Positions 1 through 44,969 of a stretch of DNA of 44,969 nucleotides are shown here, piece by piece. Source of the stretch: an uncultured Eubacteriales bacterium (GTDB taxonomy: Bacteria; Bacillota; Clostridia; Christensenellales; CAG-917); the NCBI GenBank assembly GCA_900544575.1, contig UQVO01000012.1:1-44969 (forward strand), written 5' to 3'. Both the position numbers and the translations under genes were made by a program. The notes under the pieces are model-generated. The model saw only the letters and a program-made list of their open reading frames with translations. It had not been told where the DNA came from and did no database searches. The first letter of the stretch is position 1. Each line of letters begins with the position of its first letter.

Positions 1-14
1 CCCTTTCAGGGGGT

Positions 15-54
15 ACGGTTGCGGGGGAAACCCGCAGGAAGGGGGTTCAATATT
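15..54. repeat. 40-bp dispersed intergenic repeat, copy 1
   Basis: This 40-bp segment recurs without mismatch at 7355-7394. It contains a small hairpin (GCGGG / CCCGC around GGAAA) followed by a G5 run, an A/T-rich spacer and a C4 run. The flanking motif AATATTCCCCTGT (about 49-61) also recurs, at about 7420-7432, but separated from the rest of the second copy by inserted sequence. It lies downstream of lysC with no plausible gene. The family is not one I recognise; an intergenic palindromic repeat is the most economical description. Confidence 0.8.
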
Positions 55-118
55 CCCCTGTCAAAGAAATAACAACTAAACACCCCGCGAACGGCGATAT
101 TTTGATGAAGAACAAGGA

Positions 119-181
119 AGAGCCGCGACTCTCGGACGCGCTGTGTACTTGTCCGTACATAAGCGGTCGGGAGCGCGGCTC
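119..181 (-). terminator. long imperfect hairpin downstream of lysC, probable operon terminator
   Basis: Two arms of about 30 bases pair: the outer AGAGCCGCG / CGCGGCTCT is perfect, and the inner CTC..GGAC, CGCT and GTGTAC segments pair with one bulge and a few G-U pairs around a TTGTCC loop. Read on the minus strand, in the direction of lysC transcription, the stem is followed by a T-rich tail (TTCCTTGTTCTT). It is longer than a usual intrinsic terminator, so a repeat element that also terminates transcription is possible. Confidence 0.55.
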
Positions 182-210
182 TGACACAGTTATTCGCAAA
201 ATAGCGCCGT

Positions 211-1521
211 TCAGCAGAAGGCGTAGTAAATGGCATTGATAGCCTTTTCATAATCAAAGGTGTCCACACCGACGATTATGTTCATCTCGGAAGAGCCTTG
301 GTCTATCATACGGATGTTGATGTGACTGTCGGCGAGGGCGGAGAAAATGGTCGCCGCGGTGCCCTGACGGGACGCCATATTGTTGCCGACGGTGGCGATG
401 AGGGAGAGCCCGCTGTGTATCTCGATGTTGTCCGCATCCAGGGCGGCGCGGAGTTTGCCGACAAGGCTCTGGGCGTTGTTGGCGAGATATTCGTCGCGGA
501 TGACGAGAGAGAGCGTGTCTATGCCTGAGGGCATATGCTCGAAAGAAACTCCCTCGTATTCGAGCACGCTGAGCGCTTTTCTGCCGAAGCCTATTTCGCG
601 GTTCATCATATCCTTTTCGATGTTGATGATGGTGAACCCTTTGCGGCCCGCTATGCCCGTGACAACCCTGCCGCTGCCCGCCGATTTCTTGCCGTCGGCG
701 ACGATGAGAGTGCCTTTTGCGGAAGGATTGAAGGTGTTGCGGATGTTGATGGGAATGCCCGCGCTGCGCACGGGGAATATGGACTCGGGATGCAGCACTT
801 CCGCGCCCATATACGCAAGCTCGCGCAGTTCTTTGTAACTCAGGCAGTCTATTATCGCGGGATGGGAGATGATGCGGGGGTCTGCGGTGAGGAAACCGTC
901 CACATCCGTCCAGTTCTCGTACACTTCCGCTCCGACGGCGCGCGCGACTATCGCGCCCGTGATGTCCGAACCGCCGCGAGAAAACGTCTTGACGTTGCCC
1001 TCTTTGTCCGAACCGTAGAAGCCGGGGAGCACCGCACGCTCGCAATCCGCAAGCCTTGCGCGGAGCAGGTCGAGAGAGAGGTCGAGCATAAGCTCGCCTT
1101 TTGGTCCGAATTTGATGAGGTCCTGCGTGTCGACAAACTCGACGCCGAGTTTTGCCGCAAGCACGCGCGCGCTGAGATACTCGCCGCGGGAAGCAATGTA
1201 ATCCACGCCCGCTCCCGCCTCGATGTTGCTCTTGACTTCCGCAAGAGCGTCCTTCATACCCACATCGACGCCGAGTTCTTCCTCTATGTCCGAAAAGCGC
1301 TTCTCGATGACGGCAAACGTGCCGTCGCAATTGCCTTTTTCCTGTTTCTCGCGTGCGCACGCATAGAGCGCGTCCGTGACCTTGACGTCCGCGGAATCGC
1401 GTTTTCCCGGCGCGGAAACGACGATGTATGCGCGGGAAGCGTCGGAAGCGATTATGTCCGCCACCTGTGTGATAGTCTTGCTGTTGGCCATCGATGTGCC
1501 GCCGAATTTGCAAACCTTCAT
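211..1521 (-). CDS. lysC: aspartate kinase
   Basis: Monofunctional aspartokinase of 436 residues, phosphorylating aspartate as the first step to lysine, threonine and methionine. Visible motifs are KFGGTS at residues 5-10, SRGE at 111-114, SRGGSD at 181-186 and TDVDGFLTADPR at 205-216, which form the kinase active site. The C-terminal part from about residue 289 has the pattern of two ACT regulatory domains (around GITGI-like residues and INIRMIDQGSSE at 401-412), implying feedback control by an end-product amino acid; which one cannot be read from sequence. The ATG at 1521 is preceded by AGAGGG. It is the last gene of the minus-strand operon, about 64 bp after the DUF1015 gene, and no lysine riboswitch-like leader is visible in that gap. 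Confidence 0.95.
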   Translation of the reverse strand: MKVCKFGGTSMANSKTITQVADIIASDASRAYIVVSAPGKRDSADVKVTDALYACAREKQEKGNCDGTFAVIEKRFSDIEEELGVDVGMKDALAEVKSNIEAGAGVDYIASRGEYLSARVLAAKLGVEFVDTQDLIKFGPKGELMLDLSLDLLRARLADCERAVLPGFYGSDKEGNVKTFSRGGSDITGAIVARAVGAEVYENWTDVDGFLTADPRIISHPAIIDCLSYKELRELAYMGAEVLHPESIFPVRSAGIPINIRNTFNPSAKGTLIVADGKKSAGSGRVVTGIAGRKGFTIINIEKDMMNREIGFGRKALSVLEYEGVSFEHMPSGIDTLSLVIRDEYLANNAQSLVGKLRAALDADNIEIHSGLSLIATVGNNMASRQGTAATIFSALADSHINIRMIDQGSSEMNIIVGVDTFDYEKAINAIYYAFC

Positions 1522-1585
1522 ATATACCCTCTGTTGTAAAATATGTCTTTCAGTCCCCCCTGTGCGACCGCGGATGCGGACGCGT

Positions 1586-2806
1586 TCATCTGATGCGTTT
1601 TGCCTCGAAATAATATCTTTTTTCTTCCGCTTCGCCCATAGAGAACGCCTTGCGGCAGAGATTGCCGTGTTCGACGACGTAGCCGAAGAGTTCGGTTTTC
1701 TCTATGCAGGGCATACGCACCGCCACACCGTCGGACGTGTCCGCGACGGCGTGCAGGTTGTCAAGCCCGTGGATATAGTCCACGCTCGCGCCGGGATGAG
1801 AGGAAACGTAGGCGTCAATCGCGTCCTGGACTTCCGCTATCGCTTCCGCGCTGTTGCCGTTGACGGCAATGGTGTACTCCATATTCTGCGTGAACATTTT
1901 GAGTCTGCTCTCGCCTTTCAGAACCGTGGACATATAGAGCACGAAGTCCGCGTCGTCCACACCGAACACGAAACGGTGTATCGGCTCGAACACGATGCCG
2001 TCGTCGTGCAGGTTCTCAATCTCCGTCAAAGCGAAGCGTGCGGGATGGTTTTCTCTCTCCTCCGGGGTGAGGTTCTTTCTTATCTTCTTCCAATGCGCCT
2101 GCGCCGTGGCAAGGGAATGGTTTCCGTCGCCGACGGCAAAGACGAAATTCGTGTCCACGCCGTATATGCCCTTGACGCTTTTTGCATAATCGTCGAGTTT
2201 AGCGAGCACTTCCGACGCGTCAAGCCGCCATCCCGTCAGATGACCGCCGTTCATATTGAGGTCGAAATCATAGAGTTTTTCGAGCTCGTGACGCTGTTTG
2301 TAGAAAGGTTCGATGACGGTTTTGTTGCGGTCGTCGAGGAGCAGCATAACGTGCGGAAGTTCGATGGGAGCGTTCTCGCGTATGGCAAGACGGGGAGGTA
2401 TGCGGTTTGCGACGACCCCTTCCGTCGCGCGTATGGACGCTTCCGTCGGATGGACGTAGGAATACTCTTCCAAATCCACGGGAGCGACTATGCCAAGCCG
2501 CGTGTTGCCGTAGGCGGTTTGTCTGCGCACGAGCACGAAGCTGTCTTTCAGCGTGCGGAAAACCCCGCCGTCAAGATAGCTCTGCATCGTTGCGTTTATC
2601 TTCTCTATTCTCTGCTCCGCGTCGCCGTCTTCGAGATACACTTCGGGAAAAATGAGCCTGAGCGCGCTGGGCGCGTCGCCCACGAACTCGTCGAGTTTCT
2701 CCCAATAATCCCTCTGCGAGGTGAACTGGTCGCAGGACACGACCGCGAATTTCTCCGGCTGCGCGACGTCGGGCAGCAGTATATCGAACGGTTTTACTGT
2801 CTTCAT
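1586..2806 (-). CDS. DUF1015 family protein
   Basis: A 406-residue soluble protein matching the DUF1015 family, whose members are conserved in anaerobic Firmicutes and elsewhere without an assigned reaction. Recognisable family features are the start (VKPFDILLPD), a central block with NRIPPRLAIRENAPIELPH, and the motif GDGNHSLATAQAHW, which takes the place of the DGHHR-type box usual in the family. There is no signal peptide or membrane segment. The ATG at 2806 lies two bases beyond the cdaA stop and is preceded by an AAGG-type site inside the cdaA end, so the two genes are probably translationally coupled. Function unknown; its position between cdaA and lysC does not by itself establish a link to c-di-AMP or amino-acid metabolism. 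Confidence 0.85.
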   Translation of the reverse strand: MKTVKPFDILLPDVAQPEKFAVVSCDQFTSQRDYWEKLDEFVGDAPSALRLIFPEVYLEDGDAEQRIEKINATMQSYLDGGVFRTLKDSFVLVRRQTAYGNTRLGIVAPVDLEEYSYVHPTEASIRATEGVVANRIPPRLAIRENAPIELPHVMLLLDDRNKTVIEPFYKQRHELEKLYDFDLNMNGGHLTGWRLDASEVLAKLDDYAKSVKGIYGVDTNFVFAVGDGNHSLATAQAHWKKIRKNLTPEERENHPARFALTEIENLHDDGIVFEPIHRFVFGVDDADFVLYMSTVLKGESRLKMFTQNMEYTIAVNGNSAEAIAEVQDAIDAYVSSHPGASVDYIHGLDNLHAVADTSDGVAVRMPCIEKTELFGYVVEHGNLCRKAFSMGEAEEKRYYFEAKRIR

Positions 2807-2808
2807 CC

Positions 2809-3666
2809 TTACAATCTCCCGTGGTGTTTTTTATCCTCTTTCGCCTGACGTTTCGCGATGGCTCCCGGAGATATGCCGAACGCCTCCTCGATTTCGTCTT
2901 TGAGCTTGTCCATAGTCATATAACGGCGTATCTCACCGCGTTTCACGACGGAAATTATGCCCGTTTCTTCGCTCACTACGATTGAGAGCACGTCGGTGTC
3001 TTCCGTGATGCCTATCGCGGCGCGGTGACGCGTGCCCATCTCCTTGTTGATGTTCTTCTGGGTGAGCGGCAGAAAACAGCCCGCCGCAACGACCTTGTTG
3101 CCGCGCACTATGACCGCCCCGTCGTGGAGAGGGGCTTTGGTGTTGAAGATGCTCTCCAACAGCGCGGCGGAAAGTTCCGCATTCAGCATAGTGCCGGAGC
3201 TCAGCACCGTATCGTTGACGCTCTTGTTGCTGTCGATGATGATAATCGCGCCGACGTCCTGTTTCGCCATATCCTGGCAGGCGCTCAGAATTTCCGCCGT
3301 CGTTTCGCGCAGCTCGTCGTCGCTGTTCATACCGTCGTTGAAAGCAGGCAGTCCGCGGGGGTTTGCGATGCGCTGGAAGATGGATTTCAGGTCGCTCTGA
3401 TACACCACGCAGCACATCACTATGACCGCTATCATTGCGTAATGCAGAATGTAGCGCGACACCGTGAGTATCTCGTGGTCGCTGAGCGCGGACAGCACCA
3501 TAACGAGAATTTCGAGCACGGCGACCGACAGCGCCATAATCAGCACCCTTATGTTGCGCCTGTACGCGAACATAACCACCAGCAGCGCGAGCGCCGCAAC
3601 GAGCACCACGCCGTCGATTATCGCATACCAGTCGAGAGTGGAAGCATAACTTACGAAATCGTACAT
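2809..3666 (-). CDS. cdaA: diadenylate cyclase CdaA (c-di-AMP synthase)
   Basis: Membrane-bound DAC-domain enzyme of 285 residues, joining two ATP into c-di-AMP, a second messenger for osmotic and cell-wall balance. Three hydrophobic segments lie within about residues 15-95, followed by the linker and the catalytic domain with the diagnostic motifs LHDGAVIV (DGA) and GTRHRAAIG (RHR). Length and layout are those of the CdaA/DacA class. A strong AAAGGAGG precedes ATG 3666. In Bacillus, Listeria and many Firmicutes cdaA is followed by cdaR and glmM; here the downstream neighbours are a DUF1015 gene and lysC, and the upstream ones a membrane protein and holA. No CdaR-like YbbR repeats are seen in the window. 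Confidence 0.95.
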   Translation of the reverse strand: MYDFVSYASTLDWYAIIDGVVLVAALALLVVMFAYRRNIRVLIMALSVAVLEILVMVLSALSDHEILTVSRYILHYAMIAVIVMCCVVYQSDLKSIFQRIANPRGLPAFNDGMNSDDELRETTAEILSACQDMAKQDVGAIIIIDSNKSVNDTVLSSGTMLNAELSAALLESIFNTKAPLHDGAVIVRGNKVVAAGCFLPLTQKNINKEMGTRHRAAIGITEDTDVLSIVVSEETGIISVVKRGEIRRYMTMDKLKDEIEEAFGISPGAIAKRQAKEDKKHHGRL

Positions 3667-3690
3667 CTCTGCCCTCCTTTGTCTGTCCTA

Positions 3691-4578
3691 TTACAGGTCG
3701 AACTCCTCGAAGACCTTGTCGTCCTTGTCCGAAACCTGCCCGTCGGGCGCGCCGCCGAACTCCTCGAAAGGCGAACCGCCGTCATTGCCGCCATTTCCGC
3801 CGCCTTGGTCGAAAGGACTGCGTTCCGGCGCGGGCGGGACGTAATTCTTCGCTTTTTTGCCGAGCACCGCGGACACCGCAATCGCGGCGATTACCCACGC
3901 GGCAAGCAGGCAGAGCGCGATTATGCTCGCAATCGCCCAGCCTTCGTCTATCGTCACGGGCGCGCCGTAGTAGGTTTCGAGTATGTCCATCACCATTTCG
4001 CTGACGGAGCTGTCGTAAAACAGTATGATGTACGAAACGGCGGAAAACGCGGTCATCAGCCCCTGCAAAAAGAGATAGACGGAAGCCCACGCCGAGAAAT
4101 TGACGTATTGCTGTCTGGGGTCCATCATACGGCGGAAAACGACGAAGTACATTGCGCAGTAAGTCCCCGTCAGCACCGTCATATTGAGAAGCATAGTCGT
4201 GTAAGGCAGCACCGCCGGGTCGAGGAAACAGAAACACTCTATTATCCCCATCACGAAGTACGCCGCGGATGTGAACAGCATACAGATGTACACGAAATCG
4301 TTCCTGCGGCAGAAAACGCAGCCGCGGCGCGCCGACATCGTCACAAGTATGAGCGAGAACAGATAGCATACGACCGCGGGCAGCACGCCGTAACCGAGCA
4401 CCGCCTCAATCACGGCTATCGTGATTTCCGCCGCGCCCGAAAGCCCCGTGAAGAGGTCTATGACGGACACCACGTTGCGCACGAGCGACGCCACGAACAT
4501 CAGCGCCCATATCGCACCGCCCCATTTGTCGGGGATGAGAGTCTTGAAATTTTTCCTTATCCTTACCTGAACCTGCAT
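3691..4578 (-). CDS. polytopic membrane protein of unknown function
   Basis: I do not recognise a family. The chosen start is the ATG at 4578, just after the holA stop, giving 295 residues; the longer reading begins inside holA and adds a basic, non-hydrophobic stretch that looks like out-of-frame holA. About six or seven hydrophobic segments are visible, with a CVFC motif near residue 88 in a cytoplasmic-looking loop. The C-terminal tail (about the last 50 residues) is rich in Gly, Pro, Asp and Glu and ends in an acidic stretch, which suggests a flexible cytoplasmic tail. It sits between holA and cdaA, about 24 bp before the latter, so it could be a partner of the membrane-bound cyclase, but that is only an inference from position. 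Confidence 0.75.
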   Translation of the reverse strand: MQVQVRIRKNFKTLIPDKWGGAIWALMFVASLVRNVVSVIDLFTGLSGAAEITIAVIEAVLGYGVLPAVVCYLFSLILVTMSARRGCVFCRRNDFVYICMLFTSAAYFVMGIIECFCFLDPAVLPYTTMLLNMTVLTGTYCAMYFVVFRRMMDPRQQYVNFSAWASVYLFLQGLMTAFSAVSYIILFYDSSVSEMVMDILETYYGAPVTIDEGWAIASIIALCLLAAWVIAAIAVSAVLGKKAKNYVPPAPERSPFDQGGGNGGNDGGSPFEEFGGAPDGQVSDKDDKVFEEFDL

Positions 4579-4583
4579 ACGAT

Positions 4584-5564
4584 TTACACCGAACTCAGAA
4601 GCGTCAGCACCGCGTCGTGCATTGCGCTGCCTTCCGACCGTTTCCCCGTCAGCACGGCGAACTGCAATTCGTGGAGATAGTCCACGCACTTTTTCAGCCG
4701 CACCTGGGAATATTTGCCCGAAACGCGCCTCAGATGATAGAGAGCGCCGGGCTTGATGCCGAGCAAAGCCGCGACGTCGGCGTCGGGCTCTCCCTTATGC
4801 AATTCCGCGTGCAGCATCCTGCGATAGTAGCCGTAAAGCAGGTTGAGCACGGTCATGGGACGCACCCCGTCGCCCGTCAGAGCGTCCAGCACTTCCAGCG
4901 CGCGCCCCGCGTTGCCCGAACCGACTGCGTCCGAAAGCTGGAAAATCTGCACGTCCGGCTCGGCGGAAGTCATTTCGCACACGTCCGCGCGCGTAATGTC
5001 GCCGTCGCAGTACGCTTTGAGCTTGCTCACCTCGCAGGAAATGCGCGACATATCCGAAAGCGTGCGCGAAACCAGCTCGTGCAGCGCGGCGCGCTGCATC
5101 GTGCGCACGGGTTCCTCGCGCAGCATCCCGTCCACCAGCACCGCTATCTCGTCTTCCGCAAGGCGGTTGCAGTCCACCTTCTCCGCGCCCTTGAACGACG
5201 CATATTTCTCCGCGCCCTCCTCGCACACCAGCACGAGAACGGCTTCGGGATTGGGAGAGGCAAGATAGCGCTCGTAAGTCGCCTTGTCCGCGTCCGAAAA
5301 CTTTTCCTGAACGTCGGGGACGACGACCACGCGCAGAACGTCGAACATCGGGAAGGTGTTCAGCATCCCCACCGCGACCTCCGCACCGTCCGCCGCCGAC
5401 ACGGAAGAACAGTTGAAAGACGCATAATCGGGGTTGACCAACGCGCGGAACATCCCCACGGCGGACTGCCTGAGCCAGGCGTCGTCACCGTAAACGACGT
5501 AGCAGGATGCGAGCGGCTTGCCGTCCGTTCTGTCGAGATGAGATTTCAGCGCGGTATATTTCAC
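4584..5564 (-). CDS. holA: DNA polymerase III delta subunit
   Basis: A 326-residue delta subunit of the clamp loader, which opens the beta clamp for loading on DNA. The N-terminal pattern (YTALKSHLD..., LASCYVVYGDDAWLRQSA) is the typical HolA start, where an AAA+-like fold holds a degenerate nucleotide site; the C-terminal third (PMTVLNLLYGYYRRML, then LGIKPGALYHLRR) matches the helical collar domain. The start codon is GTG at 5564, with GGGAAG upstream. It is the first gene of a minus-strand operon that continues into the membrane protein, cdaA, the DUF1015 gene and lysC. In many Firmicutes holA sits near comEC and rpsT; neither is visible here. Confidence 0.92.
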   Translation of the reverse strand: MKYTALKSHLDRTDGKPLASCYVVYGDDAWLRQSAVGMFRALVNPDYASFNCSSVSAADGAEVAVGMLNTFPMFDVLRVVVVPDVQEKFSDADKATYERYLASPNPEAVLVLVCEEGAEKYASFKGAEKVDCNRLAEDEIAVLVDGMLREEPVRTMQRAALHELVSRTLSDMSRISCEVSKLKAYCDGDITRADVCEMTSAEPDVQIFQLSDAVGSGNAGRALEVLDALTGDGVRPMTVLNLLYGYYRRMLHAELHKGEPDADVAALLGIKPGALYHLRRVSGKYSQVRLKKCVDYLHELQFAVLTGKRSEGSAMHDAVLTLLSSV

Positions 5565-5593
5565 TTATACGCTTCCCGTTTTTAATATCATTT

Positions 5594-5622
5594 ATAATAA
5601 CATTACGGCAGTATTATGTAAA
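5594..5622 (-). promoter_or_regulatory. sigma-A-type promoter for the holA-cdaA-lysC operon
   Basis: On the minus strand, TTTACA (5622-5617) and TATTAT (5599-5594) are separated by 17 bases, about 30 bp before the holA GTG. It is divergent from the promoter at 5674-5702, and the two -35 boxes are about 50 bp apart. Confidence 0.65.
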
Positions 5623-5673
5623 GCGGCTTAAAAACAAAAACATTGCCGCGCACGGATTGGCGGAAATTTTTTG

Positions 5674-5702
5674 TTGACGTTTTGAAATCATTTTGATATC
5701 AT
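5674..5702 (+). promoter_or_regulatory. promoter for the SPFH/RHH gene pair
   Basis: TTGACG (5674-5679), a 17-base spacer and TATCAT (5697-5702). The predicted start point near 5709 falls on the AAAGGAGG ribosome site at 5709-5716, so the leader would be only about 14 bases long. An alternative -10, CATAAT at 5700-5705, would give a 20-base spacer and an even shorter leader. Confidence 0.55.
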
Positions 5703-5722
5703 AATGACAAAAGGAGGATACT

Positions 5723-6667
5723 ATGCAAAACAAATCCGAAATTGCCGCCGCGAAAGACGCCGGCTACACCGAAAAACCTCTTCGCCCCATAAGCGGCTAT
5801 CTTATGCTCGCTCTGAACTTGCTTCTCGTCGCGGCTTGCGTCACAATGATTGCTCTCGGCGGCGTCTACGACGTGACGGCGGTGTTCGTCATCGGCTTCC
5901 TGCTCATTCCCGTATGGCTGTTTCTGCTTTACGGCTACTGCGTCGTCGCCCCCAACGAAGCGGTGGTGCTCACGCTGTTCGGGAAATACAAAGGCACGAT
6001 AAAGGAAGAAGGATATTATTGGTACAATCCCTTCTGCCGCAAGTTCAATCCCGCCGCCCCCAAGGTCGGCGCGCGCAGAATGCACGTTTCGCTGAAAGCG
6101 ATGACCCTCAACAACGACAAACAGAAAGTCAACGACGCGGAAGGCAATCCCATAGAAATCGGCGTCGTGGTCATCTGGCGCATCCGCGACGCGGCGAAAG
6201 CGGTGTTCAACGTGGACAATTACGTCAACTTCATCTCCATCCAGAGCGACGCGGCGATACGCAACATCGCAAGGCAGTATCCTTACGACGTGAGCGAAGA
6301 CGGCGACGAAAAATCTCTCCGCGGCAGCGCGCAGGAAATCGCCGCCACTCTCTGCCTCGACTTGCAGCAGCGCGTCGACATCGCGGGCATAGAGGTCGTC
6401 GAGGCGCGCATAGCGCACCTTGCCTACGCACAGGAAATCGCCGCCGCAATGCTCCAACGCCAGCAGGCAAAAGCGGTCGTCGACGCCCGCACAACCATTG
6501 TCGAAGGCGCCGTGGGAATGGTCGAACTCGCGCTTGCAAAGCTCAGCGAAACGGGGCTTGTGGAGCTTGACGACGAGCGCAAAGCGCAGATGGTTTCTAA
6601 CCTTATGGTGGTGCTCTGCGCCAACAAGGACGCACAGCCTGTCGTCAACAGCGGCAGTTTATACTGA
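5723..6667 (+). CDS. SPFH/Band-7 domain membrane protein
   Basis: A 314-residue member of the stomatin/prohibitin/flotillin superfamily. Residues 1-25 are cytoplasmic, two hydrophobic segments occupy roughly 27-75, and the SPFH domain runs from VVAPNEAVVLTLFGKYKGT (about residue 74) to about 230, with the family's EGYYWYNPF and a VEARIAHLAYAQEIA segment that leads into the predicted coiled coil. Such proteins form large oligomers on the membrane; the exact role of this subfamily is not established. It has its own promoter and a strong AAAGGAGG site. The next gene, five bases downstream, is a small ribbon-helix-helix protein, and the two share a terminator, so they form a compact two-gene unit. 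Confidence 0.85.
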   Translation: MQNKSEIAAAKDAGYTEKPLRPISGYLMLALNLLLVAACVTMIALGGVYDVTAVFVIGFLLIPVWLFLLYGYCVVAPNEAVVLTLFGKYKGTIKEEGYYWYNPFCRKFNPAAPKVGARRMHVSLKAMTLNNDKQKVNDAEGNPIEIGVVVIWRIRDAAKAVFNVDNYVNFISIQSDAAIRNIARQYPYDVSEDGDEKSLRGSAQEIAATLCLDLQQRVDIAGIEVVEARIAHLAYAQEIAAAMLQRQQAKAVVDARTTIVEGAVGMVELALAKLSETGLVELDDERKAQMVSNLMVVLCANKDAQPVVNSGSLY

Positions 6668-6672
6668 CAAAA

Positions 6673-6906
6673 ATGGAAAAGAAACAGCTGATTCTGCGAA
6701 TACCCTACACTTTGTGGGAAGACCTCAACCGAATGGCGGAGGATGAATTCCGCTCTCTCAACGGGCAGATAGAATACATCCTTACGCAGGCGGTGCGCAA
6801 CTCCAAGACGCGCACCGACGTCATTGCGGAAGAGGTGCTGCACGCCCTTGCCGAAACGCTTGCCAAGGACGGCAAATCCCTTTCGCACGGCAACATACGG
6901 TCATAA
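6673..6906 (+). CDS. Arc-like ribbon-helix-helix protein
   Basis: A 77-residue protein whose first half, KQLILRIPYTLWEDLNRMA followed by EDEFRSLNGQIEYIL, fits the Arc/MetJ ribbon-helix-helix fold: an N-terminal beta strand with alternating residues, then two helices with the conserved R..N.QIE.IL pattern. Such proteins bind DNA as dimers and are often repressors or antitoxins. No toxin gene is next to it; the only partner is the SPFH gene five bases upstream, with which it must be co-transcribed. The SPFH stop is immediately followed by this ATG, with no strong separate ribosome site, so translational coupling is likely. Function inferred from fold only. Confidence 0.8.
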   Translation: MEKKQLILRIPYTLWEDLNRMAEDEFRSLNGQIEYILTQAVRNSKTRTDVIAEEVLHALAETLAKDGKSLSHGNIRS

Positions 6907-6951
6907 GTTCCCCGTCTGGACAGACACTCGGAATTCACGCACCGTCCCCCA

Positions 6952-6982
6952 CCCCGCCGAAACATTTTCGGCGGGGCTTTTT
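6952..6982 (+). terminator. intrinsic terminator of the SPFH/RHH unit
   Basis: A perfect 11-bp stem, CCCCGCCGAAA / TTTCGGCGGGG, with a three-base loop, followed by CTTTTT. Confidence 0.9.
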
Positions 6983-7060
6983 GATTAAGCCGATACCTCA
7001 GAAACGGTGCGGGACGAAAACTACAAAGATGAATTAAACGCGCACTTATTCTGAGTGCAC

Positions 7061-7197
7061 GCGCCGCTCAGCCAAGCGTTCACAGGCGGTGCAACCGCCG
7101 CTTGAACGCCGCGGCGCGCTCTGCGACCTCGCGAGCTTGATGAGTAATTAAACAGACACGGGCGTAGTGCGAGGCGAGTCGCCTTCCTCGCCCCGTG
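7061..7197. other. hairpin-rich non-coding island between convergent genes
   Basis: The stretch from the terminator at 6982 to the one at 7452 has no believable gene. It holds two compact foldable units. The first, 7061-7117, nests GCGCCGC/GCGGCGC, GCGTTCA/TGAACGC and GGCGGT/ACCGCC around a GCA loop. The second, 7157-7197, pairs CACGGG/CCCGTG and GCGAGG/CCTCGC with a six-base bulge. No promoter is obvious. It could be a structured RNA, the remnant of a mobile element, or a composite of palindromic repeats. Confidence 0.5.
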
Positions 7198-7354
7198 AGC
7201 GACGTTTAGTGAGTGCCGTCATCCGCTCGGTTATGTGAGTGCGAGAAACAAACTCTCAATAGGAATGTAACGTAAGTCCCGCATTTTGGGAGGTGTGCAC
7301 TTTTTCCGAACGGGGGAGGAATACCCGAAGGGAAGGAGGGGGTTCAACACTCCA

Positions 7355-7394
7355 ACGGTTGCGGGGGAAACCCGCAGGAAGGGGGTTCAATATT
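7355..7394. repeat. 40-bp dispersed intergenic repeat, copy 2, within a repeat cluster
   Basis: Identical over 40 bp to 15-54. Around it lie degenerate partial copies: GGAGGGGGTTCAACACT at about 7335-7351 resembles the end of the unit, and GGGGGCACAATATTCCCCTGT at about 7411-7431 repeats the tail that follows copy 1. The whole cluster, about 7328-7433, reads as several diverged units joined head to tail. Confidence 0.8.
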
Positions 7395-7451
7395 TATTAT
7401 TCAAAAGAGAGGGGGCACAATATTCCCCTGTAAGTGCACGGCTTACCGGGT

Positions 7452-7492
7452 ATAACACAAAAACGCGTGGTTACCGCGCGTTTTTGTGTTAT
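7452..7492. terminator. bidirectional terminator hairpin between convergent genes
   Basis: A perfect 16-bp stem, ATAACACAAAAACGCG (7452-7467) with its complement at 7477-7492, around a nine-base loop. The A-rich and T-rich arms allow termination in both directions; it lies 20 bp beyond the stop of the minus-strand transporter gene. Confidence 0.75.
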
Positions 7493-7511
7493 AAACATAG
7501 GATTTGTGATG

Positions 7512-9110
7512 TTAGAGTTTACATTTGATTTGCGCGAGGGCTTCTTCGCGGTTGAGCTCCCCGGCGTTGCAGCGCATCATCGTTTTTACGTCGGAGTCTT
7601 TCAGGCGGTAGAATTGCAGGATGAGGAATGCGATGAAGTTGCCGATGAGGGGGACGAGTATGCAGGCAATCCAAAGTCCGTCGATGGCTTCGGCCGATTG
7701 CGTAATGCCTTGTTCCGCAAGCTCCGCGAGGTCGGCAAAACTTTCGGCGGTGATGCTCTGCCATCCGAACAGACCTATAATCGCCAGACCCAGCGACCCC
7801 GAGATGGCGCCCGTGATTTTCGCCATCAGCGTTTGCAGCGAGAAGGTAATGCCCTTTGCCTCTATGCCTGTCTTGAACCTGCCGTATTCCGCGCAGTCGG
7901 GCGTGAACATAAACATCAGGACGTTGACCACGCCCGTGGCGATGGCGTTCACCACCGACAGCCCGATGTACGCTCCCGTGTTGCCTCTCGCGAAGAAGAA
8001 GATGAGCAGGTTTATGCCGACGGTGGCGAGCAGACAGCTCTTGTACAGCGTGATTTTGTTGACCTTTTTCAGAATGTACGGCACGGCGAAGGACGCCACC
8101 GCAAAAGGAACGGTGGTTATCAGACCGACGTACAGCACGATAAGCTCGTCGTTAAAGACATAGAACGACATAAAGAGCTGCAACGAACCGAGCACGTTGC
8201 ATCCCGACGAGAACAGGAACGCAGTGTAATAGATGAGGAGATATTTGTTGGAGAACAGATATCGGAACATTCTCCTTACGGTGAAACTTTCTTCGGGAGG
8301 AATGCCGACGACGCGTTCTTTGCCTTTGAAGCAGAAGGGGAGCATTGTGGCGAAAGCTATGACTGCGCCGATGATTGCCACATAGAGATACGAGACGCCC
8401 ACCTTCTGGCTGACGAGCACCATTGCCAGCAGGCTGGCAATTCCGCTGCCCGCCGTGCCGCAAATGCTTTTTACGGAAAGCATTTTTTCGCGCTCGCCGA
8501 AGTTGTCGGTCAACACGGTTATGCAGCCGTGTATCGGAGCGTCGCAAAGGGTGTAGACGCAGTCGTGAATGAGATAAGCGATTGCGAGCCACGCAAGCTG
8601 ACCCGCTTCCGAGATGCCCGCAGGTATCGCGAACAGCAGGATGACCGACAACGGGATTGCCACGACGGACATCCTCAGCCACGGCAAAAACTTGTTGCCG
8701 CTCTTGAACTTGATTTTGTCGAAAAGCGCGCCGAAAATGGCGTCGTTGAAAGCGTCCCAGACTTTGACGAGGACAAGCACCAGCGCGACTTTGCCCGCAT
8801 CCATACCCTGTAAGAGGGCAAAGGTCGTAAGATAAGTCGCTACAAGGGTATAAATGAGGTTTTGCCCTGCGAAATAGGCGTAGTAGCTGATTTTTTCGCC
8901 GCCCGGAACGCGGTCGTCGGGCTGGCCTATTCCGAGCACGGATTTCAGAAAGCCGACGACGACGTTGTCTTTGCGGACGGCGGCCGTCGCCGTTCCGCTT
9001 TCCGCGTCGGCGGTCAAGACGTCTGTTTGCGGGGTCTGCCCGTCGGCGGGCTGCACGGAAGAGGAGATTTCGGCATTGTCTTCCGTCGTAAAGTTTTTGT
9101 TTTCGTCCAT
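7512..9110 (-). CDS. GPH-family (glycoside-pentoside-hexuronide:cation) symporter
   Basis: A 532-residue MFS-type transporter with about 12 membrane segments starting near residue 75, after a hydrophilic N-terminal tail rich in Asp, Glu, Thr and Gln. The family signature is visible as KVWDAFNDAIFGALFDK, a variant of the WDAxxDPxxG box of MelB-like symporters, with Pro replaced by Ala. Such proteins take up sugars or glycosides with Na+ or H+. The ATG at 9110 is chosen because GAGGG lies just upstream; reading further upstream gives about 60 residues without transporter character. It is a single-gene unit, divergent from the arginine operon, with no glycosidase beside it to indicate the substrate. 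One of three GPH paralogues in the window. Confidence 0.88.
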   Translation of the reverse strand: MDENKNFTTEDNAEISSSVQPADGQTPQTDVLTADAESGTATAAVRKDNVVVGFLKSVLGIGQPDDRVPGGEKISYYAYFAGQNLIYTLVATYLTTFALLQGMDAGKVALVLVLVKVWDAFNDAIFGALFDKIKFKSGNKFLPWLRMSVVAIPLSVILLFAIPAGISEAGQLAWLAIAYLIHDCVYTLCDAPIHGCITVLTDNFGEREKMLSVKSICGTAGSGIASLLAMVLVSQKVGVSYLYVAIIGAVIAFATMLPFCFKGKERVVGIPPEESFTVRRMFRYLFSNKYLLIYYTAFLFSSGCNVLGSLQLFMSFYVFNDELIVLYVGLITTVPFAVASFAVPYILKKVNKITLYKSCLLATVGINLLIFFFARGNTGAYIGLSVVNAIATGVVNVLMFMFTPDCAEYGRFKTGIEAKGITFSLQTLMAKITGAISGSLGLAIIGLFGWQSITAESFADLAELAEQGITQSAEAIDGLWIACILVPLIGNFIAFLILQFYRLKDSDVKTMMRCNAGELNREEALAQIKCKL

Positions 9111-9131
9111 AATTTCCCTCTCTACACACCG

Positions 9132-9167
9132 ATTATAATATACGCGCGGGCATACAACAAGAGTCAA
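9132..9167 (-). promoter_or_regulatory. possible promoter of the GPH transporter gene
   Basis: On the minus strand TTGACT (9167-9162) is followed by TATATT (9142-9137, spacer 19) and TATAAT (9137-9132, spacer 24). Neither spacing is ideal, so only one of the boxes may be used. Confidence 0.4.
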
Positions 9168-9268
9168 TTTCCGTTCGGCGGCTTTTTTTAGCGCATTCGT
9201 CCCCGGGGCGCGCAGCTTTTCGGTTTCGGGAAGGCGGACGTCCGCGGACGGACGGGCAAAAATCGGGG

Positions 9269-9289
9269 TGTGGGGTAGAATACCCCACA
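9269..9289. other. perfect hairpin in the divergent intergenic region
   Basis: TGTGGGGTA (9269-9277), loop GAA, then the complement TACCCCACA (9281-9289). It lies between the transporter promoter and the ArgR-like sites, with no poly-T tail on either side. Role unknown; a protein-binding palindrome is possible. Confidence 0.5.
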
Positions 9290-9327
9290 AGCACGGAGGG
9301 GCGCAAAGTGCATAAAAGCCTTGCTAT

Positions 9328-9374
9328 TGCATAAATTTGTGCATATTTTTGTGCAATTTATGAATTTCCGTGCA
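9328..9374 (+). promoter_or_regulatory. cluster of ArgR-like operators (ARG boxes)
   Basis: TGCATAAATTTGTGCA (9328-9343) is a near-perfect 16-bp palindrome; it shares its last TGCA with TGCATATTTTTGTGCA (9340-9355); TGAATTTCCGTGCA follows at 9361-9374. TATGCA and ATGCAAAA motifs continue toward the promoter at 9422. The A/T-rich core between TGNA and TNCA half-sites is the pattern of ArgR/AhrC boxes, and the site lies directly before argG. The repressor gene is not in the window. Confidence 0.6.
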
Positions 9375-9421
9375 TTTTTTGCTTTTGTATGCAGAAAATG
9401 CGAAATATTATGCAAAAATGT

Positions 9422-9450
9422 TTGACTTTTGTTTTTCGCGGCAATATAAT
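9422..9450 (+). promoter_or_regulatory. promoter of the arginine operon
   Basis: TTGACT (9422-9427), a 17-base spacer and a perfect TATAAT (9445-9450), about 33 bp before argG. Confidence 0.8.
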
Positions 9451-9482
9451 CGTGTCAAACGCTCAACGGAAGGTAAGATTTT

Positions 9483-10724
9483 ATGGACAAATCGCAAATC
9501 AAAAAGGTGGTGCTGGCTTACTCCGGCGGACTCGACACTTCCATCATAATTCCCTGGCTCAAAGAGAACTACAACAACTGCGAAGTCATCGCGGTGTCCG
9601 GCAACGTGGGGCAGGCGGACGAGCTGGAAGGGCTGGAAGAAAAGGCGCTGAAAACGGGCGCTTCTAAGCTCTATATCGAGGACCTCACCGACGAATTCGT
9701 CAACGACTATATCATCCCCACCGTCAAGGCGGGGGCAAAGTACGAGGAATATATGCTGGGCACGTCCTTTGCGCGTCCCATCATCGCAAAGCGCATTGTG
9801 GAAATCGCAAAGGCGGAGCACGCGGACGCGATATGCCACGGCTGCACGGGCAAGGGCAACGACCAGGTGCGTTTCGAACTCGCCATCAAAGCGTTTGCGC
9901 CCGATATGCCCGTCATCGCACCCTGGCGCGAATGGAACATCAAGTCGCGCGAAGAGGAAATCGAGTACGCCGAGGCGCACAACGTCCCCCTCAAAATCAA
10001 CCGCGAAACCAACTATTCCAAGGACAAGAACCTCTGGCACCTTTCCCACGAAGGGCTGGACCTCGAAGACGCGGGCAACGAGCCGCTTTACGACAAGGAG
10101 GGCTTCCTCGAAATGGGCGTGTCCCCGATGAAGGCGCCCGATAAAGCGACGTATGTCACGCTGGACTTCGAAAAGGGCGTCCCCGTCGCGCTCGACGGCA
10201 AGAAGATGTCCGCAAAAGACATCATCTTCGCGCTCAACAAACTTGGCGGCGAAAACGGCATAGGGCTGCTCGACATAGTGGAAAACAGGCTGGTCGGCAT
10301 AAAGTGCCGCGGAGTGTACGAAACCCCGGGCGGCGCAATCCTTTATTTCGCGCACGAATATCTGGAAACGCTGTGTCTGGACAAATACACCGCGCACAAG
10401 AAACAGGAGCTTGCAATCACGTTCGCGGAGCTGGTGTACAACGGGCAATGGTACACTCCCTTGCGCGAAGCGCTCTCCGCTTTCGTCGACAAGACGCAGG
10501 AGAGGGTCACGGGCAAAGTCAAAATCAAGCTCTACAAGGGCAATATGATAAAGGCGGGCGCGTGGAGCGAGTATTCTCTCTACAACGAAGAGATTGCCAC
10601 TTTCGGCGAAGACAACGTATACAACCAGGCGGATGCGGCAGGCTTCATCAACCTGTTCGGGCTGCCCATCAAGGTGCAGGCGCAGGTGGACGCGGCGATT
10701 GCGGCAAAGAAAAACAAGAAGTGA
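9483..10724 (+). CDS. argG: argininosuccinate synthase
   Basis: Joins citrulline and aspartate with ATP to form argininosuccinate. The 413-residue protein has the usual family length and the N-terminal ATP-pyrophosphatase loop AYSGGLDTS (residues 12-20), then GNVGQ near residue 40 and the [13 protein letters not shown] block that binds citrulline and aspartate near residue 120. GGAAGG precedes ATG 9483. It is the first gene of a seven-gene operon behind a strong promoter and putative ArgR boxes. A 109-bp gap with two hairpins separates it from argH. Confidence 0.97.
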
Positions 10725-10736
10725 CGGAGTCCGTTT

Positions 10737-10813
10737 CTTTCCCCGTCGGGGAAAGTGGGCAAATTCAAGAACAAGCAGTTTATCATCCCAAAAGCCGGCG
10801 TAAAGCCGGTTTT
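10737..10813 (+). other. two small hairpins between argG and argH
   Basis: CTTTCCCC / GGGGAAAG (10737-10755, loop GTC) has no T tail. CCGGC / GCCGG (10795-10809, five-base loop) is flanked by AAAAG and TTTT and resembles a weak terminator. They may adjust the argG to argH mRNA ratio by processing or partial termination. Confidence 0.5.
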
Positions 10814-10833
10814 GGAATTAAACGGAGGAGAAA

Positions 10834-12207
10834 ATGGCGAAACTCTGGGCGGGCCGCGCAGGCAAGGAAACGGCGAAAGCGGCGGACGAATTCAACAGTT
10901 CCGTCGCCGTGGACGGCAGGATGTACGAGCAGGACATCAGAGGTTCTCTCGCGCACGCCGAGATGCTCGCGGGCTGCGGCATCATCACGTATGACGAGTA
11001 CGGCGAGATAGCGGAGGGGCTGAAAGGGATACTCGCCGACATCAGGTCCGGCGCGCTCGCCATCGACCCCGAAGCGGAAGACGTGCATATGTTCGTCGAG
11101 GCGGAGCTGACCAAGCGCGTCGGCGACGCGGGGAAGAAACTGCACACCGCCCGCAGCCGCAACGACCAGGTCGCGACGGATATGCGGCTGTATCTGCGCG
11201 ACGAGAGCGCGGAGGTGGTCGCGCTCATCAAAAAGCTGCTCGCCGCGGTCGTGGGTCAGGCAAAGGCGACCAAAAACTACATCGTGCCGGGCTACACGCA
11301 TTTGCAGAGGGCGCAGCCGATATATTTCGCACATCATCTGCTTGCGTACGCGATGATGTTCGTGCGCGACGCGGGCAGGATAGGCGACGCTGTGCGGCGT
11401 ATGAACGTCAGTCCGCTCGGCAGCTGTGCGCTTGCCGGCACGACGTACGATACGGACAGGACGTTCACGGCAAAGAAACTCGGCTTCGACGGAGTGTGCC
11501 TCAACAGCATAGACGGCGTGTCCGACAGGGATTTCTGCGTTGAGTTGATTTCCGCTTTCGCACTCGTTATGACGCATCTTTCGCGGTTTGCGGAAGAGGT
11601 GGTGCTCTGGTCGTCTTCCGAGTTCGGTTTCGTGGAGCTGGACGACGCTTACACGACGGGGTCCAGCATAATGCCGCAGAAGAAAAATCCCGATATGGCG
11701 GAGCTTGTGCGCGGCAAGACGGGCAGGGTGTACGGCGACCTTATGGCGATGCTCACCGTGCTGAAAGGACTGCCGCTTGCCTACAACAAGGATATGCAGG
11801 AAGACAAGGAGTGCGTCTTCGACGCACTGGACACCGTCAAGGCGTGTCTTAAAATATTCGCGCCTATGGTTGCGACGATGCGCCCCGACAGGGAGAATAT
11901 GCTGCGCGCGGCGGGCAAAGGATACATCAACGCGACGGACCTCGCGGACTATCTCGTGGGGAAGGGGCTGCCTTTCCGTACGGCGTACAAGACCGTGGGC
12001 GAAATCGTTGCCTACGGCATAAAGCAGGACAAAACGCTGGAAGAAATCTCCCTTGACGAATACAAAAAGTTCGGCGACGTCTTCGGCGAGGACCTTTACG
12101 GCGCGATAGACCTCTCCGCCTGCGTGCGCAGAAGGACTTCGGAGGGCGGCACGGGCGCGAAGTCCGTGGAAAAACAAATCCGTTTCGTGGAGGAATTCAT
12201 CGGGTGA
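10834..12207 (+). CDS. argH: argininosuccinate lyase
   Basis: Splits argininosuccinate into arginine and fumarate, the last step of the pathway. The 457-residue protein belongs to the fumarase/aspartase superfamily; the signature SSIMPQKKNP lies at residues 277-286 and contains the catalytic serine region, HTARSRNDQVATD is seen near residue 105 and the GYTHLQRAQP block near residue 153. AACGGAGGAG precedes the ATG. Its TGA overlaps the GTG start of argC by three bases, so the two are translationally coupled. Confidence 0.97.
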   Translation: MAKLWAGRAGKETAKAADEFNSSVAVDGRMYEQDIRGSLAHAEMLAGCGIITYDEYGEIAEGLKGILADIRSGALAIDPEAEDVHMFVEAELTKRVGDAGKKLHTARSRNDQVATDMRLYLRDESAEVVALIKKLLAAVVGQAKATKNYIVPGYTHLQRAQPIYFAHHLLAYAMMFVRDAGRIGDAVRRMNVSPLGSCALAGTTYDTDRTFTAKKLGFDGVCLNSIDGVSDRDFCVELISAFALVMTHLSRFAEEVVLWSSSEFGFVELDDAYTTGSSIMPQKKNPDMAELVRGKTGRVYGDLMAMLTVLKGLPLAYNKDMQEDKECVFDALDTVKACLKIFAPMVATMRPDRENMLRAAGKGYINATDLADYLVGKGLPFRTAYKTVGEIVAYGIKQDKTLEEISLDEYKKFGDVFGEDLYGAIDLSACVRRRTSEGGTGAKSVEKQIRFVEEFIG

Positions 12208-13133
12208 CAAAGGTTTTCATTGACGGCAGGGAAGGCACGACGGGGCTGCGCATATACGAGCGGCTGCTCGGAAGAGAGGGGACGGAAGTCATAATCCTTC
12301 CCGAGGAAAAACGCAAGGACCCCGCGGCGCGACGGGAGGCGATATTCGCTTCCGACGTGACTTTCCTGTGTCTGCCCGACGCCGCGGCGAAAGAGTCCGT
12401 CGCGCTTGCGGAAGGGTCGGACGCCGTGATTATAGACGCGTCCACCGCGCACCGCACCGCGCCCGGCTGGGAATACGGCTTTCCGGAGCTCGGCGGCGGG
12501 AGAGCGGAAAGGATAGCGCGTTCGCGGCGCATCGCCGTGCCGGGGTGTCACGCTTCGGGCTTTGTCGCGCTGGTGAGTCCGCTCGTCAAAGCGGGGATAG
12601 TGCCGCGGGAAGCGGAGCTTGTCTGTATGTCCCTCACGGGATACAGCGGCGGCGGCAAGAAAATGATTGCGCAGTACGAAGCGTCGGAGGGGGCTATGCG
12701 CGCTCCGCGGCAGTACGGCATAGCGCAGACGCACAAGCATCTGCCCGAAATGACCGCCGTGACGGGGTTGTCCTCGCCTCCCGTGTTCTGTCCCGTCGTT
12801 GCGGATTTTTATTCGGGAATGGAAGTGACGGTGCCGCTTTTTGCGAAGGACATTGCGGGTGGCGCGGCGGATATAGCAAAGATATACGGGGAACTTTACG
12901 ACGGGGAGATAGTCTTTTTCCGCGAAAACTGCGACGAGGACGGCTTTCTGTCCGCGGCGGCGTATTCGGGGACGGACTGTATGGAGATTTCCGTGCACGG
13001 GTCGGAGGACAGGATACTTCTCGTCGCGAGATACGACAATCTGGGCAAGGGCGCGTCGGGTGCGGCGGTGGAGTGTATGAACATCGCTCTCGGCTTGCCG
13101 CCCGCGACGGGACTGGAACTGACGAAAAGGTGA
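12204..13133 (+). CDS. argC: N-acetyl-gamma-glutamyl-phosphate reductase (short type)
   Basis: Reduces N-acetylglutamyl phosphate to the semialdehyde with NADPH. At 309 residues it is the shorter ArgC class, recognisable from KVFIDGREGTTGLRIYERL at the start, rather than the roughly 345-residue class. The catalytic cysteine is C115 in VPGCHASGF, and HKHLPE supplies the conserved histidine block. The start is GTG at 12204 overlapping the argH stop, with GAGGAA eight to ten bases upstream. The stop is followed by a 75-bp gap that contains a possible internal promoter before argJ. Confidence 0.95.
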   Translation: MTKVFIDGREGTTGLRIYERLLGREGTEVIILPEEKRKDPAARREAIFASDVTFLCLPDAAAKESVALAEGSDAVIIDASTAHRTAPGWEYGFPELGGGRAERIARSRRIAVPGCHASGFVALVSPLVKAGIVPREAELVCMSLTGYSGGGKKMIAQYEASEGAMRAPRQYGIAQTHKHLPEMTAVTGLSSPPVFCPVVADFYSGMEVTVPLFAKDIAGGAADIAKIYGELYDGEIVFFRENCDEDGFLSAAAYSGTDCMEISVHGSEDRILLVARYDNLGKGASGAAVECMNIALGLPPATGLELTKR

Positions 13134-13158
13134 CTGCGGCCCGAAAAGGGTGTATAAT
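13130..13158 (+). promoter_or_regulatory. possible internal promoter before argJ
   Basis: GTGACT (13130-13135), a 17-base spacer and TATAAT (13153-13158). The -35 box overlaps the argC stop; the start point would fall near 13165, about 45 bp before argJ. Confidence 0.45.
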
Positions 13159-13208
13159 CGGAATTGCGCCGTGCGGATTTCCCGTCGGGGCGCGGAGTGA
13201 AGATAAAG

Positions 13209-14444
13209 ATGACGGATATGAACTCGGAAGAAATAAAGTTTATAAAGGGCGGCGCGTGCGCGCCCGAAGGATTTCTGGCGGCGGGGGTTTACTGCGGCAT
13301 ACGCCGCAACCGTTCCAAAAAGGACCTCGCCCTGCTTTACAGCAAGACGCCCGCGGCGGCAGCCGCGGTGTATACGCGCAACCGCGTGAAAGGCGCGCCG
13401 CTTGCCGTGACGAAAGCGCACGTCGACGGCGGAAAGATAAGCGCGGTCATATGCAACAGCGGCATTGCGAACACCTGTTGCGCAGGCGGGCGCGAGATTG
13501 CCGAAAGGACCTGCGAACTGACGGGCGAAGCGCTGGGCATTCCCGCGGAGCAGGTGGCTGTGGCGTCCACGGGCGTCATCGGACAGCCTCTCGACATCGC
13601 GCCGATTGCGAAGGGCATTCCCGAACTCGTGCGCGCTCTGTCGCGCGACTCGTCGGGCGCGGCGCAGGCGATTATGACCACGGACACCGTGGAAAAACAG
13701 GTCGCGGTCGAGTTTGAGCTGGACGGCAGGACGTGCAGAATCGGCGGTATGGCGAAAGGGTCGGGAATGATACATCCCGATATGGCGACAATGCTCGTCT
13801 ACCTTACGTCCGACGTGAACATCACCGCCGAAATGCTGCAAAAGGCACTTTCCGGGGACGTCGGGAACACGTTCAATATGTTGAGCGTGGACGGCGACAC
13901 TTCCACCAACGATATGGTGCTGCTGCTCGCCAACGGCGAAGCGGGCAACAGTGAAATAAACTGTGAAAACGACGCATTCCGCACTTTTATGCGCGCACTC
14001 AATACGGTAAACGTCGCGTTGTGCAGAATGCTGGCAGGCGACGGCGAGGGTGCGACGAAACTTCTCGACTGCGTTGTCACGGGCGCGGCGACGGAGGCGG
14101 ACGCGAAACTCGGCGCAAAAGCGGTGATATGTTCCTCACTTGTCAAAGCCGCAATGTTCGGCGCGGACGCGAACTGGGGCAGGGTGCTGTGCGCGCTGGG
14201 ATACAGCGGCGCGGCGTTCGACCCCGAGAGCGTGGGCGTGACTTTCCGCTCCGCGGCGGGAGAGGTCGAAGTGTGCAGGGCGGGCGCTCCGACGGACTTT
14301 TCGGAAGAAAAGGCGAAGGAAGTGCTTTCGGAAAAGGAAATCGAGATTGCGGTGTCGTTGGGCGGAGGCGGTTTTTCCGCGGAAGCGTGGGGGTGCGACC
14401 TCACTTACGACTATGTGAAGATAAACGGCGATTACAGGACTTAG
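13209..14444 (+). CDS. argJ: bifunctional ornithine acetyltransferase / N-acetylglutamate synthase
   Basis: Moves the acetyl group from N-acetylornithine to glutamate, so the pathway recycles acetate, and can also use acetyl-CoA if bifunctional. The protein has 411 residues from the ATG at 13209, preceded by GGAG 11 bases upstream; an earlier TTG at 13164 lacks a ribosome site. The self-cleavage motif HPDMATMLVY is present, with cleavage expected between A193 and T194, T194 becoming the catalytic N-terminus of the beta chain. The presence of argJ fits the absence of argA and argE from the cluster. Ten bases separate it from argB. Confidence 0.96.
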   Translation: MTDMNSEEIKFIKGGACAPEGFLAAGVYCGIRRNRSKKDLALLYSKTPAAAAAVYTRNRVKGAPLAVTKAHVDGGKISAVICNSGIANTCCAGGREIAERTCELTGEALGIPAEQVAVASTGVIGQPLDIAPIAKGIPELVRALSRDSSGAAQAIMTTDTVEKQVAVEFELDGRTCRIGGMAKGSGMIHPDMATMLVYLTSDVNITAEMLQKALSGDVGNTFNMLSVDGDTSTNDMVLLLANGEAGNSEINCENDAFRTFMRALNTVNVALCRMLAGDGEGATKLLDCVVTGAATEADAKLGAKAVICSSLVKAAMFGADANWGRVLCALGYSGAAFDPESVGVTFRSAAGEVEVCRAGAPTDFSEEKAKEVLSEKEIEIAVSLGGGGFSAEAWGCDLTYDYVKINGDYRT

Positions 14445-14453
14445 GAGGCGGTT

Positions 14454-15326
14454 ATGTTCATCGACAACAAGCTCAGGGCGGAAGTGCTCACGGAGGCTCT
14501 GCCTTACATCAGGAAATACAGCGGCAAAATTCTGCTCGTCAAATACGGCGGCAGCGCAATGACGGACGAAACCCTCAAAAAAGCGGTGATGGGCGATTTG
14601 GTGCTGCTTTCGCTCATCGGAGTGAAAGTGGTGCTCGTCCACGGCGGCGGTCCCGAAATCACGGAAATGCTCGGCAAGCTCGGCAAAAAGTCCGTGTTCG
14701 TGGACGGACTGCGCGTGACGGACGCGGAGACCGCGGACGTGGTGCAGATGGTGCTCGCGGGCAAGGTCAACAAGGGGCTTGTCAACCTCATTCAGAGCCT
14801 GGGCGGCAAGGCGATGGGGCTTTCGGGTGCGGACGGCGGACTCATCTGCGCCAAACAGCTCGACCCCAAACTCGGCTTTGTGGGAGAGATTTCCTCTCTC
14901 AACGTCCAGCCCGTGCTCGACGTGCTCGAAAAGGGTTACATCCCCGTCATTTCCACCGTCGGCTGCGACGCGGACGGCAACGTGTACAACATCAACGCGG
15001 ACACCGCGGCGGCGAGGATTGCGGGAATGCTCAAAGCGGAAAGTTTAATCAATATGACGGACACCGCGGGCCTTCTGGAAGACGAAAAGGACGAGAGCAC
15101 TCTCATACACAAAATTTTCGTCAGCGACGCGCAGCGTATGGTCAATCACGGCGAACTTTCGGGAGGGATGATACCCAAGGTCAACTGCTGCATAGAGGCA
15201 ATCCGCCGCGGCGTGAAAAAGGTGTTCATCATCGACGGCAGAGTGCCGCACTCAATACTCATCGAAACTCTGACCGACGCCGGAATAGGCACGATGTTCG
15301 TGTCGGGTGAAAACTATGACGATTGA
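14454..15326 (+). CDS. argB: acetylglutamate kinase
   Basis: Phosphorylates N-acetylglutamate, usually the feedback-controlled step. The 290-residue amino-acid kinase has KYGGSAM at residues 30-36, the LVHGGGPEI loop near 62-70 and the ADGGLICAKQL block near the middle. The N-terminal extension before KYGGSAM (about 29 residues, starting MFIDNKLRAEVLTEALPYI) is the type of helix found in hexameric, arginine-inhibited enzymes, so arginine feedback is likely. TTAGGAGGCGG lies before the ATG. The end overlaps argD by about 11 bases. Confidence 0.97.
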   Translation: MFIDNKLRAEVLTEALPYIRKYSGKILLVKYGGSAMTDETLKKAVMGDLVLLSLIGVKVVLVHGGGPEITEMLGKLGKKSVFVDGLRVTDAETADVVQMVLAGKVNKGLVNLIQSLGGKAMGLSGADGGLICAKQLDPKLGFVGEISSLNVQPVLDVLEKGYIPVISTVGCDADGNVYNINADTAAARIAGMLKAESLINMTDTAGLLEDEKDESTLIHKIFVSDAQRMVNHGELSGGMIPKVNCCIEAIRRGVKKVFIIDGRVPHSILIETLTDAGIGTMFVSGENYDD

Positions 15327-16479
15327 AGAAAAGGACCGCGAATACGTTGCGTCGACATACGCGCGTTTTCCCGTGCGGCTTGTGCGCGGGGAAGGCGCGA
15401 CGCTTTACGACGCGGACGGAAAGAGCTATATCGACCTCGGCAGCGGGATAGGCGTGAGCATATTCGGCACGGCGGACGCGGAATGGGCGGCGGCGGTGAG
15501 CGCGCAGCTGCGCACCTTGCAGCACGCGTCCAACCTCTATTACACGGACCCGTGCGTCCTGCTCGCGGAAGCGCTGTGCAAGCGGTCGGGGATGAAGAAA
15601 GTTTTCTTTTCCAACTCCGGCGCGGAGGCGAACGAGTGCGCGATAAAGACGGCGCGCAAGTGGGGAGAGGAGCACAAGGGCGCGGAGTATTTTAACATAG
15701 CCGTGCTCAAAGGCGGCTTCCACGGCAGGACTCTCGCCGCGCTCGCCGCGACGGGACAGGAAGAATATCACAAGGATTTCCTGCCGCTCACTCCCGGCTT
15801 TGTCTGTGTGGACGCGGAGGACGCTGAGGGATTGGAGCGTGCGGTCACGGAAAACAAGTGCGCGGCGGTGATGCTTGAAACCATACAGGGCGAGGGCGGC
15901 GTCGTCCCCCTCTCCGAAGGCTTTCTGCACGCGGCGGCGGACATTGCCGCAAAACACGGCGTGCTGCTGATTATAGACGAAGTGCAGACGGGTATGGGCA
16001 GGACGGGCAAATTCTATTCCTATATGCATTACGGCATAACTCCCGACATCGTCACTTCCGCAAAGGGGCTGGGCGGCGGTCTGCCGATTGGCGCGACCCT
16101 GTTCGGGGAAAGGACGGCGGACGTGCTGACCCCGGGCACGCACGGCTCGACTTTCGGGGGGAATCCCGCCGTGTGCGCAGGCGCGCTCAACATCGTGGGC
16201 AGGCTGACGGACGAGTTCCTCGGTGAAGTTGCGGAGAAGGGAGAAAAGCTGCGCTCCGCCCTCACAGGAAGCAAAGGGATAAAGAACGTGACGGGACGCG
16301 GGCTTATGCTCGGCGTCGCCGCGGAGCGACCTGCGGCAGACGTGCTCGCAAGGCTCAGGGACGAGGGCGTGCTCGCGCTCAAAGCAAAGGACAAGGTGCG
16401 GCTGCTGCCGCCGCTCAACATCACGGCGGAGGAGCTTGACCGCGCCGCGGAAATCATAAAGAAGGTGTGTGCCGAATGA
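15316..16479 (+). CDS. argD: acetylornithine aminotransferase
   Basis: PLP-dependent class III aminotransferase converting N-acetylglutamate semialdehyde to N-acetylornithine. With the ATG at 15316 it has 387 residues; a GTG at 15307 would add three. No good ribosome site precedes either, so translation probably relies on coupling to argB, whose stop lies inside its first codons. The PLP-binding lysine is K250 in TSAKGLGGGLPIGA, with the IIDEVQTGMGRTG block before it. It ends in an ATGA overlap with argF. Confidence 0.95.
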   Translation: MTIEEKDREYVASTYARFPVRLVRGEGATLYDADGKSYIDLGSGIGVSIFGTADAEWAAAVSAQLRTLQHASNLYYTDPCVLLAEALCKRSGMKKVFFSNSGAEANECAIKTARKWGEEHKGAEYFNIAVLKGGFHGRTLAALAATGQEEYHKDFLPLTPGFVCVDAEDAEGLERAVTENKCAAVMLETIQGEGGVVPLSEGFLHAAADIAAKHGVLLIIDEVQTGMGRTGKFYSYMHYGITPDIVTSAKGLGGGLPIGATLFGERTADVLTPGTHGSTFGGNPAVCAGALNIVGRLTDEFLGEVAEKGEKLRSALTGSKGIKNVTGRGLMLGVAAERPAADVLARLRDEGVLALKAKDKVRLLPPLNITAEELDRAAEIIKKVCAE

Positions 16480-17378
16480 AAAATCTGCTCAAACTTATGG
16501 ACCTCTCCGAAAAGGAGATTATCGAGATACTCAACACCGCCGACCAACTCAAATTCGAAAAGAAGAACGGCATTCCCCACCGTCTGCTGGAAGGCAAGAC
16601 GCTGGGACTGATATTCGCCAAGTCCTCGACGAGGACGCGCGTTTCCTTCGAGGTCGGGATGTTCGACCTCGGTGGCACATCGCTCTTTCTCAGCTCCCGC
16701 GATTTGCAGATAGGAAGGGGAGAGATAGTGCAGGATACGGCGCGCGTGCTGTCGCGTTATCTCGACGGCATTATGATACGCACCTTCGACCAGAAGGAAG
16801 TGGAGGCTCTTGCGGAGTTCGGCACCATCCCCATCATCAACGGGCTGACGGACTACTGTCATCCCTGCCAGGTGCTCGCCGACCTTATGACCATAAGGGA
16901 ATACAAGGGCGATTTCGCGGGCAGAAAACTGTGTTACGTCGGCGACGGCAACAATATGACCAACTCGCTCATCGTGGGCGGCATAAAGCTGAGGATGAAG
17001 GTCGCGGTGGCGTGCCCCAAAGGCTACGAACCCGACGCGGAGATTATGAAATGGGCGTACGCGACGGGGGATTTCGAATGCGGAGAAGACGTGCTCGAAA
17101 TGGCGAAAGATTCCGACGTGCTGTACACCGACGTCTGGGCGTCCATGGGACAGGAAGCGGAGGCGGAAGAGCGCAAAAAGGTGTTTAAGCAATACCAAAT
17201 CAACGATAAAGTGCTCGGAGTGTCGCGTCCCGACGCAATGGTGCTGCATTGTCTGCCCGCGCACCGCGAGGAGGAAATCACCTCGAAAGTGTTCGAGGAG
17301 CATTCCAAAGAAATCTTCGACGAGGCGGAAAACCGTCTGCACGCACAAAAGGCGGTCCTCGTCAAATGCTTGCGCTGA
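16476..17378 (+). CDS. argF: ornithine carbamoyltransferase
   Basis: Forms citrulline from ornithine and carbamoyl phosphate. The 300-residue protein shows the carbamoyl-phosphate loop KSSTRTR at 49-55, HPCQ at 129-132 and HCLP at 258-261, all intact. The ATG overlaps the argD stop by four bases. It is the last gene of the operon and is followed 40 bp later by a strong terminator. carA and carB, which make the carbamoyl phosphate, are not in the window. Confidence 0.97.
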   Translation: MKNLLKLMDLSEKEIIEILNTADQLKFEKKNGIPHRLLEGKTLGLIFAKSSTRTRVSFEVGMFDLGGTSLFLSSRDLQIGRGEIVQDTARVLSRYLDGIMIRTFDQKEVEALAEFGTIPIINGLTDYCHPCQVLADLMTIREYKGDFAGRKLCYVGDGNNMTNSLIVGGIKLRMKVAVACPKGYEPDAEIMKWAYATGDFECGEDVLEMAKDSDVLYTDVWASMGQEAEAEERKKVFKQYQINDKVLGVSRPDAMVLHCLPAHREEEITSKVFEEHSKEIFDEAENRLHAQKAVLVKCLR

Positions 17379-17417
17379 ACGCGCGGCAAAAGGGCAAAAC
17401 CGAAAGGCAAAATTAAA

Positions 17418-17452
17418 AAGACAGCCTCCGCAAAGGAGGCTGTCTTCATTTT
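17418..17452 (+). terminator. intrinsic terminator of the arginine operon
   Basis: A perfect 12-bp stem, AAGACAGCCTCC / GGAGGCTGTCTT, with a five-base loop and a CATTTTTATT tail. Confidence 0.93.
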
Positions 17453-17509
17453 TATTATTGTGTCGGCTTCGCGGCTGCCGCCGTTTGCCCGTAAGGGCAG
17501 AGCGGGCGA

Positions 17510-17730
17510 CAAGAGTGAGGGGTGCGGTGCGGAAGCACCGAATGGTCTGTGCCGCCCTCCGTCACGGACTGCCGTAGCCCCGCGGAAAAGAAGCGGCGCG
17601 GGGCGGACGGCAAGAGTGAGGGGTGCGGTGCAGAAGCGCCGAAAGGTCTGTGCCGTAGTTCGTCACGGACTGCCGTAGCCCGCAGACAAGAAGCGGTGCG
17701 TGACGGACGGCAATAGTAAGGGGTGCGGGG
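17510..17730. repeat. about 100-bp tandem repeat, two full units and a partial third
   Basis: Unit 1 is 17510-17610, unit 2 is 17611-17710 and a third begins at 17711 and stops after about 20 bases. Each starts with CAAGAGTGAGGGGTGCGGTGC and contains the GTCACGGACTGCCGTAGCCC box, with point differences between copies. The stretch from the argF terminator to the ABC gene has no other content. Apparent reading frames through it simply repeat the same peptide and are not taken as genes. Confidence 0.8.
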
Positions 17731-17743
17731 ATTAAATCCCCGC
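17725..17743 (-). terminator. hairpin after the ABC transporter gene
   Basis: GCGGGGAT (17725-17732), loop TAA, complement ATCCCCGC (17736-17743), 13 bp beyond the stop of the minus-strand ABC gene. There is no convincing T tail, so termination is uncertain. Confidence 0.4.
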
Positions 17744-17756
17744 AATCCCCGCATTG

Positions 17757-20384
17757 TCAGTCTTCGTGCAGACAGGTGACGGGGTCTTTCTTGGACGCGA
17801 TGCGCGAGGGGATGAAGCCCGCGAGGATTGCAAGCACGACGCTTATGCCTATCATCATTACGGCGTGCCACCACTCGATTTGCAGCAGGTTGCCGACGTG
17901 CAGATAGTGCTGCATAACGAGGTTGATGGGCATAAACAGTATCGCCGCGATAATTACGCCGAGTATTCCCGCCACAAGTCCTATGAGGGCGGACTCCGAA
18001 ATGAACACGCGGGATATGTCTTTCTTTCTTGCGCCGAGGCTTCGCAGTACGCCTATCTCCTTGCGGCGTTCCAGCACGGAAGTGTAGATGATGATTGCAA
18101 TCATAATCGACGACACGATGAGAGAGATGGCGGCGAACCCGACCAGCACGCCCGTCACGGTGCCCGTGAGGCTGTCGACATAGGTCATCATCGTGCCCAG
18201 GTCGTCGGTGTACTTGACCGTGGAGCCGGACTCCGCGTTGTAGTCGGCGATGAACTGTTCGATTGCCGCCTTGTCGCTGAGGGAGTTGGCATAGATGTTG
18301 ATGGTGACGGGATTGTCCGTGTCCGCAATGCCGAGCTCGCGCATAAGCGACATATAGGTTTCCGCGTCTATTTCAGCCCCGTCTTCGAGGATGTTGTAAT
18401 ACATCGTATCGTTCCCCGATTGGTGCGCGGTGGCGGTGAGCGCTTCGGCGACGTCGCTCTGTGCCGCACGGTCGGAGAGATATTCCGTCAGCGCGTGAGT
18501 GTAGGCGATGTTGCCGTTTATGGAGGTCACCTGCGTGCCTTCGCGGGGACGTATGACGCCGACCACTTTTACGGGCACGCTGTGGCTTTCCACGAACTCT
18601 ATCTGTCTCTGTTCGGTGCGGTCGGAAACCATCGACCAGCTGCCGTCCGCGTTCTGATAGTAATAATCGGAGTTGGTCGTCACGCGGTATTCTATGCCGA
18701 TGAGGTCGTCCGCGCTGTAATCCTGCGACACGAAGTCGTCGCCGTTCGTTATGGCGTCGAGGAGTTCGGAAGTGTCTTTGAGACCGAGCGCGAAGAGGGT
18801 GTAGTCGTTGAGGGAGTTTTCTTCGTCGAGGACGATGACGACCTCGTCATAGTTCTGCGGCCAGCGGGAATTTTCGCCGACCAGCTCGTACTGACTGTCG
18901 AGCAGGGAAGTGTTTTCCAGCATTTCGTCCCACACCGTGAGCATATCGCCGAACTGCTCAATCATATCCATATACGGACCGAGCAGCCCCGAAAGACCGC
19001 CGAGGGCGGCTTCGATGCCTTCCGTGAACGGGTCGACTTTGAGATAGGTTTCGGGGTCGTTGATGTAATTGCAGAAGACGTCGAAGTCCACGCCGTAGTC
19101 GTATTTGACATAACCCATATCGCTGTCGAAGTTTTCTTCGATGTAGGTTTTCAGCGCGGCGAGGTCGTTGGTGTCGTCGAGCACGGCGGAAAGATGTTCG
19201 AGAAGTCTGCCTATGATTTGGTTTATGTAAACTTCGTCCGTGTCGGGCCAGTCCTCGCGGTCCTCGTTCTCCTGCATAAGTATGCTGATGACGGAGTTCA
19301 GGTCGGAGTTGGTGCGGTTTATCTCGATGGGATACTGCGAAAGCACGTCCTCTTCCATCGAGGCGATGTATGCCTGCGCGCCGCCCGAAAGGGCAAGGAC
19401 GAGGATGATGCCGATGATGCCTATGCTGCCCGCAAGCGCGGTGAGAATTGTGCGTCCCTTTTTGCTGATGAGGTTGGTGAAGCTCAGCGACGCCGCCGTG
19501 CCGATGGACATTGCGGCGTATGAACCGGCGGCCTTGTCGCCGCGCTTCTTTGCACGGCGCTTGCGCGTTTTTGAGGTTGAAACGGCTTTTTCAGGCTCGT
19601 AAACCTTGGTTTCCGTCATTTCTTCCGCTGGAACTTCTTCCGCAGAAGTCGTTTCTTCCGCAGCGGCTTGCTGCGGCGCGGTCTCTTCCGCGTTCTCTTC
19701 GTCGGGAGCGTAAGGCGCGCTGTCGCTCGTCACCACGCCGTCGTGCAGGTCGATTATTCTCGTGCTGTATTTTTCGGCAAGAGCGTTGTTGTGCGTCACC
19801 ATCACGACGAGTTTTTCCTTCGCGACCTCTTGCAGCAGCTCCATAACCTGTTCGCCCGACTCGCTGTCCAGCGCTCCCGTGGGCTCGTCGGCGAGGATGA
19901 TGTCGGGGTCGTTGACGATGGAGCGCGCGATGGCGACCCTCTGCATTTGTCCGCCCGAAAGCTGCGCGGGTTTCTTTTTCGCCTGGTCGGCAAGCCCCAC
20001 GCGTTCCAGCGCGGCAAGGGCTTTTGCTTTGCGTTCCTCGGGAGGAAGACCCGCAATCGCCATACTCATCTCGACGTTGCGTTGTACGGTGAGATGAGGG
20101 ATGAGGTTGTAGGACTGAAAGACGAAGCCGATGCGGTGATTGCGGTAGATGTCCCAGTCGTGGTCGGAATAGTCCTTTGTGCTGACCCCGTCCACGAGGA
20201 TGTCGCCGCTTGTATAACGGTCAAGCCCGCCGATGATGTTGAGCAGGGTGGTTTTACCGCAGCCCGACGGCCCCAGAATCGCCACAAATTCGCTCTTTCT
20301 GAAACGCAGATTCACGCCTTTCAGGACGTGCACGACGTTTTCTTTGGAAACGTAATCTTTTACTATTTCTCTTAATTCCAACAT
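17757..20384 (-). CDS. MacB-type ABC transporter, ATPase and permease in one chain
   Basis: An 875-residue fusion. The ATPase occupies about residues 1-220: Walker [10 protein letters not shown] (38-46), Q-loop Q90, signature LSGGQ (142-146), Walker B ILADE (163-167) and H198. A Glu/Ala/Pro-rich linker (about 225-285) leads to the first membrane segment near 312-335, a large extracytoplasmic domain of about 400 residues, and three C-terminal segments with the FtsX-fold motif [16 protein letters not shown]. Type VII ABC systems of this kind mostly act as mechanotransmitters or in export and antimicrobial-peptide resistance, not nutrient uptake. The ATG at 20384 is preceded by GAGGAA. No sensor kinase or second permease is adjacent. 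The substrate is unknown. Confidence 0.9.
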
Positions 20385-20423
20385 AAATAGTTCCTCTTTA
20401 TAGGAGAAAGTTGACACCTGTTT

Positions 20424-20462
20424 TGTTAAATTTGTGTTAAGGCTTCGTTGCAGATGTGTTAA
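20424..20462 (-). promoter_or_regulatory. 11-bp-phased TTAACA array upstream of the ABC transporter
   Basis: On the plus strand TGTTAA starts at 20424, 20435 and 20457, with a degenerate CGTTGC at 20446: four sites with exactly 11-bp phasing. Read toward the gene these are TTAACA boxes with five-base gaps, the layout bound by OmpR/PhoB-family regulators and like the Bacillus PhoP box. A TATAAA at 20402-20397 lies nearby without a recognisable -35 box, as expected of an activated promoter, but it sits very close to the ribosome site, so the true start point is uncertain. Confidence 0.5.
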
Positions 20463-20588
20463 ATTTACTCGAAAATCGCCGTCGAAAAACCGCGCATTGC
20501 CTTGCTTTTCGCCCTCTTATGTCAAAAGGGCGCCCGGCGCGTCGTTTATAAACTTTTGCGCTTGCGGAGCGCAACACCGAAAAAACGC

Positions 20589-20617
20589 TTGCGTATTTTT
20601 TTCCGCGGTGCTATAAT
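20589..20617 (+). promoter_or_regulatory. promoter of the tRNA-Ala gene
   Basis: TTGCGT (20589-20594), a 17-base spacer and TATAAT (20612-20617), 11 bp before the mature 5' end. Confidence 0.75.
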
Positions 20618-20628
20618 GCGGAAGCTAC

Positions 20629-20704
20629 GGGGGCGTGGCTCAGCTGGTAGAGCGATGCGTTCGCAACGCATAGGTCAGGGGTTCGAGTCCCCTCGTCTCC
20701 ACCA
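20629..20704 (+). tRNA. tRNA-Ala (anticodon CGC)
   Basis: A full 76-base cloverleaf can be drawn: acceptor GGGGGCG with CGTCTCC including the G3-U70 pair that marks alanine tRNAs, D arm GCTC/GAGC, anticodon stem ATGCG/CGCAT with loop TTCGCAA (anticodon CGC at 20662-20664), T arm AGGGG/CCCCT with TTCGAGT loop, discriminator A and an encoded CCA. It reads the codon GCG. Confidence 0.97.
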
Positions 20705-20743
20705 AAACAAAAGGACACCGCAATGTCGGTGTCCTTTTGTTTT
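20704..20743 (+). terminator. intrinsic terminator of the tRNA gene
   Basis: A perfect 17-bp stem, AAAACAAAAGGACACCG with its complement at 20727-20743, a six-base loop and a T-rich 3' arm. Confidence 0.9.
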
Positions 20744-21023
20744 GCGTGGTTATAGGGGAGCGAACCGACGCGCAAAAGCGTCTTTCGTTCGAGGCACGGA
20801 TTGATTTTCAAATGTGCGAGAGTGGGCAAAAGTGCGCGCAGGTTCGGCGGCTTGCTCCGCAAGACGCTTTCGCCCTTTACCGACGACGGGAGCGTGTCAG
20901 GAAACAAGCCGGAAGAAGAGCATATGCGCAGGATGATATTATGGCGAAGCCCCCCTCGTCGTCATACGTTTCCGCGGGGACTCTGCGGCGCGGAATTTCC
21001 GCGCCGCACGCGCATTATTTTCC
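20744..21023. other. non-coding stretch between tRNA-Ala and integrase remnant
   Basis: No gene is supported here. In the integrase reading direction no frame shows the catalytic R..HxxR..Y pattern. No copy of the tRNA 3' end that could serve as an attachment-site repeat was found. A short GC-rich palindrome (GCGGCGCGGAATTTCCGCGCCGC, 20987-21009) is the only clear structure. Confidence 0.5.
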
Positions 21024-21638
21024 TTATGTCCGCAAACAACGCGCCACACGGGTGCGGTCAGGAGTTGAGCAGTCTGATGATGTTTTTTCGGGCGCTTTCA
21101 TTCTGGGGCGTTTGAGCCTGCGCATAGGATTGGGGACGGAATATCTTTCGGAGCACCATTCGAAAAAGGCGTGCAGCTGTTCCCATATGGAACGCAGAGA
21201 GCGCGGCGCGTAGCATTTGTCCGTTCCGCGGCGAGGTTCGGAAACAAGCGCGTCGAACCAGCGGAACACGTCGGCAGAAGATATTCTGTTCAAAGGCAGC
21301 GCGCCGAATCGGGGCAGGTAGTGCAGCGAAAAGTAGCTCATCCGCTTTATCGCGGTGCTTGCCGCGTTCATAAAACGGGAGTATTCCAGATATTTGTCCG
21401 CGGCGGCGGCAAAAGACGGACACTCCGAGCGCGACGGGTGGTCCTCGACGAGAGTGCAGAACTTCGCCACATATTCGACGAAAGCCTTTTCCGCGTTTTG
21501 TTTCGTCGCAAAGCCCGAAAGGCGTTTCTGTCTGACGTTGCCGCGCTCGTCCGTGACGCGGAAGACGACGTCGTAGACTTTGCCCGCTTTGACGTCGCGT
21601 GTGCGGAAAGAGTGAGAGTAGGAATGGATGAGGTACAT
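21024..21638 (-). pseudogene. truncated tyrosine recombinase (phage/ICE-type integrase N-terminal part)
   Basis: A 204-residue frame with AAAGGAG before its ATG. Residues about 10-65 resemble an arm-binding domain (YDVVFRVTDERGNVRQKRLSGFATKQNAEKAF), and about 75-175 the SAM-like core-binding domain (AADKYLEYSR..., LPLNRISSADVFRWFDAL, LRSIWEQLHAFFEWCSE, NPMRRLKRP). The frame ends just where the catalytic domain should begin, and no continuation with the catalytic Arg, His and Tyr is found in other frames. It points toward tRNA-Ala 320 bp away, the usual arrangement of an element integrated at a tRNA gene. Most likely a decayed element; a short inhibitory protein made from it cannot be excluded. 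Confidence 0.65.
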
Positions 21639-21784
21639 AATGTTCTCCTTTTGGTGAATTGCCGCTTCCGCGGCATAAAATTTTACACCGCTTCGCCGTT
21701 CTCCGTCCTCCGTAAGGGTACAGCGCGCCTTTTCGTCCGCATTAAAGCACTCTTAAAAATCCGCTTCCATTTGGGCGTTATGGG

Positions 21785-21814
21785 TTGCGCGGAGGCGCGC
21801 GCGTATGTTATTAT
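21785..21814 (+). promoter_or_regulatory. possible promoter of the transporter-phosphoesterase operon
   Basis: TTGCGC (21785-21790), an 18-base spacer and TATTAT (21809-21814), about 30 bp before the transporter ATG. Confidence 0.45.
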
Positions 21815-21843
21815 GATTGCGATTACGGTTCAGGAGAGTTTCA

Positions 21844-23529
21844 ATGGTTTCCCGAAAAGCAGCAAAACCGGCAAAAGACCTTTCTTACCGTCTGTCGCCG
21901 GATTACGTCCCCACAAAAGAGAAACTCGCTTACGGATGCGGAGCGTTTATGGACGGCGGCGGCGTCGCGCTGATGTCCTGCGTGATGCTCAAATATATGA
22001 CCACAATGGGCATTGCAATGAGCGTTGCGTCCACGATTATGCTTGTCGCGAAGTTCTGGGACGCCATCACCGACCCCGTCATGGGCTTCATCAGCGACAA
22101 CACCCGCGGCAGGTTCGGCAGGCGCAAACCCTATATGTTTGCGGGCGGCGTGCTGCTTCTCATCGGCATTTTCGTTATGTTTATGCCCATCAGGGACTGG
22201 GGCGTTTCCGTCGGCGGATTTACGGCGTTCATCGTCATAATGTACATCCTCTGGAACACGTTCTCCACCATAGCGATGGTGCCTTACTGTTCGATGGCGA
22301 GCGACATTTCGCCCTCATTTAAGGAACGCAACAACGCCAACACCGTAAAGCTGGTCTTCAACGCCGTCGCGAGCGGGCTCGCCTACGTCCTGCCCCTGCT
22401 TTTCATCGAAGCGCTCATCAAAGAAGGCGGATACCTCTTTATGCCGAATATGTCCACGACGGAGTTCTGGCTCTGCCTGAGCATAATCTTCGGCGTCCTG
22501 TTCGGCGGCGGGCTCATCGTATGCGCGATTTTCGTAAAAGAGCGCATCAAAGCGACCGCTCCCAAAGAGAAATTCAATCTCCGACAATTCTTCAAAAGCT
22601 ACATCACGCCTTACAAAAACCGTTCTTACCGCTGGCACATCGTTATGTATGTGTCGGCGTTTATTTGTCTGGATATGATATCGGCGCTCGCCGTATATTA
22701 CGCGACGGACGTGTGGCACGGCTATAAACTGTTCGACTGGGATATGTCCTCGCTCTTCATCATCGCGCCCCTTATGGTGTCGGCGGTGCTGATGTTCCCG
22801 CTCGCGCGGTACGTTATGGACAAGAAGAGCAAGCAGTTTGCGTTCCGTATGGGGCTTCCCGCCTACATCATCGCGGGCGTGCTTCTCTGTGTCATGGACC
22901 CCAGCTGGACGCCTCCCATCCTCGTTCCCATCGCGGCGATACTTATGGGCTTCGGCTTCGGCGGCGCGCAGATGATGCCGTGGATTATCTTCCCCGACAC
23001 CGTGGACGTGGGGCAGATGGCGACGGGCGAACGCGCGACGGGCACTTACAGCGGCATGATGACCCTCGCCAGAAAAATCGCGGGCGCGATTGCCGTCGGT
23101 CTCATAGGTTGGATACTCGACCCGCTCGGCTACATCTCCAACGACAGCGGCGACCCCACGAAATACATCCCGCAGTCCGAAACCGTGCTGCTCGCCATCA
23201 GGCTCATAATGGGGCTTGCCATCGTCATCTTCATCTCCATAGCGTTTTACGCTTCCTTCCGCTATAAAATCACCAACAAGAAGCTCGCGCGCGTGCGTTA
23301 CTTTATCGAAGCGCGCAAGGCGGGCACCGTGCTTTCCGACGAGGAAGAGGCGGAGCGCACCGCCCTCGTGCACGAGCTTTACGGCAAGCAGGACCCCGGC
23401 GGCTGGGTGACGGCCGCGGCGGGCGCGGACGGCGCGGAAGAGCAGAATGCGAATGTGTCCGAAGCCGTTTTCGGCGAAGCGTGCGAAGACGCGGACGACT
23501 CCGGAAAAGAGAGCGGGGACGGAAAATGA
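21844..23529 (+). CDS. GPH-family sugar:cation symporter
   Basis: A 561-residue transporter with about 12 membrane segments. The family box is canonical: KFWDAITDPVMGFISDNTRG followed by RFGRRKPY in the first cytoplasmic loop, as in MelB, LacS and XylP-type symporters. The second half has the FGGAQMMPWIIFPDTVDVGQ block. The C-terminal tail of about 90 residues is hydrophilic and acidic. The ATG at 21844 is chosen for CAGGAGAG eight bases upstream. It overlaps the phosphoesterase gene by four bases (ATGA), so the two are co-expressed; the substrate may be a phosphorylated or esterified compound, but that is a guess from the pairing. Confidence 0.9.
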   Translation: MVSRKAAKPAKDLSYRLSPDYVPTKEKLAYGCGAFMDGGGVALMSCVMLKYMTTMGIAMSVASTIMLVAKFWDAITDPVMGFISDNTRGRFGRRKPYMFAGGVLLLIGIFVMFMPIRDWGVSVGGFTAFIVIMYILWNTFSTIAMVPYCSMASDISPSFKERNNANTVKLVFNAVASGLAYVLPLLFIEALIKEGGYLFMPNMSTTEFWLCLSIIFGVLFGGGLIVCAIFVKERIKATAPKEKFNLRQFFKSYITPYKNRSYRWHIVMYVSAFICLDMISALAVYYATDVWHGYKLFDWDMSSLFIIAPLMVSAVLMFPLARYVMDKKSKQFAFRMGLPAYIIAGVLLCVMDPSWTPPILVPIAAILMGFGFGGAQMMPWIIFPDTVDVGQMATGERATGTYSGMMTLARKIAGAIAVGLIGWILDPLGYISNDSGDPTKYIPQSETVLLAIRLIMGLAIVIFISIAFYASFRYKITNKKLARVRYFIEARKAGTVLSDEEEAERTALVHELYGKQDPGGWVTAAAGADGAEEQNANVSEAVFGEACEDADDSGKESGDGK

Positions 23530-24548
23530 GCAAAGCTGTTTTCGAAAAAAAGGACGGCATAACGGTCATCCGCAAGGCGGCGGACAGACCGTTCAGGATA
23601 TTGCAGCTCACGGACATCCACATCGGCGGAGGCTGCATCAGCCGCAAAAAGGACAGGATGGCGCTCGACGCGGTGGAGAAAATCGTCAGAGCGTCGCACG
23701 CCGACCTCGTCGTGGTGACGGGGGATATGGTGTATCCGCTGTTTATGTACTCGGGCACGAGCAACAATCTCAAAGCCTCGAAGAAGTTCGGTGCCCTTAT
23801 GGACTCCCTCGGCGTGCCGTGGACGTTCACGTTCGGCAATCACGACGAAGAGTGCATAGCGTTTTACAAAAAGGACCGTTTAGCTGACTATTATATGACG
23901 TTAAAGTCCTGTTTGTTTGAAAAAGGCGACCCTGCGCTTACGGGCGTGGGCAACCACGCGATGAGGCTGGAAACCGCGGACGGCGCACCCGTCATGATGC
24001 TGATGATGCTGGACAGCAATATGTATACGGGCAAGACGTTTTTCAGCGGCTTCGACACCATACACGACGACCAGATAGACTGGTACGAAAAAGTGGTGCG
24101 TGAAAATTCTTCGGAAGGCGAGGTCATCCCCTCCCTCGCGTTCTTCCACATCCCGCCCAAAGAGTTCAAGGAAGGGTGGGAGAAGTGCTACCGCGGGGAA
24201 CCCGACGCGGTGTATCACCTCGGTTTCGTCGGCGAGAAGGACCAGTATTTCGGTTATCCCAAGGAAAAAGAGGGCAACTTCGTAAAGAGGATGGAAAAAC
24301 TCGGCAGCTGCAAGGGATTCTTTGTCGGGCACGACCATCTCAACACCCTCAGCATCGAATACAGAGGGATGCGGATGACTTACGGGATGAGCATCGACTA
24401 TCTCGCGTACGTGGCGGCGCTGGGGCAGATTCCGACGGCGAAGTGCCACGCCCAGCGCGGCGGCACGGTGGTCGACATCTCGGACGACGGGTCTTTCGAA
24501 ATCTCGCTGCTTCCGCTCTCCGACATCGAAAGCGGAAAAATAAAGTAA
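23526..24548 (+). CDS. calcineurin-like metallophosphoesterase
   Basis: A 340-residue cytoplasmic enzyme with all five metal-ligand blocks: LQLTDIHIGGG (D-x-H) near residue 28, VVVTGDM near 65, FGNHDEE near 105, AFFHIPP near 207 and VGHDHLNT near 268. The two-metal site hydrolyses phosphate esters; the overall plan (TDIH, then GNHD, then GHDH) is that of purple-acid-phosphatase-like and Icc/YkuE-like proteins. No signal peptide is seen. Translation is coupled to the GPH transporter by the ATGA overlap. The substrate cannot be read from sequence. Confidence 0.88.
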   Translation: MSKAVFEKKDGITVIRKAADRPFRILQLTDIHIGGGCISRKKDRMALDAVEKIVRASHADLVVVTGDMVYPLFMYSGTSNNLKASKKFGALMDSLGVPWTFTFGNHDEECIAFYKKDRLADYYMTLKSCLFEKGDPALTGVGNHAMRLETADGAPVMMLMMLDSNMYTGKTFFSGFDTIHDDQIDWYEKVVRENSSEGEVIPSLAFFHIPPKEFKEGWEKCYRGEPDAVYHLGFVGEKDQYFGYPKEKEGNFVKRMEKLGSCKGFFVGHDHLNTLSIEYRGMRMTYGMSIDYLAYVAALGQIPTAKCHAQRGGTVVDISDDGSFEISLLPLSDIESGKIK

Positions 24549-24580
24549 TCCCGTACGGGAGCGAACAAAAACGGTCACTG

Positions 24581-24603
24581 CCGGGGTTTTGCGTAAAACC
24601 CGG
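24581..24603 (+). terminator. hairpin between phosphoesterase and decarboxylase genes
   Basis: CCGGGGTTTT / TAAAACCCGG around GCG, with one bulged G. A perfect 12-bp palindrome, TCCCGTACGGGA, lies just before it at 24549-24560. Without a T tail after the stem, termination may be partial; no separate promoter for the decarboxylase operon is obvious. Confidence 0.4.
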
Positions 24604-24621
24604 TCGAAAGGAGTAAAGTTT

Positions 24622-26001
24622 ATGAAAATAGGTTTTACCGAAACTGTATTGCGCGATGCCAATCAGTCTTTGATTGCGACACGTCTGCCTTACGCTAAGT
24701 TCGCGGACATTCTCCCCGAAATGGACAAGGCGGGCTATTACAGCGTGGAGTGCTGGGGCGGAGCGGTGTTCGACTGCTGCCTGCGCTATCTCGACGAAGA
24801 CCCGTGGGAGAGACTGCGCGCCATCCGCAAGGCTATGCCAAACAGCAAGCTGCAAATGCTGCTGCGCGGACAGAATCTGCTGGGCTACAAGCATTATCCC
24901 GACGAGATAGTGCGTATGTTCGTTGCGAAGTCCGTGGAAAACGGCATCGACATCATCCGCATCTTCGACGCTCTGAACGACCTTAAAAACATCGAGGTTG
25001 CGACGGACGAGGCGTTGAAACGCGGCGCGCAGGTGTCCGGCACGATAAGCTACACGCAGTCCCCCGTCCACACCATAGAGGCGTTCGCGAAGCTTGCCAA
25101 GCAGATGGAAGATATGGGAGTGAACACCGTATGCGTCAAGGATATGGCGGGCGTCATGAGCCCCGCGGAGGCGTATGAGCTCATAGGCGAGATAAAGCAG
25201 AGCGTCAAGATACCCGTCGTGCTCCACACCCATTGCACCACGGGGATGGCGTTCATGACCTATCTCAAAGCCGTCGAGGCGGGAGTCGACGTCATTGATA
25301 CCGCGACGTCCTGTTTCAGCGGCGGCAGCTCGCAGCCTGCCACGGAAACCCTGCATTACGCGCTCACCCAGCTCGGCTACGACACCGGTCTGGACGCGGC
25401 GGTGCTCAAAAAGGTGAACGACTTCTTCAAACCCGTGCGCGACGAATACATCAAGTCCGGTCAGCTCGACCCCAAGATGATGGCGACGGACACCGACGCG
25501 CTCAATTACAAAGTCCCGGGCGGAATGCTTTCCAACCTCGTCGCGCAGCTCAAAGCGCAGAACGCTATGGACCGTTTCGAGGAAGTGTTGGTCGAGACGC
25601 CCAAAGTGCGCGCGGACCTCGGCTATCCGCCCCTCGTTACTCCCATGAGCCAGATGGTGGGCGTGCAGGCGACTTCCAACGTGCTTGCGGGAGAGCGTTA
25701 CAAGAACATCTCCAAGGAAGTCAAGGCGTATTGCAGAGGAGAATACGGCAAGGCGCCCGGAAAGATATCCGACGAAGTGATGAAGAAGGCGCTCGGCGAC
25801 GAAAAGCCGATAAAGGGCAGATACGCCGATACGCTCGAACCCGTCTTCGACAAGACCAAGGCGGAGCTCGCGGGCATTGCGAAGAGCGACGAAGACGTGC
25901 TCGATTACGTCCTCTTCCCGCAGGTGGCGGAGAAATACTTCGCCGCGCGCAAGGCGAAAGAGGAAAAAGTGGTGCGTTACACCATCGCTCCGATGGAGTA
26001 A
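24622..26001 (+). CDS. oadA: oxaloacetate decarboxylase-type carboxyltransferase alpha subunit (without biotin domain)
   Basis: Transfers the carboxyl group from the substrate, probably oxaloacetate, to biotin. The 459-residue chain has the TIM-barrel motifs ETVLRDANQS (7-16), RGQNLLGY (82-89), RIFDALND (113-120), VKDMAGV with the carbamylated-lysine candidate K173, and the metal ligands HTHCTTGM with H202 and H204. It stops before the biotinyl domain that is fused in Klebsiella OadA; the carrier is a separate gene here. AAAGGAG lies before ATG 24622, excluding a longer upstream reading. It heads the cluster oadA-oadG-carrier-oadB-birA. The 5S transcarboxylase subunit and pyruvate carboxylase B subunit are close relatives, so the exact substrate is not certain. 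Confidence 0.92.
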   Translation: MKIGFTETVLRDANQSLIATRLPYAKFADILPEMDKAGYYSVECWGGAVFDCCLRYLDEDPWERLRAIRKAMPNSKLQMLLRGQNLLGYKHYPDEIVRMFVAKSVENGIDIIRIFDALNDLKNIEVATDEALKRGAQVSGTISYTQSPVHTIEAFAKLAKQMEDMGVNTVCVKDMAGVMSPAEAYELIGEIKQSVKIPVVLHTHCTTGMAFMTYLKAVEAGVDVIDTATSCFSGGSSQPATETLHYALTQLGYDTGLDAAVLKKVNDFFKPVRDEYIKSGQLDPKMMATDTDALNYKVPGGMLSNLVAQLKAQNAMDRFEEVLVETPKVRADLGYPPLVTPMSQMVGVQATSNVLAGERYKNISKEVKAYCRGEYGKAPGKISDEVMKKALGDEKPIKGRYADTLEPVFDKTKAELAGIAKSDEDVLDYVLFPQVAEKYFAARKAKEEKVVRYTIAPME

Positions 26002-26010
26002 GGAGGAGAT

Positions 26011-26394
26011 ATGGACATTACCGTTCTCGACGCCCTTATAATATCGCTCATAGGGTTCGCCATAGTTTTCGTGGTGCTGTTTATCCTTATGGGGATAGTT
26101 ATGCTGATGGGGCTTGCTTCCGACAAGGGGCACGTCATCACGGACAAGCTGCCCAAGTTCAAAAATCCTTTCCGCAAGAAGAAGGGCGAAGAAGTTTCTT
26201 CCGAAGAGGAAGAGTCTGTCGCCGTCGCGGCGCCCCTTGCCGTCGGCACCTGCGGAGAGCTGACGCTCGTGCGCACGGAAGAGCGCGACGCGGCAATGAT
26301 AATGGCAATCGTGGCGGACTCTCTCGGTACGCCGCTCAACGAACTCAGATTCAAGCGCATCGAAAGGCTGGATGACGCGGAGGTGGAAAAATGA
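26011..26394 (+). CDS. oadG: decarboxylase gamma-type subunit (OadG)
   Basis: A 127-residue protein with one membrane segment at about residues 6-34, then a basic stretch (KLPKFKNPFRKKK), an acidic run and a small C-terminal region. OadG subunits anchor the decarboxylase assembly to the membrane and bind the beta subunit and a metal ion. The sequence is variable in this family and assignment rests on size, topology and position between oadA and the biotin carrier. AAGGAGGAG precedes the ATG; the stop overlaps the next start by four bases. Confidence 0.78.
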   Translation: MDITVLDALIISLIGFAIVFVVLFILMGIVMLMGLASDKGHVITDKLPKFKNPFRKKKGEEVSSEEEESVAVAAPLAVGTCGELTLVRTEERDAAMIMAIVADSLGTPLNELRFKRIERLDDAEVEK

Positions 26395-26795
26395 TTTACA
26401 AAGTCACATTGAACGGAAAAGTTTACGAAGTGGAAGTGGAGAAGGGCGAAGCCGTCATACAGGCGGAATACGAAGCCGCGCTCCCCGCGGCTGCTCCCGC
26501 CGCTCCCGTTGCGGCTCCCGCACCCGTGCAGGCACAGGCTCCCGCCGCTCCCGCGGCAAGCGCGCCCGCGGCTTCCGCCGGCGCCGGCACCGTGCTTTCT
26601 CCGCTGCCCGGCAACATAAACGAGATACGTTTCTCCGCAGGACAGACCGTGAAGGCGGGCGACGTCGTCATCATCCTCGAAGCCATGAAGATGGAAAACG
26701 AGATTGTCGCGCCCAAGGCGGGCACGCTCTCCAAAATACACGTTCAGAAAGGCGCCGTCGTCAATACGGGCGACCCCCTCTTCGACGTAGATTAA
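26391..26795 (+). CDS. biotin carboxyl carrier subunit
   Basis: A 134-residue carrier with a short N-terminal domain (MIYKVTLNGKVYEVEVEKG), an Ala/Pro-rich flexible linker from about residue 28 to 62, and a C-terminal biotinyl domain containing EAMKM with the biotin-accepting lysine K100. It shuttles the carboxyl group from the alpha to the beta subunit. Methylmalonyl-CoA and glutaconyl-CoA decarboxylases also use separate carriers of this form. The birA gene two positions downstream can supply the ligase. Confidence 0.92.
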   Translation: MIYKVTLNGKVYEVEVEKGEAVIQAEYEAALPAAAPAAPVAAPAPVQAQAPAAPAASAPAASAGAGTVLSPLPGNINEIRFSAGQTVKAGDVVIILEAMKMENEIVAPKAGTLSKIHVQKGAVVNTGDPLFDVD

Positions 26796-26807
26796 AGGAG
26801 GAAGCGC

Positions 26808-28031
26808 ATGAACTTCGTATCGCAGATTATCGGTGCGACGGGAAGTAACGTGGATTACGGCGATACTTTCGCCGGGCTTTGGGAATCCACGGGCTTTTTC
26901 AATATGCAGTGGGGCAATGTGGTGATGATTATCATTGCCTGCTTCTTCCTATTCCTCGCCATCAAATTCAAATTCGAGCCGCTGCTCCTCGTCGGGATTG
27001 CGTTCGGTATGCTGCTCAGCAACATCCCCGGTCCCGTTTCGGACTGGATTTATCATCCCGACCTCTGGGTGTCAAGCACGACGGTCGATTACGGCGAAGT
27101 GCTCCAGACGGGCGGGCTCATCGACATCCTCTACATCGGCGTCAAGACCAGCGTATACCCCTGCCTCATCTTCCTCGGTGTGGGCGCAATGACCGACTTC
27201 GAACCGCTGCTTTCCAACCCCAAGTCCCTAATCCTCGGCGCGGCGGCGCAGTTCGGCATTTACGTCGCATTCTTCCTTGCGGTCTGCTTCGGCTTCTCAG
27301 GCGAAGAGGCGGCTTCGATAGGTATCGTCGGCGGCGCGGACGGCCCCACCGCAATCTGGCTCACAAAGGCGCTTGCCCCGCATCTGCTCGCGGCGATTGC
27401 CATTGCGGCGTATTCCTATATGGCGCTCATCCCCGTCATACAGCCCCCCATTATGCGGCTTATGACCACGAAGAAGGAACGCGCCATCGTGATGAAACCC
27501 ACGCGTACGGTCAAGAAATCCGAAAAGATACTTTTCCCCATCGTCATCATCGTCGCGACCTGCCTGTTCCTGCCCTCCGTCGCGCCTTTGCTCGGCTGCC
27601 TGATGCTCGGCAACCTGCTGCGTGAGTGCGGCGTGACGGCGCGCCTCAGCGACACCGCGCAGAATGCGCTGATGAACATCGTCACCATCTGCCTCAGCGT
27701 GTCCGTCGGCGCGACCGCGCATTTCAGCACATTCCTCACCACGCAGACGTTGCTCATCGTCGTGCTCGGACTTGTCGCGTTTGCGTTCGCAACCGTCGGC
27801 GGTCTCGGCATCGGCAAGATTATGTGCTGGCTCTCCAAGGGCAAAATCAATCCTCTCATTGGCTCGGCGGGCGTCTCCGCAGTGCCTATGGCGGCGAGAG
27901 TTTCCAACCTCGAAGGGCTCAGGGCGAAACCGGGGAACTATCTGCTTATGCACGCTATGGGCCCGAACGTCGCGGGCGTCATCGGCTCCGCGGTCGCCGC
28001 AGGCTTCTTTATGGCGGTGTTCGGCGGTTGA
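26808..28031 (+). CDS. oadB: sodium ion-translocating decarboxylase beta subunit
   Basis: A 407-residue, very hydrophobic protein with about nine membrane segments, releasing CO2 from carboxybiotin and pumping Na+ outward. The family hallmark GGADGPTAIW (about residues 176-185) is intact, as is the GSAGVSAVPMAAR block near residue 350 and NYLLMHAMGPNVAGVIGSA at the end. AAAGGAGGAAGC lies before the ATG. The stop TGATG shares a base with the birA start, and a terminator-shaped hairpin follows about 30 bases later inside birA. Confidence 0.95.
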   Translation: MNFVSQIIGATGSNVDYGDTFAGLWESTGFFNMQWGNVVMIIIACFFLFLAIKFKFEPLLLVGIAFGMLLSNIPGPVSDWIYHPDLWVSSTTVDYGEVLQTGGLIDILYIGVKTSVYPCLIFLGVGAMTDFEPLLSNPKSLILGAAAQFGIYVAFFLAVCFGFSGEEAASIGIVGGADGPTAIWLTKALAPHLLAAIAIAAYSYMALIPVIQPPIMRLMTTKKERAIVMKPTRTVKKSEKILFPIVIIVATCLFLPSVAPLLGCLMLGNLLRECGVTARLSDTAQNALMNIVTICLSVSVGATAHFSTFLTTQTLLIVVLGLVAFAFATVGGLGIGKIMCWLSKGKINPLIGSAGVSAVPMAARVSNLEGLRAKPGNYLLMHAMGPNVAGVIGSAVAAGFFMAVFGG

Positions 28032-28834
28032 TGTATACCGATATGACAAAAACACTTTACACAAAGCAAGGCAGGGTTCTGCCTTGCTTTTGCTATGACA
28101 GTCTTCCTTCCACCAACGACGAGGCGAAGCGCATTGCAAAAGAGGGGAGCGAAGACCGCTTCGCCGTGGCCGCGTCGGAACAGACGGCGGGCAGAGGAAG
28201 ATACGGCAGAGAGTTTCTGTCCCTGCGCGGCAGAGGGCTTTATCTTTCGTATGCGATGAAAGCGGAAGGGCGAGATATCGTCGCGTTCGGCGCGCTGTCC
28301 GCCCTTGCGGTCGCCGCTTTGCTCGAAGAATATTTCGGCATACGGGCGGAACTCAAATGGCCCAACGACGTGCTCGCGAACGGCAGAAAAATCTGCGGCA
28401 TACTCCCCGAAAGCGTGGTCGGCAGGGACGGAGAAAGATACGCCGTCGTGGGAATTGGCGTCAACGTGTTTTATTCGGAAGAGGAACTCGGCACGCTTGC
28501 GGACATCGCCACATCGGCGGTTTTATGTTGCAAAAACGACGAGTTAAAGCGCGGATTTCTGCAAAATAAGGAAGCGACGCTCCGTTCGGCGGCGGTGCGG
28601 CTCGCGGAGCTTTGCTCCCGCCTTGCCGATTGTATGGACGCGGGGGAGGACTTCATCTCCGAATACTCGGGCAGGCTCGTCACGCTCGGCAAACGGGTGC
28701 GTTTCAAGGGCGCGGACGGCAGAGAGAAAGAGGGCGTTGCGTCGGGAGTCGCGCCCGACTGTTCGCTCATCGTCGCGACAGACGGCGGAGAAGAAAAAAT
28801 AGGCTGGGGCGAAGTCGCGGTTGTGTCGGAATGA
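28031..28834 (+). CDS. birA: biotin-protein ligase (class I, no DNA-binding domain)
   Basis: Attaches biotin to carrier lysines through biotinyl-AMP. With the ATG at 28031 it has 267 residues. Visible blocks are SLPSTNDEAKR at about 20-30, the biotinyl-AMP loop GRGRYGREF, KWPNDVL and GIGVNV, followed by the small C-terminal domain. There is no N-terminal helix-turn-helix, so it is an enzyme only. The start is TGATG with the oadB stop and has only weak Shine-Dalgarno pairing, so coupling is expected; ATG 28043 is an alternative. Codons 11-21 overlap a perfect terminator-like hairpin, which is unusual. It is probably needed for the carrier encoded in the same cluster. Confidence 0.9.
   Translation: MYTDMTKTLYTKQGRVLPCFCYDSLPSTNDEAKRIAKEGSEDRFAVAASEQTAGRGRYGREFLSLRGRGLYLSYAMKAEGRDIVAFGALSALAVAALLEEYFGIRAELKWPNDVLANGRKICGILPESVVGRDGERYAVVGIGVNVFYSEEELGTLADIATSAVLCCKNDELKRGFLQNKEATLRSAAVRLAELCSRLADCMDAGEDFISEYSGRLVTLGKRVRFKGADGREKEGVASGVAPDCSLIVATDGGEEKIGWGEVAVVSE
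28063..28091 (+). terminator. terminator-shaped hairpin inside the birA 5' coding region
   Basis: A perfect 12-bp stem, AAAGCAAGGCAG (28063-28074) with CTGCCTTGCTTT (28079-28090), a four-base loop and a TTTT run. By form it is the terminator of the oad operon, yet it lies within the frame that encodes the birA N-terminus. Confidence 0.8.
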
Positions 28835-29001
28835 CCGTCCGCGGAGGACGGGTCTGCGGATTTCCGCCTGTACTGCGGAACACGGAGTGCGGGGCGACGT
28901 ATCATCCGACGTCTTGCGGCACGGACGCGTGCGCACGGACCCGCATACGGGAGTTCCTTTTTTGCGGTTTTGATTAAAGTTAATTTCGCGCAAAGTGACT
29001 A

Positions 29002-29030
29002 TTGTATTTTTAGGCGCAGGGCTGTATAAT
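29002..29030 (+). promoter_or_regulatory. promoter of the lipoprotein genes
   Basis: TTGTAT (29002-29007), a 17-base spacer and TATAAT (29025-29030), 61 bp before the SGNH lipoprotein ATG. The rest of the 257-bp gap after birA holds a small hairpin (CCGTCC / GGACGG, 28835-28851) and no gene. Confidence 0.7.
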
Positions 29031-29091
29031 ATTTTCATAAACCGCGCCGCGGCTTTTTCGGCGGACAGGGAGCGGTGGATAAGGAGGAAAG

Positions 29092-30243
29092 ATGAAGAGA
29101 AAAATTCTGGCTTCGGCGCTTTGCGCCGTTTTGCTCGTATGCTGCGCGGCGGCACTTGTCGCCTGCAACAACGGAACGGATAATCCGTCGCAGTTTTACG
29201 AGGCTCCGCAGGACGCGTATCCGCAGGATAAGACTATGATTGTCTACCTCGGCGACTCCATTGCGGAAGGTATTCTCGGCGCTTCGCCGCTCAGCCTCAG
29301 ACACGAATACGCCTATGCCAACGTGCTCGGCCGCAGGAACGATTATCTTTACTACAATCATTCCGTTTCCGGACATCTGACGGGCAGTCTGCTCGGCGTG
29401 CTGAACAACGAGCTCGGTTACGACGGGGCGCGCGCTCTCATCGCGCACGTTCAGCAGGCGGACATCATCCACATTTCCATACTCGGCAACGACGTGTTGC
29501 AGGACAGGAAGGACGGGGCGTTCGCGAAGGAAGAGGACAACGTCACGATGCACAAAATCATTATGGAAGCGGCGGAAAACGATTACACCAGCATCGACCG
29601 CGTGCTGAACGGCTACACCAACATTGAAGGCGTGACGACCGCGGGGTCCGTCGAGAACATCAAAAACATTGTGGACAGGCTGAAAGAGCTCAATCCCGAC
29701 GCGACGATAATTTTCCAGGCGGTCTACAACCCCATAATGGACGTCGACACTCCTCTCATCAAGCAGGAAACGCGCGACGCGCTGGCGGCGGCGGAATACG
29801 ACGTGACGCTGGATTGGCTGCACGAACTCGGCGAACGCCTTATCACCCGTCTCAACAGTGCGTTGGACACGGTGCTCGCTATGGAGGGATACGAGGACGC
29901 GTTCATCGTTGCGGACGCGCGCGAAGCGTTCAACGCGATATACGCCTCCGACCCCGAGCGTGCCGCCGACCTGATTTATCCCGACGGAACTCATCCGTCC
30001 AACGAGGGGCACGCGGTGCTCGCTGACCTCACGCAGGGCATTCTGGAAACTCACGAACTTGCGGACGGCGCGGCGGCGCTTGCGGAATACAAGACAATGC
30101 GCAAAGACCTGCTCCGCAACCATTTCGACGGCGTTGTGACGGACATTGACGGCGCGTGCGCCGCGATAGACGCGGCGGAGAGCTGCGCTGCCGTCACGGA
30201 AGCGTTTTTCGACGCCACACGCGGGCTTACGCCCAAATATTGA
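29092..30243 (+). CDS. SGNH/GDSL-family lipoprotein hydrolase
   Basis: A 383-residue exported esterase-like protein. A signal peptide with the lipobox LVAC places the lipidated cysteine at C25. The SGNH blocks are visible: GDSIAEG with catalytic S56, the HSVSGHLTGS block with its glycine, ILGND near residue 132, and the catalytic pair in YPDGTHPS with D298 and H301. Such enzymes deacylate carbohydrates, lipids or cell-wall components; the substrate is not evident. GGAGG lies before the ATG. A second lipoprotein gene follows after 15 bp, so both are probably exposed at the outer face of the membrane. Confidence 0.88.
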   Translation: MKRKILASALCAVLLVCCAAALVACNNGTDNPSQFYEAPQDAYPQDKTMIVYLGDSIAEGILGASPLSLRHEYAYANVLGRRNDYLYYNHSVSGHLTGSLLGVLNNELGYDGARALIAHVQQADIIHISILGNDVLQDRKDGAFAKEEDNVTMHKIIMEAAENDYTSIDRVLNGYTNIEGVTTAGSVENIKNIVDRLKELNPDATIIFQAVYNPIMDVDTPLIKQETRDALAAAEYDVTLDWLHELGERLITRLNSALDTVLAMEGYEDAFIVADAREAFNAIYASDPERAADLIYPDGTHPSNEGHAVLADLTQGILETHELADGAAALAEYKTMRKDLLRNHFDGVVTDIDGACAAIDAAESCAAVTEAFFDATRGLTPKY

Positions 30244-30258
30244 TGAGGAGGGGAAGTT

Positions 30259-31014
30259 ATGATTAAGAAAAGAACGGTGGCTTCCGTACTGATAATTCTC
30301 GTGCTTGCGGCGTCCCTCTTCGCTCTCGTCGCGTGCGACAACGAAACACCCGTCATAGAAACGCGCTTTGCGGTGAATATGGACGAAACGTCGGTGTGGG
30401 GGCTGGGCGGCACCGTGCTCGGTATGGCGATTGACGCCGACCGCAGCGGCATAACCCTGCGCAGCGACGGAACAATGCAGCTCGACCTCATTCTCAATTC
30501 CAAAATAGACACTTTGCTGTCGGCATTCGGGGGTGTTGTGGAAGGCGCGCTTGCGGGGCTTGATATGGAGTCCTTCTCGCAGACTTATCTGCAACCCATT
30601 ATGCCCGGCTTCACCTTTGACGACATAGACGCGTCCCTCGCGCTTGCGAAAAATGCGCTGGGAGTGAGTTTCGTCAGCGACGACGCGGCGGAAACGGACG
30701 CGTTCATCGACGTGCTCGCGGAAGTGCTCACCACCGCTGAGCTGCCCGACGTCATCGACATCCCCGAAGGCTTCGGTCTGCGCGTGGAAAGCACATATTA
30801 CGTCAAAGACGTGGTCTATCCCGACGGTACGGTGTACAAGGGTGTGTATCTCACCCCCACCGACCCCGACACCCAGCCCTATGTCGTGTTCGACCTGAGC
30901 GAAAACGGGGATGGCGGATACAGACTCAACCTCAAAGTCGATTTCATTCAGCTCAATCTCGTTGCGGACGAAGTGCTGCCCGAAGCGGAAGAAAGCACGG
31001 AGCAAACCGCATAA
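30259..31014 (+). CDS. lipoprotein of unknown function
   Basis: A 251-residue protein with a signal peptide and lipobox LVAC, lipidated at C26. I do not recognise the mature domain. It is acidic, has no repeats or cysteines after the lipobox, and contains a regular alternation of short strands (for example STYYVKDVVYPDGTVYKGVYL) that suggests a beta-rich fold. AGGAGGGG precedes the ATG. It is co-transcribed with the SGNH lipoprotein and closed by a strong terminator, so it may assist that enzyme. Confidence 0.7.
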   Translation: MIKKRTVASVLIILVLAASLFALVACDNETPVIETRFAVNMDETSVWGLGGTVLGMAIDADRSGITLRSDGTMQLDLILNSKIDTLLSAFGGVVEGALAGLDMESFSQTYLQPIMPGFTFDDIDASLALAKNALGVSFVSDDAAETDAFIDVLAEVLTTAELPDVIDIPEGFGLRVESTYYVKDVVYPDGTVYKGVYLTPTDPDTQPYVVFDLSENGDGGYRLNLKVDFIQLNLVADEVLPEAEESTEQTA

Positions 31015-31036
31015 CCGATGCAAAGGCGCGCAACAC

Positions 31037-31070
31037 AAAACCCCTGCGGGAAATCCGCAGGGGTTTTTGT
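31037..31070 (+). terminator. intrinsic terminator of the lipoprotein operon
   Basis: A perfect 13-bp stem, AAAACCCCTGCGG / CCGCAGGGGTTTT, with a five-base loop and a TTTTTGTT tail. Confidence 0.92.
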
Positions 31071-31216
31071 TCTGTGCGTCCGCGGCCGCGGGCGCAAACG
31101 GCCGCCGCGGCGGCTCTGCAATCCGTTCCCGAAAGAGGACGCGCGGCGGAATACGTTGGCGGGCAAAACGACGGGCGGGCAGAGGAAAGACGAAAAGGGC
31201 AAAGCCCCTCCGCCGT

Positions 31217-31245
31217 TTGTAAAGTGCGGAGGTATGTGTTAAGAT
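31217..31245 (+). promoter_or_regulatory. possible promoter of ispE
   Basis: TTGTAA (31217-31222), a 17-base spacer and TAAGAT (31240-31245). The predicted start point falls at about 31252, which is the ispE GTG itself. Confidence 0.45.
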
Positions 31246-31251
31246 AAAGGC

Positions 31252-32040
31252 GTGAAAGAAAAAGTCGGCGCAAAGGTCAATCTCTCCCTTGCCGTGACGG
31301 GAAAGCGCGGCGGACTGCACACTCTTGATATGCGGGTGTGCAGCGTATCCCTTTACGACACGGCGGAGATTGTCGGGGGAGACGGCGCGCGCTTCGAGTG
31401 GGCGTCCGTGCCGCAGGGGTTTGTAAAGGAGATGTTCGAACCTCGGCTGAACGAGATATATTCCGCGCTGAAAGCAAAATTCGGCGGAGATTTCCGCTTC
31501 CGTTTCCGGAAAGGCATTCCGTCGGGCGCGGGTTTGGGAGGCTCTTCCGCGCTTGCCGCGGCGATGGCAAAACTGTGGACGCGCGGGACGGGGAAGAGTG
31601 CGGACGACGGGTTCCTGCTTTCGCTGGGGTCGGACGTGCCTTATATGTACAGAGGGGGCGAAGCGCGCGTGACGGGCTGCGGAGAGGGCGTGGAGCGCAG
31701 ACCCTTTGTCGCAAGGAAAGTGCTCGTCGCATTTCCCGAGGGGGGCGTGGACACGGCGAAGGCGTATGCGCTCTACGACGATATGGCGGCACAGGGGACG
31801 TTGCCCGAAAGGGAGGGGGAGTTTTTCAACGACCTTTACGCTCCCGCCGTGCGGCTCAATCCCGACGTGGCAAGGGTGAAGAATCTGCTTTCGGAATGCG
31901 GCGCGGAGCGCGTCGTTATGTCCGGGAGCGGCAGCGCGGTGTGCGCGTTTTTCGGCATAGAGGAAGAAAGTTTTGCCCGCGGGGTTTATTTGCGGGCGAG
32001 CGCGGAAGCGCGCTGTGTGCTTGCAGACACCATACCGTGA
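31252..32040 (+). CDS. ispE: 4-diphosphocytidyl-2-C-methyl-D-erythritol kinase
   Basis: GHMP-family kinase of the non-mevalonate isoprenoid pathway. The 262-residue protein is a little shorter than the usual 280-300. Motifs are KVNLSLAVTGKR at 8-19, the ATP-binding GIPSGAGLGGSSA at 88-100, GSDVPYM with the catalytic aspartate, and MSGSGSAVCAFF. The GYHEL segment of many IspE proteins reads GLHTL. The start must be GTG at 31252, because an in-frame TAA lies 12 bases upstream; the nearest good ribosome site (GGAGG at 31228) is too far away and belongs to a three-codon ATGTGTTAA frame. A leaderless transcript or reinitiation is possible. Confidence 0.87.
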   Translation: MKEKVGAKVNLSLAVTGKRGGLHTLDMRVCSVSLYDTAEIVGGDGARFEWASVPQGFVKEMFEPRLNEIYSALKAKFGGDFRFRFRKGIPSGAGLGGSSALAAAMAKLWTRGTGKSADDGFLLSLGSDVPYMYRGGEARVTGCGEGVERRPFVARKVLVAFPEGGVDTAKAYALYDDMAAQGTLPEREGEFFNDLYAPAVRLNPDVARVKNLLSECGAERVVMSGSGSAVCAFFGIEEESFARGVYLRASAEARCVLADTIP

Positions 32041-32150
32041 AAAAATCCGATTTAAGGCGGCATTTTGCGGCTTATATGCCGAAAAATGCGCAACTTGCGT
32101 TATTTTGACACGCAAAAAATCGCAGTTTTGGGAATTTTCGCAATTCCCCC

Positions 32151-32179
32151 TTGTGCGCGCGCGTCTGTTTTGGTATAAT
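32151..32179 (+). promoter_or_regulatory. promoter of the glycogen operon
   Basis: TTGTGC (32151-32156), a 17-base spacer and TATAAT (32174-32179). A small hairpin, GGGAATT / AATTCCC (32130-32148), lies just upstream and may end ispE transcription or bind a regulator. Confidence 0.65.
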
Positions 32180-32222
32180 AAGCGTAGCACAAGAAATACT
32201 TTTCGGAGAGTCGGATAAAGTC

Positions 32223-34115
32223 ATGGTCTCGGGGCCCGATAGTTACTCAACTTATCTTTTTCACGAAGGCACGAATTTTCAGGCGCAGAAGATGTTTTCT
32301 CCCGTTCCCGCGACGGTGGACGGAGAAGAGGGGTGGCGTTTTGCCGTATGGGCGCCGAATGCGGAGGCGGTTTCCGTCGTGGGCGAGTTCAACGGCTGGG
32401 ACAAAAACGCTTCGCCTATGCGGAATTTCGACGGCATCTGGTCCGTTTTTCTGTCCGGACTCAAACAGTACGACACTTACAAGTACGCCGTGACCGACAA
32501 GTCGGGCAGGACGGTGTTCAAATGCGACCCGTACGGTCTGCATTTCGAGACCGCGCCCGCCAACGCGTCGAAACTTTACGACATTTCCGGGTATCACTGG
32601 AAGGACCGCAAGTGGATGAACGACCGCAGGAATTACAATCCCTACGGCTCTCCGATGAACATTTACGAGGTTCACCTCGGCAGCTGGCGCAAGTATGCGG
32701 ACGGCAACTGTCTGAGCTACACCGCAATCGCGGACCAGCTCATTCCTTACGTCAAGAAGATGGGGTATACGCACATCGAGCTTATGCCCGTCACGGAGTA
32801 TCCTTTCGACGGCAGCTGGGGCTATCAGGTGACGGGGATGTTCGCGCCCACGTCGCGCTACGGCACGCCGAAGGATTTTATGGAATTCGTGGACCGCTGC
32901 CACCGTTCGGGCATAGGCGTCATCCTGGATTGGGTGCTGGCGCACTTCCCGCGCGACGAACACGGTCTGGCGATGTTCGACGGCACTCCGCTTTACGAGT
33001 ACGCAGACCCGCGCAAGGGCGAGCACAAGGAGTGGGGCACCAAGGTGTACGACTTCGGCAAGAACGAAGTGAAGAGTTTCCTCATTTCCGCCGCGATGTT
33101 CTGGTTCGACGAATATCACATCGACGGCATACGCTGCGACGCGGTGGCGAGTATGCTTTATCTCGACTACGGCAGGAAGGACGGAGAGTGGACGCCCAAC
33201 GTCTACGGCGGGAATTATAATCTGGAAGCGAAGGAATTCTTGCAGAAAATGAACACTGCCATCCTCACCAAACATCAGGGCGCGCTCACGATAGCGGAGG
33301 AGTCCACCGCGTTCCCGATGGTCACGCTTCCCGCCTATCAGGGAGGGCTGGGGTTCAACTTCAAGTGGAATATGGGCTGGATGAACGACTGCCTGCATTA
33401 CCTTTCCCTCGACCCGTTTTTCCGCAAGGACAATCACAACAATCTCACTTTCGCCATCACTTACGCCTATTCCGAAAACTATATCCTGCCCATCTCGCAC
33501 GACGAGGTCGTGCACGGCAAGGCGAGTATGATAAACAAAGTCCCCGGCGACTACGACCAGAAGTTCGAGGGGCTGAAAGCGTTCTACGGCTTTATGATGG
33601 GACACCCCGGCAAAAAGCTGAACTTTATGGGGAACGAGTTCGCGCAGTTCATCGAGTGGAACTATGCGCAGGAGCTGGACTGGTTTTTGCTGGATTATCC
33701 GCGCCACCGCACCTTCCGCAAGTTCATCAAGGACCTCAACGCGTTTTATCTGGAAAACAAGGCGCTGTGGCAGCTGGATTGCAGCTTCGACGGCTTCAAG
33801 TGGATTGTCGTGGACGACAACAGGCAGAACATCGTGTCCTTCATCCGCCGCGCCGCGGACGGCGATTACGTCATATGCGTGGTCAACTTTTCGCCCGTGG
33901 AGAGGAAGAAGTATGTCATGGGTGTGCCCGAAAATAAAATTTACAAGGCGGAGCTTACGTCCGCTTTGAAAAAATACGGCGGGGAGGAGGAAAGACGTCC
34001 GTCTTTCCGCGCCGTCGGAAAGCCGTCGCACGGCTATCCGTATTCCGTCAAACTGAACATTCCCGCGAATTCGGTAATGTTCCTGAGAGCCGAAAATAAG
34101 GAGGAAAAGAAATGA
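32223..34115 (+). CDS. glgB: 1,4-alpha-glucan branching enzyme
   Basis: Introduces alpha-1,6 branches into glycogen. With ATG 32223 it has 630 residues, the short form with a single N-terminal CBM48-like domain (about 30-115) before the GH13 barrel. The four GH13 regions are present: region [10 protein letters not shown], region [10 protein letters not shown] with nucleophile D306, region III IAEEST with acid E359, region IV SHDEV with D427. The usual branching-enzyme region I is DWVPxHFP, so Leu replaces Pro. A CGGAGAG site lies 12 bases upstream; reading further upstream gives no branching-enzyme sequence. The stop overlaps glgC by four bases. Confidence 0.95.
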
Positions 34116-35317
34116 AAAAATCTGTCAAAAAGGAATGCATCGCCATGCTGCTTGCGGGCGGGCAGGGGACGAGGCTCGGGGTGCTCACCAAGGATGTGGC
34201 AAAGCCCGCCGTACCCTTTGCGGCGAAGTACCGCATCATAGACTTTCCCCTGTCCAACTGCATAAACAGCGGCATAGACACAGTGGGCGTGCTCACGCAG
34301 TATCAGCCTTTCGAGCTCAACCAGTACATAGGCAACGGCCAGCCGTGGGACCTCGACAGACTGAACGGAGGCATATTCGTGCTGCCTCCATTTATGCGCG
34401 CGAAATCGGGCGAATGGTATAAGGGCACGGCGAACGCGATTTATCAGAACATAGAGTTTATCGACGACTACAATCCCGATTATGTGCTCATTCTGTCGGG
34501 AGACCACATTTACAAGATGGATTACGCCGAGATGCTCGCCGCGCACAAGAAGAACAGGGCGGACTGCACGATTGCCGTCCGCGACGTGCCCATCGAGGAG
34601 GCGAGCCGCTTCGGCATAATGAACCTCAAAAAGAACGGCGAGATATATGAATTCGAAGAAAAGCCCAAGCAGCCCAAGAGCAACAAGGCGTCTATGGGCA
34701 TATACGTCTTCACGTGGAGCGTGCTGCGCCGTTATCTCGTCGAGGACGAGGCTAACAAGGAGTCCGACAACGACTTCGGCAAGAACATCATCCCCAAGAT
34801 GATTGCGGACGGGCAGAGGATGTTCGCCTATCAGTTTGACGGCTACTGGAAGGACGTCGGCACGATTTCCTCCCTGTGGGAAGCGAATATGGACGTCCTG
34901 CGCGGCGGCGCGGGAGAGGAAGACCTCGACCTCGACGACGACAGCTGGAAGATTTACGCGAGAAATATGGCGGAGCCGCCGCAGTTCATTTCTCCGACGG
35001 GCAGGGTGCAGAACTGCCTGATTTCGGAAGGCACCGTGGTGCACGGCACCGTCAAGGACAGCATAGTTTCGCACTCCGCCACCATAGGCAAGAACGCTTA
35101 CGTCGAAGGCTCGATAATTATGCCCGGCGCGACGGTGGAAGAGGGCGCGGACGTGCGCTATTCGATAGTCGGCTGGGACGCCGTCGTCGGCAAGGGATGT
35201 ATGGTGGGAGAAACGCTCTCCGAATGCAAGCCCGGCGAATGGAAAATCAGCGTCATCGCTCCCGGCTACGAGCTGCCCGACGGCACCGTCGTGGGCGCGA
35301 ACGAAATGATAGGGTAA
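34112..35317 (+). CDS. glgC: glucose-1-phosphate adenylyltransferase
   Basis: Makes ADP-glucose from glucose 1-phosphate and ATP, the committed step of glycogen synthesis. The 401-residue protein has the nucleotide loop [11 protein letters not shown] at 13-23, [16 protein letters not shown], the [11 protein letters not shown] catalytic block near residue 130 and a C-terminal left-handed beta-helix of hexapeptide-like repeats. The ATG overlaps the glgB stop. The glgD gene follows after 10 bp; GlgC and GlgD together form the heteromeric enzyme known in Firmicutes. Confidence 0.97.
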
Positions 35318-35327
35318 GGAGGGGAAT

Positions 35328-36443
35328 ATGAAAAACAACGCACTCGGCATTCTGTTTGCGTCCGACGAAGACAGCCATCTCAACGACCTGACCATACACC
35401 GCACGACGGCGAGTCTGCCCTATGCCGGGAGATACCGCCTGATAGACTTCGTGCTCTCCAATATGGTGCACGCCAACATCACGAAAATCGGCATCATCAC
35501 GCGCAACAACTACAACAGCCTTATGGATCACATCAGACAGGGGCGCGACTGGGACCTCAACCGCAAGAACAGCGGCATTTCCGTCTATCCTCCCTTTGTC
35601 TTCAATGCGGCACACGAGGTGTACAAGGGCAAGATAGAAGCGCTGTATATGCTGCGCGGATTTATGCTGAAATCCTCCGAAGACTATGTCGTCATCAGCA
35701 ACGCGAACATAGCCTTCAATATCGATTTCGAGGAAGTGGAAAAGTTCCACGTCGAGCGCGGCGCGGACATCACGATGCTCACTTATTCCACGGAGGACGT
35801 CACCCCGCGCAAGCTCGTCGTCACCGCGGACAAGAACAAGAGGATTAAGGATTTGCGCTATCCCGTTTCCACGGACACGGGCAAACAGCTGTGCAACCTC
35901 AACATCTATTACGTCAAGAAGGATTTGCTCATCTCCCTCATCGACAACGCGTACGCGCACGGCGCATACGATTTCGAGAAGGACATCCTGCGCGCCAGCC
36001 TGGACGAACTTTACGTGATGAGCTACGAAGTGGACAACTACGTCGCGGTCATCGACCGCATCCCGACCTACTTCAAGCGCAGTATGGACCTGCTCAATCC
36101 CGAGGTGAGGGAAGACCTGTTCTACAATCATTCCACAATACTCACCAAGGTCAAGGACAGCGTCCCGACGAAGTATAAAGAGGGCGCCAACGTGCACAAT
36201 TCCATTATCGCGGACGGCTGCGAAATCAACGGCACGGTGGAAAACAGCATCCTGTTCAGAAGCGTAAGGGTGGGCAAAGGCGCGGTCATACGCAACTCCA
36301 TCATTATGGAAAACGGCATAGTGATGGAAAACGCGCAGCTGGATTACGTCATCACGGACAAGTCCTGCATCATACAATCGGGAAGAAGGCTTGCGGGTTA
36401 CGAAAGCTACCCGATGGTGGTGGTGAAAAACAAAATAATCTGA
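35328..36443 (+). CDS. glgD: GlgD, non-catalytic-type ADP-glucose pyrophosphorylase subunit
   Basis: A 371-residue paralogue of GlgC. The N-terminal loop that in GlgC is GGQGTRLG reads FASDEDSHLND here, so the ATP-binding residues are lost, as is typical of GlgD; SLPYAGRYRLIDFVLSN and the C-terminal beta-helix are kept. In Bacillus and Lactobacillus-type systems GlgD raises the activity of GlgC in a mixed tetramer. AAGGAGGGG lies before the ATG. It is followed by 248 bp of hairpin repeats and not directly by glgA. Confidence 0.95.
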   Translation: MKNNALGILFASDEDSHLNDLTIHRTTASLPYAGRYRLIDFVLSNMVHANITKIGIITRNNYNSLMDHIRQGRDWDLNRKNSGISVYPPFVFNAAHEVYKGKIEALYMLRGFMLKSSEDYVVISNANIAFNIDFEEVEKFHVERGADITMLTYSTEDVTPRKLVVTADKNKRIKDLRYPVSTDTGKQLCNLNIYYVKKDLLISLIDNAYAHGAYDFEKDILRASLDELYVMSYEVDNYVAVIDRIPTYFKRSMDLLNPEVREDLFYNHSTILTKVKDSVPTKYKEGANVHNSIIADGCEINGTVENSILFRSVRVGKGAVIRNSIIMENGIVMENAQLDYVITDKSCIIQSGRRLAGYESYPMVVVKNKII

Positions 36444-36450
36444 CCCTTTC

Positions 36451-36674
36451 GGGGCCCCCGCCGAAAGGATGAAATCGTTTCGGTGGGGTATAATTCCGGG
36501 GCCCCCGCAGAAAAATCTTTGATTTTTATGTGGGGCTAAAAATCGGGACCCCGTCAAGAAATCTCTGATTTTTTGATGGGGCATAAACTGGGGCCCCCGT
36601 CAAACGGGAGAAGCCCGTTTTACGGGGTATAAACTCGGGGCCCCCATTAAATCACCGCAGGCGATTTAATGGGG
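36451..36674 (+). repeat. array of five tandem variable-stem hairpins between glgD and glgA
   Basis: Five hairpins start at 36456, 36503, 36549, 36595 and 36642, a period of 46-47 bp. Hairpins 1-5 span 36456-36488, 36503-36535, 36549-36581, 36595-36627 and 36642-36674, each 33 bases. All begin with CCCC and end with GGGG, and the spacers resemble one another (TATAATTCCGGGGC, CTAAAAATCGGGA, CATAAACTGGGGC, TATAAACTCGGGGC). The inner stems differ: GCCGAAA, GCAGAAAAATC, GTCAAGAAATC, GTCAAACGGG and ATTAAATC, each pairing with its own right arm apart from G-U pairs and single mismatches. Hairpin 5 ends six bases before the AAAGGAGG of glgA. No gene lies here and none of the hairpins has a T run after it. 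Confidence 0.92.
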
Positions 36675-36691
36675 TAATAAAAGGAGGTCGT

Positions 36692-38113
36692 ATGAAAATC
36701 TTATTCGTAGCGTCGGAAGCGGCTCCGTTTGCGAGAACGGGAGGTCTGGGCGACGTGGCGGGCGCGCTGCCGAAAGCGTTCAAAAAGCTCGGTCACGACG
36801 CGAGAGTCATTCTTCCTTACTACAAGGAGGAAATCAAGGATTCTTTCAAAAGCAGTATGCGTTTTGTCGGTTCGACGTTCGTGGACCTCAGCTGGCGCAG
36901 GCAATATGCGGGGGTTTACGAAGCGGTTTACGACGGAATAACCTATTATTTCGTCGACAACGAGTTTTATTTCAAGCGCAGGGGGCTGTACGGGCACTTT
37001 GACGACGGCGAGCGTTTCGCGTATTTCGCGAAGGCTGTCCCCGAAGTGCTTCCGCTCATCGGCTTCTTCCCCGACGTGCTGCACTGCAACGACTGGCAGA
37101 CCGCGCTCACGCCCGTTTATCTCGACGTGTATTACCGCTTTTCGGACGAATACCGCAACATCAAGACGGTGTTCACCATCCACAACATCGAGTTCCAGGG
37201 CAAGTACGGCACGGAGCTGCTCGCAGACGTTATGGGACTGCCCGAATGGGCGCACTCGCTCGTGCTCAACGACGGCTGCGTGAACTATATGAAGGGCGGC
37301 ATAGAGTCCGCCGCGGCGGTCACCACCGTGAGTGAAACCTACGCGACCGAAATCCTCGACCCATTCTATTCCTACGGGCTGGACGGCATACTTTCCGAGC
37401 GCAGATACAAGCTGCACGGGGTGATAAACGGCATCGACACCGCCGTGTACGACCCCGCGAAAGACGACGCGCTCTTCCAGAACTACACGCTCCGCAGCAT
37501 CGGCAAAAAGAAGCTCAACAAAAAGGGGCTGTGCGAGATGATAGACCTCGCATACGACGAAAACCGTCCCCTCATCGCGATGGTGACGCGGCTTACGGAG
37601 CAGAAGGGTATGGACCTCGTCGCCGCGGTGGTGGACGAAATTATGCGCGCGGACGTGCAGATGGTCGTGCTGGGAACGGGCGACTGGAAGTACGAGAATA
37701 TGATAAAGCGCGTGCAGGAACAGTATCCCGCAAAATTCCGCGCCATACTGCAATTTTCCAGCGACATCGCAAGCAAACTTTACGGGGCGGCGGACATATT
37801 CCTCATGCCGTCCAAGTTCGAGCCCTGCGGGCTGAGCCAGATGATAGCGATGCGCTACGGCACCGTGCCCGTCGTGCGCGAAACGGGCGGGCTGAAAGAC
37901 ACCGTCGAGCCTTACAACCCCGTGGAGAAAACGGGTGTGGGCTTCACGTTCAAGACGTATAATTCGTATGATATGCTGGACGCCGTGTGGCGCGCTTACG
38001 GCACTTTCTTCGACAAGGAGAACTGGAAGGCGGTGGTGTCCAACGGTATGAAAAAGGACTTCGGTTGGGAAGTGTCGGCGAAGAAGTATCTCGACATCTA
38101 CAACGGCATCTGA
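36692..38113 (+). CDS. glgA: glycogen synthase
   Basis: GT5 glycosyltransferase extending alpha-1,4-glucan from ADP-glucose. The 473-residue protein begins KILFVASEAAPFARTGGLGDV, where the ADP-glucose loop is usually KTGGL and reads RTGGL here. It also has HCNDWQTAL, the TTVSETYA block, VTRLTEQKGMDL near residue 300, the FEPCGLSQMIAMRYGT acceptor/nucleotide block near 375 and TGGLKDTV. The ribosome site AAAGGAGG is the first free sequence after hairpin 5 of the repeat array. Two hairpins separate the gene from glgP. Confidence 0.96.
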   Translation: MKILFVASEAAPFARTGGLGDVAGALPKAFKKLGHDARVILPYYKEEIKDSFKSSMRFVGSTFVDLSWRRQYAGVYEAVYDGITYYFVDNEFYFKRRGLYGHFDDGERFAYFAKAVPEVLPLIGFFPDVLHCNDWQTALTPVYLDVYYRFSDEYRNIKTVFTIHNIEFQGKYGTELLADVMGLPEWAHSLVLNDGCVNYMKGGIESAAAVTTVSETYATEILDPFYSYGLDGILSERRYKLHGVINGIDTAVYDPAKDDALFQNYTLRSIGKKKLNKKGLCEMIDLAYDENRPLIAMVTRLTEQKGMDLVAAVVDEIMRADVQMVVLGTGDWKYENMIKRVQEQYPAKFRAILQFSSDIASKLYGAADIFLMPSKFEPCGLSQMIAMRYGTVPVVRETGGLKDTVEPYNPVEKTGVGFTFKTYNSYDMLDAVWRAYGTFFDKENWKAVVSNGMKKDFGWEVSAKKYLDIYNGI

Positions 38114-38119
38114 AATCAC

Positions 38120-38165
38120 GCCGTCCCGCACAACGGGACGGCACGCGCTGCGGCGTGAGCCGCGG
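38120..38165 (+). terminator. paired hairpins between glgA and glgP
   Basis: GCCGTCCCG / CGGGACGGC (38120-38142, perfect nine-base arms) and CTGCGGC / GCCGCGG (38148-38165). The second is followed by TTTATAAT, which contains a TATAAT (38168-38173) without a clear -35 box. Partial termination, mRNA protection or a weak secondary promoter for glgP are all possible. Confidence 0.45.
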
Positions 38166-38220
38166 TTTATAATCTCGAACAACATCTCTCGACGGGGGAA
38201 ACGAGGGAAAAGAAGGTAAA

Positions 38221-40650
38221 ATGACAGCTTTTAACGTAACTACAAAGGAATTCAAAAATCAAATCGTTTCCCTGATGGCAAGGTATTTCGGCGTCAAGCC
38301 CGAAGAGGCAAGCAAAACGCAGCTTTATCAGGCCACCTGCATCTGTGTGCGCGACCTGCTCACGCAGACACGCGTCAATTTCAAGAAGAGAGTGCGCGAA
38401 CAGAACGCAAAACAGGTCTACTATATGTCCATGGAGTTTTTGCTGGGACGCTCCCTCAAAAACCATCTCTTCAATATGGGCATAACCGAGCAGGTGGCGC
38501 AGGCGGTCAAGGAGCTCGGCGCCGACCTCGAAGAGCTTTATTCCTTCGAGCCCGACGCGGGACTCGGCAACGGCGGGCTCGGCAGACTTGCCGCGGCGTA
38601 TATGGACGCGCTGACTTCGGAAGGCTATGCCGCAAGCGGCTTCTCCATAATGTACGACTACGGCATTTTCAAGCAGGTCATCGTGGACGGCTGGCAGCTG
38701 GAACAGCCCGACGAGTGGCTCAAAATGGGCAGCGTGTGGCTCTCGCCCCGTCCCGAGGAAACTTATGAAGTCAAGTTCGGCGGAGTGGTGGACGAAAGCT
38801 GGGAAAACGGCAGACTCACCGTGCGCCAGCGCGACTGCACGACGGTGCTTGCCGTGCCGTACGATATGAACATATCGGGCTATCACACGTCCGCCGTCAA
38901 CCGCATAAGGCTGTGGTCGTCCAAGGCGCCCGTCGACTTCGATATGTCGATGTTCTCGCGCGGAGAATACGTCAAGGCGATGTCCGCCAAGGCGATGGCG
39001 GAGTCCATCTCCAAGGTGCTTTATCCCGCGGACGACCATCTCGAAGGCAAGTCGCTCAGGCTCAAACAGCAGTATTTCTTCGTTTCCGCTTCCATCCAGA
39101 GCATAATCAAGAGGCATTTGAAGACAAATCCTTCGCTCGATAATCTGGCGGACTGCGTCGCCATCCACATCAACGACACCCATCCCACGCTCTGCATTCC
39201 CGAACTGATGAGGATACTCCTCGACGAGTACGGGATGAGCTGGGAAAAGGCGTGGGAAATCACGACGGGCTGCATTTCCTACACCAACCACACCGTTATG
39301 GCGGAGGCGCTGGAAAAGTGGCCGCAGGACCTCTTCCAGACACTGCTCCCGCGCATATACCAGATTGTGCACGAAATCAATCAGCGTTTTGTCGGCGAGC
39401 TCTGGCAGTTCTATCCCTCCAACTGGGACGCCGTCAGCCGCAACGCCATACTTTCGGACGGGCAGATTAAGATGGCGAACCTCTGCCTCGTCACCTCGCA
39501 CACCATAAACGGCGTCAGCGCGCTGCACTCCGACATACTCAAACACGACGTTTTCCGCGAATATTACAATATGCACCCCGAAAAGTTCACCAACGTCACC
39601 AACGGCATCACCCATCGCCGCTGGGTCGCGGAGGCGAATCCGGAACTTGCCGCGCTCATCACCGAACTCATCGGCGACGCGTGGCTGACGGATGCGGACA
39701 GGCTCAAAGACCTGCTGCGCTATATGGGCGACGGAGCGGTGCTCGAAAGGCTGGAAAAGATTAAACGCGCCAACAAGGTGCGCCTTGCCGCCTACATCAA
39801 AGAGGCAAACGGTGTGGACGTCGACCCCGACTCGATTTTCGACGTGCAGGTCAAACGTCTGCACGAGTACAAGCGCCAGCTGCTGAACGCGCTGCACATC
39901 CTCGACCTCTATTTCCGCATAAAGGAAAACCCCGACCTCGACATCAAGCCGCGCACTTTCGTCTTCGGGGCGAAAGCCGCGTCCGCATATTATATGGCGA
40001 AGCAGATAATACGCCTTATCTGCACGCTGGGCAAGGTCATCAACAACGACCCCGACGTCAAAGGCAAGCTCAAAGTCGTGTTCCTCGAAAACTACCGCGT
40101 CACGCTTGCCGAGCTCATTATGCCGGCGGCGGAAGTCAGCGAGCAGATATCCATTGCGGGCAAGGAAGCCAGCGGCACGGGCAATATGAAGTTTATGATA
40201 AACGGCGCGCTCACCGTGGGCACTATGGACGGCGCCAACGTGGAGATACACGAGGAAGTGGGCGACGAAAACATCTTCCTTTTCGGTCTGCTTGCCGAAG
40301 AAGTGCAGGAACTCTGGCGCAGGGGATACAATCCCACGCACTATTACCAGACGGACGCGCGCATCAAACGCGTCATCGACGCGCTGCGCCACGGCATAGG
40401 CGGAGTGAACTTCTCCGAAATCGCCGACAGCCTCACCATCGGCAGGGGAGGCACCCCCGACGGCTATATGGTGCTGGCTGACTTTGCGTCCTACTGCGAC
40501 GTTCAGAAGAAAGTGGACGAGGTCTACCGCGACCGCGAACGCTGGAACAGAATGTCCCTCATCAACATCGCAAAGGCGGGGTTCTTCGCCGCCGACAGAG
40601 CGGTCAAGGAATACGCCGACAGGATATGGGGCGTGCACCGCATCAAATAA
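38221..40650 (+). CDS. glgP: glycogen phosphorylase
   Basis: GT35 enzyme releasing glucose 1-phosphate from glycogen. The 809-residue protein has the family's usual length. Visible blocks are YYMSMEFLLGRSLKNH near residue 63, PDAGLGNGGLGRLAA near 115, the active-site QVKRLHEYKRQ and the PLP-binding EASGTGNMKF with K657. The allosteric sites of animal enzymes are not expected. AAGGT lies before the ATG. It completes a synthesis and breakdown cycle with glgB, C, D and A. Confidence 0.97.
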   Translation: MTAFNVTTKEFKNQIVSLMARYFGVKPEEASKTQLYQATCICVRDLLTQTRVNFKKRVREQNAKQVYYMSMEFLLGRSLKNHLFNMGITEQVAQAVKELGADLEELYSFEPDAGLGNGGLGRLAAAYMDALTSEGYAASGFSIMYDYGIFKQVIVDGWQLEQPDEWLKMGSVWLSPRPEETYEVKFGGVVDESWENGRLTVRQRDCTTVLAVPYDMNISGYHTSAVNRIRLWSSKAPVDFDMSMFSRGEYVKAMSAKAMAESISKVLYPADDHLEGKSLRLKQQYFFVSASIQSIIKRHLKTNPSLDNLADCVAIHINDTHPTLCIPELMRILLDEYGMSWEKAWEITTGCISYTNHTVMAEALEKWPQDLFQTLLPRIYQIVHEINQRFVGELWQFYPSNWDAVSRNAILSDGQIKMANLCLVTSHTINGVSALHSDILKHDVFREYYNMHPEKFTNVTNGITHRRWVAEANPELAALITELIGDAWLTDADRLKDLLRYMGDGAVLERLEKIKRANKVRLAAYIKEANGVDVDPDSIFDVQVKRLHEYKRQLLNALHILDLYFRIKENPDLDIKPRTFVFGAKAASAYYMAKQIIRLICTLGKVINNDPDVKGKLKVVFLENYRVTLAELIMPAAEVSEQISIAGKEASGTGNMKFMINGALTVGTMDGANVEIHEEVGDENIFLFGLLAEEVQELWRRGYNPTHYYQTDARIKRVIDALRHGIGGVNFSEIADSLTIGRGGTPDGYMVLADFASYCDVQKKVDEVYRDRERWNRMSLINIAKAGFFAADRAVKEYADRIWGVHRIK

Positions 40651-40658
40651 AGCGACCC

Positions 40659-40685
40659 GCGCCGCAGAAATGCGGCGCTGTTTTT
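40659..40685 (+). terminator. terminator after glgP
   Basis: A perfect eight-bp GCGCCGCA / TGCGGCGC stem with a GAAA tetraloop, followed by TGTTTTT. The GH13 gene starts only 38 bp further, with no clear promoter between them, so read-through is likely. Confidence 0.8.
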
Positions 40686-40722
40686 ACCGCGCGGAACGCG
40701 TGCGCGCACAAAGGAGAACGCT

Positions 40723-42540
40723 ATGTATTACGACCCGCTTCGCGACAAGACGCCTTACGGGGCGACGGCGTCGGGACAGCCGACGACGTTCAGGTTTACG
40801 CTGCCTTCGGCCGAAAAGGCGGACAGAGTGACCGTCATACTCCGCAGGGGCACGGAGGAATTCCGCGCCGACCTGCGCTTTGCGCGCTTCGACGGCGACG
40901 GGCTCGTGTACGAGGGGGCGGCGTCCGTGCCCACAGCGGGGCTGTGGTATTACCGCTTCGAGAGCGTGTCGGGGGGCAGGACGACCTATTACGGCAGAGG
41001 CAAAGGCGGCTGTGCCGTGGCGGGGGAGTGGCTGCCGGAATGGCAGTTGACCGTGACGAAACGCGCGTATAAAACGCCCGATTGGGCGAAATGCGGCGTT
41101 GTGTATCAGATTTTCGCCGACCGCTTCGCAAGAGCGGGAGAGGTGCGGTTTTGCAAAAAGGGCAGGCTGCACGCGGACTGGTACGAGCTGCCCGACATTG
41201 CACGGGAAGGACAGGACTACCGTGCGGACGACTTCTTCGGCGGAAATGCGGAAGGCATAATTTCCCGTCTTAGTTATCTTGCGGGACTTGGGGTGACCAC
41301 GCTTTATCTGTCGCCCGTCTTTCTCTCTTCCAGCAATCACCGCTACGACACCGCGGACTATATGCGCGGCGACGAACTGTTCGGCGGCGACGAAGGCATA
41401 AAGAAACTTTGTGCGGAAGCCCGAAAACACGGTATGCGCGTGGTGCTTGACGGCGTGTTCAACCATACTGGGGCGGACAGCGTTTATTTCAACAAATTCG
41501 GCACTTTCCCGGGCAAGGGCGCGTATCAGGGCAAGGACTCGCCCTATTACGGTTGGTACACCTTTTACGACTATCCCGACAATTACCATTGCTGGTGGGG
41601 GTCTACGGTCGTGCCCACCGTGGACAAGAGCGCGGAGGGGTTCAGAAAACTCGTCTGCGGCAAGGGGGGCGTGATAGACAAGTGGACGAAAGCGGGCGCG
41701 GACGGCTGGCGGCTGGACGTCGTGGACGAACTCCCCACGGATTTCACGGATTTGCTGTGCGCGAAGATACGCTCCGCCAAAAAGGACGCGCTCGTCATCG
41801 GCGAGGTGTGGGAAGACGCTTCGGACAAGATAAGTTACGGCACGTGGCGGCCGTATTTTATGGGGGACGAGCTGGACGGCGTGATGAACTATCCTTTCCG
41901 CCGCGCGATTTTCGACCTCATTACGAAAGGCGACCGCGAGGGCTTCCGCGACGCGGTCACGCTCATCGCCGAGCATTATCCGAAAGAGAGTATGGACGTG
42001 TGCTTCACCCTGCTGGGCTCTCACGACACCGTGCGCGCGCTCACCGCGCTGTCGGGCGTGGACGCGCCTTATTCCAAAGAGGAGAGGCGGGGATACAGGC
42101 TTTCGGACGAATATTACGCGTTTGCGAAACTGCGGCTGAAAGCCGCGGCGATATTGCAATATACGCTGCCCGGCGTTCCGTGCGTCTATTACGGCGACGA
42201 GGCGGGGATGCAGGGCTTCGAAGACCCGCTCAACCGCGGCACTTATCCCTGGGGCAGAGAGGACGACGACCTCCTCGGACATTACCGTGCTCTCGGAGAA
42301 CTCCGCCGCAGAAACGCGAATGCGCTCCGCGGCACCCTGCGCTTTGCGGAAGATGACGAACTCACCGTGTTCGAACGTGTTTCGGAGGACGGAAAGGACG
42401 TGCTCCGCACATTGTACAATCCTTGTTTCCACGCGGTATGCCGCGAGGTGAACGCCTGTGACGCTTTCACGGGAGAGAGCGTGGACACGCTTTGGATTCC
42501 GCCGCTTTCGGCGTGTGTGGTTGCTTTTTCTGCAAGATAA
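40723..42540 (+). CDS. GH13 alpha-glycosidase (neopullulanase/cyclomaltodextrinase type)
   Basis: A 605-residue cytoplasmic enzyme without signal peptide. An N-terminal beta domain of about 110 residues resembles CBM34; the catalytic barrel begins near DWAKCGVVYQIFADRFA. The GH13 regions are VVLDGVFNHTG, GWRLDVVDE with nucleophile D332, VIGEVWEDA with acid E361 and LLGSHDTVR with D435; the MPDLN-like block is absent, as is usual in this group. It probably hydrolyses maltodextrins, limit dextrin branches or cyclodextrins, feeding on products of the glycogen genes. AAAGGAGAA lies before the ATG. Exact specificity is not evident. Confidence 0.87.
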   Translation: MYYDPLRDKTPYGATASGQPTTFRFTLPSAEKADRVTVILRRGTEEFRADLRFARFDGDGLVYEGAASVPTAGLWYYRFESVSGGRTTYYGRGKGGCAVAGEWLPEWQLTVTKRAYKTPDWAKCGVVYQIFADRFARAGEVRFCKKGRLHADWYELPDIAREGQDYRADDFFGGNAEGIISRLSYLAGLGVTTLYLSPVFLSSSNHRYDTADYMRGDELFGGDEGIKKLCAEARKHGMRVVLDGVFNHTGADSVYFNKFGTFPGKGAYQGKDSPYYGWYTFYDYPDNYHCWWGSTVVPTVDKSAEGFRKLVCGKGGVIDKWTKAGADGWRLDVVDELPTDFTDLLCAKIRSAKKDALVIGEVWEDASDKISYGTWRPYFMGDELDGVMNYPFRRAIFDLITKGDREGFRDAVTLIAEHYPKESMDVCFTLLGSHDTVRALTALSGVDAPYSKEERRGYRLSDEYYAFAKLRLKAAAILQYTLPGVPCVYYGDEAGMQGFEDPLNRGTYPWGREDDDLLGHYRALGELRRRNANALRGTLRFAEDDELTVFERVSEDGKDVLRTLYNPCFHAVCREVNACDAFTGESVDTLWIPPLSACVVAFSAR

Positions 42541-42566
42541 AGTGCCTGTTTTGCAATTCCGTGGCT

Positions 42567-42595
42567 AATGCGCGTGCGTTTTCCGCACGCGCATT
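42567..42595 (+). terminator. hairpin after the GH13 gene
   Basis: A perfect 12-bp stem, AATGCGCGTGCG / CGCACGCGCATT, with a five-base loop and a weak GTCGTTGT tail. Confidence 0.6.
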
Positions 42596-42693
42596 GTCGT
42601 TGTATGCCGCCCGACGGCGCGGTGCGCCCGACGGCACGGCGGGCACGTGAGGAGGGATTTTGCTCCCGCACCGCCGCCGAACATTCTGTAAAG

Positions 42694-42725
42694 ATTACAT
42701 AAAACCTCGGAAGAATTACATAAAA
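42694..42725 (+). promoter_or_regulatory. direct-repeat operator candidate before the third GPH transporter
   Basis: ATTACATAAAA occurs at 42694-42704 and 42715-42725, 21 bp apart, and ends 25 bp before the -35 box. A further ATTAC at 42726-42730 follows. Two helical turns between identical half-sites suits a dimeric activator binding to one face of the DNA. Confidence 0.45.
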
Positions 42726-42750
42726 ATTACGCGCGCGCGCAAATTGACTC

Positions 42751-42780
42751 TTTACACGGGGCGCGGCGGTAATGTATAAT
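42751..42780 (+). promoter_or_regulatory. promoter of the third GPH transporter
   Basis: TTTACA (42751-42756), an 18-base spacer and TATAAT (42775-42780), giving a leader of about 87 bases. The 333-bp gap before the gene holds only this, the direct repeats and the GH13 hairpin. Confidence 0.6.
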
Positions 42781-42873
42781 AACATTACTTGGTTTGCGCG
42801 TTTTCTTTGCCCTTTGCGTATTATGCGTTTTCGGGGTTCGGGCGGCGCGACCCATTCGGGTAAGGAGGATTTT

Positions 42874-44895
42874 ATGAGCGACAACATCAACGGCGTTGCC
42901 GACGAAGCTCTTGCGGCGGAAGAAACCGCTGCGGAGGCTCCGCAGGAGACCGTTTCGGACGGCGGCGAACCGAAAAAACCGCTGAGACTCGATTACGCAC
43001 AGACTTTCAAAGTCGGTTTTGCTTTCGCAATCATTATGATTTTCTGGACGGCGTACGACTTCGTCGTCCCCCTGCTCCTCGAACACGCCTACGGTCTTTC
43101 CAACACCATTCGAGGACTCATTATGGGACTTGACAACCTGCTGTCCCTCTTTATGCTCCCGCTGTTCGGCAAGCTCTCCGACAATGCGCACGGAAAACTC
43201 GTCAAAAAATACGGCAGGCGCACTCCGTTTATCGTCATAGGCACTCTCGCTTCCGTCGTGCTTATGGTCTTCGTCCCAATTTCCACCCTCAATCAGCAGA
43301 AGACCGCCACGAATATCGAGAACGGATATCTCGCGCAGCTCGACGAAGACACCTTTATGGAAGAAAGGCTCGCCGAATTTTTGGCGTGGGAGGGCAGCTA
43401 TGCGGATATGGACTATATGGCGATGAACGGGTTCACCGCGGACGATTTTATGCAAATCCGCTACGATGACAAGTTTACCGCCACCAAGGCCTTCCTCGGA
43501 ATGCTGGGCGCCACCACATACAGATACGACGGGGCGGAAGTGTCGTTGGACGATGCCGTGTCCGAACTCGGATACACTCTCAACGACTGGAACGGCGACG
43601 GCACCCTGACTTATGACGACATCAGGATAGGCAACGAGAATTACGACAAGTACGTCGCGTCCGGTATGAACACCTGGATTAGTGACCAGATTTACGACCA
43701 GGCGACCAACACGACGGCGGGGCACAAGAGCCTTGCGGTGTATATGGTCATTCTGCTTCTGGTGCTTATCGCGATGGCGACGTTCCGTTCGCCCGCCGTT
43801 GCGCTTATGCCCGACGTCACGCCCAAACCTCTGCGCTCGCAGGGCAACGCCGTCATCAACCTCTGCGGCGGCATAGGCGGCGCGATAGCCTTTTTGATAT
43901 ACACCGTCGTGCTCTTCGGCGAACGGCTTGAAAACTATGTCATCATCTTTGCGTCCGTTGCGGGCGGTATGCTCCTGCTGCTTGCGGGCTTCCTCGCCTT
44001 CGTGCGTGAAAAGAAGATGGTGCAGCGCTGCCACGAGATTTGCGAGGAATACGGCATAACTGACGAGGACGAAGAGCCCGCGACCGTGTCCCCCGACGAG
44101 AGCGTCACGGACGGCGACGCGGATATGCGTCCCGCGCGCGATGACATATCCGACGAAGCATTGGAAATCGCGCGGGCAAAGACGCGCAAGCTCCGCACGC
44201 CGAAAGAGTGGTGGAATGCCAAATCCAAGTCCGAACAGGCGCGATTTGTCAGCTTCCTGCTCATCCTCGGTTCGATATTTATGTGGTTTATGGGCTACAA
44301 CGCGGTGTCGAGCAACCTTTCTGTTTACACCACCAAGGCGCTCAACCTCGACGCCGGCGTCGCTTCCATAATCTCGGGCATCAGTATGGGCATCAGCGCG
44401 ATAGCGTTCATACCCGTGGGTTATATGGCGGCAAAACTCGGCAGAAGAAAGACCATAATGATAGGTCTTGCAATGGCAATCGTCAGTTTCCTGCTGATAT
44501 TCGCCTTCGTCAAGCCCGACTCCAACGCCCTTGTGCCCGCCGCGCTTTTCGCGCTGTTCTATCTCATTTCGGGCTTCGGGCTCATCATCATCAACGTCAA
44601 CACGCTGCCTATGGTCGTGGAGCTTTCCACGGATACGACGGTCGGACAGTATACGGGCTACTACTATGTCGCCACAATGTCCGCCCAGGCAATCACCCCT
44701 ATGTTTGCGGGTATGGTTATGGATGCGTTCGAGGACAAAGGGCTCTTCATTTACAGCGCAATTTTCATAGCCTTCTCCATCATCCTTATGGCGTTTGTCA
44801 AACACGGTGACAGCAAGCCCATCGGCAAGGGCAAGAAACTCACCAAAGAAGAGAAGAAGCAGATTAGGTTGGAGTCTCTCGGCGACCCCGACTGA
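42874..44895 (+). CDS. GPH-family symporter with large extracytoplasmic insert and EF-hand-like loop
   Basis: A 673-residue transporter, about 120 residues longer than its paralogues here. The N-terminal tail (1-40) is acidic. Membrane segments begin near residue 45, with the LSDNAHGKLVKKYGRRTP block in the first cytoplasmic loop. After the segment at 117-137, residues about 141-286 form a hydrophilic insert predicted to lie outside the membrane. It contains DWNGDGTLTYDD at 238-249 (43585-43620), a perfect match to the EF-hand/dockerin calcium loop D-x-N-x-D-G-x-L-x-x-x-D. A second acidic loop (about 435-500) is cytoplasmic. TAAGGAGGA precedes ATG 42874, which excludes a longer reading from 42772. 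The substrate is unknown; its position after the glycogen/GH13 cluster suggests a saccharide. After the stop, the last 74 bases of the window hold only a short GTAC-type palindrome. Confidence 0.85.
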   Translation: MSDNINGVADEALAAEETAAEAPQETVSDGGEPKKPLRLDYAQTFKVGFAFAIIMIFWTAYDFVVPLLLEHAYGLSNTIRGLIMGLDNLLSLFMLPLFGKLSDNAHGKLVKKYGRRTPFIVIGTLASVVLMVFVPISTLNQQKTATNIENGYLAQLDEDTFMEERLAEFLAWEGSYADMDYMAMNGFTADDFMQIRYDDKFTATKAFLGMLGATTYRYDGAEVSLDDAVSELGYTLNDWNGDGTLTYDDIRIGNENYDKYVASGMNTWISDQIYDQATNTTAGHKSLAVYMVILLLVLIAMATFRSPAVALMPDVTPKPLRSQGNAVINLCGGIGGAIAFLIYTVVLFGERLENYVIIFASVAGGMLLLLAGFLAFVREKKMVQRCHEICEEYGITDEDEEPATVSPDESVTDGDADMRPARDDISDEALEIARAKTRKLRTPKEWWNAKSKSEQARFVSFLLILGSIFMWFMGYNAVSSNLSVYTTKALNLDAGVASIISGISMGISAIAFIPVGYMAAKLGRRKTIMIGLAMAIVSFLLIFAFVKPDSNALVPAALFALFYLISGFGLIIINVNTLPMVVELSTDTTVGQYTGYYYVATMSAQAITPMFAGMVMDAFEDKGLFIYSAIFIAFSIILMAFVKHGDSKPIGKGKKLTKEEKKQIRLESLGDPD

Positions 44896-44969
44896 ACGGC
44901 GCTATTCGGCGAATTGCTTTGTCAGCCCCCTCATTCAGACCTCTTACGTACGGAAAGTACGCCGCGAGT

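Follow-up and report, generated by a model that had tools for sequence, protein, structure and literature searches.

A five-hairpin array between glgD and glgA in an uncultured clostridial genome is probably a cluster of dispersed REP-like palindromes with a GGGG tag

Introduction

Palindromic repeats that lie between cistrons can protect the upstream mRNA, as work in E. coli has found, and elements of the IS200/IS605 group insert without target duplication. For this group a preference for the lagging-strand template is documented in the available part of PMC6006769. REP-like mobile palindromes have been reported mostly from Proteobacteria, and the CGTC REPs have been reported without a dedicated transposase, as far as the accessible text of PMC3733652 goes. 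A TnpA-REP substrate with its tag changed to GTGG was cleavable at CC (PMC8266576, in the portion available), so that TnpA-REP chemistry does not speak against a G-rich tag. Our comparison with known kinds of element also drew on the available portion of PMC8040213.

Here we analyse a stretch of 44,969 nucleotides from an uncultured Eubacteriales bacterium (contig UQVO01000012.1 of assembly GCA_900544575.1; hereafter the window), which carries a row of genes comprising glgB, glgC, glgD, glgA and a glycogen phosphorylase gene. An array of five hairpins fills the gap from the glgD stop (36443) to the glgA start (36692). The hairpin family to which it belongs works like a REP, with a GGGG tag that is new to REPs, and it is neither a GTAG nor a CGTC REP; the original prediction that no named family fits is thus unsupported, because the behaviour is REP-like despite the different tag. 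We assign a probability of about 0.7 to the reading of the array as a local cluster, with its units head to tail, of a mobile REP-like palindrome that is non-coding and dispersed.

Results

The array and its units

All five hairpins are 33 nt long and closed by CCCC/GGGG, with start-to-start distances of 47, 46, 46 and 47 (Table 1), so that the sequence and a covariance model both confirm the five 33-base hairpins, the 46-47 bp period and the CCCC/GGGG clamps described earlier. A GGGGY tag, which is degenerate in unit 3, stands before each hairpin at a distance of one base from its foot; this tag, which the earlier reader did not recognise, is the key to the hairpin family. The 13-14 base spacer of the original prediction has the right length but a different composition, being an AT-rich linker of 8-9 nt followed by the GGGGY tag of the next unit. 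That the stems differ and yet stay complementary holds for all five units, with 0-2 mismatches per 15 pairs counted (one each in units 1, 2 and 5, two in unit 4 and none in unit 3). The pattern GGGGCCCCC-N(15-35)-GGGG has four matches in the window, all within the array, versus 0.04 expected, and the region 36430-36720 folds at -128.5 kcal/mol versus a shuffle mean of -94.0 (sd 5.7; z -6.1), with 0 of 200 shuffles folding as well. All five units are recovered by the covariance model, of which they are part by construction, at E values from 2.4e-15 to 2.2e-11.

Table 1. Positions of the array units and the adjoining genes in the window
Feature	Position	Strand	Evidence
glgD, gene upstream of array	35328..36443	+	NCBIfam TIGR02092 glgD, E 1.3e-103
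Unit 1 tag, GGGGC	36451..36455	+	sequence
Hairpin 1	36456..36488	+	model R1, E 2.2e-13
Linker 1, TATAATTCC	36489..36497	+	sequence
Unit 2 tag, GGGGC	36498..36502	+	sequence
Hairpin 2	36503..36535	+	covariance model, E 2.4e-15
Linker 2	36536..36543	+	sequence
Unit 3 tag, degenerate CGGGA	36544..36548	+	sequence
Hairpin 3, tip AATCTCTGATT	36549..36581	+	covariance model, E 6.4e-14
Linker 3, CATAAACT	36582..36589	+	sequence
Unit 4 tag, GGGGC	36590..36594	+	sequence
Hairpin 4	36595..36627	+	covariance model, E 2.2e-11
Linker 4, TATAAACTC	36628..36636	+	sequence
Unit 5 tag, GGGGC	36637..36641	+	sequence
Hairpin 5	36642..36674	+	covariance model, E 3.7e-12
Right end of last unit, TAAT	36675..36678	+	boundary inferred from YAAA ends of other insertions
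glgA Shine-Dalgarno region, AAAAGGAGG	36679..36687	+	sequence; predicted mostly unpaired
glgA, gene downstream of array	36692..38113	+	NCBIfam NF001898 GlgA, E 2.3e-191

The outer arms of hairpin 1 match the 26-nt subtype GCCGAAA/TTTCGGT and its tip differs, the tip AATCTTTGATT of hairpin 2 is common to units of two related genomes (G001 and G003), and the tip CCGCAGG of hairpin 5 is as in several subtypes of a third (G009). Hairpin 4 is without a close relative, its nearest stem among the elements compared standing at an edit distance of 10. For units 1-5 the nearest relative in another genome lies at an edit distance of 7, 4, 5, 10 and 6 and the nearest within the array at 12, 6, 6, 12 and 13, a comparison in which the outside pool is much larger than the five-unit array. 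The original prediction had derived the array from one duplicated unit changed in situ; that the nearest relatives of all five units are in other genomes suggests, and no more than suggests, that in situ divergence of one duplicated window unit is not the main story.

Alignment A2 holds 40 units (35 from relatives and five from the window), and the GGGGY tag precedes 39 of them, the exception being unit 3 of the window. Hairpins are mostly 26, 31, 33, 34 or 35 nt long (range 25-35 nt among 179 strict elements), with several subtypes per genome, and units occur both as singletons and in head-to-tail clusters, often with mixed stem types. Same-strand clusters contain up to six consecutive strict units, inverted neighbours exist (for example in G009 C21), and eight units, seven of them near-identical, stand in a row at 26663-27029 of G001 C7. 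Unit 3 of the window, with its degenerate tag, is not a strict element and the window array counts as two clusters; the same double counting may affect other arrays that a degenerate unit interrupts.

Among 48 pairs of adjacent units, 22 differ by at least eight edits, 14 by at most three and four are identical, and arrays mix subtypes even of unequal length. The mean edit distance of adjacent pairs is 6.9 versus 8.0 for random same-genome pairs, and distances of at least eight edits make up 46% versus 59%. The presence of both mixed and near-identical neighbours therefore points to the joining of different units and tandem duplication both being at work. Linkers are 7-9 nt long in 47 of the 48 pairs and 6 nt in one; they start with T or C in all 48, end with C in 45 and with TC in 40, as joined unit ends would give, and the array linker looks like a right end joined to a left end.

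Elements with a GGGGA tag in G001, G003 and G009 represent a near-symmetric variant, GGGGACCCC...GGGGAGCCCC, which recurs at the same site within a larger repeat. Since their orientation is ambiguous, 27 of the 225 strict elements (GGGGA or GGGGG tags) were omitted from the strand and junction counts. Elsewhere in the window, at 6952-6979, a terminator-like hairpin (CCCCGCCGAAA-CAT-TTTCGGCGGGG) is followed by CTTTTT; its arms nearly equal those of the mobile 26-nt subtype (model R1, E 0.015), and stems may have been shared or captured between this hairpin and the mobile family.

Distribution of tagged hairpins among genomes

A GlgD search yielded 80 loci in genome contigs, and the genomes of 36 of these loci were compared; all are draft MAGs, the window's own genome not being among them. 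Matches to GGGGNCCCC-N(18-32)-GGGG were present in 28 of the 36, with up to 231 per genome, pattern matches outnumbering elements because overlapping matches are counted. A reversed-pattern control gave 0-2 matches per genome, and genomes with 1-3 matches therefore say little. The fetched stretches of related genomes contain 225 strict elements. One distant MAG labelled Christensenella (G033, locus L032) has stem subtypes of its own, with 40 matches and no Y1 match.

Across the order, at least one pattern match was seen in 173 of 396 genomes, the control also matching in many. Reading by hand singled out 40 genomes as copy-rich (10 or more matches, and three times as many as in the control), not each of which need carry the tagged hairpin family. 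A class-wide covariance model search that scored 22 candidates per genome found units in at least 16 of 291 genomes and six or more copies in at least four of the 16, these counts being lower bounds. The check by covariance model and copy count in relatives, as originally proposed, thus brought out related units at other loci and in other species. The region 36430-36700 had no blastn match at E 0.01 among 50,697 phage and 72,556 plasmid records, and a phage or plasmid origin of the array was rejected on this result. No description of the hairpin family was found in the literature searched (by the string GGGGTCCCC and for Clostridia, Christensenellales and Firmicutes repeats), which largely excluded subscription papers.

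Element-free sites and the ends of the unit

Many elements lie inside other repeat families, and element-free copies of such repeats exist. By a crude similarity cut, 57 of the 142 clusters with full flanks (five of 147 being without) have an element-free counterpart, in 38 contexts, 13 of which were set aside as abutting another unit, matching poorly or having the opposite sign. The 25 clean contexts carry 3-8 extra nt outside the core, seven of them with one best split, and none has a full-length direct repeat indicative of target duplication. The clearest junction, G003_L239:16626, reads CTCTCCCC[ATC-GGGGY-hairpin-CAAA]GCGAGCG against CTCTCCCCGCGAGCG, with 24 of 24 flank bases. The insertion unit is about ATC-GGGGY-hairpin-YAAA, without full target duplication, as defined from empty sites that are paralogous repeat copies, where loss is not separable from gain and movement itself is not observed.

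By eye, an apparently empty other-strand copy of a long palindromic repeat lies at about 7060-7120 of the window, and this repeat carries a tagged hairpin in G009. G-rich repeats of the GGGGGTTCAATATTCCCC type at 1-60 and 7300-7430 likewise resemble, by eye, hosts of the element in G001 and G003.

Genomic location and strand

Gene context was taken from a codon-model gene finder; a naive context based on ORFs was discarded, as it placed 87 of 179 elements under spurious ORFs, and with an earlier gene model two of the 179 lay inside an ORF. None of the 147 clusters overlaps a predicted gene. The 108 clusters with both neighbours comprise 61 between codirectional, 38 between convergent and nine between divergent genes, the intergenic bases available being 102.8, 54.7 and 39.2 kb, respectively, in an overlapping set of stretches. 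Nine of 108 against the 39.2 kb available indicates that divergent regions are avoided. Relative to neighbouring genes, 35 clusters are sense and 26 antisense.

GC skew stood in for replication direction, the G-rich strand being taken as the lagging-strand template, and stretches with 8 kb or less outside elements were omitted from the strand counts. The G-rich strand carries 92 of the 147 clusters. When similar flanks are merged, the window's clade has 36 of 46 contexts on this strand (p 1.6e-4, the window's array entering as two contexts), including 10 of 11 between convergent genes; the bias is absent in other clades (14 of 28). Five of six further G001 stretches agree with it, two of the six being weak in skew. 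Between codirectional genes of the window's clade the elements are mostly sense (15 to 5 antisense), so that replication and transcription are not separated there, and where genes oppose the skew the elements follow it in two of four. The convergent contexts are the best strand evidence, though few.

Conservation of the fold

The original prediction looked to compensatory changes, which in alignment A2 amount to 115 two-sided change cells versus 37 after shuffling and at most 37 after sliding; together with 93.0% paired cells (74.5% shuffled) and a covariation score of 0.509 (0.163 shuffled), this reveals a conserved fold. The number of pairs changed on both sides, 10 versus 8.4 shuffled, is not beyond chance, 65 of 500 shuffles reaching 10. 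On the tagged strand of 175 elements, GT and TG pairs number 246 versus 38 AC and CA pairs (115 versus 24 without pair 5), an excess that is inflated since the fold filter used for detection accepts G-T and rejects A-C. The excess of G-T over A-C argues for folding by one strand, and suggests this to be the tagged strand.

Among 112 comparisons of units differing at one stem pair, which are pairwise and not independent events, 84 differences are one-sided and 28 two-sided, and 52 of the 84 set G-T against Watson-Crick. Stepwise compensation fits this excess of one-sided differences, and the stems appear to change step by step while being selected for the ability to fold.

The glgD-glgA gap in relatives and the glgA leader region

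On the GlgD tree the window lies closest to six MAGs from a Candidatus Limadaptatus-like clade, with about 79-86% DNA identity in the longer local matches. Their glgD-to-glgA distances (L001-L004, L027 and L041) are 33-136 nt, and no unit was found in these six gaps by sequence or by covariance model at E up to 0.1. Downstream of glgD in the more distant L009, L010, L014 and L011 (in the last of which glgA was not located) there are family members with other stems. The array is therefore not a conserved leader; the same five stems as a leader in relatives, which the original prediction had named as a finding that would tell against it, were looked for and are absent in the six close relatives. 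The window's lineage probably acquired the glgD-glgA cluster once it had diverged from the relatives sampled.

The last hairpin ends five bases before AAAGGAGG, which is predicted to be mostly open. The predicted unpaired probability is 0.68-0.97 over the glgA Shine-Dalgarno at 36679-36687, and 0.11-0.30 at the start codon, which would be mostly paired. At gathering score an Rfam search of the window returned only a tRNA elsewhere and nothing in the array, where the best sub-threshold match was psaA (19.3 bits versus 50). No intrinsic terminator was found on the + strand of 36300-36800, and two weak terminator-like sites are on the - strand versus 1.0 expected. Identity as a riboswitch or leader was rejected on the Rfam result and the absence in close relatives, and identity as a terminator because 36300-36800 has no + strand GC-rich hairpin with a T run.

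Candidate enzymes

Y1_Tnp (PF01797) is present in 10 of the 36 genomes. Each of the six genomes analysed from the window's clade has an open frame of RAYT length (254-356 aa; G004 carries Y1 fragments besides) and 42-119 pattern matches, whereas four sister genomes without a Y1 gene have 0-9; the RAYT and copy richness coincide on a single tree branch, which is close to one observation. A RAYT-length Y1 gene is also found in G008, outside this clade. Three RAYT-like proteins of the clade score 79.1, 65.9 and 70.9 bits against REP_Tyr_transpos, for which the cut-off is 80. No Y1_Tnp match was found at E 1e-3 in G017 (231 matches) or G012 (118), G017 having 0 first-look candidates. Order-wide, with copy-rich genomes and Y1 carriers both tallied by hand, a Y1 match occurs in 21 of 40 copy-rich versus 116 of 356 other genomes (p 0.014, uncorrected for kinship), many matches being ordinary IS200-length genes, and 19 of the 40 copy-rich genomes have none.

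Inspection of 14 Y1-gene loci (about 1.5 kb each side where the contig allows) revealed one unit, which lies at 2936-2977 of L119 and follows the RAYT-like gene of G002 by about 0.7 kb. Palindromes starting with GGGGACG adjoin RAYT genes on both sides in L115, L118 and L120 and upstream only in L119, and there are several copies around L117. Across L115 and L117-L120 these palindromes have a near-constant core, with inner and outer words that vary by genome, and represent a larger-scale case of the theme of constant clamp and variable stem.

RVT_1 is found in six of the 36 genomes, five of which are copy-rich (G012, G014, G017, G018 and G002; p 0.18), and G012, G014 and G017 have no Y1 match; this excess, though not significant, may hint at a different mover. 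A reverse transcriptase was rejected as the general mover, RVT_1 being missing from 14 of 19 copy-rich genomes; RAYT was rejected in the same role, despite the clade link, since the most copy-rich genome (G017) is without it.

Discussion

The original suggestion of a self-copying palindromic element is the best reading, given multiple copies, dispersal and element-free counterparts. The mobile unit would be about 45 nt long and consist of a few bases ending in C (for example ATC), the GGGGY tag, a CCCC-stem-GGGG hairpin and a tail such as YAAA. We infer a single-strand-specific enzyme that would read the tag, the clamp and the fold and not the letters of the stem, and that would act on DNA exposed at replication, inserting the unit between genes and also beside existing copies; such insertion, together with ordinary tandem duplication, would give rise to arrays. 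If only copies that fold stay mobile, stems would drift stepwise, often via G-T, with complementarity kept. Any effect of the array on mRNA would be a by-product of insertion.

Several other accounts of the array were weighed against this reading. The proposal of a cis-acting RNA element specific to glgA (riboswitch, attenuator or leader) can point to an intercistronic, sense array that ends just before the Shine-Dalgarno, and to the predicted pairing of the start codon, but the gap of the six close relatives holds no unit, such units also occur between many other genes, in sense (35 clusters) as well as antisense (26) orientation, Rfam gave no match in the array at gathering score, no terminator-like site is on the + strand and the Shine-Dalgarno is predicted to be open, all of which make the proposal most improbable. 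A REP-like insert might have been retained since it stabilises the upstream glgD mRNA or sets the glgD/glgA ratio, and five strong sense hairpins after the glgD stop codon would suit this role; such effects on stability or ratio would be plausible from REP biology, but sampled close relatives manage without the array and a REP-like origin by itself accounts for its presence and location, so that we regard retention for this purpose as unlikely. Variable-stem sites for site-specific recombination, whether attC-like, as the original prediction had considered, or of another type, are scarcely credible: hairpins that fold on one strand, constant at the ends and varying between them, would fit, but neither strand of 36444-36691 has attC core boxes (GTTRRRY, RYYYAAC), on which ground attC identity was rejected, and the 6-9 nt linkers leave no cassette genes between units. 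The stem variety could also have arisen here, by tandem duplication of one ancestral unit followed by replication template switching that rewrote arms into new matched stems. Template switching can produce multi-base compensatory changes, according to the available text of PMC8794818, and the 28 two-sided differences among 112 are what it would leave, but the 84 one-sided differences, 52 of them G-T against Watson-Crick, the recurrence of stem subtypes across genomes and the frequent difference in subtype between neighbours all count against it. Arm copying of this kind is possible and not required, the process writing one arm from the other that had been postulated earlier is not needed, and we consider the whole scenario very improbable.

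The identity of the mover within the REP-like reading is a separate matter. A RAYT-like HUH transposase is the best candidate in the window's clade, with a likelihood that we place somewhat short of even; the L119 unit and the modest order-wide excess raise this likelihood a little and the confounded strand bias lowers it a little, leaving it unchanged on balance. We give even odds to the alternative that the same mobile family is moved by something other than a Y1 HUH (RAYT-like) enzyme, be it a different enzyme or the host's own replication or repair, with the clade RAYT serving only its own longer palindromes. This alternative draws on the copy-rich G017 and G012 and the 19 of 40 copy-rich order genomes without Y1, on the GGGGACG-type palindromes that flank the inspected RAYT genes instead, and on the single unit among 14 Y1 loci; it is opposed by the contrast in copy number between clade genomes with RAYT and their four sisters without, by the somewhat higher frequency of Y1 in copy-rich order genomes and by the G-rich-strand bias of the clade, which fits Y1 chemistry, nor does reverse transcriptase offer a general answer, with RVT_1 in six of 36 genomes.

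The cluster of REP-like palindromes proposed here makes a puzzling array intelligible as something of a familiar kind, not to be mistaken for a riboswitch. It also widens the range of REP-like palindromes to uncultured gut Clostridia, where the tag is new, the ends of the unit can be read and strand preference can be tested. Genomes that are rich in copies and lack a Y1 match raise the same question of the mover as the CGTC REPs do, and here their gene content can be compared. More tentatively, and with some doubt, the GGGG-tagged palindromes could form a third REP superfamily of single-stranded units of ~45 nt that are moved by a non-RAYT enzyme, and arrays would grow as further units insert at the joined-end linker of a copy already there. 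The mover would then read only tag, clamp and fold, leaving the stem free to diversify, and each genome would be a natural library of compatible hairpins.

For known IS200/IS605 ends and the MITEs derived from them, the structural differences are that one hairpin is present here instead of two subterminal ones, with no transposase inside; the 25 clean contexts, at paralogous sites, resemble IS200/605 elements and REPs in insertion without target-site duplication, and no constant CC site was seen at the junctions of the hairpin unit. REPINs with RAYT/TnpA-REP, as portrayed in the accessible parts of PMC3116915 and PMC8266576, share the hairpin logic, the tag by the foot and the non-autonomous nature, and tandem REP arrays occur there too, with a candidate HUH transposase in the window's clade as the counterpart here. 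Unlike REPINs, the unit appears to be a single hairpin and not an inverted doublet, and no inspected RAYT gene has the hairpin unit on both sides; likewise no RAYT gene flanked by the same repeat, as in a REPtron, was found in the 14 Y1 loci. The RAYT-like genes of the clade that lie beside long GGGGACG palindromes resemble the TIRYT/TIRtron genes in the available text of PMC3733652, and GGGGACGG fits the GGGGWSAS motif reported there at seven of eight positions by eye, but these palindromes are longer and represent a repeat family separate from the tagged hairpins.

The closest likeness is to the GTAG and CGTC REPs of Di Nocera et al. (2013) which, as the accessible text of PMC3733652 has it, are likewise short and palindromic, bear at one end a tetranucleotide that stays unpaired, and are extragenic and at high copy number, mostly between codirectional and convergent genes, with several stem types per genome and clusters. 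A REP in the sense of a 20-40 nt palindrome with many extragenic copies is matched by hairpins of 25-35 nt, with 0 of 147 clusters in genes and up to 231 matches. GTAG stands just 5' of the foot in 0 of 225 elements and CGTC in three, and GTAG just 3' in 0 of 225, CGTC having been counted on the 5' side only; the family here has the GGGG tag, one base off the hairpin. Opposite-orientation dimers are common among those REPs in the same text, whereas the clusters scored here run head to tail with a 6-9 nt linker, in hosts that are Clostridia and with unit ends that can be read from element-free sites.
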